Source of the DNA: Pyropia yezoensis
Lineage: Eukaryota > Rhodophyta > Bangiophyceae > Bangiales > Bangiaceae
Assembly (NCBI GenBank): GCA_009829735.1
Contig: CM020618.1
Coordinates: 41,345,030 to 41,409,029 of the forward strand
DNA length: 64,000 nucleotides
Direction: 5' to 3'
Numbering within the stretch: position 1 is the first letter of the stretch; every line of letters starts with the position of its first letter. The notes below the pieces were generated by a model. That model saw only the letters and a program-made list of their open reading frames with translations. It ran no database searches and was not told where the DNA came from. Shown here one piece after another: positions 1 to 64,000 of this stretch. The translations under genes were made by a program, and so were the position numbers.

Positions 1-1098
1 CCCCTCCCCGCTTGTGCACCACCCGCTGCCGCTCGTGCAGGCGCCACGCCGCCGCGTGGCCACGCGGCGGCGCGGGCCGACTGGCGGGGGGGGGGTGGGG
101 CAGGCACAGGGAGGGAGGGGAGGAGGGTAGAGGGCAGACGCTGCGCCGCGCGCCGCCGCGCCGCGCGCGCCCCCGCCCCGCGCCGCCCGCCGCGCGCCAG
201 CCGTCACGGCGCGCGCACCGCGTGCCCGAGGTGCTGCCGCGGGGGGTGGTGGCTGGCTGGCTGGCTGGCCGCCCCACGGCCTGTGCGCCCCCCCCCCCCC
301 CGTGGGCGCCGTGCGCGTCGCGAGGCGTCCCCGCGCGGCCGTGCCGCCGCCGCCCGCCCCCGCCGGCCCGCCCCCGCCGCCGTGGGCCGCCGCGGCCACC
401 TCCCGGGCACCTTCCCCCCCCCCGCACCCCCCTCTCCCCCCCCCCCCCCCCGCCCCGCGTGCGTGCCTGCGTTGCGCGCGCGTCGCGTCCGCGCCGCCAC
501 CGACCACGGCGCGGCGGCCCGCGGCTGCGGCGCGGCACCCGGGCCGCCGTCCCGCCCCTCCGCCCCCCCCCCCCCCCCCCCCCCCCGCCACCCTCCGTTG
601 CACCCCCCCCCTGCTTGGGCGGGTGGTGGTGGTGGTGGTGGTGGTGGTGGTGGAGGTGGTGGTGGTAGGGGACGACGTGGCGACCACACGCCACGGTGTC
701 ACGCGCCCACGGCGTTGGGTGGGCGCATCGACCTCCCGTCCTTTGCGGGCAGACGGTGGACTCTGTTGGGGTAGGGGGTGGGTTGGTGGGAGGGGGACGT
801 CGTTGCCGTCGTGCGACACCGGGTCGTGTCGGTAGGAGCGAGGTGGCCGGCCCGTGTCGTGGGGGGGGGGGGGGGGGGGGGCAGGAGGAGGACGTGCGTC
901 GTCCTTGGTGGCCTTGTCGGTGACAGGAGCGTGCGTGGTGGGGTCCCCGAGGGGATTTGACCCGCGCTGCTGCGTCGGAGGAGTAAGGAGGAGGAGGAGG
1001 AGGGGGGGCGGGCGAAGGGGGGGGGGGGGGGGTGGCGGAGTGGTTGTTGCTCCGTCGCCAGTTCCCCCCCCTTGTGAACGGTTCCAACCGTAGCGACC
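1..1098. other. Gene-free simple-sequence DNA upstream of the kinase gene
   Basis: No reading frame here has recognisable protein features. The stretch holds poly-C runs (about 288-301, 412-452 and 560-586), a GGT trinucleotide repeat at about 623-666, and poly-G runs at about 859-880 and 1,015-1,031. The overlapping long open frames are a by-product of the near absence of A/T and so of stop codons. The last 100 bases should hold the 5' leader of the kinase gene, but I see no TATA or CCAAT element. Confidence 0.7.
623..666 (+). repeat. GGT trinucleotide microsatellite
   Basis: About fourteen GGT units with one GGA interruption. It sits in non-coding DNA between poly-C tracts. Confidence 0.85.
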
Positions 1099-4000
1099 AT
1101 GGCCGCCCGCGTCGGCAAGTACCTGCTTTTTGAGACGCTCGGGGAGGGCGCGTTTGGCAAGTACGTTTTTTCGAGGGTGCCCATGCCGGTGTGCCAGTGG
1201 GTGGGTTGTGTCGTCGAGGGAGACGGTCTTGCTCGGGCAGCAGTCGCCATGTGGGTCGACGTGCATTGTGGCCCTTGTCCCGTCGCTTGCGGTGCGGGCT
1301 GCCTGACCGATGCCTGTTATTGTTTTGTGTGGGGGGTGGTGCGGGCGGCGGTTGGCTGGCGGGCGTGGGCGGGCGTGGGGCGGTCGGGGTGGTGAGGGAG
1401 GCGGGAGGGCGCGGCGAGTGGCGCCAGTATGGTCCCCCACCTGTGGGTGGTGGATGGATTGGTGGACGCCCCCTCGTGAGGGAAACCCCCACGACCGTCG
1501 GGTGGGCGCGTCGTGGCCGATTAGCGCCGGGGGATGCATTGTGGCCGCGCGCTCGTGGCGGGTGATCCGAGCTCTGGGGCGACGGCGGGGGGGGGGGTCG
1601 TGCCCCGTCGCTGGGGGGTACTCCGCTACCAGTGTGGCACCCCATCCTAGTCGGGGAGGGTTCTCCCCATGGCTGGCCACGGCTGGGGCGGTGGCACGGT
1701 GGCCTTCTGCTGGGGTGGTGGACACGGGGCAACGGCCCGTCGTCCTTGCACTGCGGCTGCGGCATCGGAGCCGCCGTACTGTGGCGAGGATGGCGATGGC
1801 CAACGCTCGCTGCTTCGGCCATCGTGTGGCTTGCGCGCCTGGCGCATGTGCGAGGCGCAATGCTCAGCGGCGACCGTCTTTGCTGGTCTCGGCCTGCATT
1901 TTTTTCTAGTTGGCTCGTTGGATCTAACACGGTTGTGCGCTGTTGTCCTCGGTTGCATCGCCCTGTGCGCGCGTTCTGTGGTTGTTCTGATTGCAAAAAC
2001 GCGTTTGGTGGTGGCGTGCAGAGTGAAGCTGGGTGTTCATGAAGACACTGGCGAGCAGGTGGCCGTCAAGGTGATGGACAAGTCGGATATTAAGGCACAG
2101 GAGATGACCATGAACGTGCGGCGGGAGATTGCCATCATGAAGGCGCTCAAGCACAAGAACATTGTCAACCTGCGGCACGTGCTCACGTCAGCCACCAAGC
2201 TGTACGTCGTCATGGACTTGGTGACGGGTGGGGAGCTGTTCACCAAGATTCTGAACGAAGGGAAGCTTCCAGAGGCGGTCGCACGCCGATTTTTCCAGCA
2301 GCTCATTGACGGCGTCGACTATTGCCATCGCCGGGGTGTTTGCCACCGTGATCTCAAGGTAAGTGTCGCCCTTCTCACTAGTCTTGAATGTGTGTCTGCA
2401 TGCGTCGGCTTTTTCACGCCCCACGGCCACCTCATGTGCGCTGTACTCACGTTGATGTGATTGATCTGTACGTGTTGTTCTTCCCACCTGGTATAACTGC
2501 TGTTTTGATTGATGCAGCCTGAGAACCTGCTCATTGATGACACCAATGGCGAGCTCAAGATCACCGACTTCGGGCTGAGCGCCATGAAGGGTGCCTCGAC
2601 GACCGAGGAACTTCTTCATACCCAGTGCGGTAGCCCCAACTACTGCGCACCCGAGATCATCTCGCGCGCCAAGCAAGGCTACAGCGGCCCCCTGGTCGAC
2701 GCCTGGTCGTGTGGCATCATTCTGTTTGCGCTCCTGGCTGGCTACCTGCCCTTCTACGATGAGAATACCAAGGCGCTGTACCGCATGATCCAACGCAGCG
2801 ACGTGGTGTTTCCGCGGTCCTTCCCGCGCGGTGCACGGATGCTTGTCGAGCGCCTTCTGCACAAGGACCCTGAACGGCGGCTGAAGCTGGCGGACGTGAA
2901 GCGCGACCCGTGGTTTGTCATTGACTATGAAGGAGATAACGCGCGGCCGGCAGAGGGCGCTGAGTCCCCCGCTGCAGCTGGGACGGGCCCCAGCCGTGGG
3001 CGCAGCAGCCGACGGAAACGCCCTAAGCGGAGACCCGAAGAGCAACCGCCATCGAGTTCGGCCGACGTCATGCCCATGACCGCGGGCGGGTCTTCGGGGG
3101 GATCCGTCAACGCACCGCCGCCGCAGCCGCGTCCTGCGACGGACGCATTGCAGTCGGGCGCGGCAGAAGCAGAGGCGTTCACGGCGTCCAGCCGCGCAGA
3201 AGCGGAAGCGGCAGCGGCGGCAGCGGCGGCGGCTGCTGCCACAGCAGCGGCTGCGGCAGGTGCTGCTGCGTCTGTTGCTGCTGCTGCTGCGGCGGCCGCT
3301 GCTGCCATGGAACCATCAGTCCCTGATATCGAGCCTCCCCCGCCTGCGGCCGCTCCTGTCGTCGCCGATCCGTCTTCGACACTTGCTGCGGAAGCTTCTG
3401 TGCCTGGTGGCCAAGCCGTGGGTTCTGCTGATCCGACTGTGGCAGCTGCGACTTTGAAGGCTGAACCTCCGACTGTCAGTGCGTCGCCGTCGCGAGACGA
3501 GCCAGCTGTGTCTGACGCTCCGGTTGTCCAATCGACGCCCGCGTACTTGGCCACTGCATCAGAGGCCGCACCGGTTGTCTTTGCTGGTGTTCACGAGGCG
3601 GGCCCTGCAGATGAAGCCGATACTGCGCCTATGCCCGTGGCGGCTGCCGCAGAGGGTGCTGCGCAAAGCGAGACGGTCATGTCCGACAACGGTCGCAAGG
3701 AGGCGGACGCACCAACGGCGGCCGTGGAGACCCAGGGTCAGCCGTGGCAGCCAAGGTCCACAGCGCCACAAGTGGTTGTCATCCCCAATTCGAGCACCGC
3801 TGCACGAGAACTGTCTCCTGTTACCCCGGCCGACGCCAGAAACAGCCTGCTGCTGTCTTTCGCGTCGTCCAAGGACAATTCGCGATCCGCACGCGCGCTT
3901 GCGGATGGTGTGGACGTGGATGAAGAGCAGTCTGCGGCTCCTTCGGGCGTCCAGACCGACGGTCGTGCCGCATCATCGAGCCCCCCTGGACAGGCACTTC

Positions 4001-7000
4001 CGGACAGGTATCCTCAGCCCAACTTCTCGACGTCTTTGTCGACCAAGACTGTGGAACCACCACTGGTCCCGAAGGCTAGCGATGATGCGAACGCCCTCGA
4101 GCTGCGCTCCGTCTTTGCTGCTGTGGTAGGCGGCCGGCAGGACACAGTCCTCCGCAGAGCTAGCGATGCGAGTGCGAGTGAGGTGGCCGGGCCTCGGGCA
4201 GACCAGACTTCGCTGCCGTATTGGACGCAGAAGCAGCTCACGCCTGTACATCGGACGTCCTCCCCTGTGCCGCCCGTGGTCGCTTCTAGGGAGCCGGACA
4301 GGGTGGAGGAGCGGGACGTGGACGTGGGCTTCCCGCGACGCCGCTCAGCTGCCGACGTCGGCTCTGCAGTCGACGCGGGTGCCATATTTGGTGTGCAACT
4401 GAGTCGTCGTTCTTCTGAGCCCGGCGAGTCTCCATCGCTGCCCGCAGACTCCTCGGCCTCCCGCGGGTTTGCTGAGCAGGTCGCGGCGGAAAGGAGCTCG
4501 TCCCTTGCTGCTCTTCCGTCGACTGTGTCGGTAGGGGCGACCGACGACACCCGTATGGAGCCTGCTGCGGAGGAGCCGGAGTCTGCCCCGGTAGCGGAAC
4601 CTGAGGCGGTGGCGGTCCCGCCTGTGTCGGTTCCATCGGTGTCGGTCCCATCAGTGGCTTCCGCGCCAGTCACGGTTGTTCCGACGTCACCGGCCCTGCC
4701 ATCGAGGATAGAGCAGGCTCGTCGCTTGTTCGAATCATCGGCCAGCGTGGTGCGTGCACCATCGGAAGACCACACCATCCGGCAGCCAGTCTCCCCCCTC
4801 ATCTACGCTCCCGCTGTACTACCAGCTCTTAGTGCCCGCTGGCCTCCTCTCTCGTCTGCGGACGCGGTCGATACATCTGCGCCGGCGCCTACGAGTCGTT
4901 CTGGAACTGGTGCGCGTGGCCTGGAGGATGGGGTCGACCGTACTGTTGCCGACACGTTGCACGAGCGGGCCGTCCCAGACAATGCCGAAGATGATGTGGA
5001 CGTGCCGGCTAGACGAGATTCTGCTGTTGCTGGTGCGGATGCGGCAGCAGATGAGTCAGGCGTATTTGATGTTGCGGAGCGTGTAGGTGCTGCAAATTCT
5101 GCGGACGACGCTCAGCCAGCCGTGGTGGGCGGACTTGCTCTCGGGGTGGACTCTAGTGTGGGCACATCCTCACCCAACGAGCCTGGTGGTCCCATGGATC
5201 TCTCGTCTGTTGGACGCGACGAACCGCTCGCCAACGGCTCCGGACCCAGGGGGGTTCCACTCGGCGCGGCGGCCGGTTATTCTTTGGCTGCAGCGGAGGC
5301 AGACCTGGCACGCCACTCGTCCAAGCCGATTGCGCAGGCAACGCTGCCGCTTTACCCTATGAATGATTTTAAGGATGCTGAGGCGGCGATGGAAGAGGAA
5401 GACTTGGCCACCGCGGCGGCGGGACTGGGGCTCCCGCCGGTGGACGCGGAGGCTGTACCTGCGAACAACTCACGGGCTCCCGAAGAGTCGGCGACGGGCG
5501 AACCAGACCTTGCCGCGTACCAGGTTGCTGACGGTGTCGTCCCTGTCGCATCGTCCTCACGGTCGCCACTAGGCGGGGGCGTGGATGCAGAGCCCCGTGC
5601 GGAGGACCCTGCGTCAGGCTCTGCGGATTCGTTGCGCGACGAGGTGCCCGACGCACACGACAGTGACGCCGAGAACTCGCAAGACCAAGACGACGAATCC
5701 CTTTCGCTTCCCGCCATGCGCATCAAGCAGGCGGTACAACGCTACCAGAAGCTGTTTCAGCTGGAGAAGGGGGTGGGGATCCTGGCCAGCCCGAGCTTTA
5801 AGTCCCGCGCAGCCAATGCGGGCAACCAGAAGCAGTTCGGCCGGCTTGCTGCGTTTGAGGGCGTGCTCCCGGTTGAGCCACAAGACGAAGCGGCAGAGGC
5901 TGCATCTCTTGCTGTATCGACTGAGACGTTGCAGCTATATCGGGACGCCAAGTCTGTCACGGGCATGTGGGGCATTCTCCTTGTGCAGGAGGGGATTGGA
6001 CGAAAGCGGGCCGCGAGCGGACCAATCATCATGACACCAGAGGAGAAGCCGTCCATTACTGTCGAGGAGGTAGAGGCGTTTGAGAGGCTCTTGGACTTCT
6101 GGCAGCGGCAGCGTGACCGGGACTACACGTTGGACGACATCACTCCGCTCCCGGATGATGAGGCGGCCTCTTTACGCGCTCTGCTGGCCACCCTCAGACC
6201 ACCACCTGCGGACGACGTGGGGGAGGCGGTGGAGATTGTCGACGCGGACGAAGCGGAAGAGCTCCTTTCGCATCAGCAGGCTGTCGAAGATCAGACTGGC
6301 GGCGCCGACGCGGTCCCGGACGGACCTGGTGTGGTTCGGACGGAGGCTGGCACCGCTGCTGGTGGAGACTCGTTTCGGTCACGCGCTTCCCATGAGGATG
6401 GGGATTATCAACGGAGTGACAGTGACAGTCGCAGTGTCGGCGACGGGAAGGCGGCTGTGTTGGGCTTGGGCATGAAGCATTCCACTACCAGTGATGAGAT
6501 CACCCCGGACGCTCTTGACTCTGTAGGCAAGAGGTCTGGTTCTGCGCCACAACTCCAACCGGATGAAGACACGTCTCCCAAGATGGCAACGGACATCAAC
6601 GGGGTGGGTGCGCTGCCTTCGATGGCCCTGTCGACTTCTGCGGATACGGGCAAGCGGCCGGCTAAGCACTCCCGGCACGGCAGTCAGGGAAGCGGAATGT
6701 TTTCCAGCCGTAGCGGCAGCAACCAAGGCAGCGGCAAGGCACGTGCTGCTCTCCCGTCGGACAAGTCAGCCGAGGCCCTGGACACGCTCGCGTTGGGCAA
6801 GTCCGGATCCGCACCTTCTGGTGACGCCGCCTCGTCAGTCAGCGCTGCGGAGGTCGGCCTCAAGAGCGGCATGAGCTATGGCAGTGTCGGCAGCAGTGGT
6901 GGCGGTGCACAGCAGGCTGCTGGATCCAGCTCTGCGGCTGCCCCTGTGGCGCGGTCTCGCTGGGGCTTCCGGGGCATGTTTGGGCTGCTCACTGGCGCAG

Positions 7001-7371
7001 CTGCAGTGACGCCTCCTCCCGTGCCGGTTGCGCCCATGACCGAGTTCAAGTCGGCACTGCCGCCGGAGAAGTGCGCGCTCATCCTAGGCCGTGTGCTGAC
7101 GTCCATGCAGTGTAACGTGATGATGAAGAAGGGGGAATCTAAGGTTCGGGCCGAGTACCCCATGAAGCGCGGGGAAAAAATGCTGGTGAGCGTATCGGCG
7201 CACCGGGACGTGCATGCCGGGGAGACCGTTATTTCGTTCAAGCGGTCTCGGCGAGACCGGTCCCGCGGGGCGGGGACTACCGAGTTTAGCGACTTTGTGG
7301 CCCAAGTGCACACCAACTTCCGCCGTGCAACGGGCGGCGGCGGTGGCGGGGGGGGAAGCGGGCGGAGATGA
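1099..7371 (+). CDS. CIPK/SnRK-like (CAMKL) serine/threonine kinase with huge disordered linker and KA1-like tail, 3 exons
   Basis: Exons 1099-1160, 2022-2358 and 2518-7371 splice to a 1,750-residue protein. Intron 1 (861 nt) starts GTACGT and ends GCAG; intron 2 (159 nt) starts GTAAGT and ends GCAG. The first splice rebuilds the glycine loop GEGAFGKVKLG, which supports the model. Kinase landmarks are Lys37 (VAVKV), HRDLK 129-133 with Asp131, DFG 150-152 and APE 177-179. The sequence VTGGELF, then [24 protein letters not shown], is typical of plant CIPK/SnRK3 and other CAMKL kinases. Residues about 285-1630 are Ala/Ser/Pro/Glu-rich and probably disordered. Residues about 1640-1735 resemble the KA1/PPI fold at the end of CIPK and AMPK-family kinases. 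I find no clear NAF motif, so CBL calcium-sensor binding is not shown. It probably acts in cytosolic stress or energy signalling. Confidence 0.9.
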
Positions 7372-7499
7372 GTGGTTTGTCTTCCTTCCTCTTTGGTGTG
7401 TGCCGCGCCCTCCGTCGGCCGGGACCCTTTTTGTGTCTTTGTGGCCGTGGTAGTTTTGCTGGTGGTGGGTGTGTCTATCTGTAGTGCCCCAGCTGTTGT

Positions 7500-7820
7500 T
7501 TACGTCTCTTGCGCACTTGTCTTTTGCTTTTTGTGGCGCAGTCCCCGGTGGTTCCCTTCTTTTTGTGTTTTCAACACTGTATTGACCGTGCTGTGAGCTG
7601 GTGCGGCCATTGCCTTCGCGCAACCGACCTCATTCGTCGCTGCGGCGGGGTGCACCGCGGCCGCGCCAATGAAGTTGTGACGGGCCATGGCCGCGGCCTC
7701 CACTGCTCGCCCATGATGGTCAGAGTGAGACACTACGGCAGCGGAGGCGGAGGAGGGGACGAGCGCAACGAAAAAGAACACAATGAGTAGCTTAGCTGTC
7801 GTGGCGCGCATCCCCGCCAT
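7500..7820 (-). CDS. Possible small secreted protein
   Basis: A 106-residue frame from ATG 7820 (second ATG at 7811). The segment MRATTAKLLIVFFFVALVPS followed by SASA has the form of a signal peptide: a basic start, a hydrophobic core rich in Val/Phe/Leu, and an Ala-x-Ala type cleavage site. The mature part is about 80 residues, His/Ala-rich then basic (KTQKEGNHRGLRHKKQK), with a single Cys. It lies tail to tail with the kinase gene and starts only 129 bases past its stop codon, so it may overlap that 3' UTR. No family is recognised. It could be a chance frame, since only the leader argues for coding. Confidence 0.35.
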   Translation of the reverse strand: MAGMRATTAKLLIVFFFVALVPSSASAAVVSHSDHHGRAVEAAAMARHNFIGAAAVHPAAATNEVGCAKAMAAPAHSTVNTVLKTQKEGNHRGLRHKKQKTSAQET

Positions 7821-8343
7821 AGGGACTGCGACAACGACGCGCAATGCCTTTGCCGGTGGGTCAACAGGGACACGAGGGCAGGGAAGACTGCGAAGGAAGG
7901 GGGCGGCAGGAGCATGTGCGTGCATGGAACGCCACCCGGAAGAGCGCAGCGGGTCACCGCCACAGCCCCCACCGCCCGAGCCGTCCGCCGATGTGAGAAA
8001 TCCTATACATGTAGTGGCGAACGGGTGATGGCGGGTTCTTTTCCCCACAATCCCCCGGTTTGTAATGCAGCCACATTTTGACACTGATATGCTGTCTCGA
8101 TTTTCCACGGGGGAATACAGTACAGTACTTAGAATACTGGCATCGGGCGTGCCACTTGACAAGACCGGGTGCGTTTTGGATCTCGCCCGATAAAATTATC
8201 ATCCTATGTGACATTCTTTTCTTGCTTCTCGGTCGATGTTCGGGCCAGAGCCTTGGGCCAATCAGATGCCTGTGTGGTGTGGCCCTACGTGATGTCCCGA
8301 ACACGGGTGGGGGTGAGTCCCTGGATCACATACCTTTCGCACT

Positions 8344-8808
8344 GTTGCTGTTTTCCCAATTTTGGCCGATCCGGACAAGAACAGCACTGCACGAACAACT
8401 GTGTGAGCCAATCGCGTGCTGACAAGTGAGGGCGAGCCAATCGCGTGCTCTAGGGGTCCCATCGCCCTGAGCATATGATTGGCTGCAGCCACAGTGGGCC
8501 TCTTACCAATCGCTGATTGGTCGAAACACTGTTGTTCTCTCGGCTGAGATCGCCGCAGATTCCCCCCACATCAGCTCGTTCCTCTCCGGAACAGTTGTTC
8601 AGCTTGTCTTGGTGTCTGTTCCACTCGGGTTCTCCCCTCCATGTGCTCGGAGTCCCGGGAAAGTCGCAGATCTTACTGTTTACACAACAATGGAGGCTGA
8701 TTCGGAGCTTTCATTGGTCAGAGAGGCATCCTGTGAGGCATGTCATTGGTCAGTGGACTGTTGTTCTTGTTCTTGTCCGGATCGGCCAAAATTGGGAGAA
8801 CTGCAATA
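8344..8808. mobile_element. Foldback/MITE-like element with long inverted repeats and CCAAT cluster
   Basis: A perfect 29-nt inverted repeat lies at 8355-8383 and 8768-8796 (core GGCCGATCCGGACAAGAACA on the left arm). The similarity goes on outward (GTTGCTGTTTTCCC against ATTGCAGTTCTCCC) and inward with small gaps to about 70-100 bases per arm. The element codes for nothing. It carries seven CCAAT/ATTGG motifs (8408, 8437, 8478, 8506, 8516, 8713, 8745), with one more just outside at 8258. A 16-nt unit, GAGCCAATCGCGTGCT, is directly repeated at 8405 and 8434. The element is more AT-rich than its surroundings. The target-site duplication is not obvious, so the outer limits are approximate. Confidence 0.65.
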
Positions 8809-8870
8809 CATAATACTTCCGGGAGGGCTTCGAGGGCCGATGAGGATGCGGGGCTGGTGCAGCGCTCGGC

Positions 8871-8942
8871 AGCGACGACGGTGGCGGCAGCGACAACGGT
8901 GGCGGCGGCTACGAACGTGGCGGCGGCGACGACGGTGGCGGC
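8871..8942. repeat. 18-bp tandem repeat, 4 copies
   Basis: Four imperfect copies of an 18-mer of the type AGCGACGACGGTGGCGGC. It is non-coding and lies just outside the right arm of the foldback element. Confidence 0.8.
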
Positions 8943-8959
8943 AATGGCCGTTGAGGGGG

Positions 8960-9780
8960 AGGGCGGGCTAGACCGTGGCGACCGTGCTGTTTTTCTACTG
9001 GGTCGAGAATAGTACAATGAAGGCGTCGGCGGGGTTCTTGTTTTGGGTGATGTGATGATGCCGTTGGTTGCATAGAATTTTGTCTTCAGGCGGGTCGGGG
9101 CTTGGCAGTGGCGGCCGTGCTTCTTCTTTTACTGGGAGCCTGGAGTGGAACGCTGGTGGTGGCGGTGCTTCTGTGGGACGTGTAGGGGAAAGACGCTGGC
9201 AGCTGCGGTGCTGTTTTTTCGAGAGGGAGAACGGTGGGACGTGGGTGGTGGCGGTGCTCTTTTTAGTCGGAGAAAGGGCAGGACTCAGGCGGGTGCCCTT
9301 TTTATTATGATGGGTGGTGTGGCAGGACGGTGGGGGTGGCGATGCCTCTCTCGGGCGGGTCGGTGCGGGGTAGTGGCGGCAGAGGACCTCTTTCGGGGGG
9401 AGCTGGTGGCAGCTGCGACTGTTTGGGGGAGGGGGGACGGCGGGACGGTGGTGGCGACAGCGCGCTTCTTGGCGGGGGGGTAAGGTGGCACGCTGGCGTT
9501 GGCGTTTTTTTTTTTCAATCCAGTGCGAGAGGGATGGCGACGGCCATGGTGTCTCTTTCGGGGGGCAGGGGTGGGACGGCGGCAGCGGAGAGATTTGTTG
9601 CGCTTCGGGACGGCGGCTGCGGCGGCTGTGACGTCGGCGGCATTGTTGGTGGCGGGCCTTTCAAGATGCTGATGGCACCTCAAGGAGTGGAGCAAGTCGA
9701 GAAGTAATCTATGCATTGGCTTGGTACTGACATTTGCCACACCCGCCCTCAGACCCCGTCTTGTAGTCATGGCGGACGGG
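8960..9780. other. Intergenic G-rich DNA between convergent genes
   Basis: This stretch holds loosely repeated GT/GC-rich segments (GTGGTGGCGGTGCT, GACGGTGGGAC and similar) that recur every 40-60 bases. I see no convincing protein, promoter or RNA gene. Confidence 0.5.
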
Positions 9781-9786
9781 CATCTT

Positions 9787-11508
9787 TCAAAGAGCCCATG
9801 CATTGTACATGAGGACGCCGAAGTCATGCGCGTATGCGTCGTCGCTTGCAGTAGGTGGTCCCACGGGGGTCGTGCCTGCAGCTACCACTGGGGCGGCGGT
9901 CGCCTCAAACGGGGGATTCGGCCCATCTGCCGTCTCAGCCCCCTCCCGTCCAAAAGCCCCGAAGGTTGACCCCGCCGACGAAACTGGAGAGTCCAAGGCC
10001 CGCCCGCCTCCCAGCGGCAAGAATCCCGCAAAGTCACACGCTAGCGGCTGGGTCATGAAGTCGCCATAGCTGCCAGGCATGAAAGGGCCACCGATCGGGA
10101 TCATCCCAACAGGCACGGCAGTGGGCGGTACGCCGCCAGCGCCGCCACCCCCAGCACCGGTAGCGGTAGGTGCAGCGCTCAGAACAACTGGTCCGCCCAT
10201 CATAACGCCAGGAGCAGCGTACCGAGAGACCGACGTGGGCGACGGTACGGGGTGACAGCCGTCCCCCGGAGGCTGCATCGTCGCCGGCAGAGGTGATAGC
10301 ATGGGCAGCTGCGGTAGGTGCACGGTGCCCCGGCTCGTAATGGCCATGGGGGGGGGAGATAGCGGCTGTGACCTGTCTGCCTTACCGACACAGGTCGCCT
10401 TGTATGGCCTCCTTGTACACCCAGCAGTAGCCCCACTCGTCGTCGACGACGTGGTCGCACTACCACCTGAACCGCCCCTTGTTGAGGGCGCCTGGGGGGT
10501 GTGGTGGCGAGTCACTGAGGCCCGCTGCACGACTGACGTTGCTGGAGGTACAACGAGTGGCGCTGGTCGATTAGCCGCAAGACCGCCCTTGCCAGCCGGG
10601 GGCGTCGCCGCCACAACGGGCTTCGCCTCAGGAACACAGACAACTTCGGGAGCCACCGTGACCGGCGCTGCCGGCGCCACCACAGGAGTACACGTGCGCT
10701 GCGACGTAGGTGGCGGCTGTCCCGCCGCTTGCGACTTGGTCGGTGTCTTAGTCTTGGCCGACGACAGACCTCTCGCGGATGCGACGCTGCTGCTGCCATA
10801 CACCGGCGCGCTCTTGCTCTTTCGGATAGGGCGCGACTCAATGACCAGCCCGGCCCGCCTGTGGGAACGCAGGTGATGTGCCATTGACGACCGCCACTTG
10901 AAGCGCTTGCCGCATGAGGCCACAGGGCATCCGTACGGAGTTTCGCCTGTGTGGCGCCGCAAATGAGTAGCCAGGTTGTAGCGTCGTGCAAACGACTTGT
11001 TGCACGACGTGTGTGGGCACGCGTAAACATCGGTCAGCGGTGGAAGCCCTGCAGCAGACGAGGAAGGAGGGGCAAGTGACGGAGGTGTAACTGGTGAAGA
11101 GGGGGGGCTCCCAGGGATAGCAAACGCCGGTGACGCCATGACAGCCGTCTCAGCAGGCGGAGGTGTCGATGGAGCAGATGAGGAGCCAAGGTTGGTGACG
11201 GCCCGGTGGCCGTCCCGGACGGATTGAGTAGACCCACTGGTGTAGGAGGTGAAGGAGGAGGCAGGCCCCGCCGAGGAGCACGGTGGGGATGACCTGGAGC
11301 AGGGTGAGAGGGGCATGGAGGTTACGTACTCCCCGCCACATCCGTACTCAACGGCGGTGGTGCCATTCAACTGGGAGCGGGGGGTCGGTGAGGGTAGGGG
11401 GGGCACAATAGCGCCAACTGGTGGGGGGGCAGAGAGGAACGGGCGGGCGGGATCCCCCTTGGTTGGAGGGAATGCCCGAGCGGCCGCGTGCGTGGTAGTC
11501 GTTGCCAT
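9787..11508 (-). CDS. C2H2 zinc-finger protein (two fingers)
   Basis: A single-exon gene of 573 residues from ATG 11508. The frame stays open upstream to a GTG at 11748, but ATG 11508 is the first start that fits the TATA-like element upstream. Two classical C2H2 fingers stand in tandem: C164-x4-C169-x12-H182-x3-H186 and C194-x4-C199-x12-H212-x3-H216. They are joined by the linker TGETPYG, a near match to the TGEKP linker of DNA-binding fingers. Both fingers have the C-x4-C spacing found in ZIC/GLI-type and TFIIIA-type proteins. The flanks are Pro/Ser/Ala/Thr-rich and unstructured, and a basic patch (RPIRKSKS) after the fingers may be a nuclear signal. It is likely a nuclear transcription factor; the target is unknown. 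Confidence 0.85.
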
Positions 11509-11640
11509 GACGTTGATCCCGAGCAACGCGGCGCAGCACAGGTGAGCAGTTGGGGTGGCTGGACCGCAGTGGGTGTCGGCGTTGGCGTGCAGGTCGTGTG
11601 TGTACCTGTTGTCGCGAACCGAGCTGCGAGGAAGTGGGCG

Positions 11641-11648
11641 CATATAAG
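11641..11648 (-). promoter_or_regulatory. TATA-like element upstream of the C2H2 gene
   Basis: The minus strand reads CCTTATATG about 135 bases upstream of ATG 11508. It is one of few A/T-rich hexamers in this GC-rich stretch, and its spacing resembles that of the GPX gene's TATA motif. The call rests on motif and position only. Confidence 0.3.
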
Positions 11649-11759
11649 GCCGCTGCTGCTGCAGACGAGGTGGGCAGTGACGAGGGGCGGACGCAGAGGG
11701 CTGGTCTTGTAGTGGTATGGGCGGGGGAAGGGTAAAACGCGCCACCACGACGGGCGCCC

Positions 11760-14700
11760 GTCGGTTTGGTGGTCGCCTGTTCTGCTACAACCCGACGCGC
11801 CCTGGTGGAGGCCAGCCGCTTGGGGCGCGTCTGGCCAAGCGCGTGGGTCCGTGCCACACATCAGGGGGGTGGGAGCCGGCTCCTCGTGCCCACACCGACC
11901 GGCGGACACCGCGCCTCGTTTTCTGCGCGTCTTGAAAAGCGCGCGGACGGGGTTCTCTTTGCCCACGTGCATGCGCAAGCGAGTGGGGAAGTGTCTGTTG
12001 CCCACAGGGGTGCTTATGCAAGATCATGGGCCAGGCGACCGATCCACGCCTCCTGGGCGTCTCGGATTGTGCCGGCCGCCCATGCGTTTGATGCCGCTGC
12101 ACGCCCCCCTCCCCCCCCTCCAGCCATCCTGGCGCCTGTATCCTCTCATCCGAGAAGACTGGAGCCAGCTCCCTGCCGAGCTGCGTTCTTTTCCTCTGGC
12201 GCTGCCATGGAGGCAACGGAGGGACGAGTCGGGCCGCCTCTCGCGACTGCGAGAGCTCCGCGGTCGGCGTCGGCGCGCCGCTCGTCCTCTGGTCGGACGA
12301 GGAGCCGTCGGCCGCGCGAGTCGTGGCCAGGGCGTGAAGCGGGGAGGTGGGGGTGGGGGTTGCTCCCCAAGCCCCGCGCGGGGTGTGCGGGCTGCCGGCC
12401 GACGGATCACCTGCACGGATGCCCAGCTGGCCGACCTCGACGCCAATCCTAGACCCTTTGATGGGGTCGCTACGCGGCGAGCGCCTTTGCTTTGGCGCGT
12501 AAGGCCGCTCGCAGGCATAGCGGTTGCTCTGAGGATGCAGCCCAGGATGGGACGAAAGGCGGCACTGCCGAGGGAGTTCAGAGCGCCTCCCCGTTTTTTA
12601 GAGCCTTAAGAGGGCCATTGGCGTCATTGCCATCTGCCACCGCCTTGCTCGCTGCCACCAGCCGCCGGCAACTGGTTTGCTAGTGGACCTAACAGGGGGC
12701 GGTCAGCGGCGTCGGAGGGGCACGCCTCTTGTGTGGGACAGAATTGAAAGGCGCGACGCGCGCACGCAGGCCATTCCCCTCTCGCCGCCGCCAAACGCCG
12801 CCCATCGTGGTTGATGCCGGCCGGGGATTGGACAGGCGGCCGCGGCTATGCCTTGCGCGACGGAACTGGTGCATGGATAGCGAGGCCGCCCTTGAACACC
12901 ATGCCGACACGCGCATGTCCGACGGCGGCCGGCGGGATAAAGGGTTGAGCCTCCGTCGGAGAGGCTCGGCCGCAGGTCTGAGCGCCTCTGGCAGGCGCGC
13001 GTGCAAGCGTCTCCGACCGCAGGGGTCTGCGCGGCGTCCCGCCAAAGAAGCTCTGCTGGTCATATCCTCCACTCACTGCACGCCACGCGGGTTGTGGGGT
13101 GGGCCGTTCACGGGCCACAATAGTTGGATAGCCTGCGCTTGGCGCTCAAGACAGGGCCAAGTCAACCAAAACGGCACTCCATCTGTTCTTAAAAGTCTCG
13201 CGAGTATGCGAAAAGAAATGAAAGCGGGACCGCTCCGTCGTGCTGGCGCTTGCTGACTGAGTATCCGTCTATGACCTGTCGGGCTTGGCAGAGACCTGTA
13301 GCATTCCCGCGGCTTTGGCATCTAGAATGAATATCGGAAGCGACTCTTCTGATTGGCGGATTGCGTCTTAAGCTCCACCATATCGGTAAGCGCATGACGT
13401 GGAAAGGCCGATGCGGATTCCCTCCATATCAGACGCCCCATGATCGGTGCGCGAGACGGCGCTCCCCAACAGGCGGCGCTGTGCTCCCTCGTCATCGGCG
13501 GCGGGGCTCCGGAGGGCTCCACCACACGCTTGTATGTAGGTGCGCGGGCCGCCACTGCATTAATTAAGCATGGCTGTTTCAGGTCCTTGCGGCAACCAGA
13601 GGTGCTCGTCGGCGGGGCGGCCGGGATTTGAACAGCTCACGGACTCACGATACATGGCATGTACAAGCTGGTGAAGAGAACGAAGTGGACCATTTCTGGA
13701 CGATTTCCTTCACCCAGCCACGAAAACGGTTATGGAATTCCCGGGTTCACGACGGGCACAACAAGTACTGTACGGAGTCAGCCTCAGTCGGCCTTCATAC
13801 GTGATATCTGGAGGCTGCTGGGGATACAGGACGCCAGGCTATGAATGGGCGACCTGGCGCGGCCGGGGGCCGATGAGGCACCGATCAGAGGCATGCGGGG
13901 CCCCCACGCCGTCGGCAGAAGTGCACTTCGGGGCGCAAGCCTTGTGCATGGCCGGCGACCGCACCTGCAGCTGCCGTTGTCGCCGCACCGGCCACCACGT
14001 CGCGGGGATGGGCCGGCGCTCTTCTGCCTCCCGCTCCCGCTTCCATCGACGAGAAGCGGGGCGCTCTGAAACAAAAAGAACACGTCCTCGTGTTGAGTAT
14101 CGATGGACCCACGCAGATCGCTCCTCGCGGCGTCGTTGTGCCCCTCGCTGGCTCCGAGACTGGCATCTTGGCCGCGTGGACGCGCCTCCTCGTCTGTACG
14201 AGGCGTCTCACGCGTGTCACCAGATTCTCGCGCTCACCACCGCGGGGCTTACCCGCCGCGGCGGCGTGGCCACCATCGGGAAGCTCCCCCCAAAGCGCTT
14301 CCACCCTATAGACCCAAAGCCTGCCGCGGCCACCGCAGCACTTTGCTCTCGTCGACGAAAGTCATGGTTATGGACCCCTGCCGCCGCCCAGTCTCCAACA
14401 AGCAACAAGCGGCATTCCCAGGGGACGGGCTCTCGCTCGAGGCGTGGTGAACGGGGAGCAAGACCCTCTGGTCGCATCCCGAGAAGTCCATCAGCTCGGG
14501 TGGAGGGGGCGGCGCGGGCGGCCAACACAGCGAGGGTTGGGAGGCAGCGCGCCGGGGGGGGAGGCTGGCGTGGAAAGCCAACACGCGGCCGCCCCACCGT
14601 GGCGCCAGCTGGTGGGGCGCGAGGGGTGGCAGAGACCTCCGCCTCTGACTTCCCATCCGCCTATGAAGGGCTCGGCGACGGGCAGGGGCCCTGTCAAAAG

Positions 14701-16770
14701 GGTTGCGGCGGCCCTCACCGCCACGCACGGGATGCGACTTGGGAGGCTCCACCGCTCGGGGCGGGGCACCAGGCAACGCACCGCGCGGTGGCCTTGCGTG
14801 GTGGCGGCGGCAGCCGCCTTCCCGACCCGTTTGGCAGTGCCCTGCGAGCGCCACGTGGCGCTCCCCTACCCCCCACTACATACCACCCCACACGCCCCGG
14901 GGGACGTTGAAGAGAAGGCAGGCGGCTACTCCCAACGTCTTCAAGACATCCGCCTCCTCGGTGAACATGGTGGGAAAGGGGCGGGCTCGCCTTGGCCCTC
15001 CCGTCCACGCCACCGTGCGCGCACACCTCCCCCCACGGACCCACATCCGCGCACCCAACCGGCCGGATAGAGCCCGCTGTCCCCCACGCCCACCCCCTGG
15101 CTACGCGCTCACCAAGGGCCTCATCATAGGTACTCCCCCCGCCCCCCCGCCCGTGACCAAAAAAAAAAGGCCACCAGCCACCCCTTGACTTCCCCCCTAT
15201 GGTGTGCGTGGCAATGGCGGCGGCGCTCTCTTCCCCTCGCCCCTCACCGCACCCGCAGCCGCCGGCGCCCCCACTGACAGAGGACCGACCCACCGCCCAA
15301 ACCCCCCCCCCCCCCCGGACAGGAATGGGGCACAGCCGCGACGTCTGGCACGTCCGTCATCGCGCGCTGCCGCCACCGGCAGCGCCGCCGGCCTGGGCTC
15401 GCACTGGCGGGAAGGTCCCCCCCCCACGCGGCGTGACATGATGGGGGTCCCGGAACTTTTAGACCGCGTGGGCGGCCACGGTCATGGCCCGACGACCTCT
15501 GCCTTTCACAGACACGGACACGCGCACCCCCCCCCCACCCCCCGCCGGCGCGGCCGCCCCGCCGGGGCTCGCCGTGGCCAGATCCCGCCCCCCGCCGCCT
15601 CGTGGCCCACCAGTCGCTCCTCATCTCCCGCCATCAGCCACTCAATCCGCCCCCCGCCCCCCCCCACCCCCCCCCGCCCACACCCCGCAGATGGGGTTTC
15701 ACATAGATCCCAGCCGCCGCGGGCCCCCGCGCCACCGTCCCTTCTTCGCCCCCGCCAGCAGCCGCCCGCCCCCCCCCCCCCCCCCCGCCCCGCCAGCCGT
15801 CCGCCCTCCCCACTACATACCCCTGGCGGTTGGCCGGCCAGCCCAACCAACAACCCCCACCGCCGTCCCGATGCGGCGCCGCCGCCGCCAGTCGCGAATG
15901 GCACGGGGCAGTCTGGGAGCCGCGGCACCCCCCCCCCACCCTCGCAGCTGGGGGCTGCAGTGTGGTGGTGGCGTGTCTCGACCGCCGCCGCCCGTGCGGG
16001 CTCTGCCGACACCAGCCGAGGGCGCGCGTGGAAGGTCAACCGGCGGGCGCCCGCCGCCTCCATCCCGCCGCCGGCCCGCCCCACGCCGGTGTCGTCCCCG
16101 GGGCGGCGCTCCCCCACGACGGCTGACGTGCCAGCAGCGCCGCCGTTGCCGGCGGCAGAGGCCCCTGCGGAGCACCCGCCCACCGCCCCCACCCCCCCCA
16201 CCCCCCACTAGCTAGCCTTCCACCCCCCCCCCCCCCCCCCCCCGCGCCTGCTCATCACCCGCCGCGCTCCCCGCCTGCCGCGCTCCCCACCCGCCGCCGT
16301 GCGGCACGGGTGCGTCATGCCGGCACCCGCCGCCTCCACCGCCGCCACTGCCGCTGCTGTCGCTGCCGCCGCTGCCGCCGCTGTCCCCGACCGCCGTCGG
16401 CGGTCGACGTGACCACCGTCTCCCGTCGCGCGGCGGCGGCGGCCCGCGGGGGGGGGCGCAGCAGAGTGCACAGACCCCACTCTATTGCGGGCCTCTGACC
16501 ACCCTCCCGCCCGCCACCACCCAGCTACCCAGCCACCCACGTCCCCCCCACCGCCTCCTGCCCGGCTCCTCCCCTTTGCATTCGGTGCGCTTTCCAACGT
16601 TGCCATCCTCTCCACCGGCCAGGCTCCAACAATTCCCCTTCCTTCGCATCTTCCCGTCCACCCCCTCCCCCCCCCACCTCTCTCCCCCCTCTTCTCCCTC
16701 TCTGCGTTGCCCTTCACTCTTTCATTTTTTTTTTTTTTGTTTCCTTCTCTCCTCGTCTTTCTTGGCACAC
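11760..16770. other. 5-kb interval without a supportable gene
   Basis: Many overlapping Arg/Pro/Ala-rich frames occur on both strands, but none shows a domain, a signal peptide, or a frame that stands out from the others. 12.0-14.4 kb is of moderate GC. 15.1-16.7 kb is strongly C-rich on the plus strand, with poly-C runs at about 15,301-15,316, 15,773-15,786 and 16,227-16,243. The last 100 bases (16,672-16,765) are a pyrimidine tract followed by ATGCAG, which could be either a leader or a 3' splice site for the ABC transporter gene. Confidence 0.5.
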
Positions 16771-16771
16771 C

Positions 16772-17084
16772 ATGCAGCGGCGGCTGCGGCGACTGCTGCC
16801 CGTCCGCCTGGGCGGCCTCCCCCCCGCCCCACCCCCCCCCCAAGCCCAGTGCCCGGTGAGGCCACCGCCTCCCGCCCCAGCCGCCTCGTCTACCACTGGG
16901 TTCGGCCGCTGCTGTCGCGGGGGGCGGCGCGGCCGCTGGCCGCCGCGGACCTGCCCCCGCTCCTGCCGGGTGACGCGCTGCCGCCGCTCGCCGCGGCGTT
17001 TGCGGCCGCCCACGCGCGGGCGGTGGCGGCCGACGTGGCCGCCGCCGCCGCCAATGCCACTGCCGCCGGCCCCACTGCCGCGGA

Positions 17085-17171
<87 letters not shown>

Positions 17172-20100
17172 TCCCGCCGCTGCCGGCGCTGCCGCCGGCG
17201 CTGCTGCTGGGACGGCCATTCCGGGCGCACCGCACCCACCGCCGCCGGGGGGGGGGGGGGGGCGCCGCCGTCCGCGGCTGCTGGCGGCGGTGGCGGCGCC
17301 AAGGCCGCCCCTGCGGCGGCAGCGGCAGCGGCAGCGGCGGCAGCGGCAGCGGCATCTGCGGCATCTGTGGCAGCGGCGCGGCCCGGTCTGGGGTGGGCGC
17401 CCTGGCGGTGGCAGTGGCGGCAGCTGTCGCCCACCCTCCGGGCGCTGGGGTCTGTCTTTGGCCGCGACGTGGCGCTGGCGCTGCTGTGGAAGCCCCCCTG
17501 GCTGGCCGCCGCCGTCGGGCAGGTCTTTTGCCTCCGCTACATCGTCACCCACATTGAGGTAGTGCAGGCCGACCCCGACGACGCGTCCCTGCCGGCGGGC
17601 CTCGCCGTCGTTGCCGCCATGTTTGTCGCCACCGCCGCCCTGTCGGTCCTCCGCCACGGCCTCTTTGGCGCCATGATGCGCCACGGCATGCGGGCGCGGG
17701 CTGCGCTCGCGGGCGCCCTCTTTGCCAAGCTCCTCCGAGCCGACGTGGCGAGCCCCGCCGTCGCCACCGGGGCGCTCGCCAACGTCTTTGCCACCGACGT
17801 GACGCGGGTGCTGGATGCGGCGGCGTTCCTCCACTTCCTCGTCGCCGCCCCCGTGGAGCTGGCGGTGTTTGCGTCACTGGCGGCGGTGGACCTGGACGGC
17901 CCGTCGGCCGCCGCGGCGGTGGCGGTGCTGCTCGCCCTCCTCCCCGCGCAGGCGGCGTTTACCGCCGCCATGCACGCCGCCCGCCGCCGGGCGGTGGGCC
18001 ATGCCGACACCCGCCTGGGCGCCCTGGCGGACCTCCTCCGGTCGGCACGGGCGGTCAAGCTGGCGGGCGCCGAGGCAGCCTTCCACGACGCCATCACGGG
18101 AGCGCGCGCCCGCGAGGCGGCGGACCTCCGCCGCGCCCTCACCCTCCGCACCGCCAACGCGGCGCTCTTCTTTGCCGCCCCGCTGCTCATTGCGGCGGCG
18201 GGGTTTGGGGTGTTTGCGGCACGAGGGGGGGCGCTCACCCCCGCGCGTACCTTTTCCGCCATGGCCCTCTTCAACTATTGTGCGCGGGTGCTGATGATGG
18301 CGCCGAATGGCGCCGCCGCCGTCGCCGAGGCGCTCGTCGCCATGCCCCGCATCGACGCGGTGCTCGCGGCAGAAGAGGCGCCGTGCGCGGTGGCGGCGGC
18401 GGCGGCGGCGGCGGCGACGGCGGCGGCGGCGGCGGCGTCGTCGGGCTCGGCGGGGGGGAGGGGGGGGGGTGCGCCGACGGGCGTGGCCGCGGCAGCGGCA
18501 GCGGATGCCCCCGCCGGCGCGGTGATTTGGGCGCGCGATGCAACCTTTCACTGGCCCGTCGCGGCGGGCGGCAGACCGCCGTCGTCGCCGTCGCCGTCGT
18601 CGTCCCAGTCCTCGTCGGCAGACCGCGGGGCGTCCACGGCGTCCTCGTCAGCGGGTGAGCGTGGCGCTGCCAAATCCGCGGTGGTTGCAGCCGCCCCACC
18701 GACGGCGGCGGCGGCGGCGGCGGCGGCGTCGCCTGCCCCGCCCGGCAGCAGGTGCACGCCCGCCGCCGACCCGCTGTCTGTGGGTGCGGCAGCGGCGGCG
18801 GTGGCCCTCCCCCCGCTCCCCGGTTGGCAGCAGTCGTCATCATCGTCGTCTGGCTCCGCCTTGACCGGGTCGTCGTCGGCAGCGGCTGCCGCCGGCAGCG
18901 GCGGCGCGCCCGCCCACCCCGTCGCGAACCTGTCCCTGGCCGTCTGCCCCGGGGAGATGGTGCTGGTGACGGGGGTGGTCGGGGCGGGCAAGTCGTCCCT
19001 GCTGCTGGGCCTCCTCGGGGAGCTTGCATGCACCCCTGCGGGGTCGGCGGGCGTGTCGGTCGGCGCCGCCTACTGTGCCCAGTCCCCGTGGGTGGCCGCC
19101 GACACCCTCCGCCGCAACATTACGCTGTTCCCAGTCGCCGCTGCGCCGGGCACGGCCGCCCCCTTTGGCAGCGGTGACGGCAACGACGGCGACGGCGACG
19201 GTGACGACAGCGACGGGCGCCCCCCCGTGGACGAGGAGCGGTACTCGCGCGTCCTCGACGCGTGTGGCCTGCTTCCCGACCTGGCGGCCTTCCGCCCCGC
19301 TGGCGACGCGACCATTGTTGGCGAGCACGGGGTGACGCTGTCGGGGGGCCAAAAGGCGCGGCTGGCCCTGGCCCGCGCCGCGTACACCCGCGCGGGCGCC
19401 TATCTCCTCGACGATGTGCTCGCGGCGGTCGACGCGGTCGCCGCCCGGCGGATTGCGCGCAAGGTGCTGGGCCGGGGGGGGCTCCTCGCCGCCGCCGCGC
19501 GGGTGGTGGTCACCGCCACCCCGGCGGTGCTGCTGCCGGCGGCGGACCGGATTGTCGAGGTGCGCGGGGGGGGGCGCCCGCCGTTCGTCGTCGATGCTGC
19601 CGCCGTGCGGCGGGCGGCCGCGGCGGTGGCCCGGGGGGTGGGCGCGCCGCCCGCGCTTCCGGGGGGAGGGGCTGACAATGACCCCGCTGCGATGGGCGAC
19701 GCGGCCGTGGCGGCGGTGGTGGCGACCATGTATGGCGGGGGCGGCAGCGGCGGCGGCAGTGTGGCGGAATCGCGGGGCGGGGAGGCGGCGGCGTCGGCGG
19801 CTTCGGTGGCGGCGGCGACGGCGGCGGCGGCAGTCTGTGAAGACGACGAGGAGGATGGGGACAGCGATGTGGGCGACGACGAGCGTGCCGCCCGACAGGC
19901 CGCCGCGCGTCCCGACCCGCCGGCGGGCGCTGTGGGTAACGGCGGTGGTGGCGGCTGCGGGGGTGACGGCGGGGAGGCCAAGGGGGATGCTCCCGCCGAC
20001 GGAGCGCCCGCAGAGCTGACGGCCGAAGACCGGGTGACGGGCGCCGTCGGCTGGTCGGTGGTGCGGCGGTACGCTGCGGCCGGCGGGGGCCTCCCCGCCG

Positions 20101-21947
20101 TGGCGGTCGTGGCGGCGGCGTTTGCGGCCGCCCAGGGCGGGCGGCAGGTGGCCGAGTGGTGGCTGTCGCGGTGGGCGAGCGACGCGGGCGGCCGGTTTGG
20201 GGATGCCGGCGCTGCCGCCGCCGACGCGGCCCCCCGGTCGGCGGGCAATGCCTACTATGGGGGCGTCTTTGCGGCCATGGCGGTGGGCACCACTTTGCTG
20301 GCGGGCGGGCGGGCGGTGGTCTTTTCCGCGCGTGCGGTGGCGGCGTCGCGGACCCTCCACGACGCGCTCATTGTGCGGCTGCTGGTCGCGACGGTGGCCT
20401 ACCTGGACGCCACCCCGTCGGGGCGGATCCTCAACCGGGCTGCCAAGGACGTGGACGCGGTGGACGTGACGCTGCCTATGACGCTGGCAGACCTGTTTCA
20501 GATTGGCGCTCTCACCGCCGCCACCCTCGGGACCGTCGCGGCGGTGCTGCCCTGGTTTCTCCTCGCGCTCCCGCCGCTGGGCCTGGCCTTTCTCCGCTAC
20601 CAGCACACGTACGTGGCGTCAAGCCGGGAGCTCAAGCGCCTCGACGGCATCAGCCGCAGCCCCGTCCACGCGGCGCTGGCCGAGGCGGCGGCGGGGGTGG
20701 TGACGCTCCGCGCGGCGGGCGGCGGCGCCGCCGCGGCGGCCCGCTTTGGCCGCCTCCTCGACGCCAACACCGCCGCCTACCACGCGTTTGTGTGCAGCGG
20801 CCGGTGGCTGGGCCTCCGCCTGGATGGCCTGGTGGCCATCGTCGTGGGCGTCACGGCGCTGCTGGCGCTGGCCACGGCGCGGACGCTGCCGGCGGGCCTG
20901 GCGGGCCTGGCACTGTCGCAGACCCTCCTGCTGACGGGGATCCTGCAGTGGGGGGTGCGGCAGGCGTCTGAGGCGGAAAACCTCCTCGTCAGCGTGGAGC
21001 GGCTGGTCGCCATGGCCACCACCCCGCCCGTTGAGGTGGCCGTCGCGCGGCCGCCGGCGGTGGTACCCCCCCCCGGGTGGCCGGCGTCGGGGGGGGTCAC
21101 ATTCCGGAACGTGACCCTGCGGTACCGCCCCGAGCTGCCCCCGGCCTTGGACGGCGTGTCCCTCACCGTCGCGGCGGGCACGCACGTGGCGCTGGTGGGC
21201 CCGTCGGGGGCGGGCAAGTCGACCCTCCTCGCCGCCCTGTCGCGGCAGGTGGAGCTGGCCACCGACGCGGGTAATGGGGGGACCATCACCCTCGACGGCC
21301 TCGACGTGGCGCGGGTGCCCCTCCCCGCCCTGCGGGGTGCCCTGGCGGTGGTCCCCCAGGACGCGTCGCTCTTCTTCCCCACCCTCCGCGCCAATGTGGA
21401 CCCGGGCGGCGGCGCCACCGACGCGGCCATCTGGGCGGCGCTCGCCGCGGCGGGGGTGGCGGACCTGGCCGCCTCTCGCGGAGGGCTGTCGGCGCCCGTT
21501 GGCGCCGACGGGGGGCGCCTCTCGGCGGGCCAGCGGCAGCTGGTGTGCCTCGCCCGCGCGCTCGTCCGCGCCGCCCCGCTGGTGGTGCTCGACGAGGCCA
21601 CCGCGGGCGCAGACGCTGCCACCGACGCAGCCGTCCGCGCGGCGGTGCGGCGGTGCCCGACGGTGGTGAGCGTCGTCCACCGGCTGCGCGCCGCGGCAGA
21701 GGCGGATGTGGTGGCGGTTGTTCGGGGGGGGCGGATTGTCGAGGTGGGCCCGCCGGCCTCGCTGCTGCGGCGGCGGGGACGCCCAGAGGGGGAGGAGGGG
21801 GAGGAGGGGGAGGAAGGGGAGGAAGGGGAGGAGGGGGAGGAGCGCGTGTTTGCCGCCATGGTCGCCGCCCTGCCTGCCGCGGAGCGGGCGGCGGTGGTGG
21901 CTGCTGCTGGGGCGGGGGAGGGCGTCGAGGGGCAGGCCAACGGGTAG
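16772..21947 (+). CDS. ABCC/MRP-type full-length ABC transporter, reading frame broken at homopolymers
   Basis: The main frame (about 17,262-21,947) holds membrane domain 1, NBD1, membrane domain 2 and NBD2. NBD1 has Walker A GVVGAGKSS (about 18,971), Q-loop QSPW, signature LSGGQ (about 19,338) and Walker B YLLDDV. NBD2 has Walker A GPSGAGKST (about 21,205), signature LSAGQ, Walker B LVVLDEAT and H-loop VVSVVHRL. The unequal NBDs (Asp after Walker B in NBD1, Glu in NBD2) are typical of ABCC. The family's N-terminal motif (SRLVYHWVRPLLSRG, then RPLAAADLPPLLPGD) lies at about 16,880-16,980 but in another frame. The two frames would join if the 16-G run at 17,247-17,262 had one more G. ATG 16772 is in a third frame, so either a second indel lies in the C runs at 16,819-16,841 or 16,776-16,777 is a splice acceptor after the pyrimidine tract. 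It probably exports organic anions or conjugates across the vacuolar or plasma membrane. Confidence 0.85.
17080..17171 (+). repeat. GCCGAC hexanucleotide repeat coding for Ala-Asp
   Basis: About fifteen hexamers, the first three GCGGAC and the rest GCCGAC. They give an (Ala-Asp)n stretch in the frame of the ABCC N-terminal motif and lie inside the transporter gene just before the poly-G frame break. Confidence 0.85.
21785..21842 (+). repeat. GAGGAGGGG-type tandem repeat in the ABC transporter C-terminus
   Basis: A 9-bp unit of the type GGGGAGGAG is repeated about six times and codes for Gly-Glu-Glu. It lies between the end of NBD2 and the last 40 residues of the transporter. Confidence 0.8.
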
Positions 21948-22236
21948 GAGAGAAGGACCGACGAGGACGGCAGGGTCTGGGCGGCCGACAGGGAGGCGTC
22001 CACGCGGCTGATGCGAAGGCAGGTTGGGGGAGGTGAAGTAGAGGCAACTTGCGGCCGACCGCGGTCAACGCTGGCTGCACTGAAAACAAATCAATGGGAG
22101 CCCCCCCGCGGTCACAAGGGGGGGCTATTAGCGAAGCTGTCCACAAGTCCAGGGAAAGAGCGAATGAGAGACTTTAAGGAGTGGCATTACAATCGCGCCC
22201 GCCTGCACAGGCAGCTGCCGCGCCGCCACCTCTGCG

Positions 22237-22881
22237 CAGTGGTGCTTAAAGGGTGGTCCAGGAAAACGCCTTAAATCGGGTTTGCGGGTTGCGGATGCGA
22301 TTGCAGACCCCTCTCACGGTACATACCCTCCGCCCCAGCATTCTCTATTATTTTTGCGTACCAGCTGTGGCCGTTACGTGGGGCGACGTACGCGCTGCAT
22401 ACGACCATCACGTGAAGCACCACGCGCTGTGCTACAAGAGCATACAATGCGGCAGGGCGTATGTCTCCCGACCATCACCGTCGTGTGCGCCCCACAGCAG
22501 CTGTCAAAACAGACCCACAGAATATAGTGGAAACGAGAAACCCGCTGTGGAAGGGGCCTAAAAACGCGCATTTCTCAGATGGAGGTGCCGGACGGTAAAG
22601 AGTGCTGGTTGGCTGATACTCGCCCAGTCATGAAGACCAGACCGCGTGCTGAGATTTTAGTGGTTGATCCTCGCGAAGTCGTTCCCAGCGTTACCCGGAG
22701 CCTTCCAGCGAACGTGTGCCCCGCTAATTTTTGCATAGGGCCCGCAGCGTTTGCGCAAAAAACCGAGAGATGAAAAGAAAACGGCGTGACACGGCCATCC
22801 GCAAACCGTCTGTGGACTCGCCCGCGGGTCCATGAACAGGTTAAAACAGGCTTTTCCTGAACCTCCCTTTAAGCACCACTG
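22237..22881. mobile_element. Non-autonomous hAT-like element (645 bp)
   Basis: The two ends are inverted copies that start CAGTGGTGCTTAAAGGG. The match is perfect for 17 nt, then one mismatch, GGT, one mismatch, and CAGGAAAA. The left arm is about 22,237-22,275 and the right arm about 22,840-22,881. Termini of the form CA(G)NG are usual for hAT transposons such as Charlie-type elements. The inside is AT-richer than its surroundings and holds no frame with transposase features, so it is a MITE-like derivative. The 8-bp flanks (CCTCTGCG and CGCTGCCG) do not match well, so the target-site duplication is lost or the ends are off by a few bases. It lies between the ABC transporter and the GPX gene. 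Confidence 0.6.
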
Positions 22882-23499
22882 CGCTGCCGCCGCCGCCACC
22901 ACACCAGCACCGCCGCCACCACTGTCGCCGCGGCCGCCGTCGACCCCGGTGACGGCGGTGGGGACGTGGATGCCGAGCGCGGCGACCCTCCCTCGGCCAG
23001 CCGCGCCTGCGCCTCACAGAGCGGAGGCGAGTGGCCGCTGTCAGGGGTGGGGGGGCAGCGGACGGCAGGGGGCGCTCCGGGCCCTCGGAGGGGGGGGGCG
23101 GCTGCCGACCGTCCATACCTCGTCGCGCGGCGGGGATCCTTTCCGCGCCTCCCTTTTTTTGGTTGTCTCCCAAAGGAAGCGACCGCCACGTGGGCGTAAC
23201 TATCGAAAACTATCTGATTGTGGCTCTGGCCGCTCGAGCGTCGCCAAACAACGGTGACGCCTCGTCGGTCAGGTCCGACACTGGGGCGGGTGCCTCGTGG
23301 GCGGGAAGGGCGGCCGCCGCGACGGCGCTGGAGGCGGCAGCCCGCACAGCGCCACCCCCACCCCCCTGCGAGCCCCCACCACCAGATGCCCATGCGGCGG
23401 TCGGTGCGGCCAGCCGCAGCACGAGTCGGCGGCTGCATGCCACCCGGCAGCTGTTGACCCCCCCCACGACCGCAACCGCCCCCTTCAACAGCGGCCTCC

Positions 23500-24330
23500 C
23501 GCCCCCGCCGCCCACAAAAATCCCTCCTGGCGGCAGCCGACCCCCCCCCAGACAGCGGCCGCCAACCCCCCGCCCCCGACCGCCAGCGGCCGCCCGTAGC
23601 AGCAGCCAACCCCTCCCCGGCATAACCACCAACCTAAAGCCCCCAGCCGCCCGCAGCCTCCGCCCCGCCCCAGGAAGCCACCTGCCCCCCACCCCTAGTC
23701 GACAATGGGCGCCCCACTCCCGGCAACGGCCACTAACCCCTGGGCAGCAGCAGATCCCCTCCCGGTTGCAGCGGCCCAATCCAGCCAGCGGCGCCTGCCC
23801 CCCGCCCGGCCGTGTCCTCCCCCTCCCCGACAGCAGCCGGGCTCCCAACCCGGCCGAAACCCCAGCAGCCGCCTCCTCCGCGGCCGCGGCCGCCTCCTCC
23901 CGGCCGCAGCCGCCCCCCTTCTGGCCGCAGCCACCCGCTCCCTGGCAGTGGCTGCCCGCTCCCCACCGCCGCCGCCGCCAGTACATGACCCCTCTACGGC
24001 AGCGGCCGCCCCCCTCCCGGCCGCATCCGCAGCCCCCCCAGCGTCAGCCGCCCACCTCGTTCGGCAACGGCCGCCGCCCCCCCGGCCGCAGCGGCCCCCA
24101 CGCCCCGGCCACTGCCACCCTTTCCCTGGCAGCGGCCGGCCGCCCCCGGCCCCCAGCCGGCAACCCCCTCCCCCCTCCCCAGCGGCCGTCCCCTTCCCGG
24201 CGGCAGCCTCCGTACCCCCGGCCGGGCTGCGGCCGCGGCCGCGGCCGCAGCCGCGGCCCTCCTGGCCGCAGCCGCCCCCCCCGCCCAGCGGCGGCCGCCC
24301 CACACGCCTGGCCACAGGCGCCGCATGCCC
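23500..24330. repeat. Degenerate C-rich minisatellite (about 20-25 bp units with GGCAGCGGCCGCC core)
   Basis: Imperfect units of the type CCCCTCCCGGCCGCAGC or GGCAGCGGCCGCC recur every 20-25 bases. The repeat makes long Pro/Arg/Ala-rich frames on both strands (for example plus-strand 23,031-24,695). No frame has a domain, and the longest one runs into the GPX promoter, so I do not call a gene. Confidence 0.6.
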
Positions 24331-24677
24331 AGGCAGCACCCGTCCCCCCCCATGCTGCAGCCGCCCCCCCCGGGGTCGGACGGGCGCGTGGTCGCCGATG
24401 TGGTCGGCGTCGTCTCGGGGGCCGGCGGCATTGCGAAGGAGATGGCCGGCGTCGTCAGGGGGCGGGTATTAACTGTAGGCACCACAGGCGGGCGACCACC
24501 TGCGACCGCATTCCTGCCTCCCCACTCCGACGATTCAGCCCGGCCTCCCCAAGCGGTGAGCACACCACGAGGCTGCTCCGACGAGGCGCTGGACACCACC
24601 TGATCCCGCATCATGCCACCAGAGCCAAACAGATTCAACGTGTGGCCAGAAGCAATTTGACATTGCTAATACGTGGA

Positions 24678-24776
24678 CCAATCAATTGTCGTTAGCGCGA
24701 CAACAAGCGTGGCTGCTTCACATAGGAGCTTCGCGAATAACACACAATCGACACCATTTCACGTTGTAGATATAAG
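24678..24776 (+). promoter_or_regulatory. Putative GPX promoter: CCAAT box and TATA box
   Basis: CCAAT lies at 24678-24682 and TATAAG at 24771-24776, 89 bases further on, in a local AT-rich island. The start codon of the GPX gene is 185 bases downstream of the TATA motif. The order and spacing fit a eukaryotic pol II promoter. The 5' leader would then be about 150 nt. Confidence 0.5.
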
Positions 24777-24960
24777 CGGCCGAAACAGCCCCTCTGTGCC
24801 TCACAAGTGCCTACTTTCACGTTGATCCGCGATCTTTCCGCTGGTGACCTCTGGCGCTATCTCGCCCTGCTCGTGCGTGTGTCCCGTCCGTAACACCCAT
24901 CGCTACCCCTGTCGCTCTGCTTCCACCCTGACGGACCAGCCCACGTTCCCACGCGTCGCC

Positions 24961-26510
24961 ATGGCCACCTTTATCTCTGCCCCCTCTGGGCTGCTCGCGC
25001 GCCCGCCCGCGCGCCTGGGCCGACGGGCTCGCCTCGGCAGCGGGGCGGCGCCCTGCCGGGCGCCTGCCGTCGCGACCGCCCGGCCGCCGCCTGCGGCGAC
25101 ACCCGGTGGGGTGTCCGCCAGCGGGGCTGCCCCCACGACGGTAGCCACCCTCGCTGGCGCCGCCACCGGCAATGAGTCGGGGGTGGCCCGCGCCGCGGAG
25201 CAGCGGCGGGGCGGCCTCCCCCGCCGGGCGTTTCTGGCCGCCGCCGCTGCCGCCGCCGCGTCGGCCGTGGCGGCGGGGGGGGCGGCCCCTCGCTCCGCCG
25301 CCGCGGCCGCGGCGGCAGCGGCAGCGACCGCCACCCCCACCTTTTTTGACCTGACCGCCAGCCGTGGGGGCGCCCCCGCGCCGCTCCGAGACCTCTTTGA
25401 CGGCAAGGTCACCCTCGTTGTCAATGTGGCGAGCTACTGCGCGCTGACCCCACAGTACGAGGGCCTTGTGGCGCTCCACCGCAAGTACGCGGCGGGGGGG
25501 GAGGGCAAGCGGCCGTTTGATATTGCGGCCTTTCCGTGCAACCAGGTGCGTCTGTGGGTTGGGGGGTGACCTTCGGAGGGGTTGTCAGACGAGGGGGGGT
25601 GGGGTCTGAGGTGGGGGGGGGGGCGTGGGAAGGAGGGTTGCTAGCCGGTCAATTGTGGGGGGGGGCACACTGGTTGCTCTGCTGTCCCTTGTTGCTCTTG
25701 CGGACTTTTGTTGGTCGGGCTGGTTGCGTTCTCTTTCTTTGTCGCTCGCGCCGCCGTTTTTCCGGCTTGCCTGTCGCCTTCAACTGCTGACGAAGTGCTG
25801 GTCTGCGGCCGTTGCCCATGGATTGGTCTGGATGCTTGTTGCTCCTGCCTGCGGCGGTCGCGTGCTGGTCTTGGGATGCTCTTCTTTTGCGTGCGCGCGC
25901 CCCAGTTTGCTGGCCAAGAGCCTGGTACGTGTGGCGCCCTCACCCACATTCTGGTGCGGTCCTCCTCCTTTCTCCGCGCTCGTGCCCGCGCCGCCCTTGT
26001 GCGCTGTTTGTGCATTCATGGACAAGTTCTTTTCTTTTGTGCCATTGCCAACTGTCCACTCACATGTCCTGGGTGGACCCTCCGTTCTCCCCTCATCCCC
26101 GACAACGTGGCTTTGTTCCCCACTGCGCTGCCATTCCCCCGCGATGGACGGCGCTCTTTGCTCACCTGTGCGTGCATTCGTGCCTTAACTGGTTGTTGAC
26201 TGCAGGTACGTACGACGAGGTATGCGCGTTTGCGCGCGAAAAGTTCGGCGCCGCGTTCACCCTCTTTGACCCCCTCTCGGTGAATGGCCCTTCGACCCAC
26301 CCCGTCTACCAGTGGCTCAAGGCCAACAACCCCGACGACGGGAAGCGGATAGAGTGGAATTTTGCCAAGTTTCTTGTCGACGGCGACGGCGCGGTCGTGC
26401 GGCGGTACAAGCCGGGCGTGCTCCCCGAGATGATTGAGGGTGACATTGCCGCGCTGGTGGCGGAGCGGCCGCTGCCCAAGCGGGTCAAGCCCCAGCTGGG
26501 TGCGGTGTGA
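24961..26510 (+). CDS. Glutathione peroxidase (thioredoxin-type, Cys form), plastid-targeted, 3 exons with a 19-nt microexon
   Basis: Exons 24961-25545, 25906-25924 and 26206-26510 give 302 residues. Introns are 360 nt (GTGCGT...CCCAG) and 281 nt (GTACGT...TGCAG). The microexon reads FAGQEP plus the first base of Gly202 and restores the family motif FGGQEPGT, which is absent without it. The catalytic tetrad is complete: Cys160 (NVASYCALT), Gln199 in the microexon, and Trp252-Asn253 (WNFAKFLV). The enzyme reduces hydrogen peroxide and lipid peroxides; with Cys instead of Sec, thioredoxin is the likely reductant. The first 110 residues look like a bipartite leader: an Arg/Ala/Ser-rich transit part, then R88-R89, a long alanine-rich hydrophobic stretch and AAP-type cleavage. 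This is the form of a twin-arginine signal, so a thylakoid-lumen location is inferred. Confidence 0.9.
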
Positions 26511-27050
26511 GGGGGGGTTGGCGCCTCCACGTAGCATGTCGTCGGTGGAGGAGTTTCTTGAGATCTGAGAGGACCGTCCGTCTGGGGAAGGCATGTCGTT
26601 GAGGAACCCCGGGAGGCGGGGCGGGCGGGCGGCCCGTACCGGCGCAGCTGTGGAGAGTGCCAGTCAGCGGGGGAGGACGGTGCAGGCGACCACGGCGGGG
26701 GTTGGTCCCAAAACAGTATGACGTTGGATGGGCAGCTGGAGCTTCGTCGCAGACCTCGCAACGCAACCACGAGCAGCACAGGTAAGCCGCGCAGCTGACG
26801 CAAGAGGACCACCCCCAAACCACAGCAACAACATGCGACAGAAAGAGACAGAAGAAAAATAATGGCACAGTGCGAGAAGCCCCCACTGGGCGATTCAGGC
26901 CTGGCCACAACCGCAGCAAAGCGACAACGCTGGAAGGACCTTAGCCAGCCGCCTCGCGTGGCAACACCTTGGCGGGCGCCTTCCGCTCACAGGTGCAGTG
27001 GAAACAGCGGAGGCAGGCACAAGGCCGCCCGCCTCGCGCGGTGGGTGCGC
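26511..27050. other. Spacer between convergent genes
   Basis: This 540-bp stretch separates the 3' ends of the GPX gene (+) and the two-exon gene on the minus strand. It must hold both 3' UTRs. No terminator-like hairpin, repeat or small gene stands out. Confidence 0.5.
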
Positions 27051-30000
27051 TTAGCGCCGCCGCTGTGGAATCGGCAGCGGCCGGAACACGGGGACATCGG
27101 CCGACCGCCGCGGCGAGCCCGACCGGCGCGCCCGGCGACGTCCTCCCCTCCCCCCTCCCCACGCGTCCTCCTCACTGTCTTCCCCCCCGTCTCCGTCGTT
27201 GTCGTCGTCGTTGCTGCTGCTGCTGCTGGCACAGCCCCCGCGACGGTATCGGTCGGTCTTGTTGGCCGGTGCCCGCACTGGGGAGCCATCGCACTCGTCG
27301 TCACTGCTGCTGAGGAGGTCCCCAAAGCGCCGTGGTCGCCGCCGTGGTGACACCGCGGCGCGCCCCGACGGCCGGGAACGGGCCCCTTTGGCCACCCCCG
27401 CCGATGCGGCTGCCCGCCGTGGTCGTGCAATGGGCGCCTCCCCCTGGGAGCGCCCGCCACCGCCGCCGCCGCCTCCGTGACCCCCACCACCCGACTCCTG
27501 CTGTGGCCGGAAGCGGCTGCCAGGCGCAGTACCCGCCGCTGTTCCCCCCACATCGCCCCCTGGTGGGTGCTGCTTGGCAAACGCCACCACCCACCGGCGG
27601 GCCATTGTCAAGCTCAGCGACGCAACGGCCGGGACACGTGCAAACCGGACCCGTGCATCGTCGCAATACGCCGAAGAGAGCGAATACCATCGATCGCTGG
27701 CGGGCTTAAGCTGCGTCTCCCACAGAGTGGAAGCCGCAGCGGCAGTGGAGCTGCCATCCTCACCCAGCTATCCACGTGCAAGGGGAAGAATGTGTAGAAA
27801 ACGGGGGGGAAGGCGGGGGCAAGAAAGGCAAGGAGCGCCAAAGGAAAGAGGACAGGAGAGGGATGGAGGGGGACATTGAAGAGGAGAAGGTGGCGGCAGC
27901 AAGCACAAATGCGTCGAACGGGCCAGTAACGTCAGCAGAGGAACTGGCAGATGTGGGAAGGTGGCACATAATAAGCGTCCCGCAGGCCCGATGGGGGAGC
28001 AATGGGCCCCCAACCAAACGATTCCACATGGAGAGCAACGCGGGCTCACCGACAAGGTGGCCGCATAGACCCGCCAATTTCACCACACCACCCCCAGAAC
28101 CAACGCCCAACAAACTGACCAGCGCCACCACGTACCCGGACAGCAAACGTGCCGCCCAGAGACGCCAAGTGTGACTTCGGAGGCGGGTACTTCTCCTTGA
28201 ATGCCGTCATTAAGTTCGCCATGTCCATCTCTTGCAGGCGGCGCTCTGCCGGACGCGCCGACCCCGCCGCTGCTGTCGTAGCCGCGCTCGACCGGGAGCG
28301 GCCCGCCCCGCCCCCGCCGCCGCCAGCCGCCCGGCGCTTACCATGCGCCATGGGCCGGATGTCAAGTGCAACACTATCGCCGGTGCTGCCTGTCGACGCC
28401 TGCGAAAGCGAGAGCGGCATGGGCCCGTCGTCGACGCCGCCACCATCCCCGGCGTCCCCGGCGTCAGCTGTGGGGGCGGCGCCAACCCGGCGGCGCTTGC
28501 GGGGCACCCCAGCTCCCGCGCCGCTGGGCTCCCGGCTCGCAACACGGGGTGCACCCGGCCGCCGGCGGGTGGCCGCGAGCCGGGCGGGGGCCACGCATTC
28601 CTCCGAAGACGACGTTAAACCGTCGCTGCTGTCGCTCTCCTCCACCGCCGGCTCATCGCGGGTCGACCGCGAACGGAGGCCGCCGTCACGGCGGCTGCGG
28701 GACGAGGCCAATCCGTCCCCCTGCGTGGAAGCGGCACCGGCGTCTCGTCGCCGGCCGGCACGACCGCCGGCCGCGTCTGCCGCCGCTCGCCGCTGCCGTG
28801 CAGCGAGCATCGCCCCGACGACCGCAGAGGCGTTGGCGGGTGGCCGGTCACCGCGGAGGAGGGCGTCCACATCATCCCCACCCAGCGAGTCCACGTCCTC
28901 CACCGCCACCGCGGCCGACGCGGCAGCACGACGCCGTTCCTGAGACGCCCGCAGCTGCTCAGCCACCGCCGCCGCGCCCGCAGCGGGCGCTGGCACCGGG
29001 GCTGCCCCGCCGCGCGGCCGGCCCGCAGGGGACGATGCCCGCCTCGACACCCGGCTCAACGCCCGCCGCGACGGCGACATGGACGGCGACGACGGCGGGG
29101 TTGTCGAGGACGTGGCCGCGGCGCCGCTGCCGCCACCGGCGACCCGTTGCCGCCGCTGGAACCGGTGCTGGTGCATCAACTCGACGGTACGGGCGGAGGC
29201 AGACAGAGACACGTCAAGGATCTGCGACAGGGACGCGCCAGCGGTTTCACCAGCCCACTGCCCGTTCAGGCCGGCGGTCGCAGACGCTGACGCAGCCGCC
29301 GCCGTCGCCACCGCCGGGTGCCGCCGCCCGCGCCACGCTGCCCGCGGGCTGCTGCTGTCGTTGCTGGCGTCGCTGGCAGAGCCACCGCCGCCCACCGCGG
29401 CGCGACGCCGTCCCTCCACACGCGGTGACACCCGTCGCGGCCGCCATTGCCGCGGGGCGGCTGCGCCGCCGCCGTCGCCACCACCCTCCGCGTCTAAGTT
29501 CTCTTCCAATGGCGAGCGCCGGCGACGGCGGGGCGATGGAGGCAGCGGCGGTGCGACGACTGCCGCGGACGAGGCACCCCCGCCCGCTCCCGCGCCAGCT
29601 GCCCGTTGCCGTACGGGCGTGCGGCCAGTGGGGAGGGCGCGGAAGCACAAGGCCGCCGCCATACCCCCACCCCCACCACCACCACCAGCACCACCCCCAC
29701 CCCCACCCCCAACCCCACCCCCACCCACACGCACACCGCCACCGCCACCGCCGCTGCCGCTGCCGCCACCACCAAACCCACGCCCCCCACCCCCACCACC
29801 CTTCCCAGCCCCCCCGCCTCCAGCGGCGCTGCCCCCCGGCCGCGGCAGCGGCCGAAACGATAACGCCAGCGGCGATGCGGCCGCCACCCGTCGCCGCCGT
29901 GCCGCCCAGCCCCCCCCGCCCGGTGATGGCGACGGCGACGGCGACGACGGCTGCGCAAACGACCCACCGCTGGCCGGCCGTCGCGGCAGTGGCGGCGAGT

Positions 30001-30196
30001 CGGCATCTTCCCCAACGTCTGCGGGTCCGCCGCCGCCGCTGCCGCCCCTACCGGCGCCGCCACCGGCGCCGCCACCCCCACCGCCGCTTCCTCCTCCCAC
30101 AGGGCTGCCGCCACCCCCCCCCGCAACACCGCCCGATCGTGGAGCCTGCCGGCGGGCGGTGCGGGAGCGGGGGAGAAAGTCCAAGATGGACGCCAT
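27051..30196 (-). CDS. Unrecognised, probably nuclear, low-complexity protein with a conserved-looking core, 2 exons
   Basis: Exon 1 runs from ATG 30196 to 28136 and exon 2 from 27767 to the stop at 27051, giving 925 residues. The 368-nt intron starts GTACGT, ends GATAG after a pyrimidine tract, and is phase 0. The join reads through as GGTFAVR|LGEDGSSTAAAAS. The frame upstream of exon 2 is closed by that very TAG, which supports splicing. The protein starts MASILDFLPRSRTARR. Then come Gly/Pro/Ala-rich and Arg/Ser-rich stretches. A non-repetitive core spans about 645-765 (LMTAFKEKYPPPKSHLASLG, then STLWETQLKPASDRWYSLSS, then MARRWVVAFAKQHPP). The tail is acidic and basic (LLSSSDDECD, SSSNDDDNDGDGGEDSEED, SRRSGSPRR-like). 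The composition suggests a nuclear protein that binds nucleic acid or chromatin. I do not recognise the family. Confidence 0.7.
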
Positions 30197-31086
30197 CCCC
30201 CCCCCTTCCCGGCGCGCCGCTGCCGCCGCTACTCGCCACCCCCACCACCAGCCGTCGCCGCTGTTCCCGCTGCTGCTGCCGCCGCCACCACTACCGCCGC
30301 CGTCGCCGCCACAATCGCCGCCACTATCGCCGCCAACGAGTGAGAAGGGGGGGGGGGAGGGGGGGGGGGTGAAGCGGCGGCCCAGCTGCGCAAGCCCGCA
30401 CAGGCCGCCACCGAAGGGGCACGGGGGCGGGGGCGGCAAGGGGGAGGTGGCGCACCCACGACCGCCGGGGGCCACGCTGCCGCCCGCCTGCGTGGCGCGG
30501 GCCGCGTGCTGCCCCGCCGGCTGCCGACCCCCCTCCCGCCGCCGCCAGCAGCCCACAAACCCACTGCGCTGCCTCCGAGCCAGCGGCGGCTTGGTTCAGC
30601 TGCGCAGCGGCAGCTGCCCCCTCCCCCCCAACCGGTGCACCAATTGATGGGCCCTCCTCGACCCTGCCGCACACCCCGCTGCGGGGACCCGCGGGAGGCA
30701 TAACAGTGACGCGTGGCAATAGCGACCCCTGTGCTAGGGGGGGGCCCCTTTTTGCCCCACTCTGTCCAATAGGAGAGAGGAGAAACCGTACAGCGAGTGA
30801 CGCGCGGCCTCGCGCCAGTGGCCCGAGACACGGCCCCGTAGCGGGATGGAACAGAAGGAACCGGATGCATAGGGTGTATGCGTATGCATGGTAGCTCTGG
30901 ATGCAACCCTGCAGAACCCGAGCCCCTTGACCGGGCGTGCTCATCCACCATGACATGCACTTTGTGCTTCAACCCTACGCCGTCGGCGCCGACGGCTGCT
31001 TGGTTGTACAGTACATAGTGGACCTGGTAGTCCCCGAGTGCGTGGGCCCAAAACGGCTTTCTCTTCGGGGGGCGTCGATTTCGCGC

Positions 31087-31180
31087 GGCCCGGACGGCGG
31101 TTCCCGCCACCACGGCGGCCCGGACGGCGGTTCCCGCCACCACGGCGGCCCGGACGGCGGTTCCCGCCACCACGGCGGCC
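31087..31180. repeat. 30-bp tandem repeat, 3 perfect copies
   Basis: Three identical 30-mers start at 31087, 31117 and 31147, followed by a 4-base partial copy. The unit begins GGCCCGGACGGCGGTTCCCG. It is non-coding and lies next to a dispersed repeat copy. Confidence 0.9.
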
Positions 31181-31220
31181 GCAAGCACGGCGTGAGCCCG
31201 CCGGCCGCCCCTCGTTCCCC

Positions 31221-31348
31221 CCCTTTTCTGTTCCTCGCGACATGCCGCAGCTTGCCCGCCGTCACCCCCGCCCGTCACGAAGATATCGCCCTGCGCGAGT
31301 TCCTCCCCTCCACAGCGTGCTATGTGGGGCCCCCGCCGGCAAGAGAAA
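31221..31348. repeat. Dispersed repeat, copy 1
   Basis: This segment is similar over about 130 bases to 37,755-37,892 in the same orientation. Shared blocks include TTCTG(T/C)TCCT, GC(C/T)GCAGCTTGCCCG, CCCGTCAC and TTCCACAGCG-like stretches. Both copies lie within a few hundred bases of a GTACAGTAC motif. It is probably an old transposable-element remnant. Confidence 0.5.
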
Positions 31349-32488
31349 GTGGCACTGAAACAAGTACCAGAACGCCAACAGCTGAGACTGTGACTGCTCG
31401 TGGGGACTAGTATTCTTTGAAGAAGCCCCACCCTGCCCCACTTCCATCCTAGCGAACTGTGCCGCTTCTCCCTTTCCCCACCCCCCCCATCAAGCTACCG
31501 GCATGTGAACGAAGCGGCGGCCGTCGCGATAGGTAGTTGATGGTCCTTGGAGCAGGTGGCGCAGCCCGGCAGACCCCGGCTTGCGCTCAACGGCGCGCCG
31601 GCCGCCGACATTAGGCGTATGTCTATTGAAGACCCCGCCGGCGGTCGGCCGCGGTCAGGCTGCGGCCAGAGACGTTGTGGTGAGTAGAGACACGAGAGCG
31701 GCGGTGGGGTGGCTGTCCCACTGGCTGGTGGCGTTCGCCGGATGGGGAGCTCCAATAGGCCGCACGACTGGTGGCTGGCCTGGCGGCTCGCTCGTTGGCA
31801 AAAAAAACGTGGTGGCGGCATTGGTCGTGACCTTGGTGGTGGCGGCGTCGACGGCGTCACACGTTACGATTGTAGGGGTTGGTGATGGTGATGGCGGTGT
31901 CCACGTCGCTGCACGAGATGGGTAGCGTGGGGACAGGTGCGGCGGTCTTCGAAGAGGGATGCTGGCGATGCCTGTGGCGATGGTGATGGTGCGAATCGAA
32001 TCACACGAGTGACGCGCCGAGGCCGACTGCCGGGCGCGCACACGCAGCGAAGGGCCACCCCAAGACATGACCCTTCGCTGGCACAGGCTGGTCTGACTGG
32101 TAGGCCCATGCCACTGCCAGAGCGCCCACTGGACGGCGAGCGAGGGGTATATCAGCGCCGTGAGTGGCGACCTGGGTGACACCAACGACAGGCAACAAGA
32201 GAACCAGTCTTTACTCTGTCATGGTAGCTTCAGGTAGATGAGAGTGGACGGGTGGGTGACGAGGGTGGCCGCGGCATGTACGACAACCATGCTCGTGACC
32301 GAGGTGCGAAAGACAATAGTCTGACGGGGCGCCGTCCGCAGACCCCCACAGCGCGATAGCCAACCGCGCGGGGGAGGGTCACCCCGTGGGCGAGTACGTC
32401 CGTGGCGTCATCGACGGTCATTGCGATGGAGGCCGCGGAGATGGGCCACCGCCTGGCACGGGGAAGTACATTCGCGGCGGGGACAGGC

Positions 32489-32551
32489 GGCGGTCGCGGC
32501 GACGGTGGCGGTCGCGGCGACGGTGGCGGTCGCGGTGAAGGTGGCGGTCGC
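32489..32551. repeat. 18-bp tandem repeat, 3.5 copies
   Basis: The unit GGCGGTCGCGGCGACGGT is repeated three times with small changes, plus half a unit. Non-coding. Confidence 0.8.
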
Positions 32552-33277
32552 TTTGTTGTCGGCTGTGGCGGCGACAGTGGCCGGCGGCAGAGGTGAGTAT
32601 GCTGGAGAGGGAGGAGGGGCCTTCCCGCCGGCGTGACGCGGGGGGCGACTGGCGGCGGTGGTGGTGGAAGCACGAGGCTGGACGACACCCCGTATTGGGC
32701 TGGTGGAGCGAGAGGCGCGGGAAGCCAAAAAGGGAGGGGGGAGCGCGGGTGAGGGGTGGCGCGGCTGTGGGGCACCACGAGGTGGCTACAATCTGGCGCA
32801 ACGCGAGCGAGACGCCGGCAGCACGGTTGTCCGTTTCTGTTTAGAAAGCAGGTTCTTTGAAAAGTGCCTTGACCTTCTCCCGAAAGACTCCCAGCTTGGA
32901 CGTCCTCTTTCAAAGTGATCGAGGACAACGGCAGAAAAACACATCAGCGGGGAGCCTCGTCATGGCGCCGCACGATGGGCACGCCGGCCTGCGACCCGCG
33001 GCCATTACCGCGGGCTCATCTGTGGCCACACGCCGCTGCCGTCGCTGGCGTTCCTTCGTGGGAGACGGGCGACGTGGTATGTACATGGCGTTCCTGCGTG
33101 GGAGACGGGCGACGTGGTGCATGGACGGTGACTGCCGCTGTGGGTCCACCCCCCCCCCCCGGGCAGCCCCTGCAATGGGGTTGGCACCCCGCCACGGGTT
33201 GCGCGTGGCCCCACCCCTCCGTGAGGGCGTACGTTGAGACACGCCGGCGACCTCGGCGGGTGCGGCTCATAAGCCTG

Positions 33278-33354
33278 CTCCGCTTGTGCCTCCCTTGCTC
33301 CGCCTTTGCCTCCCTTGCTCCGCTTGTGGCTCCCTTGCTCCGCTTGCTCCTCCG
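33278..33354 (+). repeat. 20-bp pyrimidine-rich tandem repeat, about 4 copies, upstream of the GH99-lectin gene
   Basis: Units of the type CTCCGCTTGTGCCTCCCTTG start at 33278, 33298, 33318 and 33338. The repeat ends about 100 bases before ATG 33457 and is followed by more pyrimidine-rich DNA, so it may lie in the 5' leader or the core promoter of that gene. Confidence 0.75.
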
Positions 33355-33456
33355 TGATACCCTTCTTCCTCCTATCTTTGCCCCTCTTCCTGCTCCTTCC
33401 CCCCTCCTGCCTCCTTTCACACGCTTTTTGCACGGTAAGGGTCGTTAGCCAGCCGG

Positions 33457-35325
33457 ATGGGCTCCCGCGGTCTGTGGCGACGCCTTGCTGGCGGCGTCGT
33501 CGCATTGACCGCCCTTTCCATCCAGGCCTCCCCGGAAAGCGGCGCCGGCGCCGCCGCCCAGGCCGTTGTCGGCGGCAGCTTTTCCACCCTCGTCACCGCC
33601 GGCTACCAGGCGTGGTTCTCCTGCCCCACCAGCCCCACCGACCCGACCCGCTGGCGGCACTGGACGACCAGGGGCGCGCCGTCTCCCGGGAGCTCTCTGG
33701 GGGAGGCTGGCCGCATCACCATTGACCTCTTCCCCGACGTGCGCGAGTATCCGCCCGAGGCGCTGTGCGAGGCGCCCGCGCTCGGGCGGCTGGGCGCGGG
33801 GGCGGGTGGGGGCGACGCGGCCGGCCCGCCTGCGCGGCTGTTTGACTCAGCCGCCCCCACGGTCATTGACACGCACTTTCGATGGATGCGGGAGTACGGG
33901 CTGGACGGGGTGGGAGTGCAGCGGTTCCTTAGCACCCTCCGCGGGGATGACCCCGAGCGGGGCCTGTCCATTCTGCGGCATGTCCGCGACGCCGCTGACC
34001 GCCACGGGCGGGTCTACTATGTTATGTACGACACGTCGGGGGGCGATGCGGAGGGGTGGGTACAGACCGTCCAGAAGGATTGGACGGCGCTGACGTCCAC
34101 CGCAGACCGGTCGGCGGGGAAGCTCTCCTCTGCTGGGCCGGCCACGTCTGCCTCGTACGGGATTGACATTGTCGGCTCGTCGGGTTCCCGCTACGCGCAC
34201 GAGGACCTCGGGCCAACGGCAGACGCGTGGGGGCGACGCGGCAAGGTGCCGGTGGTGACGCTGTGGGGCCTGGGCGTCCCTTCCCGGCCGGGCTCTGGCG
34301 CGCAGGCCAAGGCGCTCATCGAATGGTTCAAGCGGCGAGGCGTCTACGTGGTGGGTGGCGTGCCCTACCAGTGGCGCTCGAGCCCCGCCCTCGACGCTGT
34401 CGCACAGCCGGGCGGGGAGACAGCTTTCCTTGAACTGCTTGGCAAAGTGAAGCGGGGCTTTTCCTCCGCCTACGCGGCGCTGGATGGGGTGCAGCCGTGG
34501 GCGGTCGGCCAGTACAACACTCTAGAGGACGTTCGGCGCGCCTACGCCACCGACGTACCCCCGAGCCGCCGGGACAGTGTGCCCATGGACCTGGTGCGCA
34601 CCCGCGCGGCGGGGCAGGCCTACTTTGCCGTCCTCTACCCCGGCTTTTCCTGGGCCAACCTCAAGCCCGGGCGGCCCCTCAATCAGATCCCCCGCCGCGG
34701 GGGCGCCTTCTTCTGGGCCCAGGCGGTGCATGCCGCCGGGGCGGGCGCCGGCGCCTACATTGCCATGTTTGACGAGTACGACGAGGCGACGGCCATTGCC
34801 AAGGCCGCCGCGGACGCGGGTGGGGCACCGCCTGCGTCGACGCAGCCGTTTTTAACGCTCGACGCGGATGGGGCGGCGCTGTCGGCCGACTTTTACCTGC
34901 GCCTCGCCGGCGCGGCGGCGGCGCGGATCAAGCAGCGGCCACCACTGCCGGCGGCCGCCTCGGCCGCCGCGCTGCGGGCGCCCGTGCCCGTGCCCGCCAA
35001 CGTTGCGCGCCTGTCCGCGCGGGGGACGCTGCCGCCAGACGGGCGCCTGGCCTCTGCCGACGGGAACGCCAGCCTCCGCTACCAGCGGGACGGCAACCTT
35101 GTGCTGTACGGTGGCGCCGGCCCCGTGTGGGCGTCCAACACGGCTGGCACCGCGCCCAGGCGGGTGGTGGTGGGCGACGACGGCAGCGTGGCGGTGGAGG
35201 ACGCGGGGGGGGGGCGCGTGTGGGCGTCGGCGACGGGGGGTGCGGGAGCGGCGCTGGAGCTGGCCGCGGGGCCGAGCCTCCTCGTCCGCCGCGTCGACGG
35301 GTCGGTGGCCGAGGTCCTTGCCTGA
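33457..35325 (+). CDS. Secreted GH99/GH71-like glycoside hydrolase-type protein with C-terminal bulb-type lectin domain
   Basis: A single-exon gene of 622 residues. It starts with a signal peptide (RRLAGGVVALTALSIQAS). Residues about 45-480 follow the GH99-like/GH71 pattern of bacterial proteins often named xylosidase/arabinosidase: YQAWFSCP, RWRHW, TIDLFPDVREYP, DTHFRWMREYGLDGVGVQRF, VYYVMYDTSG, GSSGSRYAHED, GGVPYQWR, GGAFFWAQ and MFDEYDEATAI (Asp439-Glu440 and Asp442-Glu443 are candidate acidic active-site residues). Residues about 515-600 form a B-lectin fold with the mannose-binding motif QxDxNxVxY at 543-551 (QRDGNLVLY) followed by GPVWASNT. A role in binding and cutting mannose-containing or other cell-wall polysaccharide outside the cell is inferred; the exact substrate cannot be read from sequence. 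The lack of introns and the bacterial-type domain pairing raise the possibility of transfer from bacteria. Confidence 0.85.
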   Translation: MGSRGLWRRLAGGVVALTALSIQASPESGAGAAAQAVVGGSFSTLVTAGYQAWFSCPTSPTDPTRWRHWTTRGAPSPGSSLGEAGRITIDLFPDVREYPPEALCEAPALGRLGAGAGGGDAAGPPARLFDSAAPTVIDTHFRWMREYGLDGVGVQRFLSTLRGDDPERGLSILRHVRDAADRHGRVYYVMYDTSGGDAEGWVQTVQKDWTALTSTADRSAGKLSSAGPATSASYGIDIVGSSGSRYAHEDLGPTADAWGRRGKVPVVTLWGLGVPSRPGSGAQAKALIEWFKRRGVYVVGGVPYQWRSSPALDAVAQPGGETAFLELLGKVKRGFSSAYAALDGVQPWAVGQYNTLEDVRRAYATDVPPSRRDSVPMDLVRTRAAGQAYFAVLYPGFSWANLKPGRPLNQIPRRGGAFFWAQAVHAAGAGAGAYIAMFDEYDEATAIAKAAADAGGAPPASTQPFLTLDADGAALSADFYLRLAGAAAARIKQRPPLPAAASAAALRAPVPVPANVARLSARGTLPPDGRLASADGNASLRYQRDGNLVLYGGAGPVWASNTAGTAPRRVVVGDDGSVAVEDAGGGRVWASATGGAGAALELAAGPSLLVRRVDGSVAEVLA

Positions 35326-36881
35326 AGGGGAGGGCGGGTCCCCCTCCGGCGTGGGGGAGAGAAGGTGCGCGGGATGAGGGGGCTTTAGGTCTTGGACGCC
35401 GCGCGCACCGCACCTCTCCCCCCCTCCATGACCCCGCCTATTCGACGTCAAACGGCAAGCAGTCGGGTTCCGGCCGTCGGTGGTGGTGGCCGCTGACTGC
35501 TGGCGTACTCCCAACGGCATCTGGCGGCGGGCCTCGGGGTGGTACGGCCGCAGCGCCTTGCGCTGACCACCCCTGGAGTCTGCGCTCTCCCCCCCTATGT
35601 CCCTCGTAGAGACGCGTCCCATTTGGCCATGTGGACCTGACCACACACTGACATTGTCGTGGGCTGATGCAACAATGCGGGGGGAATGGTGAGAGGCGGT
35701 GCTCTGTCTCTTGACTACCTACTTCTTAGGCTGCTGTTCTCTTTCCTCAGGATGCCACTTCTTTCGGCGGCTGCCGAGGAATGGCTGGTGGGGGGGCTGA
35801 TGGTGGGAGCGGAGGGGCGGACAAGCGCGTGAGGTCGCGAGGGGCTGGAGCTCTTAGCACTGGGGACGTTTTCTTAGAATTTCTTTGACAGACACACTGA
35901 AAAAGTGTGCTACATAGAGAGGGCGACACCATACTGTTTTACGTAGACGACCCCAGGTTTGAGCGCACCTCATGGCTGGCCAAGAGGCTCAGCTGGCCAC
36001 GAGGCGCAGTCGGCCAGGTCATTGATGTGCAGCGCCACGCAGCAGGCCAACGGGCCCCCGGCGTTGTTGGAATAGCTACGCAATGGTGTTCGCATCAGGG
36101 AGGCACCACGAGGCCAATCGCGTATCTCGGTGTCGAGCCGACCCAGACACGCTGTCCATGGGACGTTTCCCCATCGTCGCCGCGTGCACCTTCACGTTCC
36201 CCGCCCTCGGAGCACCCTCGCGCAAGGGGTGGGGTTTTGATGGAGGCAGATGGAGGGATCACCGCTGATATCTACAGTACGTATGCCTGGGGCCCGCGGC
36301 GAGCGGCCGTCTCAGTGGCAGTACAGTACGTAGGGGGCGCCGACCCTCGGGCCACGCTTGCTGGGGAGGAGATTGCTGTGGGGTGTGGGGCGGTCGCGGA
36401 AGGGGGTAACAGCCTGTAGTCGCAGAATTGGCCCTCGGTTGCTGGCACCAAAGGTAGGCCGCGTTCACGGCTGCGGGTGGGGCGGACCGCCAGTGCGTTG
36501 CCGCACCGCCGGCTGCCGTTTGCCGGTGCTGGGGGGGCTCCGCCACCGCCGCCGCCCCGCAGGCCCACTTGGCAGCGTTGGGCGGCAGGGCGAGCGGGCC
36601 TGCCTGTGGGGCGGGGATGGTCGTGGGGAGGGGAGCATGGAGGGATGGGGGAAGGGAGCGGGGGGACGAGGAGGGACCGGCTCGGGCGCCCGCTGGCTGA
36701 AGGCATTTGAGCGACCGGACGGGCGCGTTGGGATACATATGAGAAGCTCTATGCCAGCCACGCCATCCCTCTCCGGTCTCACCGATGACACCCCTGCCGC
36801 CCTCTCACCCGACCCCCAGCCTCGGACGATAGCCCACAGCCCCCTCGCCCGCCCTCGTCACTCCCCTTTTTGTCACTGATC
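35326..36881. other. Intergenic region, no supportable gene
   Basis: The 1.55 kb between two plus-strand genes holds short frames only (one of 170 codons at 35,907-36,419 lacks any domain or leader). A GTACAGTAC motif lies at 36321-36329 and a partial one at about 36,273. ATACATATG at about 36,731, 150 bases before ATG 36882, is a weak TATA candidate for the next gene. Confidence 0.5.
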
Positions 36882-37484
36882 ATGGCAGGCGTCACTGCTG
36901 TCGCCCCCCGCCGGACGGGCGCTCGTAGCCTTGTCGCCACAGCGTTTGTGGCGGCCGCCATCATCGCTGCTGCCGCTGCTCCCGGCGTGACGGCCAGTCG
37001 CCGCACCGGCACCCCCGGCGTCATCCCCCCGGGCACGACCGGGTCCATCTTTGCAGACGCGGTGTACCGGAGCGGACCCGCATCGTCACCGGGGTGCCCC
37101 GAGACGCTCTCCATCACCGGCCCCCTGCCGACCGCGTACCATGCCAATGGAACAACCTTTCGCGTCAAGCCGGCTGACATCAAGATGAATGGCGTGCCGT
37201 GCAGGGGTACCCAGCCAGACACGGCGCTGCTGATGCGCTTTGGCCAGGACCTCGCCGACGCAGCCGAGGAGATGAAGTACATTTACGTCCGGGGCATTCA
37301 GGTCAACTGGCCAGGCGCTGTCATTGCCGTTGATGAGAATGGCATGGTGGACTGTGAGCCGCAGGTCAAGAGGCGTGATGTCCGCTTCCGTACGATGGTG
37401 TTCCTGGAAGTCAGGGGGAAGCCCCGGATGGAGTTCAAAGCAGACGTGGAGGGCGGCTATTGTTTTATGGACCTCCAGCGCTGA
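36882..37484 (+). CDS. Secreted protein of unknown function (200 aa, four Cys in mature part)
   Basis: ATG 36882 begins a 200-residue frame. The start is chosen because the residues after it form a signal peptide: basic RRTGAR, then a hydrophobic core SLVATAFVAAAIIAAAAAPG, then VTASR. The mature part has four Cys (GCPET, VPCRG, MVDCEP, GGYCFMD), which could form two disulfides. It is not repetitive and has a balanced composition, unlike the low-complexity proteins nearby (for example RGIQVNWPGAVIAVDENG and RFRTMVFLEVRGKPRMEFK), so it is probably a single folded beta-rich domain. I do not recognise the family. It follows the GH99-lectin gene on the same strand and shares its secreted fate, but it is 1.5 kb away. 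Confidence 0.75.
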   Translation: MAGVTAVAPRRTGARSLVATAFVAAAIIAAAAAPGVTASRRTGTPGVIPPGTTGSIFADAVYRSGPASSPGCPETLSITGPLPTAYHANGTTFRVKPADIKMNGVPCRGTQPDTALLMRFGQDLADAAEEMKYIYVRGIQVNWPGAVIAVDENGMVDCEPQVKRRDVRFRTMVFLEVRGKPRMEFKADVEGGYCFMDLQR

Positions 37485-37754
37485 ACGGTGTGGTGTGTCA
37501 GGACGCGACCGTTCCGTGCGCGAGGGGAGGGGGAGGGGAGGTTGGATAGAAGCGATAGATAGTGCACGTGCGTGACGGTGTACGTGAGTAAACAATGTCC
37601 TTCTCTCTTCTCCTGCTCCAGAATGTCGACAACCGGGTATGTGTGAGATGGCCCAGTGGATGGCTTACGTTGCTAGCTGCGAGGACCACACCCGCCACCG
37701 GTGGCACCACGGCGACGGCTGCAGCTGCTGCCCGTCGGACCCCCCCTCCCCCCC

Positions 37755-37892
37755 CCCTTCTTCTGCTCCTGGCGAAAGGCTGCAGCTTGCCCGTCGTGAC
37801 CGTGTCCCGTCACCGCGGCGTCGCCTTCCCCCCACCGCCAGGTCCCCCCTTCCACAGCGCAGCATATGGGGACCTCCCAAGCAAGCAAGAAA
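37755..37892. repeat. Dispersed repeat, copy 2
   Basis: Similar in the same orientation to 31,221-31,348 (GCTGCAGCTTGCCCGTCGTG matches GCCGCAGCTTGCCCGCCGTC). GTACAGTAC follows at 37977-37985. It lies between two convergent genes. Confidence 0.5.
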
Positions 37893-38123
37893 AAAACACA
37901 CACACGGCACAAGTCAAGCAAAGAGATTAACAGAAGGCCAACAGCGGAGCACGTGCGCGGGGGCACGTACAGTACACCCGATGAGCCCAGTCCGCTACAT
38001 ATGTAGTCTAAAATTGAGGCAGCAAGAAGACCAACTTTACTGTTCACCCACAGTGCAGTCCTGCGGTGGCGGCCGCAACGCCACTAAGCCGCACCGCCGC
38101 AGCCACCAGCAGGGGCCGCGGGG

Positions 38124-39098
38124 TCAGCCGAGGAAGGACACTCCCGTGACCTCCTCGCTCTTGGCCCACAGCGCCGCCGAGGCGGGAGCGTCCGTGGCCA
38201 TGGGGGCCTTCTTCTCCCGCGCGGGGGGCCCCCGGAGGCCCAGAAAGGAGGGCCCCCAGTAGTCGTCTGCGCGCACGTCCGCCTCGGTGGCGGCATAGAC
38301 GAGCGGGCAGGCGCCCGCCTCGGCCGAGTGGCTGAGGACAGACTGGAAGACGGCCATAAGGGCGGTGAAGGGGGCGGCAACGGTGGCCTTGCCGACGAGG
38401 CCGGTGCGCGCCCAGCCGGGCTGGGCGGTCACCGCCAGCACGGGGGGAGTGTCGCCACCGCCACCGCCGCCGCCGCCGTCGCCGTGCGCCGCCAGCCGGC
38501 GGGCCAGCTCGTGGGTGAAGAGCAGGTTGCACACCTTACTCCGCGCGTAGGCCGCCCACGGGGTGTAGGACCGCTCCAGCGTCCAGTCGTCCAGGGCCAG
38601 GTCGCTGCACGACCGGTGCGCGTGGGAGGCAACGTTGACGATGCGGGCGCCGGGGGTGGCAGCGAGGAGCGGCAGCAGGAGGCCCGTCAATGCAAACGGG
38701 CCCAGGTGGTTGGTGGCCATCTGCGCCTCCTGCCCGTCCTTGGTCACCGCCCGCGGCAGCATCATGACGCCCGCGTTGTTGAGCAGCACGTCCAGCGACG
38801 GATGGCTGGCCGCAAAGGCCGCCGCAAACGCCCGGACCGACGCGAGGTCCGCCATGTCCGCCACCCCCACCGCCACGGTGCCGGCGGCAGGGCCCGCCGC
38901 GGTCAGCACCTGCCGGATGGCGGTGGCGGCCGCCTCCCCACGCTCGGGGTTGCGCACCACGATGGTCACGTTGGCGCCTTTGAGGGCCAGGTGGCGGGCC
39001 GCCTCGTAGCCGACGCCCCCGTTGCCGCCCGTCACGATAATGGTCTTGCCCGACTGGGGCTCAAGGTCGGCCATCGTCCACCTCTTGGATGGGGCCAT
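38124..39098 (-). CDS. Short-chain dehydrogenase/reductase, RDH/WWOX/POR-like
   Basis: A single exon of 324 residues from ATG 39098. The frame is open upstream but only Pro-rich there; ATG 39074 is an alternative start. Classical SDR landmarks are present: the cofactor loop T23-GGNGGVG-30, D81, N107-NAG-110, N130, S158 and Y184-x3-K188, so the catalytic tetrad Asn-Ser-Tyr-Lys is complete. Arg49 after the second strand (IVVRN) favours NADP(H). The overall pattern (VTGGNGGVGYEAARHLALKG, NHLGPFALTGLLLPLL, VNVASHAHR) matches the retinol dehydrogenase/WW-oxidoreductase/protochlorophyllide reductase-like group, and the substrate is unknown. A poly-Gly insert (about residues 206-213) interrupts the helix before the QPGWARTGL segment. 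No targeting signal is clear. Its promoter should lie in 39,100-39,500, where the minus strand has CTATTTAG at about 39,404. Confidence 0.9.
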   Translation of the reverse strand: MAPSKRWTMADLEPQSGKTIIVTGGNGGVGYEAARHLALKGANVTIVVRNPERGEAAATAIRQVLTAAGPAAGTVAVGVADMADLASVRAFAAAFAASHPSLDVLLNNAGVMMLPRAVTKDGQEAQMATNHLGPFALTGLLLPLLAATPGARIVNVASHAHRSCSDLALDDWTLERSYTPWAAYARSKVCNLLFTHELARRLAAHGDGGGGGGGGDTPPVLAVTAQPGWARTGLVGKATVAAPFTALMAVFQSVLSHSAEAGACPLVYAATEADVRADDYWGPSFLGLRGPPAREKKAPMATDAPASAALWAKSEEVTGVSFLG

Positions 39099-40489
39099 GG
39101 CTGCTTGTGGTCCGGGGTGGGGAGGGGGCGGGGGGCAGGGGGGTGGCAATGGGGGCAGCAAAGAGCCGGCCGAGGGAGAATGGACGGCGAGGAGAGGGTG
39201 GCGTGGGTAAGCCCAGACCGCAGTGGGGGAGGGGGGTCGACAGCAGACACAGTCGAGGGGGCTGGGAGGCGACGGGGATGGAAGTGACTTGGTGTAGCGC
39301 CGTCAAGGGCAACACGAGCAGCCGAGGACCTAGGTTGGAGAGAGCAGGCGGATGGGACAGCGGGGACCGGCCGCCGTCCGTCCTCCCGCCGCAGCCGGCG
39401 CGTCTAAATAGCAGCGGCGGTACGGCGGCCGGGCACGAGCAGGGGTGGGCCCCGGTCGAGCGCGGCCTCCATCGCGCCCGTGTGGCCTGTGTGCCCCACC
39501 CCCATCGTGTGCCGGCTGTGGCGCTGGCGCTCCTCCCAAGGCAAAAAAAGGCCTTGGGAGGGACCGAGGCGGCGCTCGAGCGGAACGAACGCGGGCACGC
39601 CGCTGCAGGGCGTGCCGCGGGCGTCCATGCGGCCCCTCATTGGTCGTTTCAAGCCGAACAGCACCCCCTTCCATCAGCTCCAATGGGAGTGCGCCAGCCG
39701 CCTGCCGACGCGCCGCCAGCAAGATCCATGGCGCACGCGACGCTCTTCGCTCTCCGTCTTGGATGACGGGTCGTCACATGCCGGACGGGGCGGCGGGGCG
39801 GGAGGGGAACCACGCCTCGACTCTCCCCCCGACGAGAAGCGCCGCGGCTGTCCCACGGGGGCGACCGACGCCGCAGCCGGCGCCGACGGCGTGCGTCTTG
39901 GTCCCTGGACAAGAACACCCACGGCCAGGGGGGGTAAGTAAGTACCTACTCGGGGCGTGCGTATCGCCGGACCTCTTGCCTGAGCGTGTTGGACGGGCAC
40001 CCGTGTTGGTCTTACTCACAGACGGAGCCCGGTGGTGCGTCCCGACGCACCATGTCCAGACGCCACCGTCGGAGCGGGGCTGCCACAAACGCGCCGGGCT
40101 ACCGCCGCGTCGGCAGTGCCTCCCGTCTGTGGCCACCAACAACCGCGGGGCGGCAGCGGTCAAGGTTCCCCTCCCGGCTGCTGCCGCCCTTCTGGTTTCC
40201 TCCCGACAGACTCGCGGTGTGCACGCATAGATATGCATGTATCCATCCGTGCACGCTACGGAAAATGGTGGCAAGAAACGCGCTCAGTAAAAAAAAAACA
40301 CACCAACAGGTGGGGACCACCCCGTTCGTCGTAAGCCCTTCAGGAGGGGCCCTCCCCCGCCGGGTCTCTTCCACCCCACCGGGCCTCCTCCCCCCCCCCC
40401 CCCCCCCAAAACCCCCGCCCCAACACCCCCCCCGCCCCCCCCAATCCCCCCCCCCCATCCCCCCCCCCCCCGCGGGCAACGTGCGACCG
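39099..40489. other. Intergenic region upstream of the SDR gene and downstream of the SNF5 gene
   Basis: The 1.4 kb holds no supportable gene. The minus strand has a TATA-like CTATTTAG at about 39,404-39,411. Poly-C blocks at about 40,391-40,407 and 40,428-40,470 border the 3' end of the SNF5-like gene. Confidence 0.5.
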
Positions 40490-40597
40490 TCACGTCAACG
40501 CGGCGGTCGCGGCAGCGGCCGCCGCCGCGATCAGCGCGTCATCGTCCTCATAGTAGCTGCCATAGCCGAGTGGCGGCTCCGCGCCAGGCCCCGCGGT

Positions 40598-40630
<33 letters not shown>

Positions 40631-41456
40631 CCCGGTCGACGGCTCTGCCGGCGGCGGCGGCGGCGGCGGCACGGCCGCTGCCGCGTCCGCAGCGGCGGCC
40701 GCTTCGGCGGCCGCCACCACCGCCGCCGCCGACGCGTCGGCGGCGGCTGCCGCCTCGGCGGCCGCCGCCGCCGCCGCCAGTCCCGCGTCAACGGCTGCCA
40801 CCGCGTGGCGGCCGCCGTCGGCGGGGCGCGCACCGCGCGCGCCGCCCCCGCCGTTGGCGGGTGCGGCGGCGGCGGCGGCGGGGCCGCCGCCGCCACCGCC
40901 GCCGCCGCCACCGCCGGCACGGCGCGCGGCCACCACCCCCCCCAGTGCGCCGGCGGCGGCGGCGGCCGCGCCACGCCCGCTGCCGCGGCTGCCCACCGAA
41001 GCAGAGCGGGATCGCCCCGCCGCCGTAGACGACGACGGGGTGGCCCCGTGGGCCGGCCGCCGCGGCGCACCCCCACCGCCACCGCCACCACCACCGACGC
41101 TGCCACCGCTACCGCCACCGCCACCACGGCCACCGCCACCACCACCACCACCACCACCGCTACCACCGGCGGTGGCGGCGGCAGCGGCGGGGCGGCGGCC
41201 AATGGCAATGCCAGCGGCGGTGGCGGCGGCTGCCGCGGCGGCAACGGCCGCGGCAGCGGCAACGCCGCCGCTGCCCGCGCTGTGCCGCCGCCGCGGGCGG
41301 GGGCGCGCCACCGGGCTGCTCCCCGCCGTGTCACTGTCCACGTCATAGTCCGCGTCACGGTCGCTGTCGTCAGAGCGGGGGCGCTTGCGGTGCGGCGGCG
41401 GCCGCCGCCGGGGGGCGCGCCCGCCGCCCCCGCTACCGCCACCGCCACCACCACCA

Positions 41457-41488
<32 letters not shown>

Positions 41489-44400
41489 ATCGCCACCACC
41501 ACCACCGCCGCTCCCGCCGCCGGCCGCGCTACCCGACCGCCGCCGCCGGTTGGCGTTGCCGCCACCCCCCCCCCCGCCACCGCCACCCCCCCCTCCCGCG
41601 CCAGTCGACCGCCCCCGCGGGCGCCCCCCGCCGGCTGACCCCTCAGACCGACGGCCGCGGCCGCCGCGGCCGCTGCCGCCACCGGCCTGCCGCGCCGCCG
41701 CCCCGTGGGCGGTGCCCGCCGCCACGGCCGCCGCCGCGGCCGCGGCGGCCGCCACGCCGCCAATCCCGCCCGCCGCCGCCGCCGCCGCCGCTGCCGTCGA
41801 CGTTGCCGCGCCGTTGGCAGCACCCACCGTTGACGCGGCAGCCGACGCGGCCACGGCGGCGGCGGCGGTAGCGGCGGCCGCCGCAGTCGCCGCCGCCGCC
41901 GCTTTCGCTGCTGCGGCCAGCCCATCTGTGGGTGGGAGCACCAAGGCGCCGCCGCCGGCGCCGCCGCCAATGCCGCCGCCGACGCCGCTGCCACTACCGC
42001 CGCCGCCGCCCGACGCGAGCGCCGCGGCAAGGGGCTTGTGGCTTCGCCGCGCCGACGCGGCGGCGGCCGCCGCCTCGGCGGCGGCGGTGGCCGCCGACAC
42101 GGCGGCCGTCTCGGCGGCCGCCCGGGCGGCGGCGCGGCGGGCCACCTCGGCGTCGATGCCCACGCCCAGCACCGCGTCGAGGAGGCCAAAGCAGGTGCGG
42201 GCGGCCGCGTCACGCGCCTCGGACCGGGCGGCGGCGGGCGGCAGCGCCCGCCGCACACAGTCGATGGGGGGGAGGCGCGCCAGGCACAGGAGTGGCGGGG
42301 AAGGAGGGGGTGGTAGGGTGAAGGGGAGAGGCTGGGGTGCCGCGGCGCCGCCACCGACGCCGCCGCCGCCGCTGGGGTTGACCCCGACGCCGTCGGCGGG
42401 GGCGGCCGCCCCCGGCACGCGCGTCGGCACAGGCACCAGGCCCGGCACGACAATGGGCGTGCCGGCCGGCAGACGGGACACCCGCGGCGGCGTGGCAGAC
42501 ACTGCTGCGGGCCCGCCGAGCAGGTTGGCCAGGGCGGCGGCCGACGGGCGGCCGCCGCCGCCCGCGCCCGCCCCCGCGGCGCCGAGAAAGGCCACCTGGT
42601 GGTGGTCCAGCAGCTGGTTCCGGATGGCCGCCGCGATGCGCGGCACCTGCGCCGGGCTCAGCAGCAGGTCCGCCGCCAGGTGGGCGGCAAACAGCTCGGG
42701 CGAGTTGTACGCCCCCGCCGACAGGTCCCACTCAAACTCCTCGTCCAGCCGCCGCACCTCCCCCGATGACTCGGTGAGGTCCAGCCGCAGGTGCACGTGC
42801 CGGAGGTTCTCCTCGGCCGCACCGGCGGGGCCATACCGGAACGCCGGGCGGCCGCGGGCGCCAGCCACGGGGGCAGACGCTGGCTGGCCACGGCCCGTCG
42901 ACGGCGCCACCGCTGGCGGGCCGCGGCCGCCGCCGCCGCCGCCGGCACTTGGCGTCGCGCCGCCACGGGTGCCACCGGGGGAGCCCGCGGCGGGGGGCAC
43001 GCCCCCGCCCGACGCGCTCGCCCAGCCGCCAAACGCCCTGGCGGCCGCCCCCCCGACGGTGGGTGGTGGGGGGAGCGTCAAGACGCCCAGCCGCAGCAGG
43101 CAGCTGCGGATCTGGCGGGCCAACCGCGGCGCGGCGGTGGCCAGCGGCAGCCCGTACGCCGCGCACAGGCGCGTCGCGGCGGTCTCGGGGCTCTCGGTCG
43201 TCTCGTCCACCCGCCACTGGAGGACTGTCTCGAGCAGCACCACCCGCCGGCCGGCGGCCGACGCGGCGCCCGGCCGCGCCGACGGCGGCGGCCCGAGCAG
43301 CCGCACCGGCACGGGCACACTCACCGCCCGCATGCTCGCCTCGTCCCCCACCCAGCCGGCCTTGACGTAGGCGTGGAAGGCCCGGTCGGCGGTCAGGTCC
43401 AGCTCGTGGATGGCCGACCGGTGGGGGAGGACGAGCGGGCCCGGGTCCGCCACCACCGGCCGGTAGGCGGGTGCAACCGAGCCGGGAAACACGGGCGGGG
43501 GGGGGGAGCGGGGGCGCTTGCGCGCCACCGCACGGCCCGTACCAATGATGGTGGCCGCCCGCATGGCCGCGGGGTGGAGTGGCAGCGGCACCGCCCCAGC
43601 CTGCAGCGCCGGCCCCGTCAAAGCCCCGCGCGCCGGCGCGGCCACGGCACCCCGCAGGACGCCCCCGCGGGCACCCCCACCAGCGCCTGCCTGCACACCC
43701 GCCGTCACCGCGGCGGCACGGGCCGCCTGCGCGGCCGCGGCCCGTGCGGCCAGCGCGCTGAGCCGCTCCGCGTCGGCGACGAGCGCGGCAGCAGCCGCCG
43801 CCGCCCGCTGCTTGCCCGCCGCCGCCAGTGCGTCGGCAGACGCGACGCGCTGCGCCTCTGTCGCCGCCGCCGCCGCGTCGGCCGCCGCCTTGGCGCGCCG
43901 GGCACTCTCCTCTGCCGCCGCCACCTGCTCCCGGTGCTTGCGCTGCCGCCGCGCGTGCTCCAGCTCCCGCTTGCGCTTGAGCTGCCGCTGCCGATGGCTG
44001 GCCGCGGACGTTAGCGCCGTATCATCCGACGCGTCCGACGCGGCCGACGCGGTGGAGCCACTCGGAGGGGCGGGAGCCCTGCCGGCTGCGATGGCGGTAG
44101 CGGCAGCCGCGGCAGCAGCAGCAGCGGCTGCGGTCGCAGCTGGCATAGCAGGTAGCAGTTCGGCCTTGGCGCTGCCGCTGCTCCCGCCGCCGCTGCCGCC
44201 GCTACCACCGGCTGGCGGCTTGGCCTTTTTCTTCTTGGAGCTCCCAGAATCGGCCGTCGGCCGACCCGCCGGCGGCTTAGCCGGCGACGGCGCCGCCAGG
44301 GGGCGGTCGGAGGAGAGCACCCCCGCGGTGGCGCCGTCCGCCGAAGACCGAGCAGCGCTAGACGTTGGGGATCCCCGCGGGACTGCCGACGGTGACGAGC

Positions 44401-46938
44401 CAGGCGGCCCGTTTGGCCGGGCCACCTTGGACTTGGCCGCCGTGCCGCCAACGGGGGCCGGTCGTTTGAAAGGCCGCGGCCCACTGGCCGACGCCGATGG
44501 GCTGCCCACCAAAGATGGCAGAGTCGCCGCATCCCCCGTGCCGCCCAGATGGGCCGGACCTCCGCTCGCAGCTGCCGAGGCCTTTGCAACAGCTTCCTGG
44601 TATTCTCGATGAAGCATCAGTCGCCGTCCTTGCTCCTGCATCACCCCCGTGCGTTCGGTAAACACGTGCGCCGCTTGTTGCCGCAATGCAGCGCCCTGTG
44701 CAGCCAGCCTCGCAAGCGTGGGTTCCAGGGCCACGGCAGCCGCGGGTGACGCCGCAGCGTCTGCCCGCAACCGCTGCTCGTTGGCCGCCAGGTCGTTCAG
44801 GGCGGCGCCAATTTTGCGCTGCTGCATGTCCTGTTTCGCCCCGTGGGCAGCGAAATCAGCGGCCGACATCAAGGGGGGAGGAAAGGGGGGAAGGTCCGGG
44901 AAGGGAAAAACAGCCGTGGGCGCACCAGATGGCAATGCAGCAGACGTCGACGTTGCGTGGTTGGCGCCGTCACGGCTGTCACCGTCGGCGGGAGCAGCCG
45001 GCACGGGCTGCCGTGCGGCAGCAGTGGCCTGCTGCACGAGTCTTGCCGCCGCCAGTGCCGCGGGGCTGCCCGCCATCGCGTCGGCTGACGACAACGATGG
45101 AGCCGGCGCCGCCACCGGTACGTTCCCATTCGCCGCCGTCGGCGGGGCCGCCGGGTGTCCAAGGCCTGCAGACCTCAACCGAGCCGCCGCGGCCGCTGCC
45201 AACGATGCGCGTAGCTGCTGATGCAGCTGATTCATGTGGTTGATCTCAGCCTGCTGCCGACGCGTCAGTTGTGCGGACTGCGCTTCAAAGTAGGCAGCTC
45301 GTTCAGCGGAGACGGCTGCGGCCGCGCCGCTCGAGACGGATGCAGCGCCATTGCCGTCGGCGGGGGTGGCACCCCCGGCCGTGGCAGCGGCACCGTCACC
45401 TGTCGCCAACGTCGCCGCCGCCGCCGACTGGCGCGCACCCTGTTCCAAGGCCCGCTGCAAGTGCAACCGCTCCTGTTGATGCTTGCGGATCAGCTGCTGG
45501 GCCTGGAGCACGCACTGCTGGTGGGTGGCCGCGACGAGCGGGTCAATGTGCACCGCCGGCGCGGCCCTGCTCCCCGAAGCAAGCGGCGTTGAGACCACAC
45601 CCGCTCGCGCCCCACTTGCCTCCACCCCCGCCTCTGCCTTAGCAGCAGCCGCAGCAGCGGCAGCCGCTGCCGTCGCTGCCGCCCGTGCCGCCGCCGCCCG
45701 TGCCGCCGCCGCCTCTGCCACCGCCGCCGCCGATGCCGGCCGCGCTTTGGACACATACGCATCCAGGAACCCCGCTACGGCGCCCCCAATCTCCTCCGAC
45801 ACCTCCCCTTCTAGCCACCGGGTGAGGCGGGCAGGGGAAACGCCGAGGTACGGGGCCAGCGACGACATGGTCACGTTGCCCTGCGTCGTGCTGGAGAGGA
45901 GCCAGCGAAGGCGGAGGGCGTCGCCGCAAGGCATGTCGCCACCACCATTCCCCGTCGCCAAGGCACCCGCCCGGCGGGCGTTGAGCTCTGCGGACACGGG
46001 GGGGAGGATGCCAGAAAAGCGGGCGTCGCGGGCCACCTCAGCGGCGGCCGCCGCATCTGATGCCAGCGACGACCCCGACGCTGGCGTCGCGGCACCGCTG
46101 AGCGCCGTGTCAGCTGACGGGGGTGCCGCCGGTGCGGCCGACGTCGCCGCCCCCGCCGAAGACGCTGTCGGCAAGGCCGACGAACGCGCCACATCCGGCG
46201 CACTGGCAGTGCGGTCACCAGGCGCGACGCCCGTCACGGGCCCCGTCCCCTGCGGGGGCGCCGGCCCACCCGCCGAGACCGCCGGCCTAGCAGCCGACGG
46301 GCGCTTACGGGGCGCCGGCCGCTGCCGGGCCGGCCGTGCGGGCCGGTTGGGGTGCGGAGGCGGCAGACTCATCGATGGGTTGGTGGGTGGCGCGGCGCTC
46401 ACCGCCACCGCGGCCGACGGTGGCGAAGATGCAGGGGCGGCGGGAGGTGCCGACGACGGTGGCGCCCCTGCCAACGACGGTGGTGGCCCCATCGACGGCG
46501 ACTCGGCCGCTGGTGGCGTCTTGGCCGCCGCCCCCGCCTTGGGGGCCGGCCGTGGCTTCGCTGGCGATGCCGCCTTGGCCCCTCCCGGCCGCTTTGCCGG
46601 CGACCGTCGTGGGGTCCCACCCGCCTTGCCTGCCGCCGGTCGTCTCCGAGGTGGCGGCCCCGCGGGTGGTTCCGGGCCCCCCGCCGCCGGCGGCGGCGGC
46701 GGCGGGGGCACACTGGACCTTGACGGAACGGCGGTGACGCCCCCATTGGCGTACCCAGCGCTGTGGGGTGGGTGTCCAGCCGGTGCGGATGGTGACATCC
46801 ACTGCTGCTGCGGCGGTGGCGGCGGTGGCGCGGGCTGCTGCTGCCGCTGCGACAGCTGCTGTTGCTGCTGCTGCTGCGACAGCTGCTGCTGCTGCTGCTG
46901 TCGCTGCTGCTGTTGCTGCGGTTGTTGGAGCCGCTGTT

Positions 46939-46973
<35 letters not shown>

Positions 46974-47136
46974 TGCTGCTGCATGTGTTGTTGTTGTTGC
47001 TGCTGCTGCTGTTGCTGATGCAGCTGTAGCTGTAACTGCTGCAGATGCTGCTGCCGACGCTGTTGCACATGCTGCTGCTGCTGCTGCTGCTGCTTCCGCT
47101 GCTGCAACTGCATCTGCTGGTGCTGCTGCTGCTGCA

Positions 47137-47195
<59 letters not shown>

Positions 47196-47629
47196 GGTGC
47201 GGATCGTGGCACCAGCCCCGGCCGCCGCCCATCCGCCACCGACACGGGCGGGCCTGCCGTGCGGGGCTGCGGCGCCGCCGGCCGCTGCGGCGGGGGCCCG
47301 TCAAAGAGGGCGTCCAGCTCGCGGCCAAAGGAGTCCTCGGGGGCGCCACCAGGGGGTCCCACGCCACCCCCACCCCCACCGCCGGCGCCTGCCGCCGCCC
47401 CCCCCCCCGGCGAGCGTGGTGGTGGCGGCGGCGGTGGCGGCGGTGGCGGCGGTGGCGGTGGCGGTGGGGGTGGTGGCGGCGGGGACGGCGACACCCGCGG
47501 CGGTGGGGGTGGCGGCGGCGGCGGCGGCGGCGGCGGTGGCAGCGACCCGTACCGGGGCGCCACGGGTGGCGGCAGCGGCGCGGGGGTGCCCGACGCGTAG
47601 AGCACCGGCGGCGGCAGCCGATTGTACAT
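40490..47629 (-). CDS. SNF5: SNF5/SMARCB1 (INI1) homologue, giant and low-complexity: SWI/SNF chromatin-remodelling core subunit
   Basis: A single open frame of 2,379 residues from ATG 47629 (the frame is open to a GTG at 47734). The SNF5 domain lies at about 1,405-1,680 as two repeats. Repeat 1 begins VPVPVRLLG at about 1,437 and goes on VVLLETVLQWRVDETTESPE and LARQIRSCLLRLG. Repeat 2 is HVHLRLDLTESSGEVRRLDE, then FEWDLSAGAYNSPELFAAHL, then IAAAIRNQLLDHHQVAF. This is the RPT1/RPT2 pattern of SMARCB1 and yeast Snf5. The N-terminus has proline runs and a Gln-rich part at about 145-270, as in yeast Snf5. Residues about 565-625 hold a small helix-turn-helix-like unit (LGVSPARLTRWLEGEV). Another stretch (about 1,250-1,300) is a charged helix (LKRKRELEHARRQRKHREQV). 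After the domain come about 700 residues of Ala/Gly/Pro/His-poor repeats and nuclear-signal-like RRRPPPHRKRPR. It is probably nuclear, a core subunit of SWI/SNF. Confidence 0.85.
46830..47195 (-). repeat. CAG/CAA repeats coding for polyglutamine in the SNF5-like protein
   Basis: The minus strand is rich in CAG with some CAA, CAT, CTG and CGG. The longest pure tract is about 19 CAG codons at about 47,139-47,195. It codes for the Gln-rich N-terminal part (about residues 145-270). Confidence 0.9.
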
Positions 47630-48601
47630 GGTGGGGGCCGGGGTGGGGGTGGGGGTGGGGGTGGTGGTGGTGCGAGTGGGGGGGGCCCCCCCCCCGTGGG
47701 GGGGGGGGCCGCCCGCCCCGTCCCGGCCCGCCACGCCGAGACAGCCGCCGGGACGGTGCAGAGCAGGGGGGGGGAGCGGCGGCGGGGGAGGGGAACAGAA
47801 GCGCAGGGGAAGCGGGGGGGGGGGGGGGGGGGGGGGGGAACCAAGGGGGGAGGTGGGGGGGAGGCGGGGGGGGGGGAATGCGAGAGTGCACGGCCGCGCT
47901 CAACCGCCGGCCAGCCAGTGACGGGCGACGGGGGGGCCGGCCAGTCACGGGTGGGGCGGTGCGAAAAAAAAAAACCAGGGGCGCAGGGCCGCCGGCGGCA
48001 GCGTCAGACGCACCTACAGACCGATGGGGGGCACGGGGGGGGGGAGGGGGGGGGGGACGGCCGCAGGGCTAGCCGCGGGCACTGGGGGTGGGGGCCGCCG
48101 CGGACCGCCGGCCGAGGGGATCGGGCGGGCGGAAAAAGGGCGGGGCGGCGGCGGGCGGCCCACGGCGGCAGTCGCAGCCCCCCCCCCCCCTTCCCCCCCG
48201 AGCCAGCCAGCCAGCCCCCCCCCCCCCCACCCCCTTGCCCCCCGCTTCCTCCTCCTCGTCCGCAGCTCCCCACCCAGGCGATCGGCGGCGGTGCGTCAGC
48301 GACCGGCAGGCGCAGAGGCCCCCCCTGTCGGCACGTGCCAACGGGAAGGGGAGGGGGGGGGGAAGGGGGCGTCGGCCGGCCGGCCCCAGTGGGACGCCGG
48401 GCGTGGCGGTGGTGAGGGGGGCGGGGGGGGGGGATGGGGCGCCACCCGCAGAGCCGCCGGCCCCCCACCCCCCCCCCCCGCCCCCCCCCCGCGTCCCCCC
48501 ACGGCAGAGGCGGCGGCGGCGCACACCCCGCCGGGCCGGCGAGCGGGCGGCGGCAACGGCAGGCCAACCACCCCCCCCCCCCCCCAACCCCCCCCTCGCG
48601 C

Positions 48602-48658
48602 CACCCACCCACCCACCCACCCACCCACCCACCCACCCACCCACCCACCCACCCACCC
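48602..48658. repeat. CCCA tetranucleotide microsatellite
   Basis: About fourteen CCAC/CCCA units in a row, followed by a C run. On the minus strand this is (GGGT)n, a telomere-like G-rich array with G-quadruplex potential. Confidence 0.9.
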
Positions 48659-48884
48659 CCCCCCCCCCCTCGCTCTCCCCCCTCTCTCCCCGCCCCGTAC
48701 AGCCACCCAGCCGGCCGCTCCCCCCCGCACTGCCTGCCCGCCGGGCGAGCGCGGACGGCACAAGCGGCTGGCGGGTATCTACGGCCGTGTCGCCCCCCGT
48801 CCCGGTGCTCTCCCCCCCCCCCCCCCCTCTCCCCCCTCAACGGACCGCGGCGCGAGCGTCACGCACGGCGGCCGGCGGCGGTGG

Positions 48885-48955
48885 CCGGTGGCGGCGGTGG
48901 CGTGGCCGGTGGCGGCGGTGGCGTGGCCGGCGGCGGCGGTGGCGTGGCCGGTCCA
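48885..48955. repeat. 21-bp minisatellite, about 3.4 copies
   Basis: The unit GTGGCCGGTGGCGGCGGTGG-C is repeated with one or two changes per copy. Confidence 0.8.
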
Positions 48956-49057
48956 CGTCAGCCGCGGCAGCGTCCGCCCAGGCAGGCACACGGCGTGTGT
49001 GCAGAGGGCGCGAGACCCCCCGGTGGGAGTTGAGGAGGGGGGTGGGGGGGGGGGGGG

Positions 49058-49080
49058 GTGTGTGTGTGTGTGTGTGTGGG
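49058..49080. repeat. GT dinucleotide microsatellite
   Basis: About ten GT units after a G run. Further GT runs lie at about 50,248-50,268 and CA runs at about 49,636-49,648. Confidence 0.85.
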
Positions 49081-49368
49081 CGGGGGCGGGGGCGGAGGGT
49101 GTGCGCGGTGTGTGCCGGCCGCGGCGGTGGGGAGCGGTCTGACGGGGGGGGTGGGGTGGATGGCGCGCGGGGGGGGGATGCAGTGGGTGTCCCACACGGT
49201 GGGGGAGGAGGAGCGCCGCTGGGTGGTGTGTGAGCACCGCCACCACCGCCCGCCGTGGTGCGCGCGCTGCGTGACCCCCCCCCCCCCCCCACACGCCCAC
49301 GGCGTCCCCCCCCCCTCGCCACGCGCCACACAGACCCCCCCCCCCCCCCCCCTCGAGAAGCAAAAGAA

Positions 49369-49420
49369 GCACAACAACAACAACAACAACAACAACAAAA
49401 AAAAAAAAAAAAAAAAAAAA
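49369..49420. repeat. CAA microsatellite followed by a poly-A run
   Basis: About nine CAA units are followed by 24 A residues. It is the only long A-rich tract in the low-complexity block and could be the 3' tail of an ancient retroposed sequence; no body of such an element is visible. Confidence 0.8.
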
Positions 49421-49722
49421 GGCGCCAGGCCCGCCCGCCCGCCCGTCGTCGGGTCCGTGTGCCGCGTGCACAGCGGTCAGGGGGAAGCGCCGACGCAACG
49501 GCAACAGACCCCCACCACCCCCCCCCCCCCCCCCCCCGGCGCCCCACCGCCGGCGGCGGCAGCGGTCGCGGCGGCACACGGATCTGGGCGGCGCCAGCTG
49601 CGAGCGCGCGCGCGCGCGCGCGCACACGCGGTCGCACACACACACACAGGCCAACAACGGTGGGCGGGGACACGGGGGAGCGGTGTGGGGGGGGGGGGGG
49701 GGGGGGGGGGAGAGGGAAAGGC

Positions 49723-49757
<35 letters not shown>

Positions 49758-50125
49758 GGGCGGGAGCGCACGGCACGCGCAGCGGTCGGCGGCGGGGCGG
49801 CGCACGGCACGCAAGCGGGGTCGGCGGCGGCGGTGGTGGGGTGGCGCGGTGGCGGCGGTGGCGTGTGGTGGCGGGCAGGCAGGCAGGCGGCCGGCGCCGC
49901 CGCGGCGGGGCACACAGCCACGGCGGTCACGTCAGCCACAAGAAAAATGGGTGGGACGCCCGCGCCCCCGCGGGCGCCCCGCTCTGTGGACGCGCCGCGA
50001 CGGCGGCGGCGGGGCGCGCGCAAGACCCAAGACCCCCCCCCCCCCCCGCCCCTCTCTCTCTCTCCGGCCGAGCAGCGTGCGTGCGTGCGCGCACGTGCCG
50101 CGGGTGTGGGTGTGTGTGCGGTGGT

Positions 50126-50193
50126 GATGGTGGTGGTGGTGGTGGTGGTGGCTACGGTGGTGGTGATGGTGGTGGTGGTGGTGGTGGTGGTGG
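50126..50193. repeat. GGT/GAT trinucleotide microsatellites
   Basis: Two GGT runs with GAT interruptions, about 50,126-50,152 and 50,158-50,193. Confidence 0.85.
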
Positions 50194-52599
50194 GCAGTGT
50201 GGCAGCGGCGTTGGCGGTATTGTGGGTGGGGGCGACGGGGCGTGGGGGTGTGTGTGTGTGTGTGTGGCGTGTCGTTGGAGGGGGGGGGGGGGGGCGGGGG
50301 AGGGACGTAAAGGGTGGAGGAGTGGGGGGGTGAACACACAGGGGTGGGGCGGGGGGGGGGGGGGGGGTTGGGATACGGGCGTTGAGCGGTGCGGCGGGGG
50401 GCGTCCCGCCTACACGACCGCGCGCGCCCGGGGCCGGCCGTGGGGCCCGCACGCAACGGGCCACGCGGCCCGGTGGGAGGAGGTGGGGCGGCGGCGGCGG
50501 CGGCGGGGGTGTGTCGTGGACGTTGCCGTTGTTGGCACGGCGGCCCAGCCGCGGAGAGAGTGGAAAAAAATACGGGTGGGGGGGGGGGGGGGCCCTGACA
50601 CCCTACATCACGTATGATACGCCCGCGTTCCCTGTGCACAGAGAGAAACACAACTGGAGAGGGGGAGGGGGGGGGGGGGGGGGAAGGGGGGAGGGGGGAG
50701 GGGGGCGGTGGGAGGGGAAAGGAAAAGGGCCGCAGCAGCGCCACACTCCCCGCTGGAGAGCCGTGCACCCCGCATCCCGCACCCCCCTCTCCCTCCTCCC
50801 CCCCCACACATGGATTTTCCGGCCGTGTCGCCGCCCCAACCCGCCTCCTGACGGCCGACCGGCACGGACGCCGGCCCGGGGGGGAAGACTTTGGCCGCCC
50901 CGCCCGCGCGCGGTGGTGGGCCGGCCACGGCTCGGCGCCGGCGCTCCCCCCCACCCCCCCCCCCCCCCCCCCTCCATCGGGACGGCGCCGGCGGCGGCAC
51001 CCACCCACCGTGACGGTGAGGGAGGGGGGGGTGGGGGGGGGTGGTGGTGGTGGTGGTGGTGGGGGGGTGTGCCGGCGGGGGGCCGCCGTCGGGTCTCTCG
51101 GCCACCCAACACCACTACTGGCCACCGCAAACGCCGACCGGTGGCCGCGGCTCGTGGGCAGCTGTTTCCTCCCGCCCCGCCCCCCCCCCCCCCCCTCCCC
51201 CCGCGGGCCCCCCCGGATCCACCAGGCAGGCAGGTAGGTTTGGCAAGGACACGGGGGGGGTGTCTCCCTCTGGTCGGTGAGGCGGGGGTTTTTGCCTGCC
51301 AGCCCCCGGGGGGGGGGGGGGGGGCAGACGACCAGGGGCGGGGGGGGGGGGGGGGGGGGGGACCAGGACAGCCGCCACGGGGCGGCACGCACCCCCCCCC
51401 CCCAGATCCGTCATCTGCTGCTGCCGTGGGCGTGGGCGGCGGCACTGGGGAGGAGCGGATGGCTATTTTTTGGGTGTGGTGGCGGGGGGGGGGGTGTGTG
51501 GTGGGTGGAGCACCGGGTTGGGGGGGGGGGGTGGGGGTGAGCGGGGAGGTGGCCCGTCGGGGGGGGCTTTTTTGGTTGTTGTTTTTTTTTCTTGGCCCTG
51601 CCAGAGCCGCGCGCGCGCGGGAGGAGGAGGAGGTTGTGGCGACGATGACGCGGGGAGCGGGGTCTGTGGTCTGGTGTGTGTCCCTGGTCCCATGGGTGTG
51701 GACAAAAGGGGGGGGGGGGGGGGGGGGAGTTGGGGGAGAGAGAGAGCCCCGCCGCAGTTGCCGGTGGGGGTGTGGGGGGGGGGGGGGGGTGTGACAGGAG
51801 TCCCACGCCCCGAGGCCATCCCCCGCGCCGTCCCACCCGCAATGGGAATGGAAAGATCACCGCCCGGGCGGGGTGACGCCGGCGCGAGGCCGGCGGGGGG
51901 GGGGGGGGGGGGGGGGGGGGCCGGGTGCACTGGTTTGTCCGTTGCGCCCATTTTTTGGGGGGGAAGGGGGGGGGGGTCCGCGCGGGAGCGGGGGGGAGGA
52001 GGAACCAGCGCCCACCAAGATCCCCCTCTCCCCACGGGGGGGAATAGAGTAGGGGGCGGCCACGGGTGGGTGAGGGGGTGATCTGGTCGACTGCCCGCGC
52101 AGCCGCCCACCGACGGGGGGGGGGGGGGGGGTGGGGGGGGGTCAGGCGGAGCGGGAAGGGGGGGCAAGGTCGTACGTCCTTCCCCCCCCCCCCCGGCGCC
52201 CCCGACCCGACCGTGTCGCGGCGCTTGGGCCCGCCGCGCGGGCACCCACCCCCCGCGGCGCGGGCGGGGGTGGGGGGGGGGGCTGGCCCCGCCGCCGCCG
52301 CCGCCGCCCGCGGCTGCCGCCCCACCCCGCCCGCCGCCGCCCCAACCCACCCCACCGCACCCCACCCCGCCCGCCCGCCGCCCGCCACCCCCCCGCCGCC
52401 CGCCTGCCCGCCGCCCGCCGTCGACCGTCGGCCGCCATCCCCCCCGCCCGCCCGCCGTGACCCGCCTGACGGTGCTGCCGCCGCGTCGGCGGGCGGCCAC
52501 GGGGAGGGGGGCCGCCGGGGGGGGACCGCCCAAACGACGGCGAACCGCCGGTGGGCGCCCGGCCTCGCGGTCGCCACGGGCAGGGAGCCGACGGGGTAA

Positions 52600-52631
<32 letters not shown>

Positions 52632-53500
52632 GCGAGCGACGCGCGTGTCCTGGGGGGGTGGGCGCGCCGCCGTGGCGCCCCCGCCCCTTTTGTGAGGCCG
52701 CCTATCCCCCCTTTGCAGACGCGGGACGCCCCCACCCAGTGGCAACGGCCCCCACCGCCCGGTGACCGCTGCAGCCGCCGCCGCCGCTGCCGCCGCCGCT
52801 GCCGCCGCCGCCGCCGACGCCGACCCGCCCGTTGGGCCGTCGGCCACGACGTGCTCCCAAGTGGCCGGCGGCCGCCATCCACGACAGCCGCGGCCTCCTC
52901 CACCGCGGATGGCGACGAAAGCGGGCGGGGGAGAGGGGGTGGCGCGCGGCTGCTCCCTGGCCCCCCTCCCCCGACGCGCGCACTCCCCCGCGCGCCTAGG
53001 CCACCAGGTCACGCACTTGCGCGCACACGCTCGAGTCGTGGTGGGCTCACCACAAGGGAGCGTGGACACGCATCCACCGAGGGCAGGGCAGGGCGTGGCC
53101 GCCCCGGGACCACCCGAGAAGGGCTCCCCCCCGAGCTCCAGCCGTCGGGTGAGGCACCCGCGGACGTGGCGGCCGCTTGCAGGGCCCCTTTTAGTCCAAC
53201 CAGCGGTGGCGGTGGCGGTGGCGGCGACGGTGACCAGTCCACGGGTGTGCGCGGCCGCCGGCTGCTGGCTGACTAGCGGCTGGAACGGTGTTCCGCCAGG
53301 GGGTGGTCGACCGAGGGGGGGGGCTCCCCCCGCCTGGGCAAGGACCGTTGCGTTCTGTCTCTCTGCCCCTGGGCGCCCCCCCCTGCAAACGCCCCTGCCG
53401 ACGCCAAGTCTCGGCATTGCGCCGCCAGTGAATGGTCAGGGGGGAGCGGAGGGAGGACGAGGGGCACCACCGATGATGGCGCCGCGTTGGTTGGCGCGCC

Positions 53501-56079
53501 GCGCAGCCCCCCACAAAGGTCAAGCCGGTCAATCGCCTTTTGGGCCACGCCGTACCAAACGAAAAGCTTCAGACGGCTGCCATGGAAACTGTGAGCGGGC
53601 ACGCGGGCTGCGACGCGTGACGCCACCACTGCGGCGGGTCTTGCGCCCACGATCATCTCCACGCGCGGCTGTTATCTTCCGTTCAGCAGCGGCAACCCAG
53701 GCTTGTTTGGCGTGACCGCCATGCGCTGAGCCTGGCAGTGTACACGTAAACAAGGACATGGGGTCATGCTACTCTGTGTCTTCGATCCCCCGATACGCAC
53801 GGTGCTCTTGAGGCAGCGCCCCCCCCCCAGGGAGTGCTCGTAAGCGCCCCTGCTTGTTGTATGCGCACCGTCTTCTTGCGGCAGTCCGTACGCTTTCCTT
53901 GTGAGAGGACTACTGCGGCTTGTGCATTCGCCACCGTCTCTGAATGATTTGACTGAGCGTTAGTGGGTGTGTAGGTACTGTGGGCTGGCAGCAGAGCAGG
54001 AACAACAAGAGAAGAAAAAAAAAATCGGGTACATGTGCCCCTGACGAGGGTGTTTTTTCTCCGCAGCCGCGGCGGCGGGCAGGCGCGCCCGCCGCAGTCT
54101 TGTCTTTCCGGCGCCACCGCGGCCGCTGTTCACGCCGCCGCCATTGCCGCCCCCCGCCGCCGTTGTCGTTCCCGTCGCCGGTGTCGCTGTTGAAGCCACT
54201 GTCGTCTTTGCCATCAATAACGCTCTACTGCAGCCTGCTCCGCGGTCCCCACACACCAATACCGACGGGGTTCGCCCTGAGGAGGTTCCGCCACACAGCG
54301 TCCCGCCCCCGGTCCCAGCGCAGCACTGCTTATCGCCTATCAAACTTTTCGTGCTTTTTTGGGAAATTCTCGAGCAAGAACCTGCATAGAACCAGCATCG
54401 ACCCGACCTCAAGGCATCAAAGACACAGCTTTCCCCCCCGTTTCTTGCTTTCTGCCCATAACACCTCGGGCGATTGATGGTCGCCACCTCCCTTGGTATG
54501 ACAGGAAGCGCACGGGGCAGGAGAGCACTCTCGTGAAGCGCAACGAAGCGACCGACCATCGCTACGCTTGGGAGCAATGTTATACCAACGCGTTGAAAAA
54601 CCGCGCAATCCCTCGCACTCGTGAAGCCAAAACCTGCGCGAAGACAGCTTTCGAGGGTGAATTTTGACCAATGGAACGCTCCATCCAGCAAACAGCAGCG
54701 CCACCACTGTTGTCATTGGTTGACAGATAAACAGCGGCCGTCGTGTCGGTCATTTTGAGGGGGATTCTTTGGCCTCAGCCCATCTCCGCGATCAGATAAG
54801 CGAAATTCTGCTCGAGCAGTTCATTTTCGTGCTCAAGCAGAGCAAGAATTTCCACAACGAAGCAAGAGATCTGGCCAAAATCGGGCTTGTATCTTGACAG
54901 GGGATAAGCAGTGCTGCGCAGTGCTCCCATGATGCACGCGTCAAAATGACTTTTTTTTTCTTCTCACGCTTCAATATGTTTTGAAGTTTTACTTCCCCGT
55001 ATCGCGTCTTCTGTGTCCTGTGGGCGATACTGTTTCCCCACCACACCCGTTGGGCGGGCATAGCCCCATTCCAAGACCAACCCTTCAGCGTGGCGCCGCT
55101 GCTGGACGGGTCGACACCCAACCCCCGCGCTTTGTGTGCTGTGCCTGTTGCGTCGCTGTTCCCCATGGCGTCTGTTCCTCCCGCGGCGGGGGTGGCTTCC
55201 ACCGCGGCCATGTCCAACCGCCTGCGTGGGCGGGCTGCCGCGCCGCCCAGGGACTTCCGCGCATCGAGGGGGGGGTATCAGGACGTATGGTACCTATCTA
55301 CCGCACCCAGTGCTGCGGCGGTCATCATAAGTCCATCGACCACTCCCCAAACTCACATCAAGCCAATTCAAGGAGCAGCTTCTTCATTAAATACATCAAT
55401 GCAGACAATGAACTGCACATATCATTTCCGGCGACACTTGGACTACATGTATTTATGACAGTGGTGCCACTGACCATGACCAGGTCATCGGCACGCCATC
55501 CCATCCTGAAGTCGACTTCACATGGTGAGCAGGCGACTGCGGGAGGGGGCATATGCCACCAACCCGACCCCTACCATACAACAGCCAGGGCACGTAAATG
55601 GCTGGCTACGTTATTCGTGTGTCTAACGACGAGGGGGCTTGCACAGTGTGTGTGACGGGATCGGCTGGCCCGTCACGGACGTCCCCCGCGGCTCTTGGTT
55701 TACCTATGTAGGGTCGGAGGACGACGGGCGAGCAATGATCGGTGGATTAATTAGTTGACCATCCGCATGCAGCACTGGACGGCCCCCCCGCCGTTGCCCT
55801 CCCTTGGTGCTCCCACGACGTCATCTAGCACTATTGGTGTTGCGCGGGGCAGTCACCGGTGAGCGGGCGTGAGCGTTCGTCCGATTATTGTCTGACGCGG
55901 GGCGCCCACTATTGCGGGCGGCTCATGAGCGAGTAGTCCTGTGGAATACCGAATTTGCCACCGTTCTTACTTCGTGCCACCCCCCGCTAGTACGGTTGGT
56001 GGGCTGGTGGACAGTCCAAAACGGCAGCGCCGACGCATCAACAAGAGTGGAACCCACATTCCGGGCGCACCTACACCAC
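53501..56079. other. AT-richer interval without a firm gene
   Basis: Base composition is near balanced here, so frames are shorter and chance coding is less of a problem. None of the frames has a known domain. Noted elements are CCAAT motifs at about 54,669 and 54,717, a perfect 12-nt palindrome CTGCTCGAGCAG at about 54,809, and a T run before 54,961. The composition is like that of the two MITE-like elements and suggests decayed transposable-element DNA. Confidence 0.45.
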
Positions 56080-56700
56080 CTAGTCTACGGGAGACCCCGC
56101 GCTTGTTCGCACCAACAGACCACCCCCCCCACTTCTCCCTCCTTGGCACCGAGCGCGCGCACACGCATGCAGCCGCTCGGCGCTCCCCCCCCCGCGCCCC
56201 CCCCCCCCCCCCTCAATAGTACCCCCCCGGACGGCGCGCCGGGCACACCTGGTCATCGGCGCGACGCTTAGGAGGACAAGCTCCGCGGGCGTCAGCCTGG
56301 CCCACGGGCGCATCCAGGCGCACGTGCTGACCCGCAGCCCTCCTTGGGCGTCCAGGCGAACATCCCGCCGCAGGAGCCGCACGTCCGACCCCTCCTCGAG
56401 GCCCCACCCGCACGAGCCCCCCGAGTCGACCAGCTTGATGGCCCGCGGCAGGCACCCGCGGTAGGCGGTGACAACCGCCGCGGGCCACGCAATTGTCCGC
56501 CCCCGCCCTGTTGACGGCCCCGTCACACGCAGGCGCGCCGCAACGACGCCGCGGGAGAGCTCTTCTGCCATAAAAAGGCCGGGGCCTATGCATCTACACG
56601 CGGCGGCGGGGAAACCGCCGGCGGCTGCGGCCGCCACCAGGGCGGCCACCAACACCACCACCAAACGGAAACAGGGGGGGCACGAGGCCAACCGCGCCAT
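56080..56700 (-). CDS. Secreted NTR/TIMP-like cysteine-rich protein
   Basis: A single-exon gene of 206 residues. ATG 56700 is chosen because a signal peptide follows at once (FRLVVVLVAALVAAAAAGG). After cleavage near Ala34 the mature protein would start with Cys35-Arg-Cys37. The rest follows the netrin-like (NTR/TIMP) layout: CxC, then a beta strand with GVVAARLRVTG, then AAVVTAYRGCLP, IKLVDSGGSCGWGLEEGSDV, RLLRRDVRLDAQGGLRVSTC and WARLTPAEL. That is the pattern V-x-A-x-V ... Y+G ... CG-x-x-L ... C-x(n)-W-x-x-L of the OB-fold NTR domain. In animals the N-terminal CxC of TIMPs blocks metalloproteases; whether that applies here is inference. The last 50 residues are Gly/Arg-rich and may be disordered or reflect a misplaced stop. 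Confidence 0.6.
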   Translation of the reverse strand: MARLASCPPCFRLVVVLVAALVAAAAAGGFPAAACRCIGPGLFMAEELSRGVVAARLRVTGPSTGRGRTIAWPAAVVTAYRGCLPRAIKLVDSGGSCGWGLEEGSDVRLLRRDVRLDAQGGLRVSTCAWMRPWARLTPAELVLLSVAPMTRCARRAVRGGTIEGGGGGRGGGSAERLHACARARCQGGRSGGGGLLVRTSAGSPVD

Positions 56701-57096
56701 GGAGGGCTTGTTGAGGCGCAGCCGCGGGGGGGGAGGGGGGAAGACTGATGGAGAAGACGAGTAATAGAGGGGGGAGGGGGGGTGGAGGAAGAGCGGGAGG
56801 CGGGTACGCGCCCCCTGCACCAGACTCCCAAGCAACGTCGGCTGCCGCCTTGCGTCGGGGGCGGGCGGGGGAGGTGGGTTGGGAGGTGGGCGGATGCACG
56901 CGACGGGGAAGAGGGGTGCGGTCAAGGGAGGCGGGGGGGGGGATGCTGGGGGTTGGCCTCCAGTGGGCCACCGACCGCCCCCAGGCCAGGGTGTTGGCTA
57001 CCGCTTGAAAACCCCGCCCCACTCCTACCCGCCCCCGCCCCCATCCCACCGCTCGCCGCTGCCGCCACGGCAGCTGGCGGGCTGGCGCCACGGCGA

Positions 57097-57141
57097 CGTC
57101 ACCGCCAGGCGGGGGCAGGGCGCCCCCGCCTGGCGGTGACG
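57097..57141. repeat. Perfect 20-bp inverted repeat with 5-nt loop
   Basis: The arms 57097-57116 (CGTCACCGCCAGGCGGGGGC) and 57122-57141 are exact reverse complements around AGGGC. As RNA or single-stranded DNA it would form a very stable hairpin. It lies about 400 bases upstream of the NTR-like gene, in DNA with no called gene. Confidence 0.9.
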
Positions 57142-60100
57142 GCAGCGGCGGCGGGGCACACGGGGGATTGTGGGTGCGGCCGGCCGGGGCCGGTCAGCGG
57201 GGGCGGACAGGGGGGGCGGAGAAGGGGGAGAGGACGCGCCCGCCGCCTGCGCAGCGCATGCTCCCCCCCCCCCCCTTCCCTAGCCCCACGAGGCGGGTCG
57301 TGCCGTTTCGGGACAGCAGACCCCCAACAGCGCGTGGTGCCGTTGGGACCCCCCCGTCGGCCCAGCCGCGCGTGCACGCGACCCGCCCGCCGGCGCCCAG
57401 TGACAGGGGAACACCCCCAGTTAAAAACGTTCTTCTCCGCACATACGGCTCAAAGTGGTTGCAGAGGCTTCATGCACGCTGAAGCAACAGACAAAAAAGC
57501 GCAGAAAATACATCACAATGAAGAAGAGTACAAGGCGCGTCAGTGGATTTTGGATTTTTCTCTTTCTTTGTGGCCATGGTCCTCCCTTGGTGTCTGTCTG
57601 TATCTCCTCGGGGCGCTCCGGCGCGCCTTTCACAAGGATTGTGTCGGTCGAGGAGCTCGCTTCTGTGACCCACAAGACCGCCCTTAACTGGGTGTGCCGG
57701 GAGAAAGAGCAATGGCATCAGCAACCAGACGGGCAGGGGGAACAACGTCCAGGCGTGGCAGATGATGGCATAGTCATAGATCGACATACTCACTGATAGC
57801 ATGTTAACGTGGATCCATGATCCATGGGTGCGATATTTATCAGTTTCACACCCGTCCCCCGGAGCATGTAGCTGCAAAAAAAGAGTGAGTGTACACACCA
57901 AGCGATGAACAGTTCTCTCGAGTCCAGTGTCTTCCGTAAGAGCCCTGTATGGATACAGGCCGAAATAGACGAAGGTCAAAGCATGTATGTATATCATATA
58001 CCCATGATGGGCGATTGTAGGCGGAGCTCAGAGTTTCGCAATGACATTTGGCACCAAGTTTGTGAAAAAGACCGCTCTCTTGGGCTGCACACCATAGAAA
58101 CTCATCGCGTTTTATGCATCAGTAGACGTAGGGTGGTCTGTGGGATGTACCTTGGGGCGTAGCTCCGTCCGTAGGTGCCTGGTGGTGGAGGGTACATAGA
58201 GCAAGCGACGAGCAAGCAGGTATATTGGATGATGCACTCTCAAGACCACCACGTGGCCAGTTTTCAATGTTTTCTTAGAAAGCACACATGGACGTAAAGC
58301 GCACACTCTGGTGAAGACGATGGTGTGTCGCCTGTCACGTGGGGATGCACCGATCTGTTGGTAGTGGGGTGCCAAAGACTCGACGTGAGGGGCCAGGCTG
58401 CAAGAAGAATTTGTGACTTTGCGTGACAGGATGTGATTTCATGGAAGTGCCTCTGTGTCACATCTGATGCTGTTTTCTTGTTTTGTTTGCAAAGATAATA
58501 TCTTTTATGTAGTCCAGGCACATGACCGTAAACACACACAAATACCCATACAGCACTGAGGAGCCCTCCCCAACACCATAGAGAAAAAAACCTCGCACAT
58601 CCAGCTGAATAGTGTAGGTAGCGGACGACAGGGGCTCATCAAAAGCAAGTCCGAAGCTGTGCAGAACATCCGCTTCGGGAAAGCCCTCGTGCTACCTCCA
58701 TCCAGCCGATGGCCACTGATCTTTCATCACAGAGCCTGACATGTGCTCAATAGACGGCCATGCGACAGAGAGAGCTTCTTCAATTTATGAAAATATGTGC
58801 ATTGACATTTAATTGAACATTCTACTGTTGTTTCATTTCTCTCAGCGGGAGCTAAAATGAGCCTTAGGGCGTGCCCACCAACGTGAGACTAAAGGTCTGA
58901 AATGGTCATTTTAGAACGCCACGTGTGCCACGTGCGAGCATCTCATTGGTGCGGCTATCGCGATAGTACCTGGACTATCGGGGGTGCTCTTGACCGCAAT
59001 GTACTTGAGGTCCAGACATGGGCTACATGCCCAAAACACGACATCTTCGCCTTCCAGCGGTCTCGTCCGCGCTTCGTGGCCCTCCACGCAGAAGCAATGA
59101 AGCGATGACCAAAACTCTGTCTTTTGACCGAAACTCAACCGGCCAGGCACTGAGAGACGCCCAAATCCGTCCCACAGGCCTCTCCGATGCCCACTTGTAT
59201 CGCTCCAACAGCACAGCCATGACTTGGATTATCGGACGGCTCTCACAGAATCAACAATAATCTGAAGGTTATGCACCGAGTGCAGCCTTGGCGGGCTGTG
59301 TATAACTCGCATATCTGTTGCCTTCCTGGGACACGTGCACACAACGCCTTGTGGTCGCCAATGGAGGGCTCAACGTTGTCGGCATGACATCCATGCACAT
59401 GACACCTGCAAAATTTCCAGTGTATGGGCCTGGTGGAGCGTCTCTGAGATCGCCAGAGGTCGTGCGGTGTGGGCCACACGATGGAGTGGTGGTGCATTCG
59501 AGGTCCATCAAAAGCGAACTGGTTGAATTGGGAGCTGTCTTTGAGCAGAACTGTACATTTCGAAGACAGTTTGCGGCAGATCCTGAGAGTTATCGGTCGA
59601 TTGGAGCTTGCCATTGCAATTTGGGCGCGTTGGGTTTGATATTTTTGGTGTTTTTTTTTGTGCTTGCGGTGTAGGCGGTGGTGGACCAACCCGTCTAGGC
59701 TGTTGAGGTGCTACCCGCCGTACCCCTCCGTGCGAGATTTTCGTGGAGCATGCCGCGGCATGCAGCCCCATTGTTGCAACAAGACTGCAGAGGGACCTAC
59801 GTTCATCATCCACACACGCGCACCCCCTCGCACGAGGTGCCACCGGGGTGCCACCCTGAGAGGCAGACGCGCCGCGGCTGCCATGGTTCGCTTCTCTCTT
59901 CACCCCCGACTCCCCCGCCGCATGCACCGGGCGGCAGCATGGGCTTTGCCGGCGCCCGCCGTTCGGATTCTCATCCACGCGCGTGACTTGGCCCGCGTCA
60001 CTAGTCTGCGAGTCGCCAGATCATTTTTTCTAAAAAAGGACACCCGTCGCAGGACCCTCGGCCGCCCCCTCCCCAGCAAGCACCCGCCCACCCAATCACT

Positions 60101-60420
60101 TGGGCCGCCGAGATAGACTTCTCACCACCCGTTCCCCTCCCGTCCTCCCAGGCCATCCGATGCCGGCGCGAGTACGTTGCGCGGCGGGCCGGCGTGGAGA
60201 GAGGCGCCTCGAGCGAAAGGTGTCCTCTCCTCCACCCCCTCGTTTCATCCGGCGCACCTCGTCTCTTTGCCGTCCTCTGCCTGCGAGGCCACAAAAAAAT
60301 CTTGGGCCAGCGCGAGTGGTGGGGGGCGTCTGTCCAGTTGCGGCCGCGCCCGCCTGCCCAGCGCGCCCACGAATTTGGGGGCTCGTTGACAGTGTACGGG
60401 TCGGCTGCGTTGTTGCCCCC
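57142..60420. other. Mostly AT-richer interval with no firm gene
   Basis: From about 57,440 to 59,700 the composition drops to near 50% GC. Frames are short and none shows a domain. One frame (59,384-59,674) is listed separately. A 7-bp stem (CCGAAGC/GCTTCGG, 14-nt loop) lies at about 58,650-58,680. A long poly-C run lies at about 60,427-60,450. No tRNA, snRNA or rRNA was found. Confidence 0.45.
59384..59674 (+). CDS. Possible short protein or exon with C-terminal membrane segment
   Basis: A frame of 96 residues from ATG 59384, open further upstream. It is in a region of balanced base composition and reads like real protein rather than a GC artefact (KFPVYGPGGASLRSPEVVRC, then SRSIKSELVELGAVFEQNCT). 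It ends in a hydrophobic stretch (LGALGLIFLVFFFVLAV). No family is recognised, and the opposite strand is also open here. It may be an exon of an unseen gene or a transposon relic. Confidence 0.2.
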   Translation: MTSMHMTPAKFPVYGPGGASLRSPEVVRCGPHDGVVVHSRSIKSELVELGAVFEQNCTFRRQFAADPESYRSIGACHCNLGALGLIFLVFFFVLAV

Positions 60421-60813
60421 TTTCCCCCCCCCCCCCCCCCCCCCCCCCGGGTGACTCTTTCTTTGACTCTTTGCGAAGAGGTCGCGCATACAGGACGCAG
60501 TGGGGTCACGCGCGCCGTTGAGGAGCCCGCCGGCCTGTCCACTCGCAGCAAGTCCGAGTCGACACCCTCGTCGATAGCCCACGGCGCCCTGCAGCAACGT
60601 CGCAGAAACTCTACCAGACTCTTGCTGTGTCGCGGAACCCCCTTGCTGCCGACCTCTCCCCCGCGCACGAGCTCCGTACTTCCTGTGCGCTGGTCTAGTG
60701 AGTCTCCACTCCGACCTCCCCTCCCCATCGTTCAGAACGTCATCTATCCTGTGAGTGCCATCGAGTCTGTACGCGGGTGCACCCCGCGGGACCGACATAT
60801 ATGCTGTCGGACG

Positions 60814-62181
60814 ATGGGCGTTCGTCGCCAGCGGGAGGAGGACCACCCGCGCGGCAGCGACTACCCGACCACTCGACCACACTCCCGGAGACGGCCTTCG
60901 TCGCCCCCGCCCCCGCCCCCGCGCCCATTTCCTCCCCAACATCCACGACCTCCCCCGCTCCCCCCCCCTGGCCATCCGCAAGACGGCGTTCCGGCGCCTG
61001 GACCGCCACCTCCTCGGGGCGGCCCTCCTCCGCCATCCCCACGGTGGAGGGAGCCGCCCCCCCCTCCCGGGCGGAACGGCCCGCCATCGCCACCACCGCT
61101 GTATCGCGGCGCGCAGCCGCCACCGCGGAGCTGGACCTCCCCTCAACCACGGCTGGGGAACTGGACCCCCGTGCCACAACCACCTGGGCACTGGAAACCG
61201 CCGCCACAGGCGGCGAGCTGGACGTCCCCGTCACCCCCAGTCGCGGGCTGGACGCCACCCGCGGTGACGCGGCCGGCGTTGGACGATATCCTGAGCTTCC
61301 GTTTGTCCGAGCTGGAGCACGAGGCGCGGCGCTATCGACGAGCCGCTCGGGCGCTCGAGGACGAGCTGGGGGACCGGTCGCCGTCGCGGTTCGGCCACCG
61401 GGCGCGCCGCTGCGGCTGTGGCTCGCGCAGCGTAGCAAGAAGTTCCAGCCGGTCGCCGCCGCCGAGGCGGCGCTCGAGCAGGAACGACGACACTACGTCG
61501 CCTGTGTCGCGCGCAACAGAGCCGAGGAGGCAGTCGCGGCCGCCTGCAAAGCGGCCGACGCCCACTCCGCCGGCGAGTCCGGAGCGTCCTCAGCGGAGGA
61601 GGACGCATTTACCGGCCGCCGGTCCATCAACCCCTCTGGACCTGAGGGCGGCGGCGGCGCCTCCCCACCAGACGACACCACCCCTCTTGGTGGCGGCGCC
61701 AACCCCGACGACGGCAGGGCCTCTACGGTCTCATCCAGCCACTACGCTGAGCCCTCCCAGCAACCCAGGCCTACCTCTGTCTGCCCTACCGCCTGCACTG
61801 AGCCTCGCATCTTCAATCCCTCAACCTGCGGCAGCTGCAGCAGCAGCCGGTCTGAGCGTTCAAGCCGGGGCGGCGCCGCCCGGATTTCATTGGGCGCTGC
61901 TGCCCAGCGTGGCGGGACCCCCTCCCTTGCCCCCTCCGCTGGTGCAGCCTTTTTTTGGAGGGCACCCCGCAACCCACCCGGCGACATGGAATCTCCTACC
62001 GAGAGCTACGCAGCCAACATTGTGGCTGCCGCCTCAAGGGCCAGCGCCTCATCTGGTGGCGCCACCCCCTCCGCCGCCCCCGCCCCCGCCGTCACCCACG
62101 CCGCCACCTCAGCTCGTGCACGAGCCCCCCCCGGCTCCCCTGCTACGCCAGCAAGCCCGTCACTCGCCCAAGCACCAGTGA
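60814..62181 (+). CDS. Proline-rich, RS-containing protein or N-terminal part of the downstream transposon gene
   Basis: A frame of 455 residues from ATG 60814 (the frame is open back to 60,100). It begins with proline runs, then has a Trp-containing repeat (SWTSPQPRLGNWTP, GHWKPPPQ, SWTSPSPPVAGWTP). Next comes a helical charged segment (DDILSFRLSELEHEARRYRR, then ALEDELGD), an RS-rich stretch (SRSVARSSSRSPPPRRRSS), and another proline-rich end. The Trp repeat and the helix are unlikely to arise by chance, so this frame is favoured here over the overlapping frame that starts at 60,777. It shares its frame with the distal part of the NAM-type gene downstream, so the two may be one gene. Confidence 0.45.
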   Translation: MGVRRQREEDHPRGSDYPTTRPHSRRRPSSPPPPPPRPFPPQHPRPPPLPPPGHPQDGVPAPGPPPPRGGPPPPSPRWREPPPPPGRNGPPSPPPLYRGAQPPPRSWTSPQPRLGNWTPVPQPPGHWKPPPQAASWTSPSPPVAGWTPPAVTRPALDDILSFRLSELEHEARRYRRAARALEDELGDRSPSRFGHRARRCGCGSRSVARSSSRSPPPRRRSSRNDDTTSPVSRATEPRRQSRPPAKRPTPTPPASPERPQRRRTHLPAAGPSTPLDLRAAAAPPHQTTPPLLVAAPTPTTAGPLRSHPATTLSPPSNPGLPLSALPPALSLASSIPQPAAAAAAAGLSVQAGAAPPGFHWALLPSVAGPPPLPPPLVQPFFGGHPATHPATWNLLPRATQPTLWLPPQGPAPHLVAPPPPPPPPPPSPTPPPQLVHEPPPAPLLRQQARHSPKHQ

Positions 62182-64000
62182 CTGGCCGAGGTCGTGCTCG
62201 TGGTCGCGGAAGTGGGCGCGGAGGCGGCGCGCGCGACGGTACACGCGGTGGTGGGAGCAGCGGCTCACGCAGTGGCGCCCCTTTGGCTGCTGGCTCGTCG
62301 CAGGACTTTATGACCCGGTGCGACGAGGTGGAGGACAAAGCCCGCGCGGCGGCCGCCAAGCGAGTGGCCCAAGACGCTAGCACTGCGAGGGCGAGGCAGG
62401 CTGTCACTGATGATGCCATTGCGCGCAGTGGGAGAGCTGGCGCAGCCGCGGCGCGGGCTGCTATCATAAAGCAGATCAAAGACACGGAACGGGCCCGAGA
62501 GGTCTCTGCGGCGGCAGCGGCGCGACGCGCAAGCGCGGCGGCTGGACCTGCTAATTCTCCCCGCTGTATTGGGGGGTCCCGGCGTGGTGGCGGGGCAGGA
62601 CGTGCAGCTCCGTCGCCCCCTGTTGATGGTGGGGTCGGGCCTGCGGCTCCGTCTCCCCGTGCTGCTGGGCGGGAAGGGACTGCCCGTCCGTCGCCCCCTG
62701 CAGCTGGTGGAGCGGGGCGTGTGAGTGCCTCACCTTCTGCGGCTGGCGAGGCAAGGCATGGCGGTCCGCCACCCTCCGGTGCTGCGCAGACGCCTGACAA
62801 CGCCTCTGTGCAGGAGGTGATGGCTGGTGGTAGTGGGCCCGGGAAAAGCAAGAATGGCAAGAAGGCTGGCAAGGGCAGGGTCTGGACTACCCCTGAGCGC
62901 GGTCGCGCTTTGTGAGGCGTACAAGCAGTGCACGCAAGATGCAAGCGTGGGGACGAGCCAGCAGGCGCCCACTCTGTGGTCTAGCATCTGGTTCGCGTTT
63001 GTTCGCCGCACGCCACCCAAGCTGACATCGTTTGAAATGCGCGGTCGGTGGAGTAATCGCCCTCCAACGTCGGCCAAGAACGAGTTTCAGCGCAACATTG
63101 GTCCTTGCTGCCAGCGCTTTGCGCATTTCTACCATGTTGCTAGCACGCGCCTGACGGGGAATATGAACGAGGAGTCTGTGCTGCGCGCGGCGCGGTGTTT
63201 GTACACGGCCACGAGTGCCTACTCTGCCGAGCAGAAGGACGTGGACTACGAGAAGGTGCTGAAGGAGCAAGGCAAGAGTGCGCCGGTGCGCCGTGCGCGC
63301 CTCGTGCCAGAGAATTGGCAACCGTGCTGGCAGGTGTTGCGTGGTATGGACAAGTGGAGCGGCGCGTCCACCAGCCCTGAGATGGAACGCCTGTTCATTG
63401 ACGATGCTGAGGACGAGGACGAGTCGGACTACGACACTGAGTCTCAGAGTGCACCCGCCGACGGCGGCCAAGACAAAGGCAAGGGAAAAGGCAAGCGCAA
63501 GCGGGAGGAGTACGACGGGCTCCAAGGCCGGCCCTTGGGGCGGCAAGGTGCGAAGCGCGCAGCGCACGTAGAGAAGAAGGAGGATGCATTTGAGGCCTCC
63601 CTGAACACATCAAACAAGGCCATGCTGAGCGTAGCGGACTCCATGGCGAAGAAGGCAGCCCTGGCCGAGGCGGCGTACCGTCTGGAGAGCCGTAAGGTGG
63701 CCATCGACTTCTTCTCGCGCCCTGAGAACAGGGGCACGCCGGAGGGGATCGAGTTCCGCTCCATGATGCTGAAGCTGGCGGTGGACCTGGGGAGGGCGTC
63801 GGCGGAGACCGTCCTCGCCGAGCGCGCTGAGAGTCAGGGAGCTGGTGTCGTCGCGCCGTCGTCAGACAGCACGCCGGCGCGTACCGGCACGGGGAGTGCA
63901 ACCGCGGCTGGCAGTTCTGGCCCCAGACGGGGCGAGCGGCCACCTTCACGGGGGACGCGCTCAATGGCCACTAAAGCGGCCAAAGCCCAGGACGCCATCG
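61986..64000 (+). pseudogene. SANT/Myb-like plus NAM-associated domain protein of transposon type, frame-disrupted, truncated by the window edge
   Basis: Frame A runs from ATG 61986 to a TGA at 62913-62915: GRGRARGRGSGRGGG, a helical part (MTRCDEVEDKARAAAAKRVA and on), low-complexity repeats, then GKGRVWTTPERGRAL. Frame B carries on from about 62,908 with CEAYKQCTQDASVGTSQQAP, LWSSIWFAF and RGRWSN. It then has FAHFYHVAS, the Trp-containing LVPENWQPCWQVLRGMDKWS, an acidic stretch, a basic stretch KGKGKGKRKRE, and GRPLGRQGAKR, like the R-P-x-G-x-K-x-A-K motif of the plant NAM-associated domain. It stays open to the window end. The SANT-like domain is split exactly at the frame change, so a 2-nt loss (TGTGTG to TGTG) or a 1-nt gain is likely. 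Such proteins accompany PIF/Harbinger-type transposases in plants; a transposase may lie beyond 64,000. Confidence 0.7.

Follow-up and report, generated by a model that had tools for sequence, protein, structure and literature searches.

Among land plants, 45 clusters of exons of 1-15 nt have been described across nine species, with C. reinhardtii left out of the clustering (PMC8831610; PMC12409088), and MEPDB sets its definition of a microexon at exons of up to 51 nt (PMC12409088). Validated genes of Pyropia yezoensis are reported to carry 0.7 introns per gene, the introns averaging 300 bp and the exons 755 bp (PMC3594237), and the splicing machinery of the Bangiophyceae is described as a reduced set of 91 spliceosomal machinery genes (PMC5880011). 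The words ‘glutathione’ and ‘peroxidase’ are absent from the main text of both land-plant microexon papers (PMC8831610; PMC12409088). The open-licence titles and abstract openings that we searched name no glutathione peroxidase (GPX) microexon and no red-algal microexon report on this gene, and a passage of a transcriptome paper on P. haitanensis mentions GPX by name and goes no further (PMC8278576). Here we describe what is very probably a nuclear, probably plastid-targeted GPX gene of P. yezoensis whose coding sequence is divided among three exons, the second being a constitutive microexon of 19 nt.

The window, by which we mean the whole 64,000-nt stretch of DNA analysed (C1:41345030-41409029), belongs to a genome of 107.5 Mb in 11 contigs. 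An HSP70 search yielded 21 matches in this genome. Of these, 16 fall within one of the 15 P. yezoensis HSP70 genes tabulated with coordinates in PMC8464122, 2 overlap such a gene and extend past its end, and 3 are elsewhere; every one of the 15 tabulated genes receives a match. PyyHSP70-1 (Chr_1 6,257,822-6,260,514), for instance, corresponds to C1:6258211-6260004, PyyHSP70-10 (Chr_2 6,095,554-6,097,839) to C2:6095575-6097464, and PyyHSP70-11 (Chr_3 2,333,040-2,330,689) to C3:2330848-2332653. This agreement identifies the genome as that of the nori alga P. yezoensis (Neopyropia). Within the window, TTTGCTGGCCAAGAGCCTG (19 nt) has a single copy on the + strand, at 25906-25924, with CGCGCCCCAG before it and GTACGTGTGG after it, and a search of the other strand found none. 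This is where a first-pass annotation had placed a 19-nt block between CCCAG and GTACGT, and the splice-site context of the block reads CCCCAG on the acceptor side and GTACGT at the donor. Exon 1 ends in phase 0 at 25545 (CAACCAG/GTGCGT) and exon 3 starts at 26206 (CTGCAG/GTACGTACG), the same edges as those proposed before. The join of 24961-25545, 25906-25924 and 26206-26510 is 909 nt long and encodes 302 aa with no internal stop, which agrees with the earlier statement that the phases of all three exons fit; in this join the microexon codes for Phe-Ala-Gly-Gln-Glu-Pro and base 1 of Gly202, again as had been read from the letters. The exon lies within the MEPDB limit for an internal exon (≤51 nt). 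Both flanking introns are GT-AG and carry the genome’s own splice signals, with the hexamer GTGCGT itself outside the 17 donors that we collected. Their lengths of 360 and 281 nt are about ordinary for the alga (published mean 300 nt, PMC3594237). The first-pass annotation had remarked that exons this short are hard to splice; here the introns on either side are of usual size and the microexon donor is the hexamer found most often in other genes of the genome. The features of the gene are collected in Table 1.

Table 1. Features of the GPX gene, in window positions; a slash marks a splice border.
Feature	Position	Strand	Remarks
Exon 1, coding part	24961..25545	+	ATG, putative N-terminal targeting region, ends ...FPCNQ in phase 0
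Twin-arginine-like motif and Ala-rich stretch RRAFLAAAAAAAASAVAAGGAAPRSA	25222..25299	+	RRAFL is residues 88-92, Ala-rich onward
Peroxidatic Cys160, in NVASYC	codon 25438-25440	+	within exon 1
Intron 1, 360 nt, GTGCGT...CCCCAG	25546..25905	+	donor second best of the interval between exons 1 and 3
Microexon, 19 nt	25906..25924	+	Gln199 codon CAA at 25915-25917; 3' edge placed by homology
Intron 2, 281 nt, GTACGT...CTGCAG	25925..26205	+	donor best of the interval between exons 1 and 3
Exon 3 to stop codon	26206..26510	+	rest of Gly202, Thr203; Trp252-Asn253 at 26355-26360
Donor-like GTACGTAC, CAG/GTACGTAC at 26203-26213	26206..26213	+	directly behind the intron 2 acceptor

The Pfam GSHPx profile (PF00255) scores 92.4 bits on the 302-aa join (cut-off 27), with a match from residue 144, and this bears out the earlier assignment of the gene to the glutathione peroxidases. 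The score drops to 69.2 bits after in-frame removal of the six microexon residues, and to 46.0 bits for the true skip product. The NCBIfam bacterial GPX equivalogs remain below their cut-offs (NF007900, 120.1 of 270 bits; TIGR02540, 105.6 of 207.3 bits). For comparison we took the best 80 of at least 591 matches in genome contigs and the best 80 of 161 in viral contigs, which together give 133 distinct relatives. Each of the 160 loci holds a matching frame that stays open for 90 aa or more, so there is no intron-bearing orthologue among these prokaryotic and viral contigs. The relatives were fetched with two patterns per scan, one containing FPCN[QAW][FY][GA], to which the viral scan adds [QKE] two residues on; the Phe and Ala/Gly columns are thus partly selected, because the fetch pattern includes them. 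With that limit, Phe196 is present in 133 of 133 relatives, and Pro201 and Gly202 in 129 and 131. The Gln199 column is identical in all 133: it was unconstrained in the genome-contig scan, where Gln occurs in 80 of 80, and the viral scan has it in 53 of 53 distinct sequences. Trp and Asn are found in 124 of the 133, the remaining nine being gapped there.

We take the GPX catalytic tetrad to be Cys (or Sec), Gln, Trp and Asn, here Cys160, Gln199, Trp252 and Asn253, so that the Gln of the tetrad would be Gln199. In the alignment with the relatives, all four of these columns are filled. Over the segments compared, the window protein is 44% identical to yeast HYR1 (PDB 3cmi) and 46% identical to poplar GPX5 (PDB 2p5q). 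It shares the family motifs NVASxC, FPCNQF-x2-QEPG and WNFxKF, but differs from the GPX family in having Ala rather than Gly after the peroxidatic Cys, and in a long Ala-rich N-terminus. Where yeast HYR1 has the Cys of ...AQFC..., the window protein has Ala, and Cys208 lies three residues earlier. The HYR1 residue is presumably the resolving Cys of the thioredoxin-dependent Cys type.

The N-terminus of the window protein begins MATFIS, and those of the two further GPX relatives described below begin MAFLS (L008) and MAAFVP (L003); all three resemble what we take to be plastid transit peptides of red algae. RRAFL and the Ala-rich stretch before the GPX domain suggest a possible export to the thylakoid lumen. 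On the window protein the TAT profile gives 6.9 bits (E 9.1), where its cut-off is 16.7.

A GSHPx search of the genome yielded at least two further genes. L003 (C1:37463302-37463706, minus strand) is intron-free across the block, where its sequence is FPCNWYGQKEPGD. In the peroxidatic Cys column it carries Asp (NVASEDDE), and it keeps Trp-Asn and the QKEPG loop; it is possibly a non-catalytic GPX relative. L008 (C1:19956367-19957563) resembles the window gene in being a GPX with Cys, Gln, Trp and Asn and three coding exons, and both of its donors are GTACGT. It reads VPCNAFG-M-QEPGTNEQ. In contrast to the window gene, its first intron interrupts the Met codon of FG-M-QEPG in phase 2, which is 8 nt further along than the site of intron 1; it has no intron at EP/G, and its second intron lies behind WNFACR. 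The introns of the window gene and L008 are thus not at shared positions, and among the three GPX genes the microexon occurs in the window gene only. Taken across these two paralogues, three introns fall within 19 nt of aligned coding sequence.

The splice signals of the genome were read from introns in HSP70, proteasome and chaperonin genes, located by taking GT-AG joins that keep the frame close to the ends of the matches and scoring them with profiles built from paralogues that lack introns. Fourteen gap pairs were examined (9 + 5), and nine introns were placed by HMM score; HSP70-14 was left out, no intron being evident there. The donors of the nine score-placed introns are GTACGT (five, two of them from the near-duplicate genes PSM-e and PSM-f), GTACGC, GTACGA, GTGTGT and GTATGG (one each). 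Eight more introns were placed by eye (HSP70-4, two in PSM-b, PSM-c, CCT-e, the kinase intron of the window and the two of L008), with GTACGT at seven donors and GTAAGT at one. Placement in HSP70-4, PSM-b, PSM-c and CCT-e followed known homologues and, in part, the GTACGT hexamer, which makes that part of the count partly circular, and in HSP70-4 two other joins outscored the chosen one (798.7 and 797.4 against 796.6). Read with that limit, GTACGT accounts for 12 of the 17 donors in other genes, and it seems to be the main donor of the genome, with a C at +4 that mismatches canonical U1.

On the + strand of the window, 14 of 3,406 GTs start GTACGT. Ranked among these 3,406 by a matrix built from the nine score-placed donors, the microexon donor comes 4th and the intron 1 donor 35th; with the 17-intron matrix the ranks are 7th and 29th. 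Inside the 660-nt interval between exons 1 and 3, the microexon donor is first and the intron 1 donor second with either matrix. The intron 1 donor, GTGCGT, occurs at none of the 17 collected donors. Branch-site candidates were sought as CTRAY: none lies near the intron 1 acceptor, the only match being ~115 nt upstream, and intron 2 contains no match. By eye, TTAAC at 26185-26189 is a possible branch site for intron 2.

Three copies of U6 are found in the genome, and the ACAGAGA box is intact in all three. An Rfam U1 search of the genome at E 0.001 gave no match, and the controls were silent too. At a loose limit there is one weak match (E 0.18; 20.7 bits against a gathering threshold of 69.5), a limit at which 9 of 14 prokaryotic control genomes match as well, so that this score carries little weight by itself. 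The locus (L217:1348-1640, ~C2:14761921-14762213) is ~290 nt long, compared with the 166 positions of the Rfam model, and has TATATAAA ~40 nt upstream, ACUUACCUGG at its 5' end, CCAUUGCACG, an Sm-like CAAUUUAUG and a 3' hairpin with UUCG. Its fold includes a very long inner stem-loop (z -2.2, with 4 of 200 shuffles folding equally well). These features make the locus a candidate for a long U1 that carries the usual ACUUACCUG. U1 has been reported in other red algae (PMC5880011). A lost or altered U1 was considered as an explanation of the GTACGT donors and set aside: there is no sign of a compensating change, because the candidate carries the usual ACUUACCUG.

Several other genes were noted. 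The protein kinase gene of the window (1651-2457 and 2509-7368) has its intron inside HRDLK/PEN, with the donor GTAAGT at 2359, and continues into a 1,620-aa open frame; the window also holds a short-chain dehydrogenase frame at 38127-39302 on the minus strand (PF00106, 86.9 bits). Among the proteasome genes, L198 and L199 (C3:14749563-14750108, minus, and C3:14752485-14753030, plus) form an inverted pair ~2.4 kb apart and are identical across 546 matched bases. A second proteasome pair on C1 (L200/L215, L201/L214) has near-equal scores and the same exon-intron plan. At L179 (C1:30852163-30854106, minus), an HSP70 frame contains one internal TGA, where a published table has two adjacent short genes, PyyHSP70-6 and -7 (PMC8464122); a single gene may have been divided here by a stop or an assembly error.

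How far the microexon stands out from chance can be judged from the interval itself. Against a seven-column profile of the 133 distinct relatives, drawn from the 160 loci, FAGQEPG scores 25.2 bits, and the 660-nt interval contains exactly one AG-19-GT block that keeps the frame and is free of stops, which is the microexon. None of 5,000 dinucleotide shuffles of the interval reached that score with length fixed at 19 nt (best 10.3), and none of 1,500 did so when lengths of 19-100 nt were allowed (best 11.6). Both strands of the window together hold 293 AG-19-GT blocks, 267 of them open; the microexon is top and the runner-up scores 0.9. In the face of these figures it is scarcely credible that the motif sits in an intron by chance, with the real gene joining exon 1 directly to exon 3, and such a join also shifts the frame. 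The companion idea of a pseudogene, which we rate no higher, has against it the presence of Cys, Gln, Trp and Asn and the open state of exons 1 and 3. A genuine exon of more than 19 nt has in its favour that forms of 25, 76 and 100 nt off this acceptor, which are among the best four of 20, likewise stay in frame without a stop. The 25-nt form, with its donor GT at 25931, would read FAGQEPGTC-TYDE, adding two residues where none of the 133 relatives has an insertion, and needs GTGGCG in place of GTACGT; we regard a longer exon as highly improbable. The 3' edge of the microexon is thus placed by homology: exactly 19 nt is favoured over the 25-, 76- and 100-nt forms because CNQFAGQEPGTYDEV is free of insertions and gaps in all 133 relatives. 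Altogether, the sequence gives strong support to a microexon of 19 nt.

A different question is whether a real microexon is always included. As 19 leaves a remainder of 1 on division by 3, skipping shifts the frame and brings a stop after 220 aa. Retention of intron 1 adds seven residues (VRLWVGG) before a stop, and retention of intron 2 leads to a stop near the 3' end of that intron. The first-pass annotation had held that the protein lacks the catalytic Gln without this exon; Gln199 does lie in the microexon, but the effect was understated, in that skipping costs the reading frame as well. Because skipping and retention each yield early stops, either could serve as a switch that turns the peroxidase off, for example on desiccation or with life stage, and the strong donor-like site at the start of exon 3 could disturb the choice of splice site. 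The microexon donor is, however, among the strongest of the window, which favours constitutive use, and we consider a regulated microexon unlikely.

Under the preferred reading of a constitutive 19-nt microexon, the spliceosome would remove two ordinary GT-AG introns, the microexon donor being the hexamer that is commonest in other genes of the genome. Since the introns are short, intron definition would probably be enough, taking the introns out one after the other without recognition across the exon, and would avoid assembly across 19 nt. Joining would restore CNQ-FAGQEP-G-TYDE, so that the catalytic Gln comes after the peroxidatic Cys encoded by exon 1 and before the Trp-Asn encoded by exon 3, and the enzyme would presumably use all four residues, Cys160, Gln199, Trp252 and Asn253. 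Inclusion should be needed for a working enzyme, because skipping or retention truncates the protein. The analysis itself shows the sequence, its frames and homology, the splice-site ranks and the paralogues; splicing in vivo, constitutive inclusion, the order of splicing, the enzyme activity and the cell location are inferred.

The start of exon 3 has a further peculiarity. Directly behind the acceptor of intron 2 stands GTACGTAC, which either matrix puts 1st among the 3,406 + strand GTs of the window; no second such case occurs among the 18 introns compared. GGTACGT is common to both ends of intron 2, at the border between the microexon and the intron and at the start of exon 3, and this border repeat of 7 bases is the longest of the 18 introns compared. 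None of 16 introns of other genes (PSM-f omitted as a near-duplicate of PSM-e) is followed by an exon that starts with GTACGT, and their longest border match is 5 bases. The need to encode Gly-Thr accounts for part of this. Target-site duplication as a general pattern was rejected: the border matches of the 16 introns sum to 34, against a mean of 35.5 for swapped pairs, and 4,659 of 5,000 border swaps are at least as good. Exons starting with GT number 5 of 16, compared with 5.3% of positions (binomial 0.001, in a small sample that is partly eye-placed), and this excess is possibly a proto-splice-site preference. Introns 1 and 2 as copies of a repeated element of the introner type were also rejected, each matching only itself genome-wide in a search that skips simple repeats and very common words and that weak or old copies could escape.

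In recursive (ratchet, or zero-length exon) splice sites and in stwintrons, an acceptor is followed immediately by a consensus donor. Exon 3 is similar in having a consensus donor right behind its acceptor (CAG/GTACGTAC), but differs in coding for conserved residues from base 1; for this reason, the removal of any part of exon 3 is disfavoured. That the GTACGTAC arrangement is functional, with U1 at the start of exon 3 helping to define the acceptor, or with the site acting as a ratchet point, strikes us as a slim prospect. If it were so, the exon 3 pseudo-donor would allow reliable inclusion of a 19-nt exon in an algal group with 91 spliceosomal machinery genes (PMC5880011). In a historical variant, which belongs to our boldest reading, intron 2 might have arisen from a GGTACGT target duplication, and the microexon might have been cut from a larger exon.

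Should the constitutive microexon hold true in RNA, an intron-poor red alga with a reduced set of splicing genes would still splice a 19-nt exon, and an active-site residue would depend on that exon. The first-pass annotation expected automatic models of this gene to be likely wrong. Nori is a marine crop, and its GPX gene models deserve a check, as one in which exon 3 follows directly on exon 1 would lose the reading frame.

So, how does this exon compare with those already described? Like the coding microexons of land plants, as these are presented in PMC8831610 and in the MEPDB paper (PMC12409088), it is a very short internal exon that carries conserved residues. In contrast to the land-plant clusters, it is 19 nt long and so lies outside the 1-15-nt class, and its host is a red alga. 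Such coding microexons are familiar from land plants, and the GPX exon of the window appears to be a well-supported further case.
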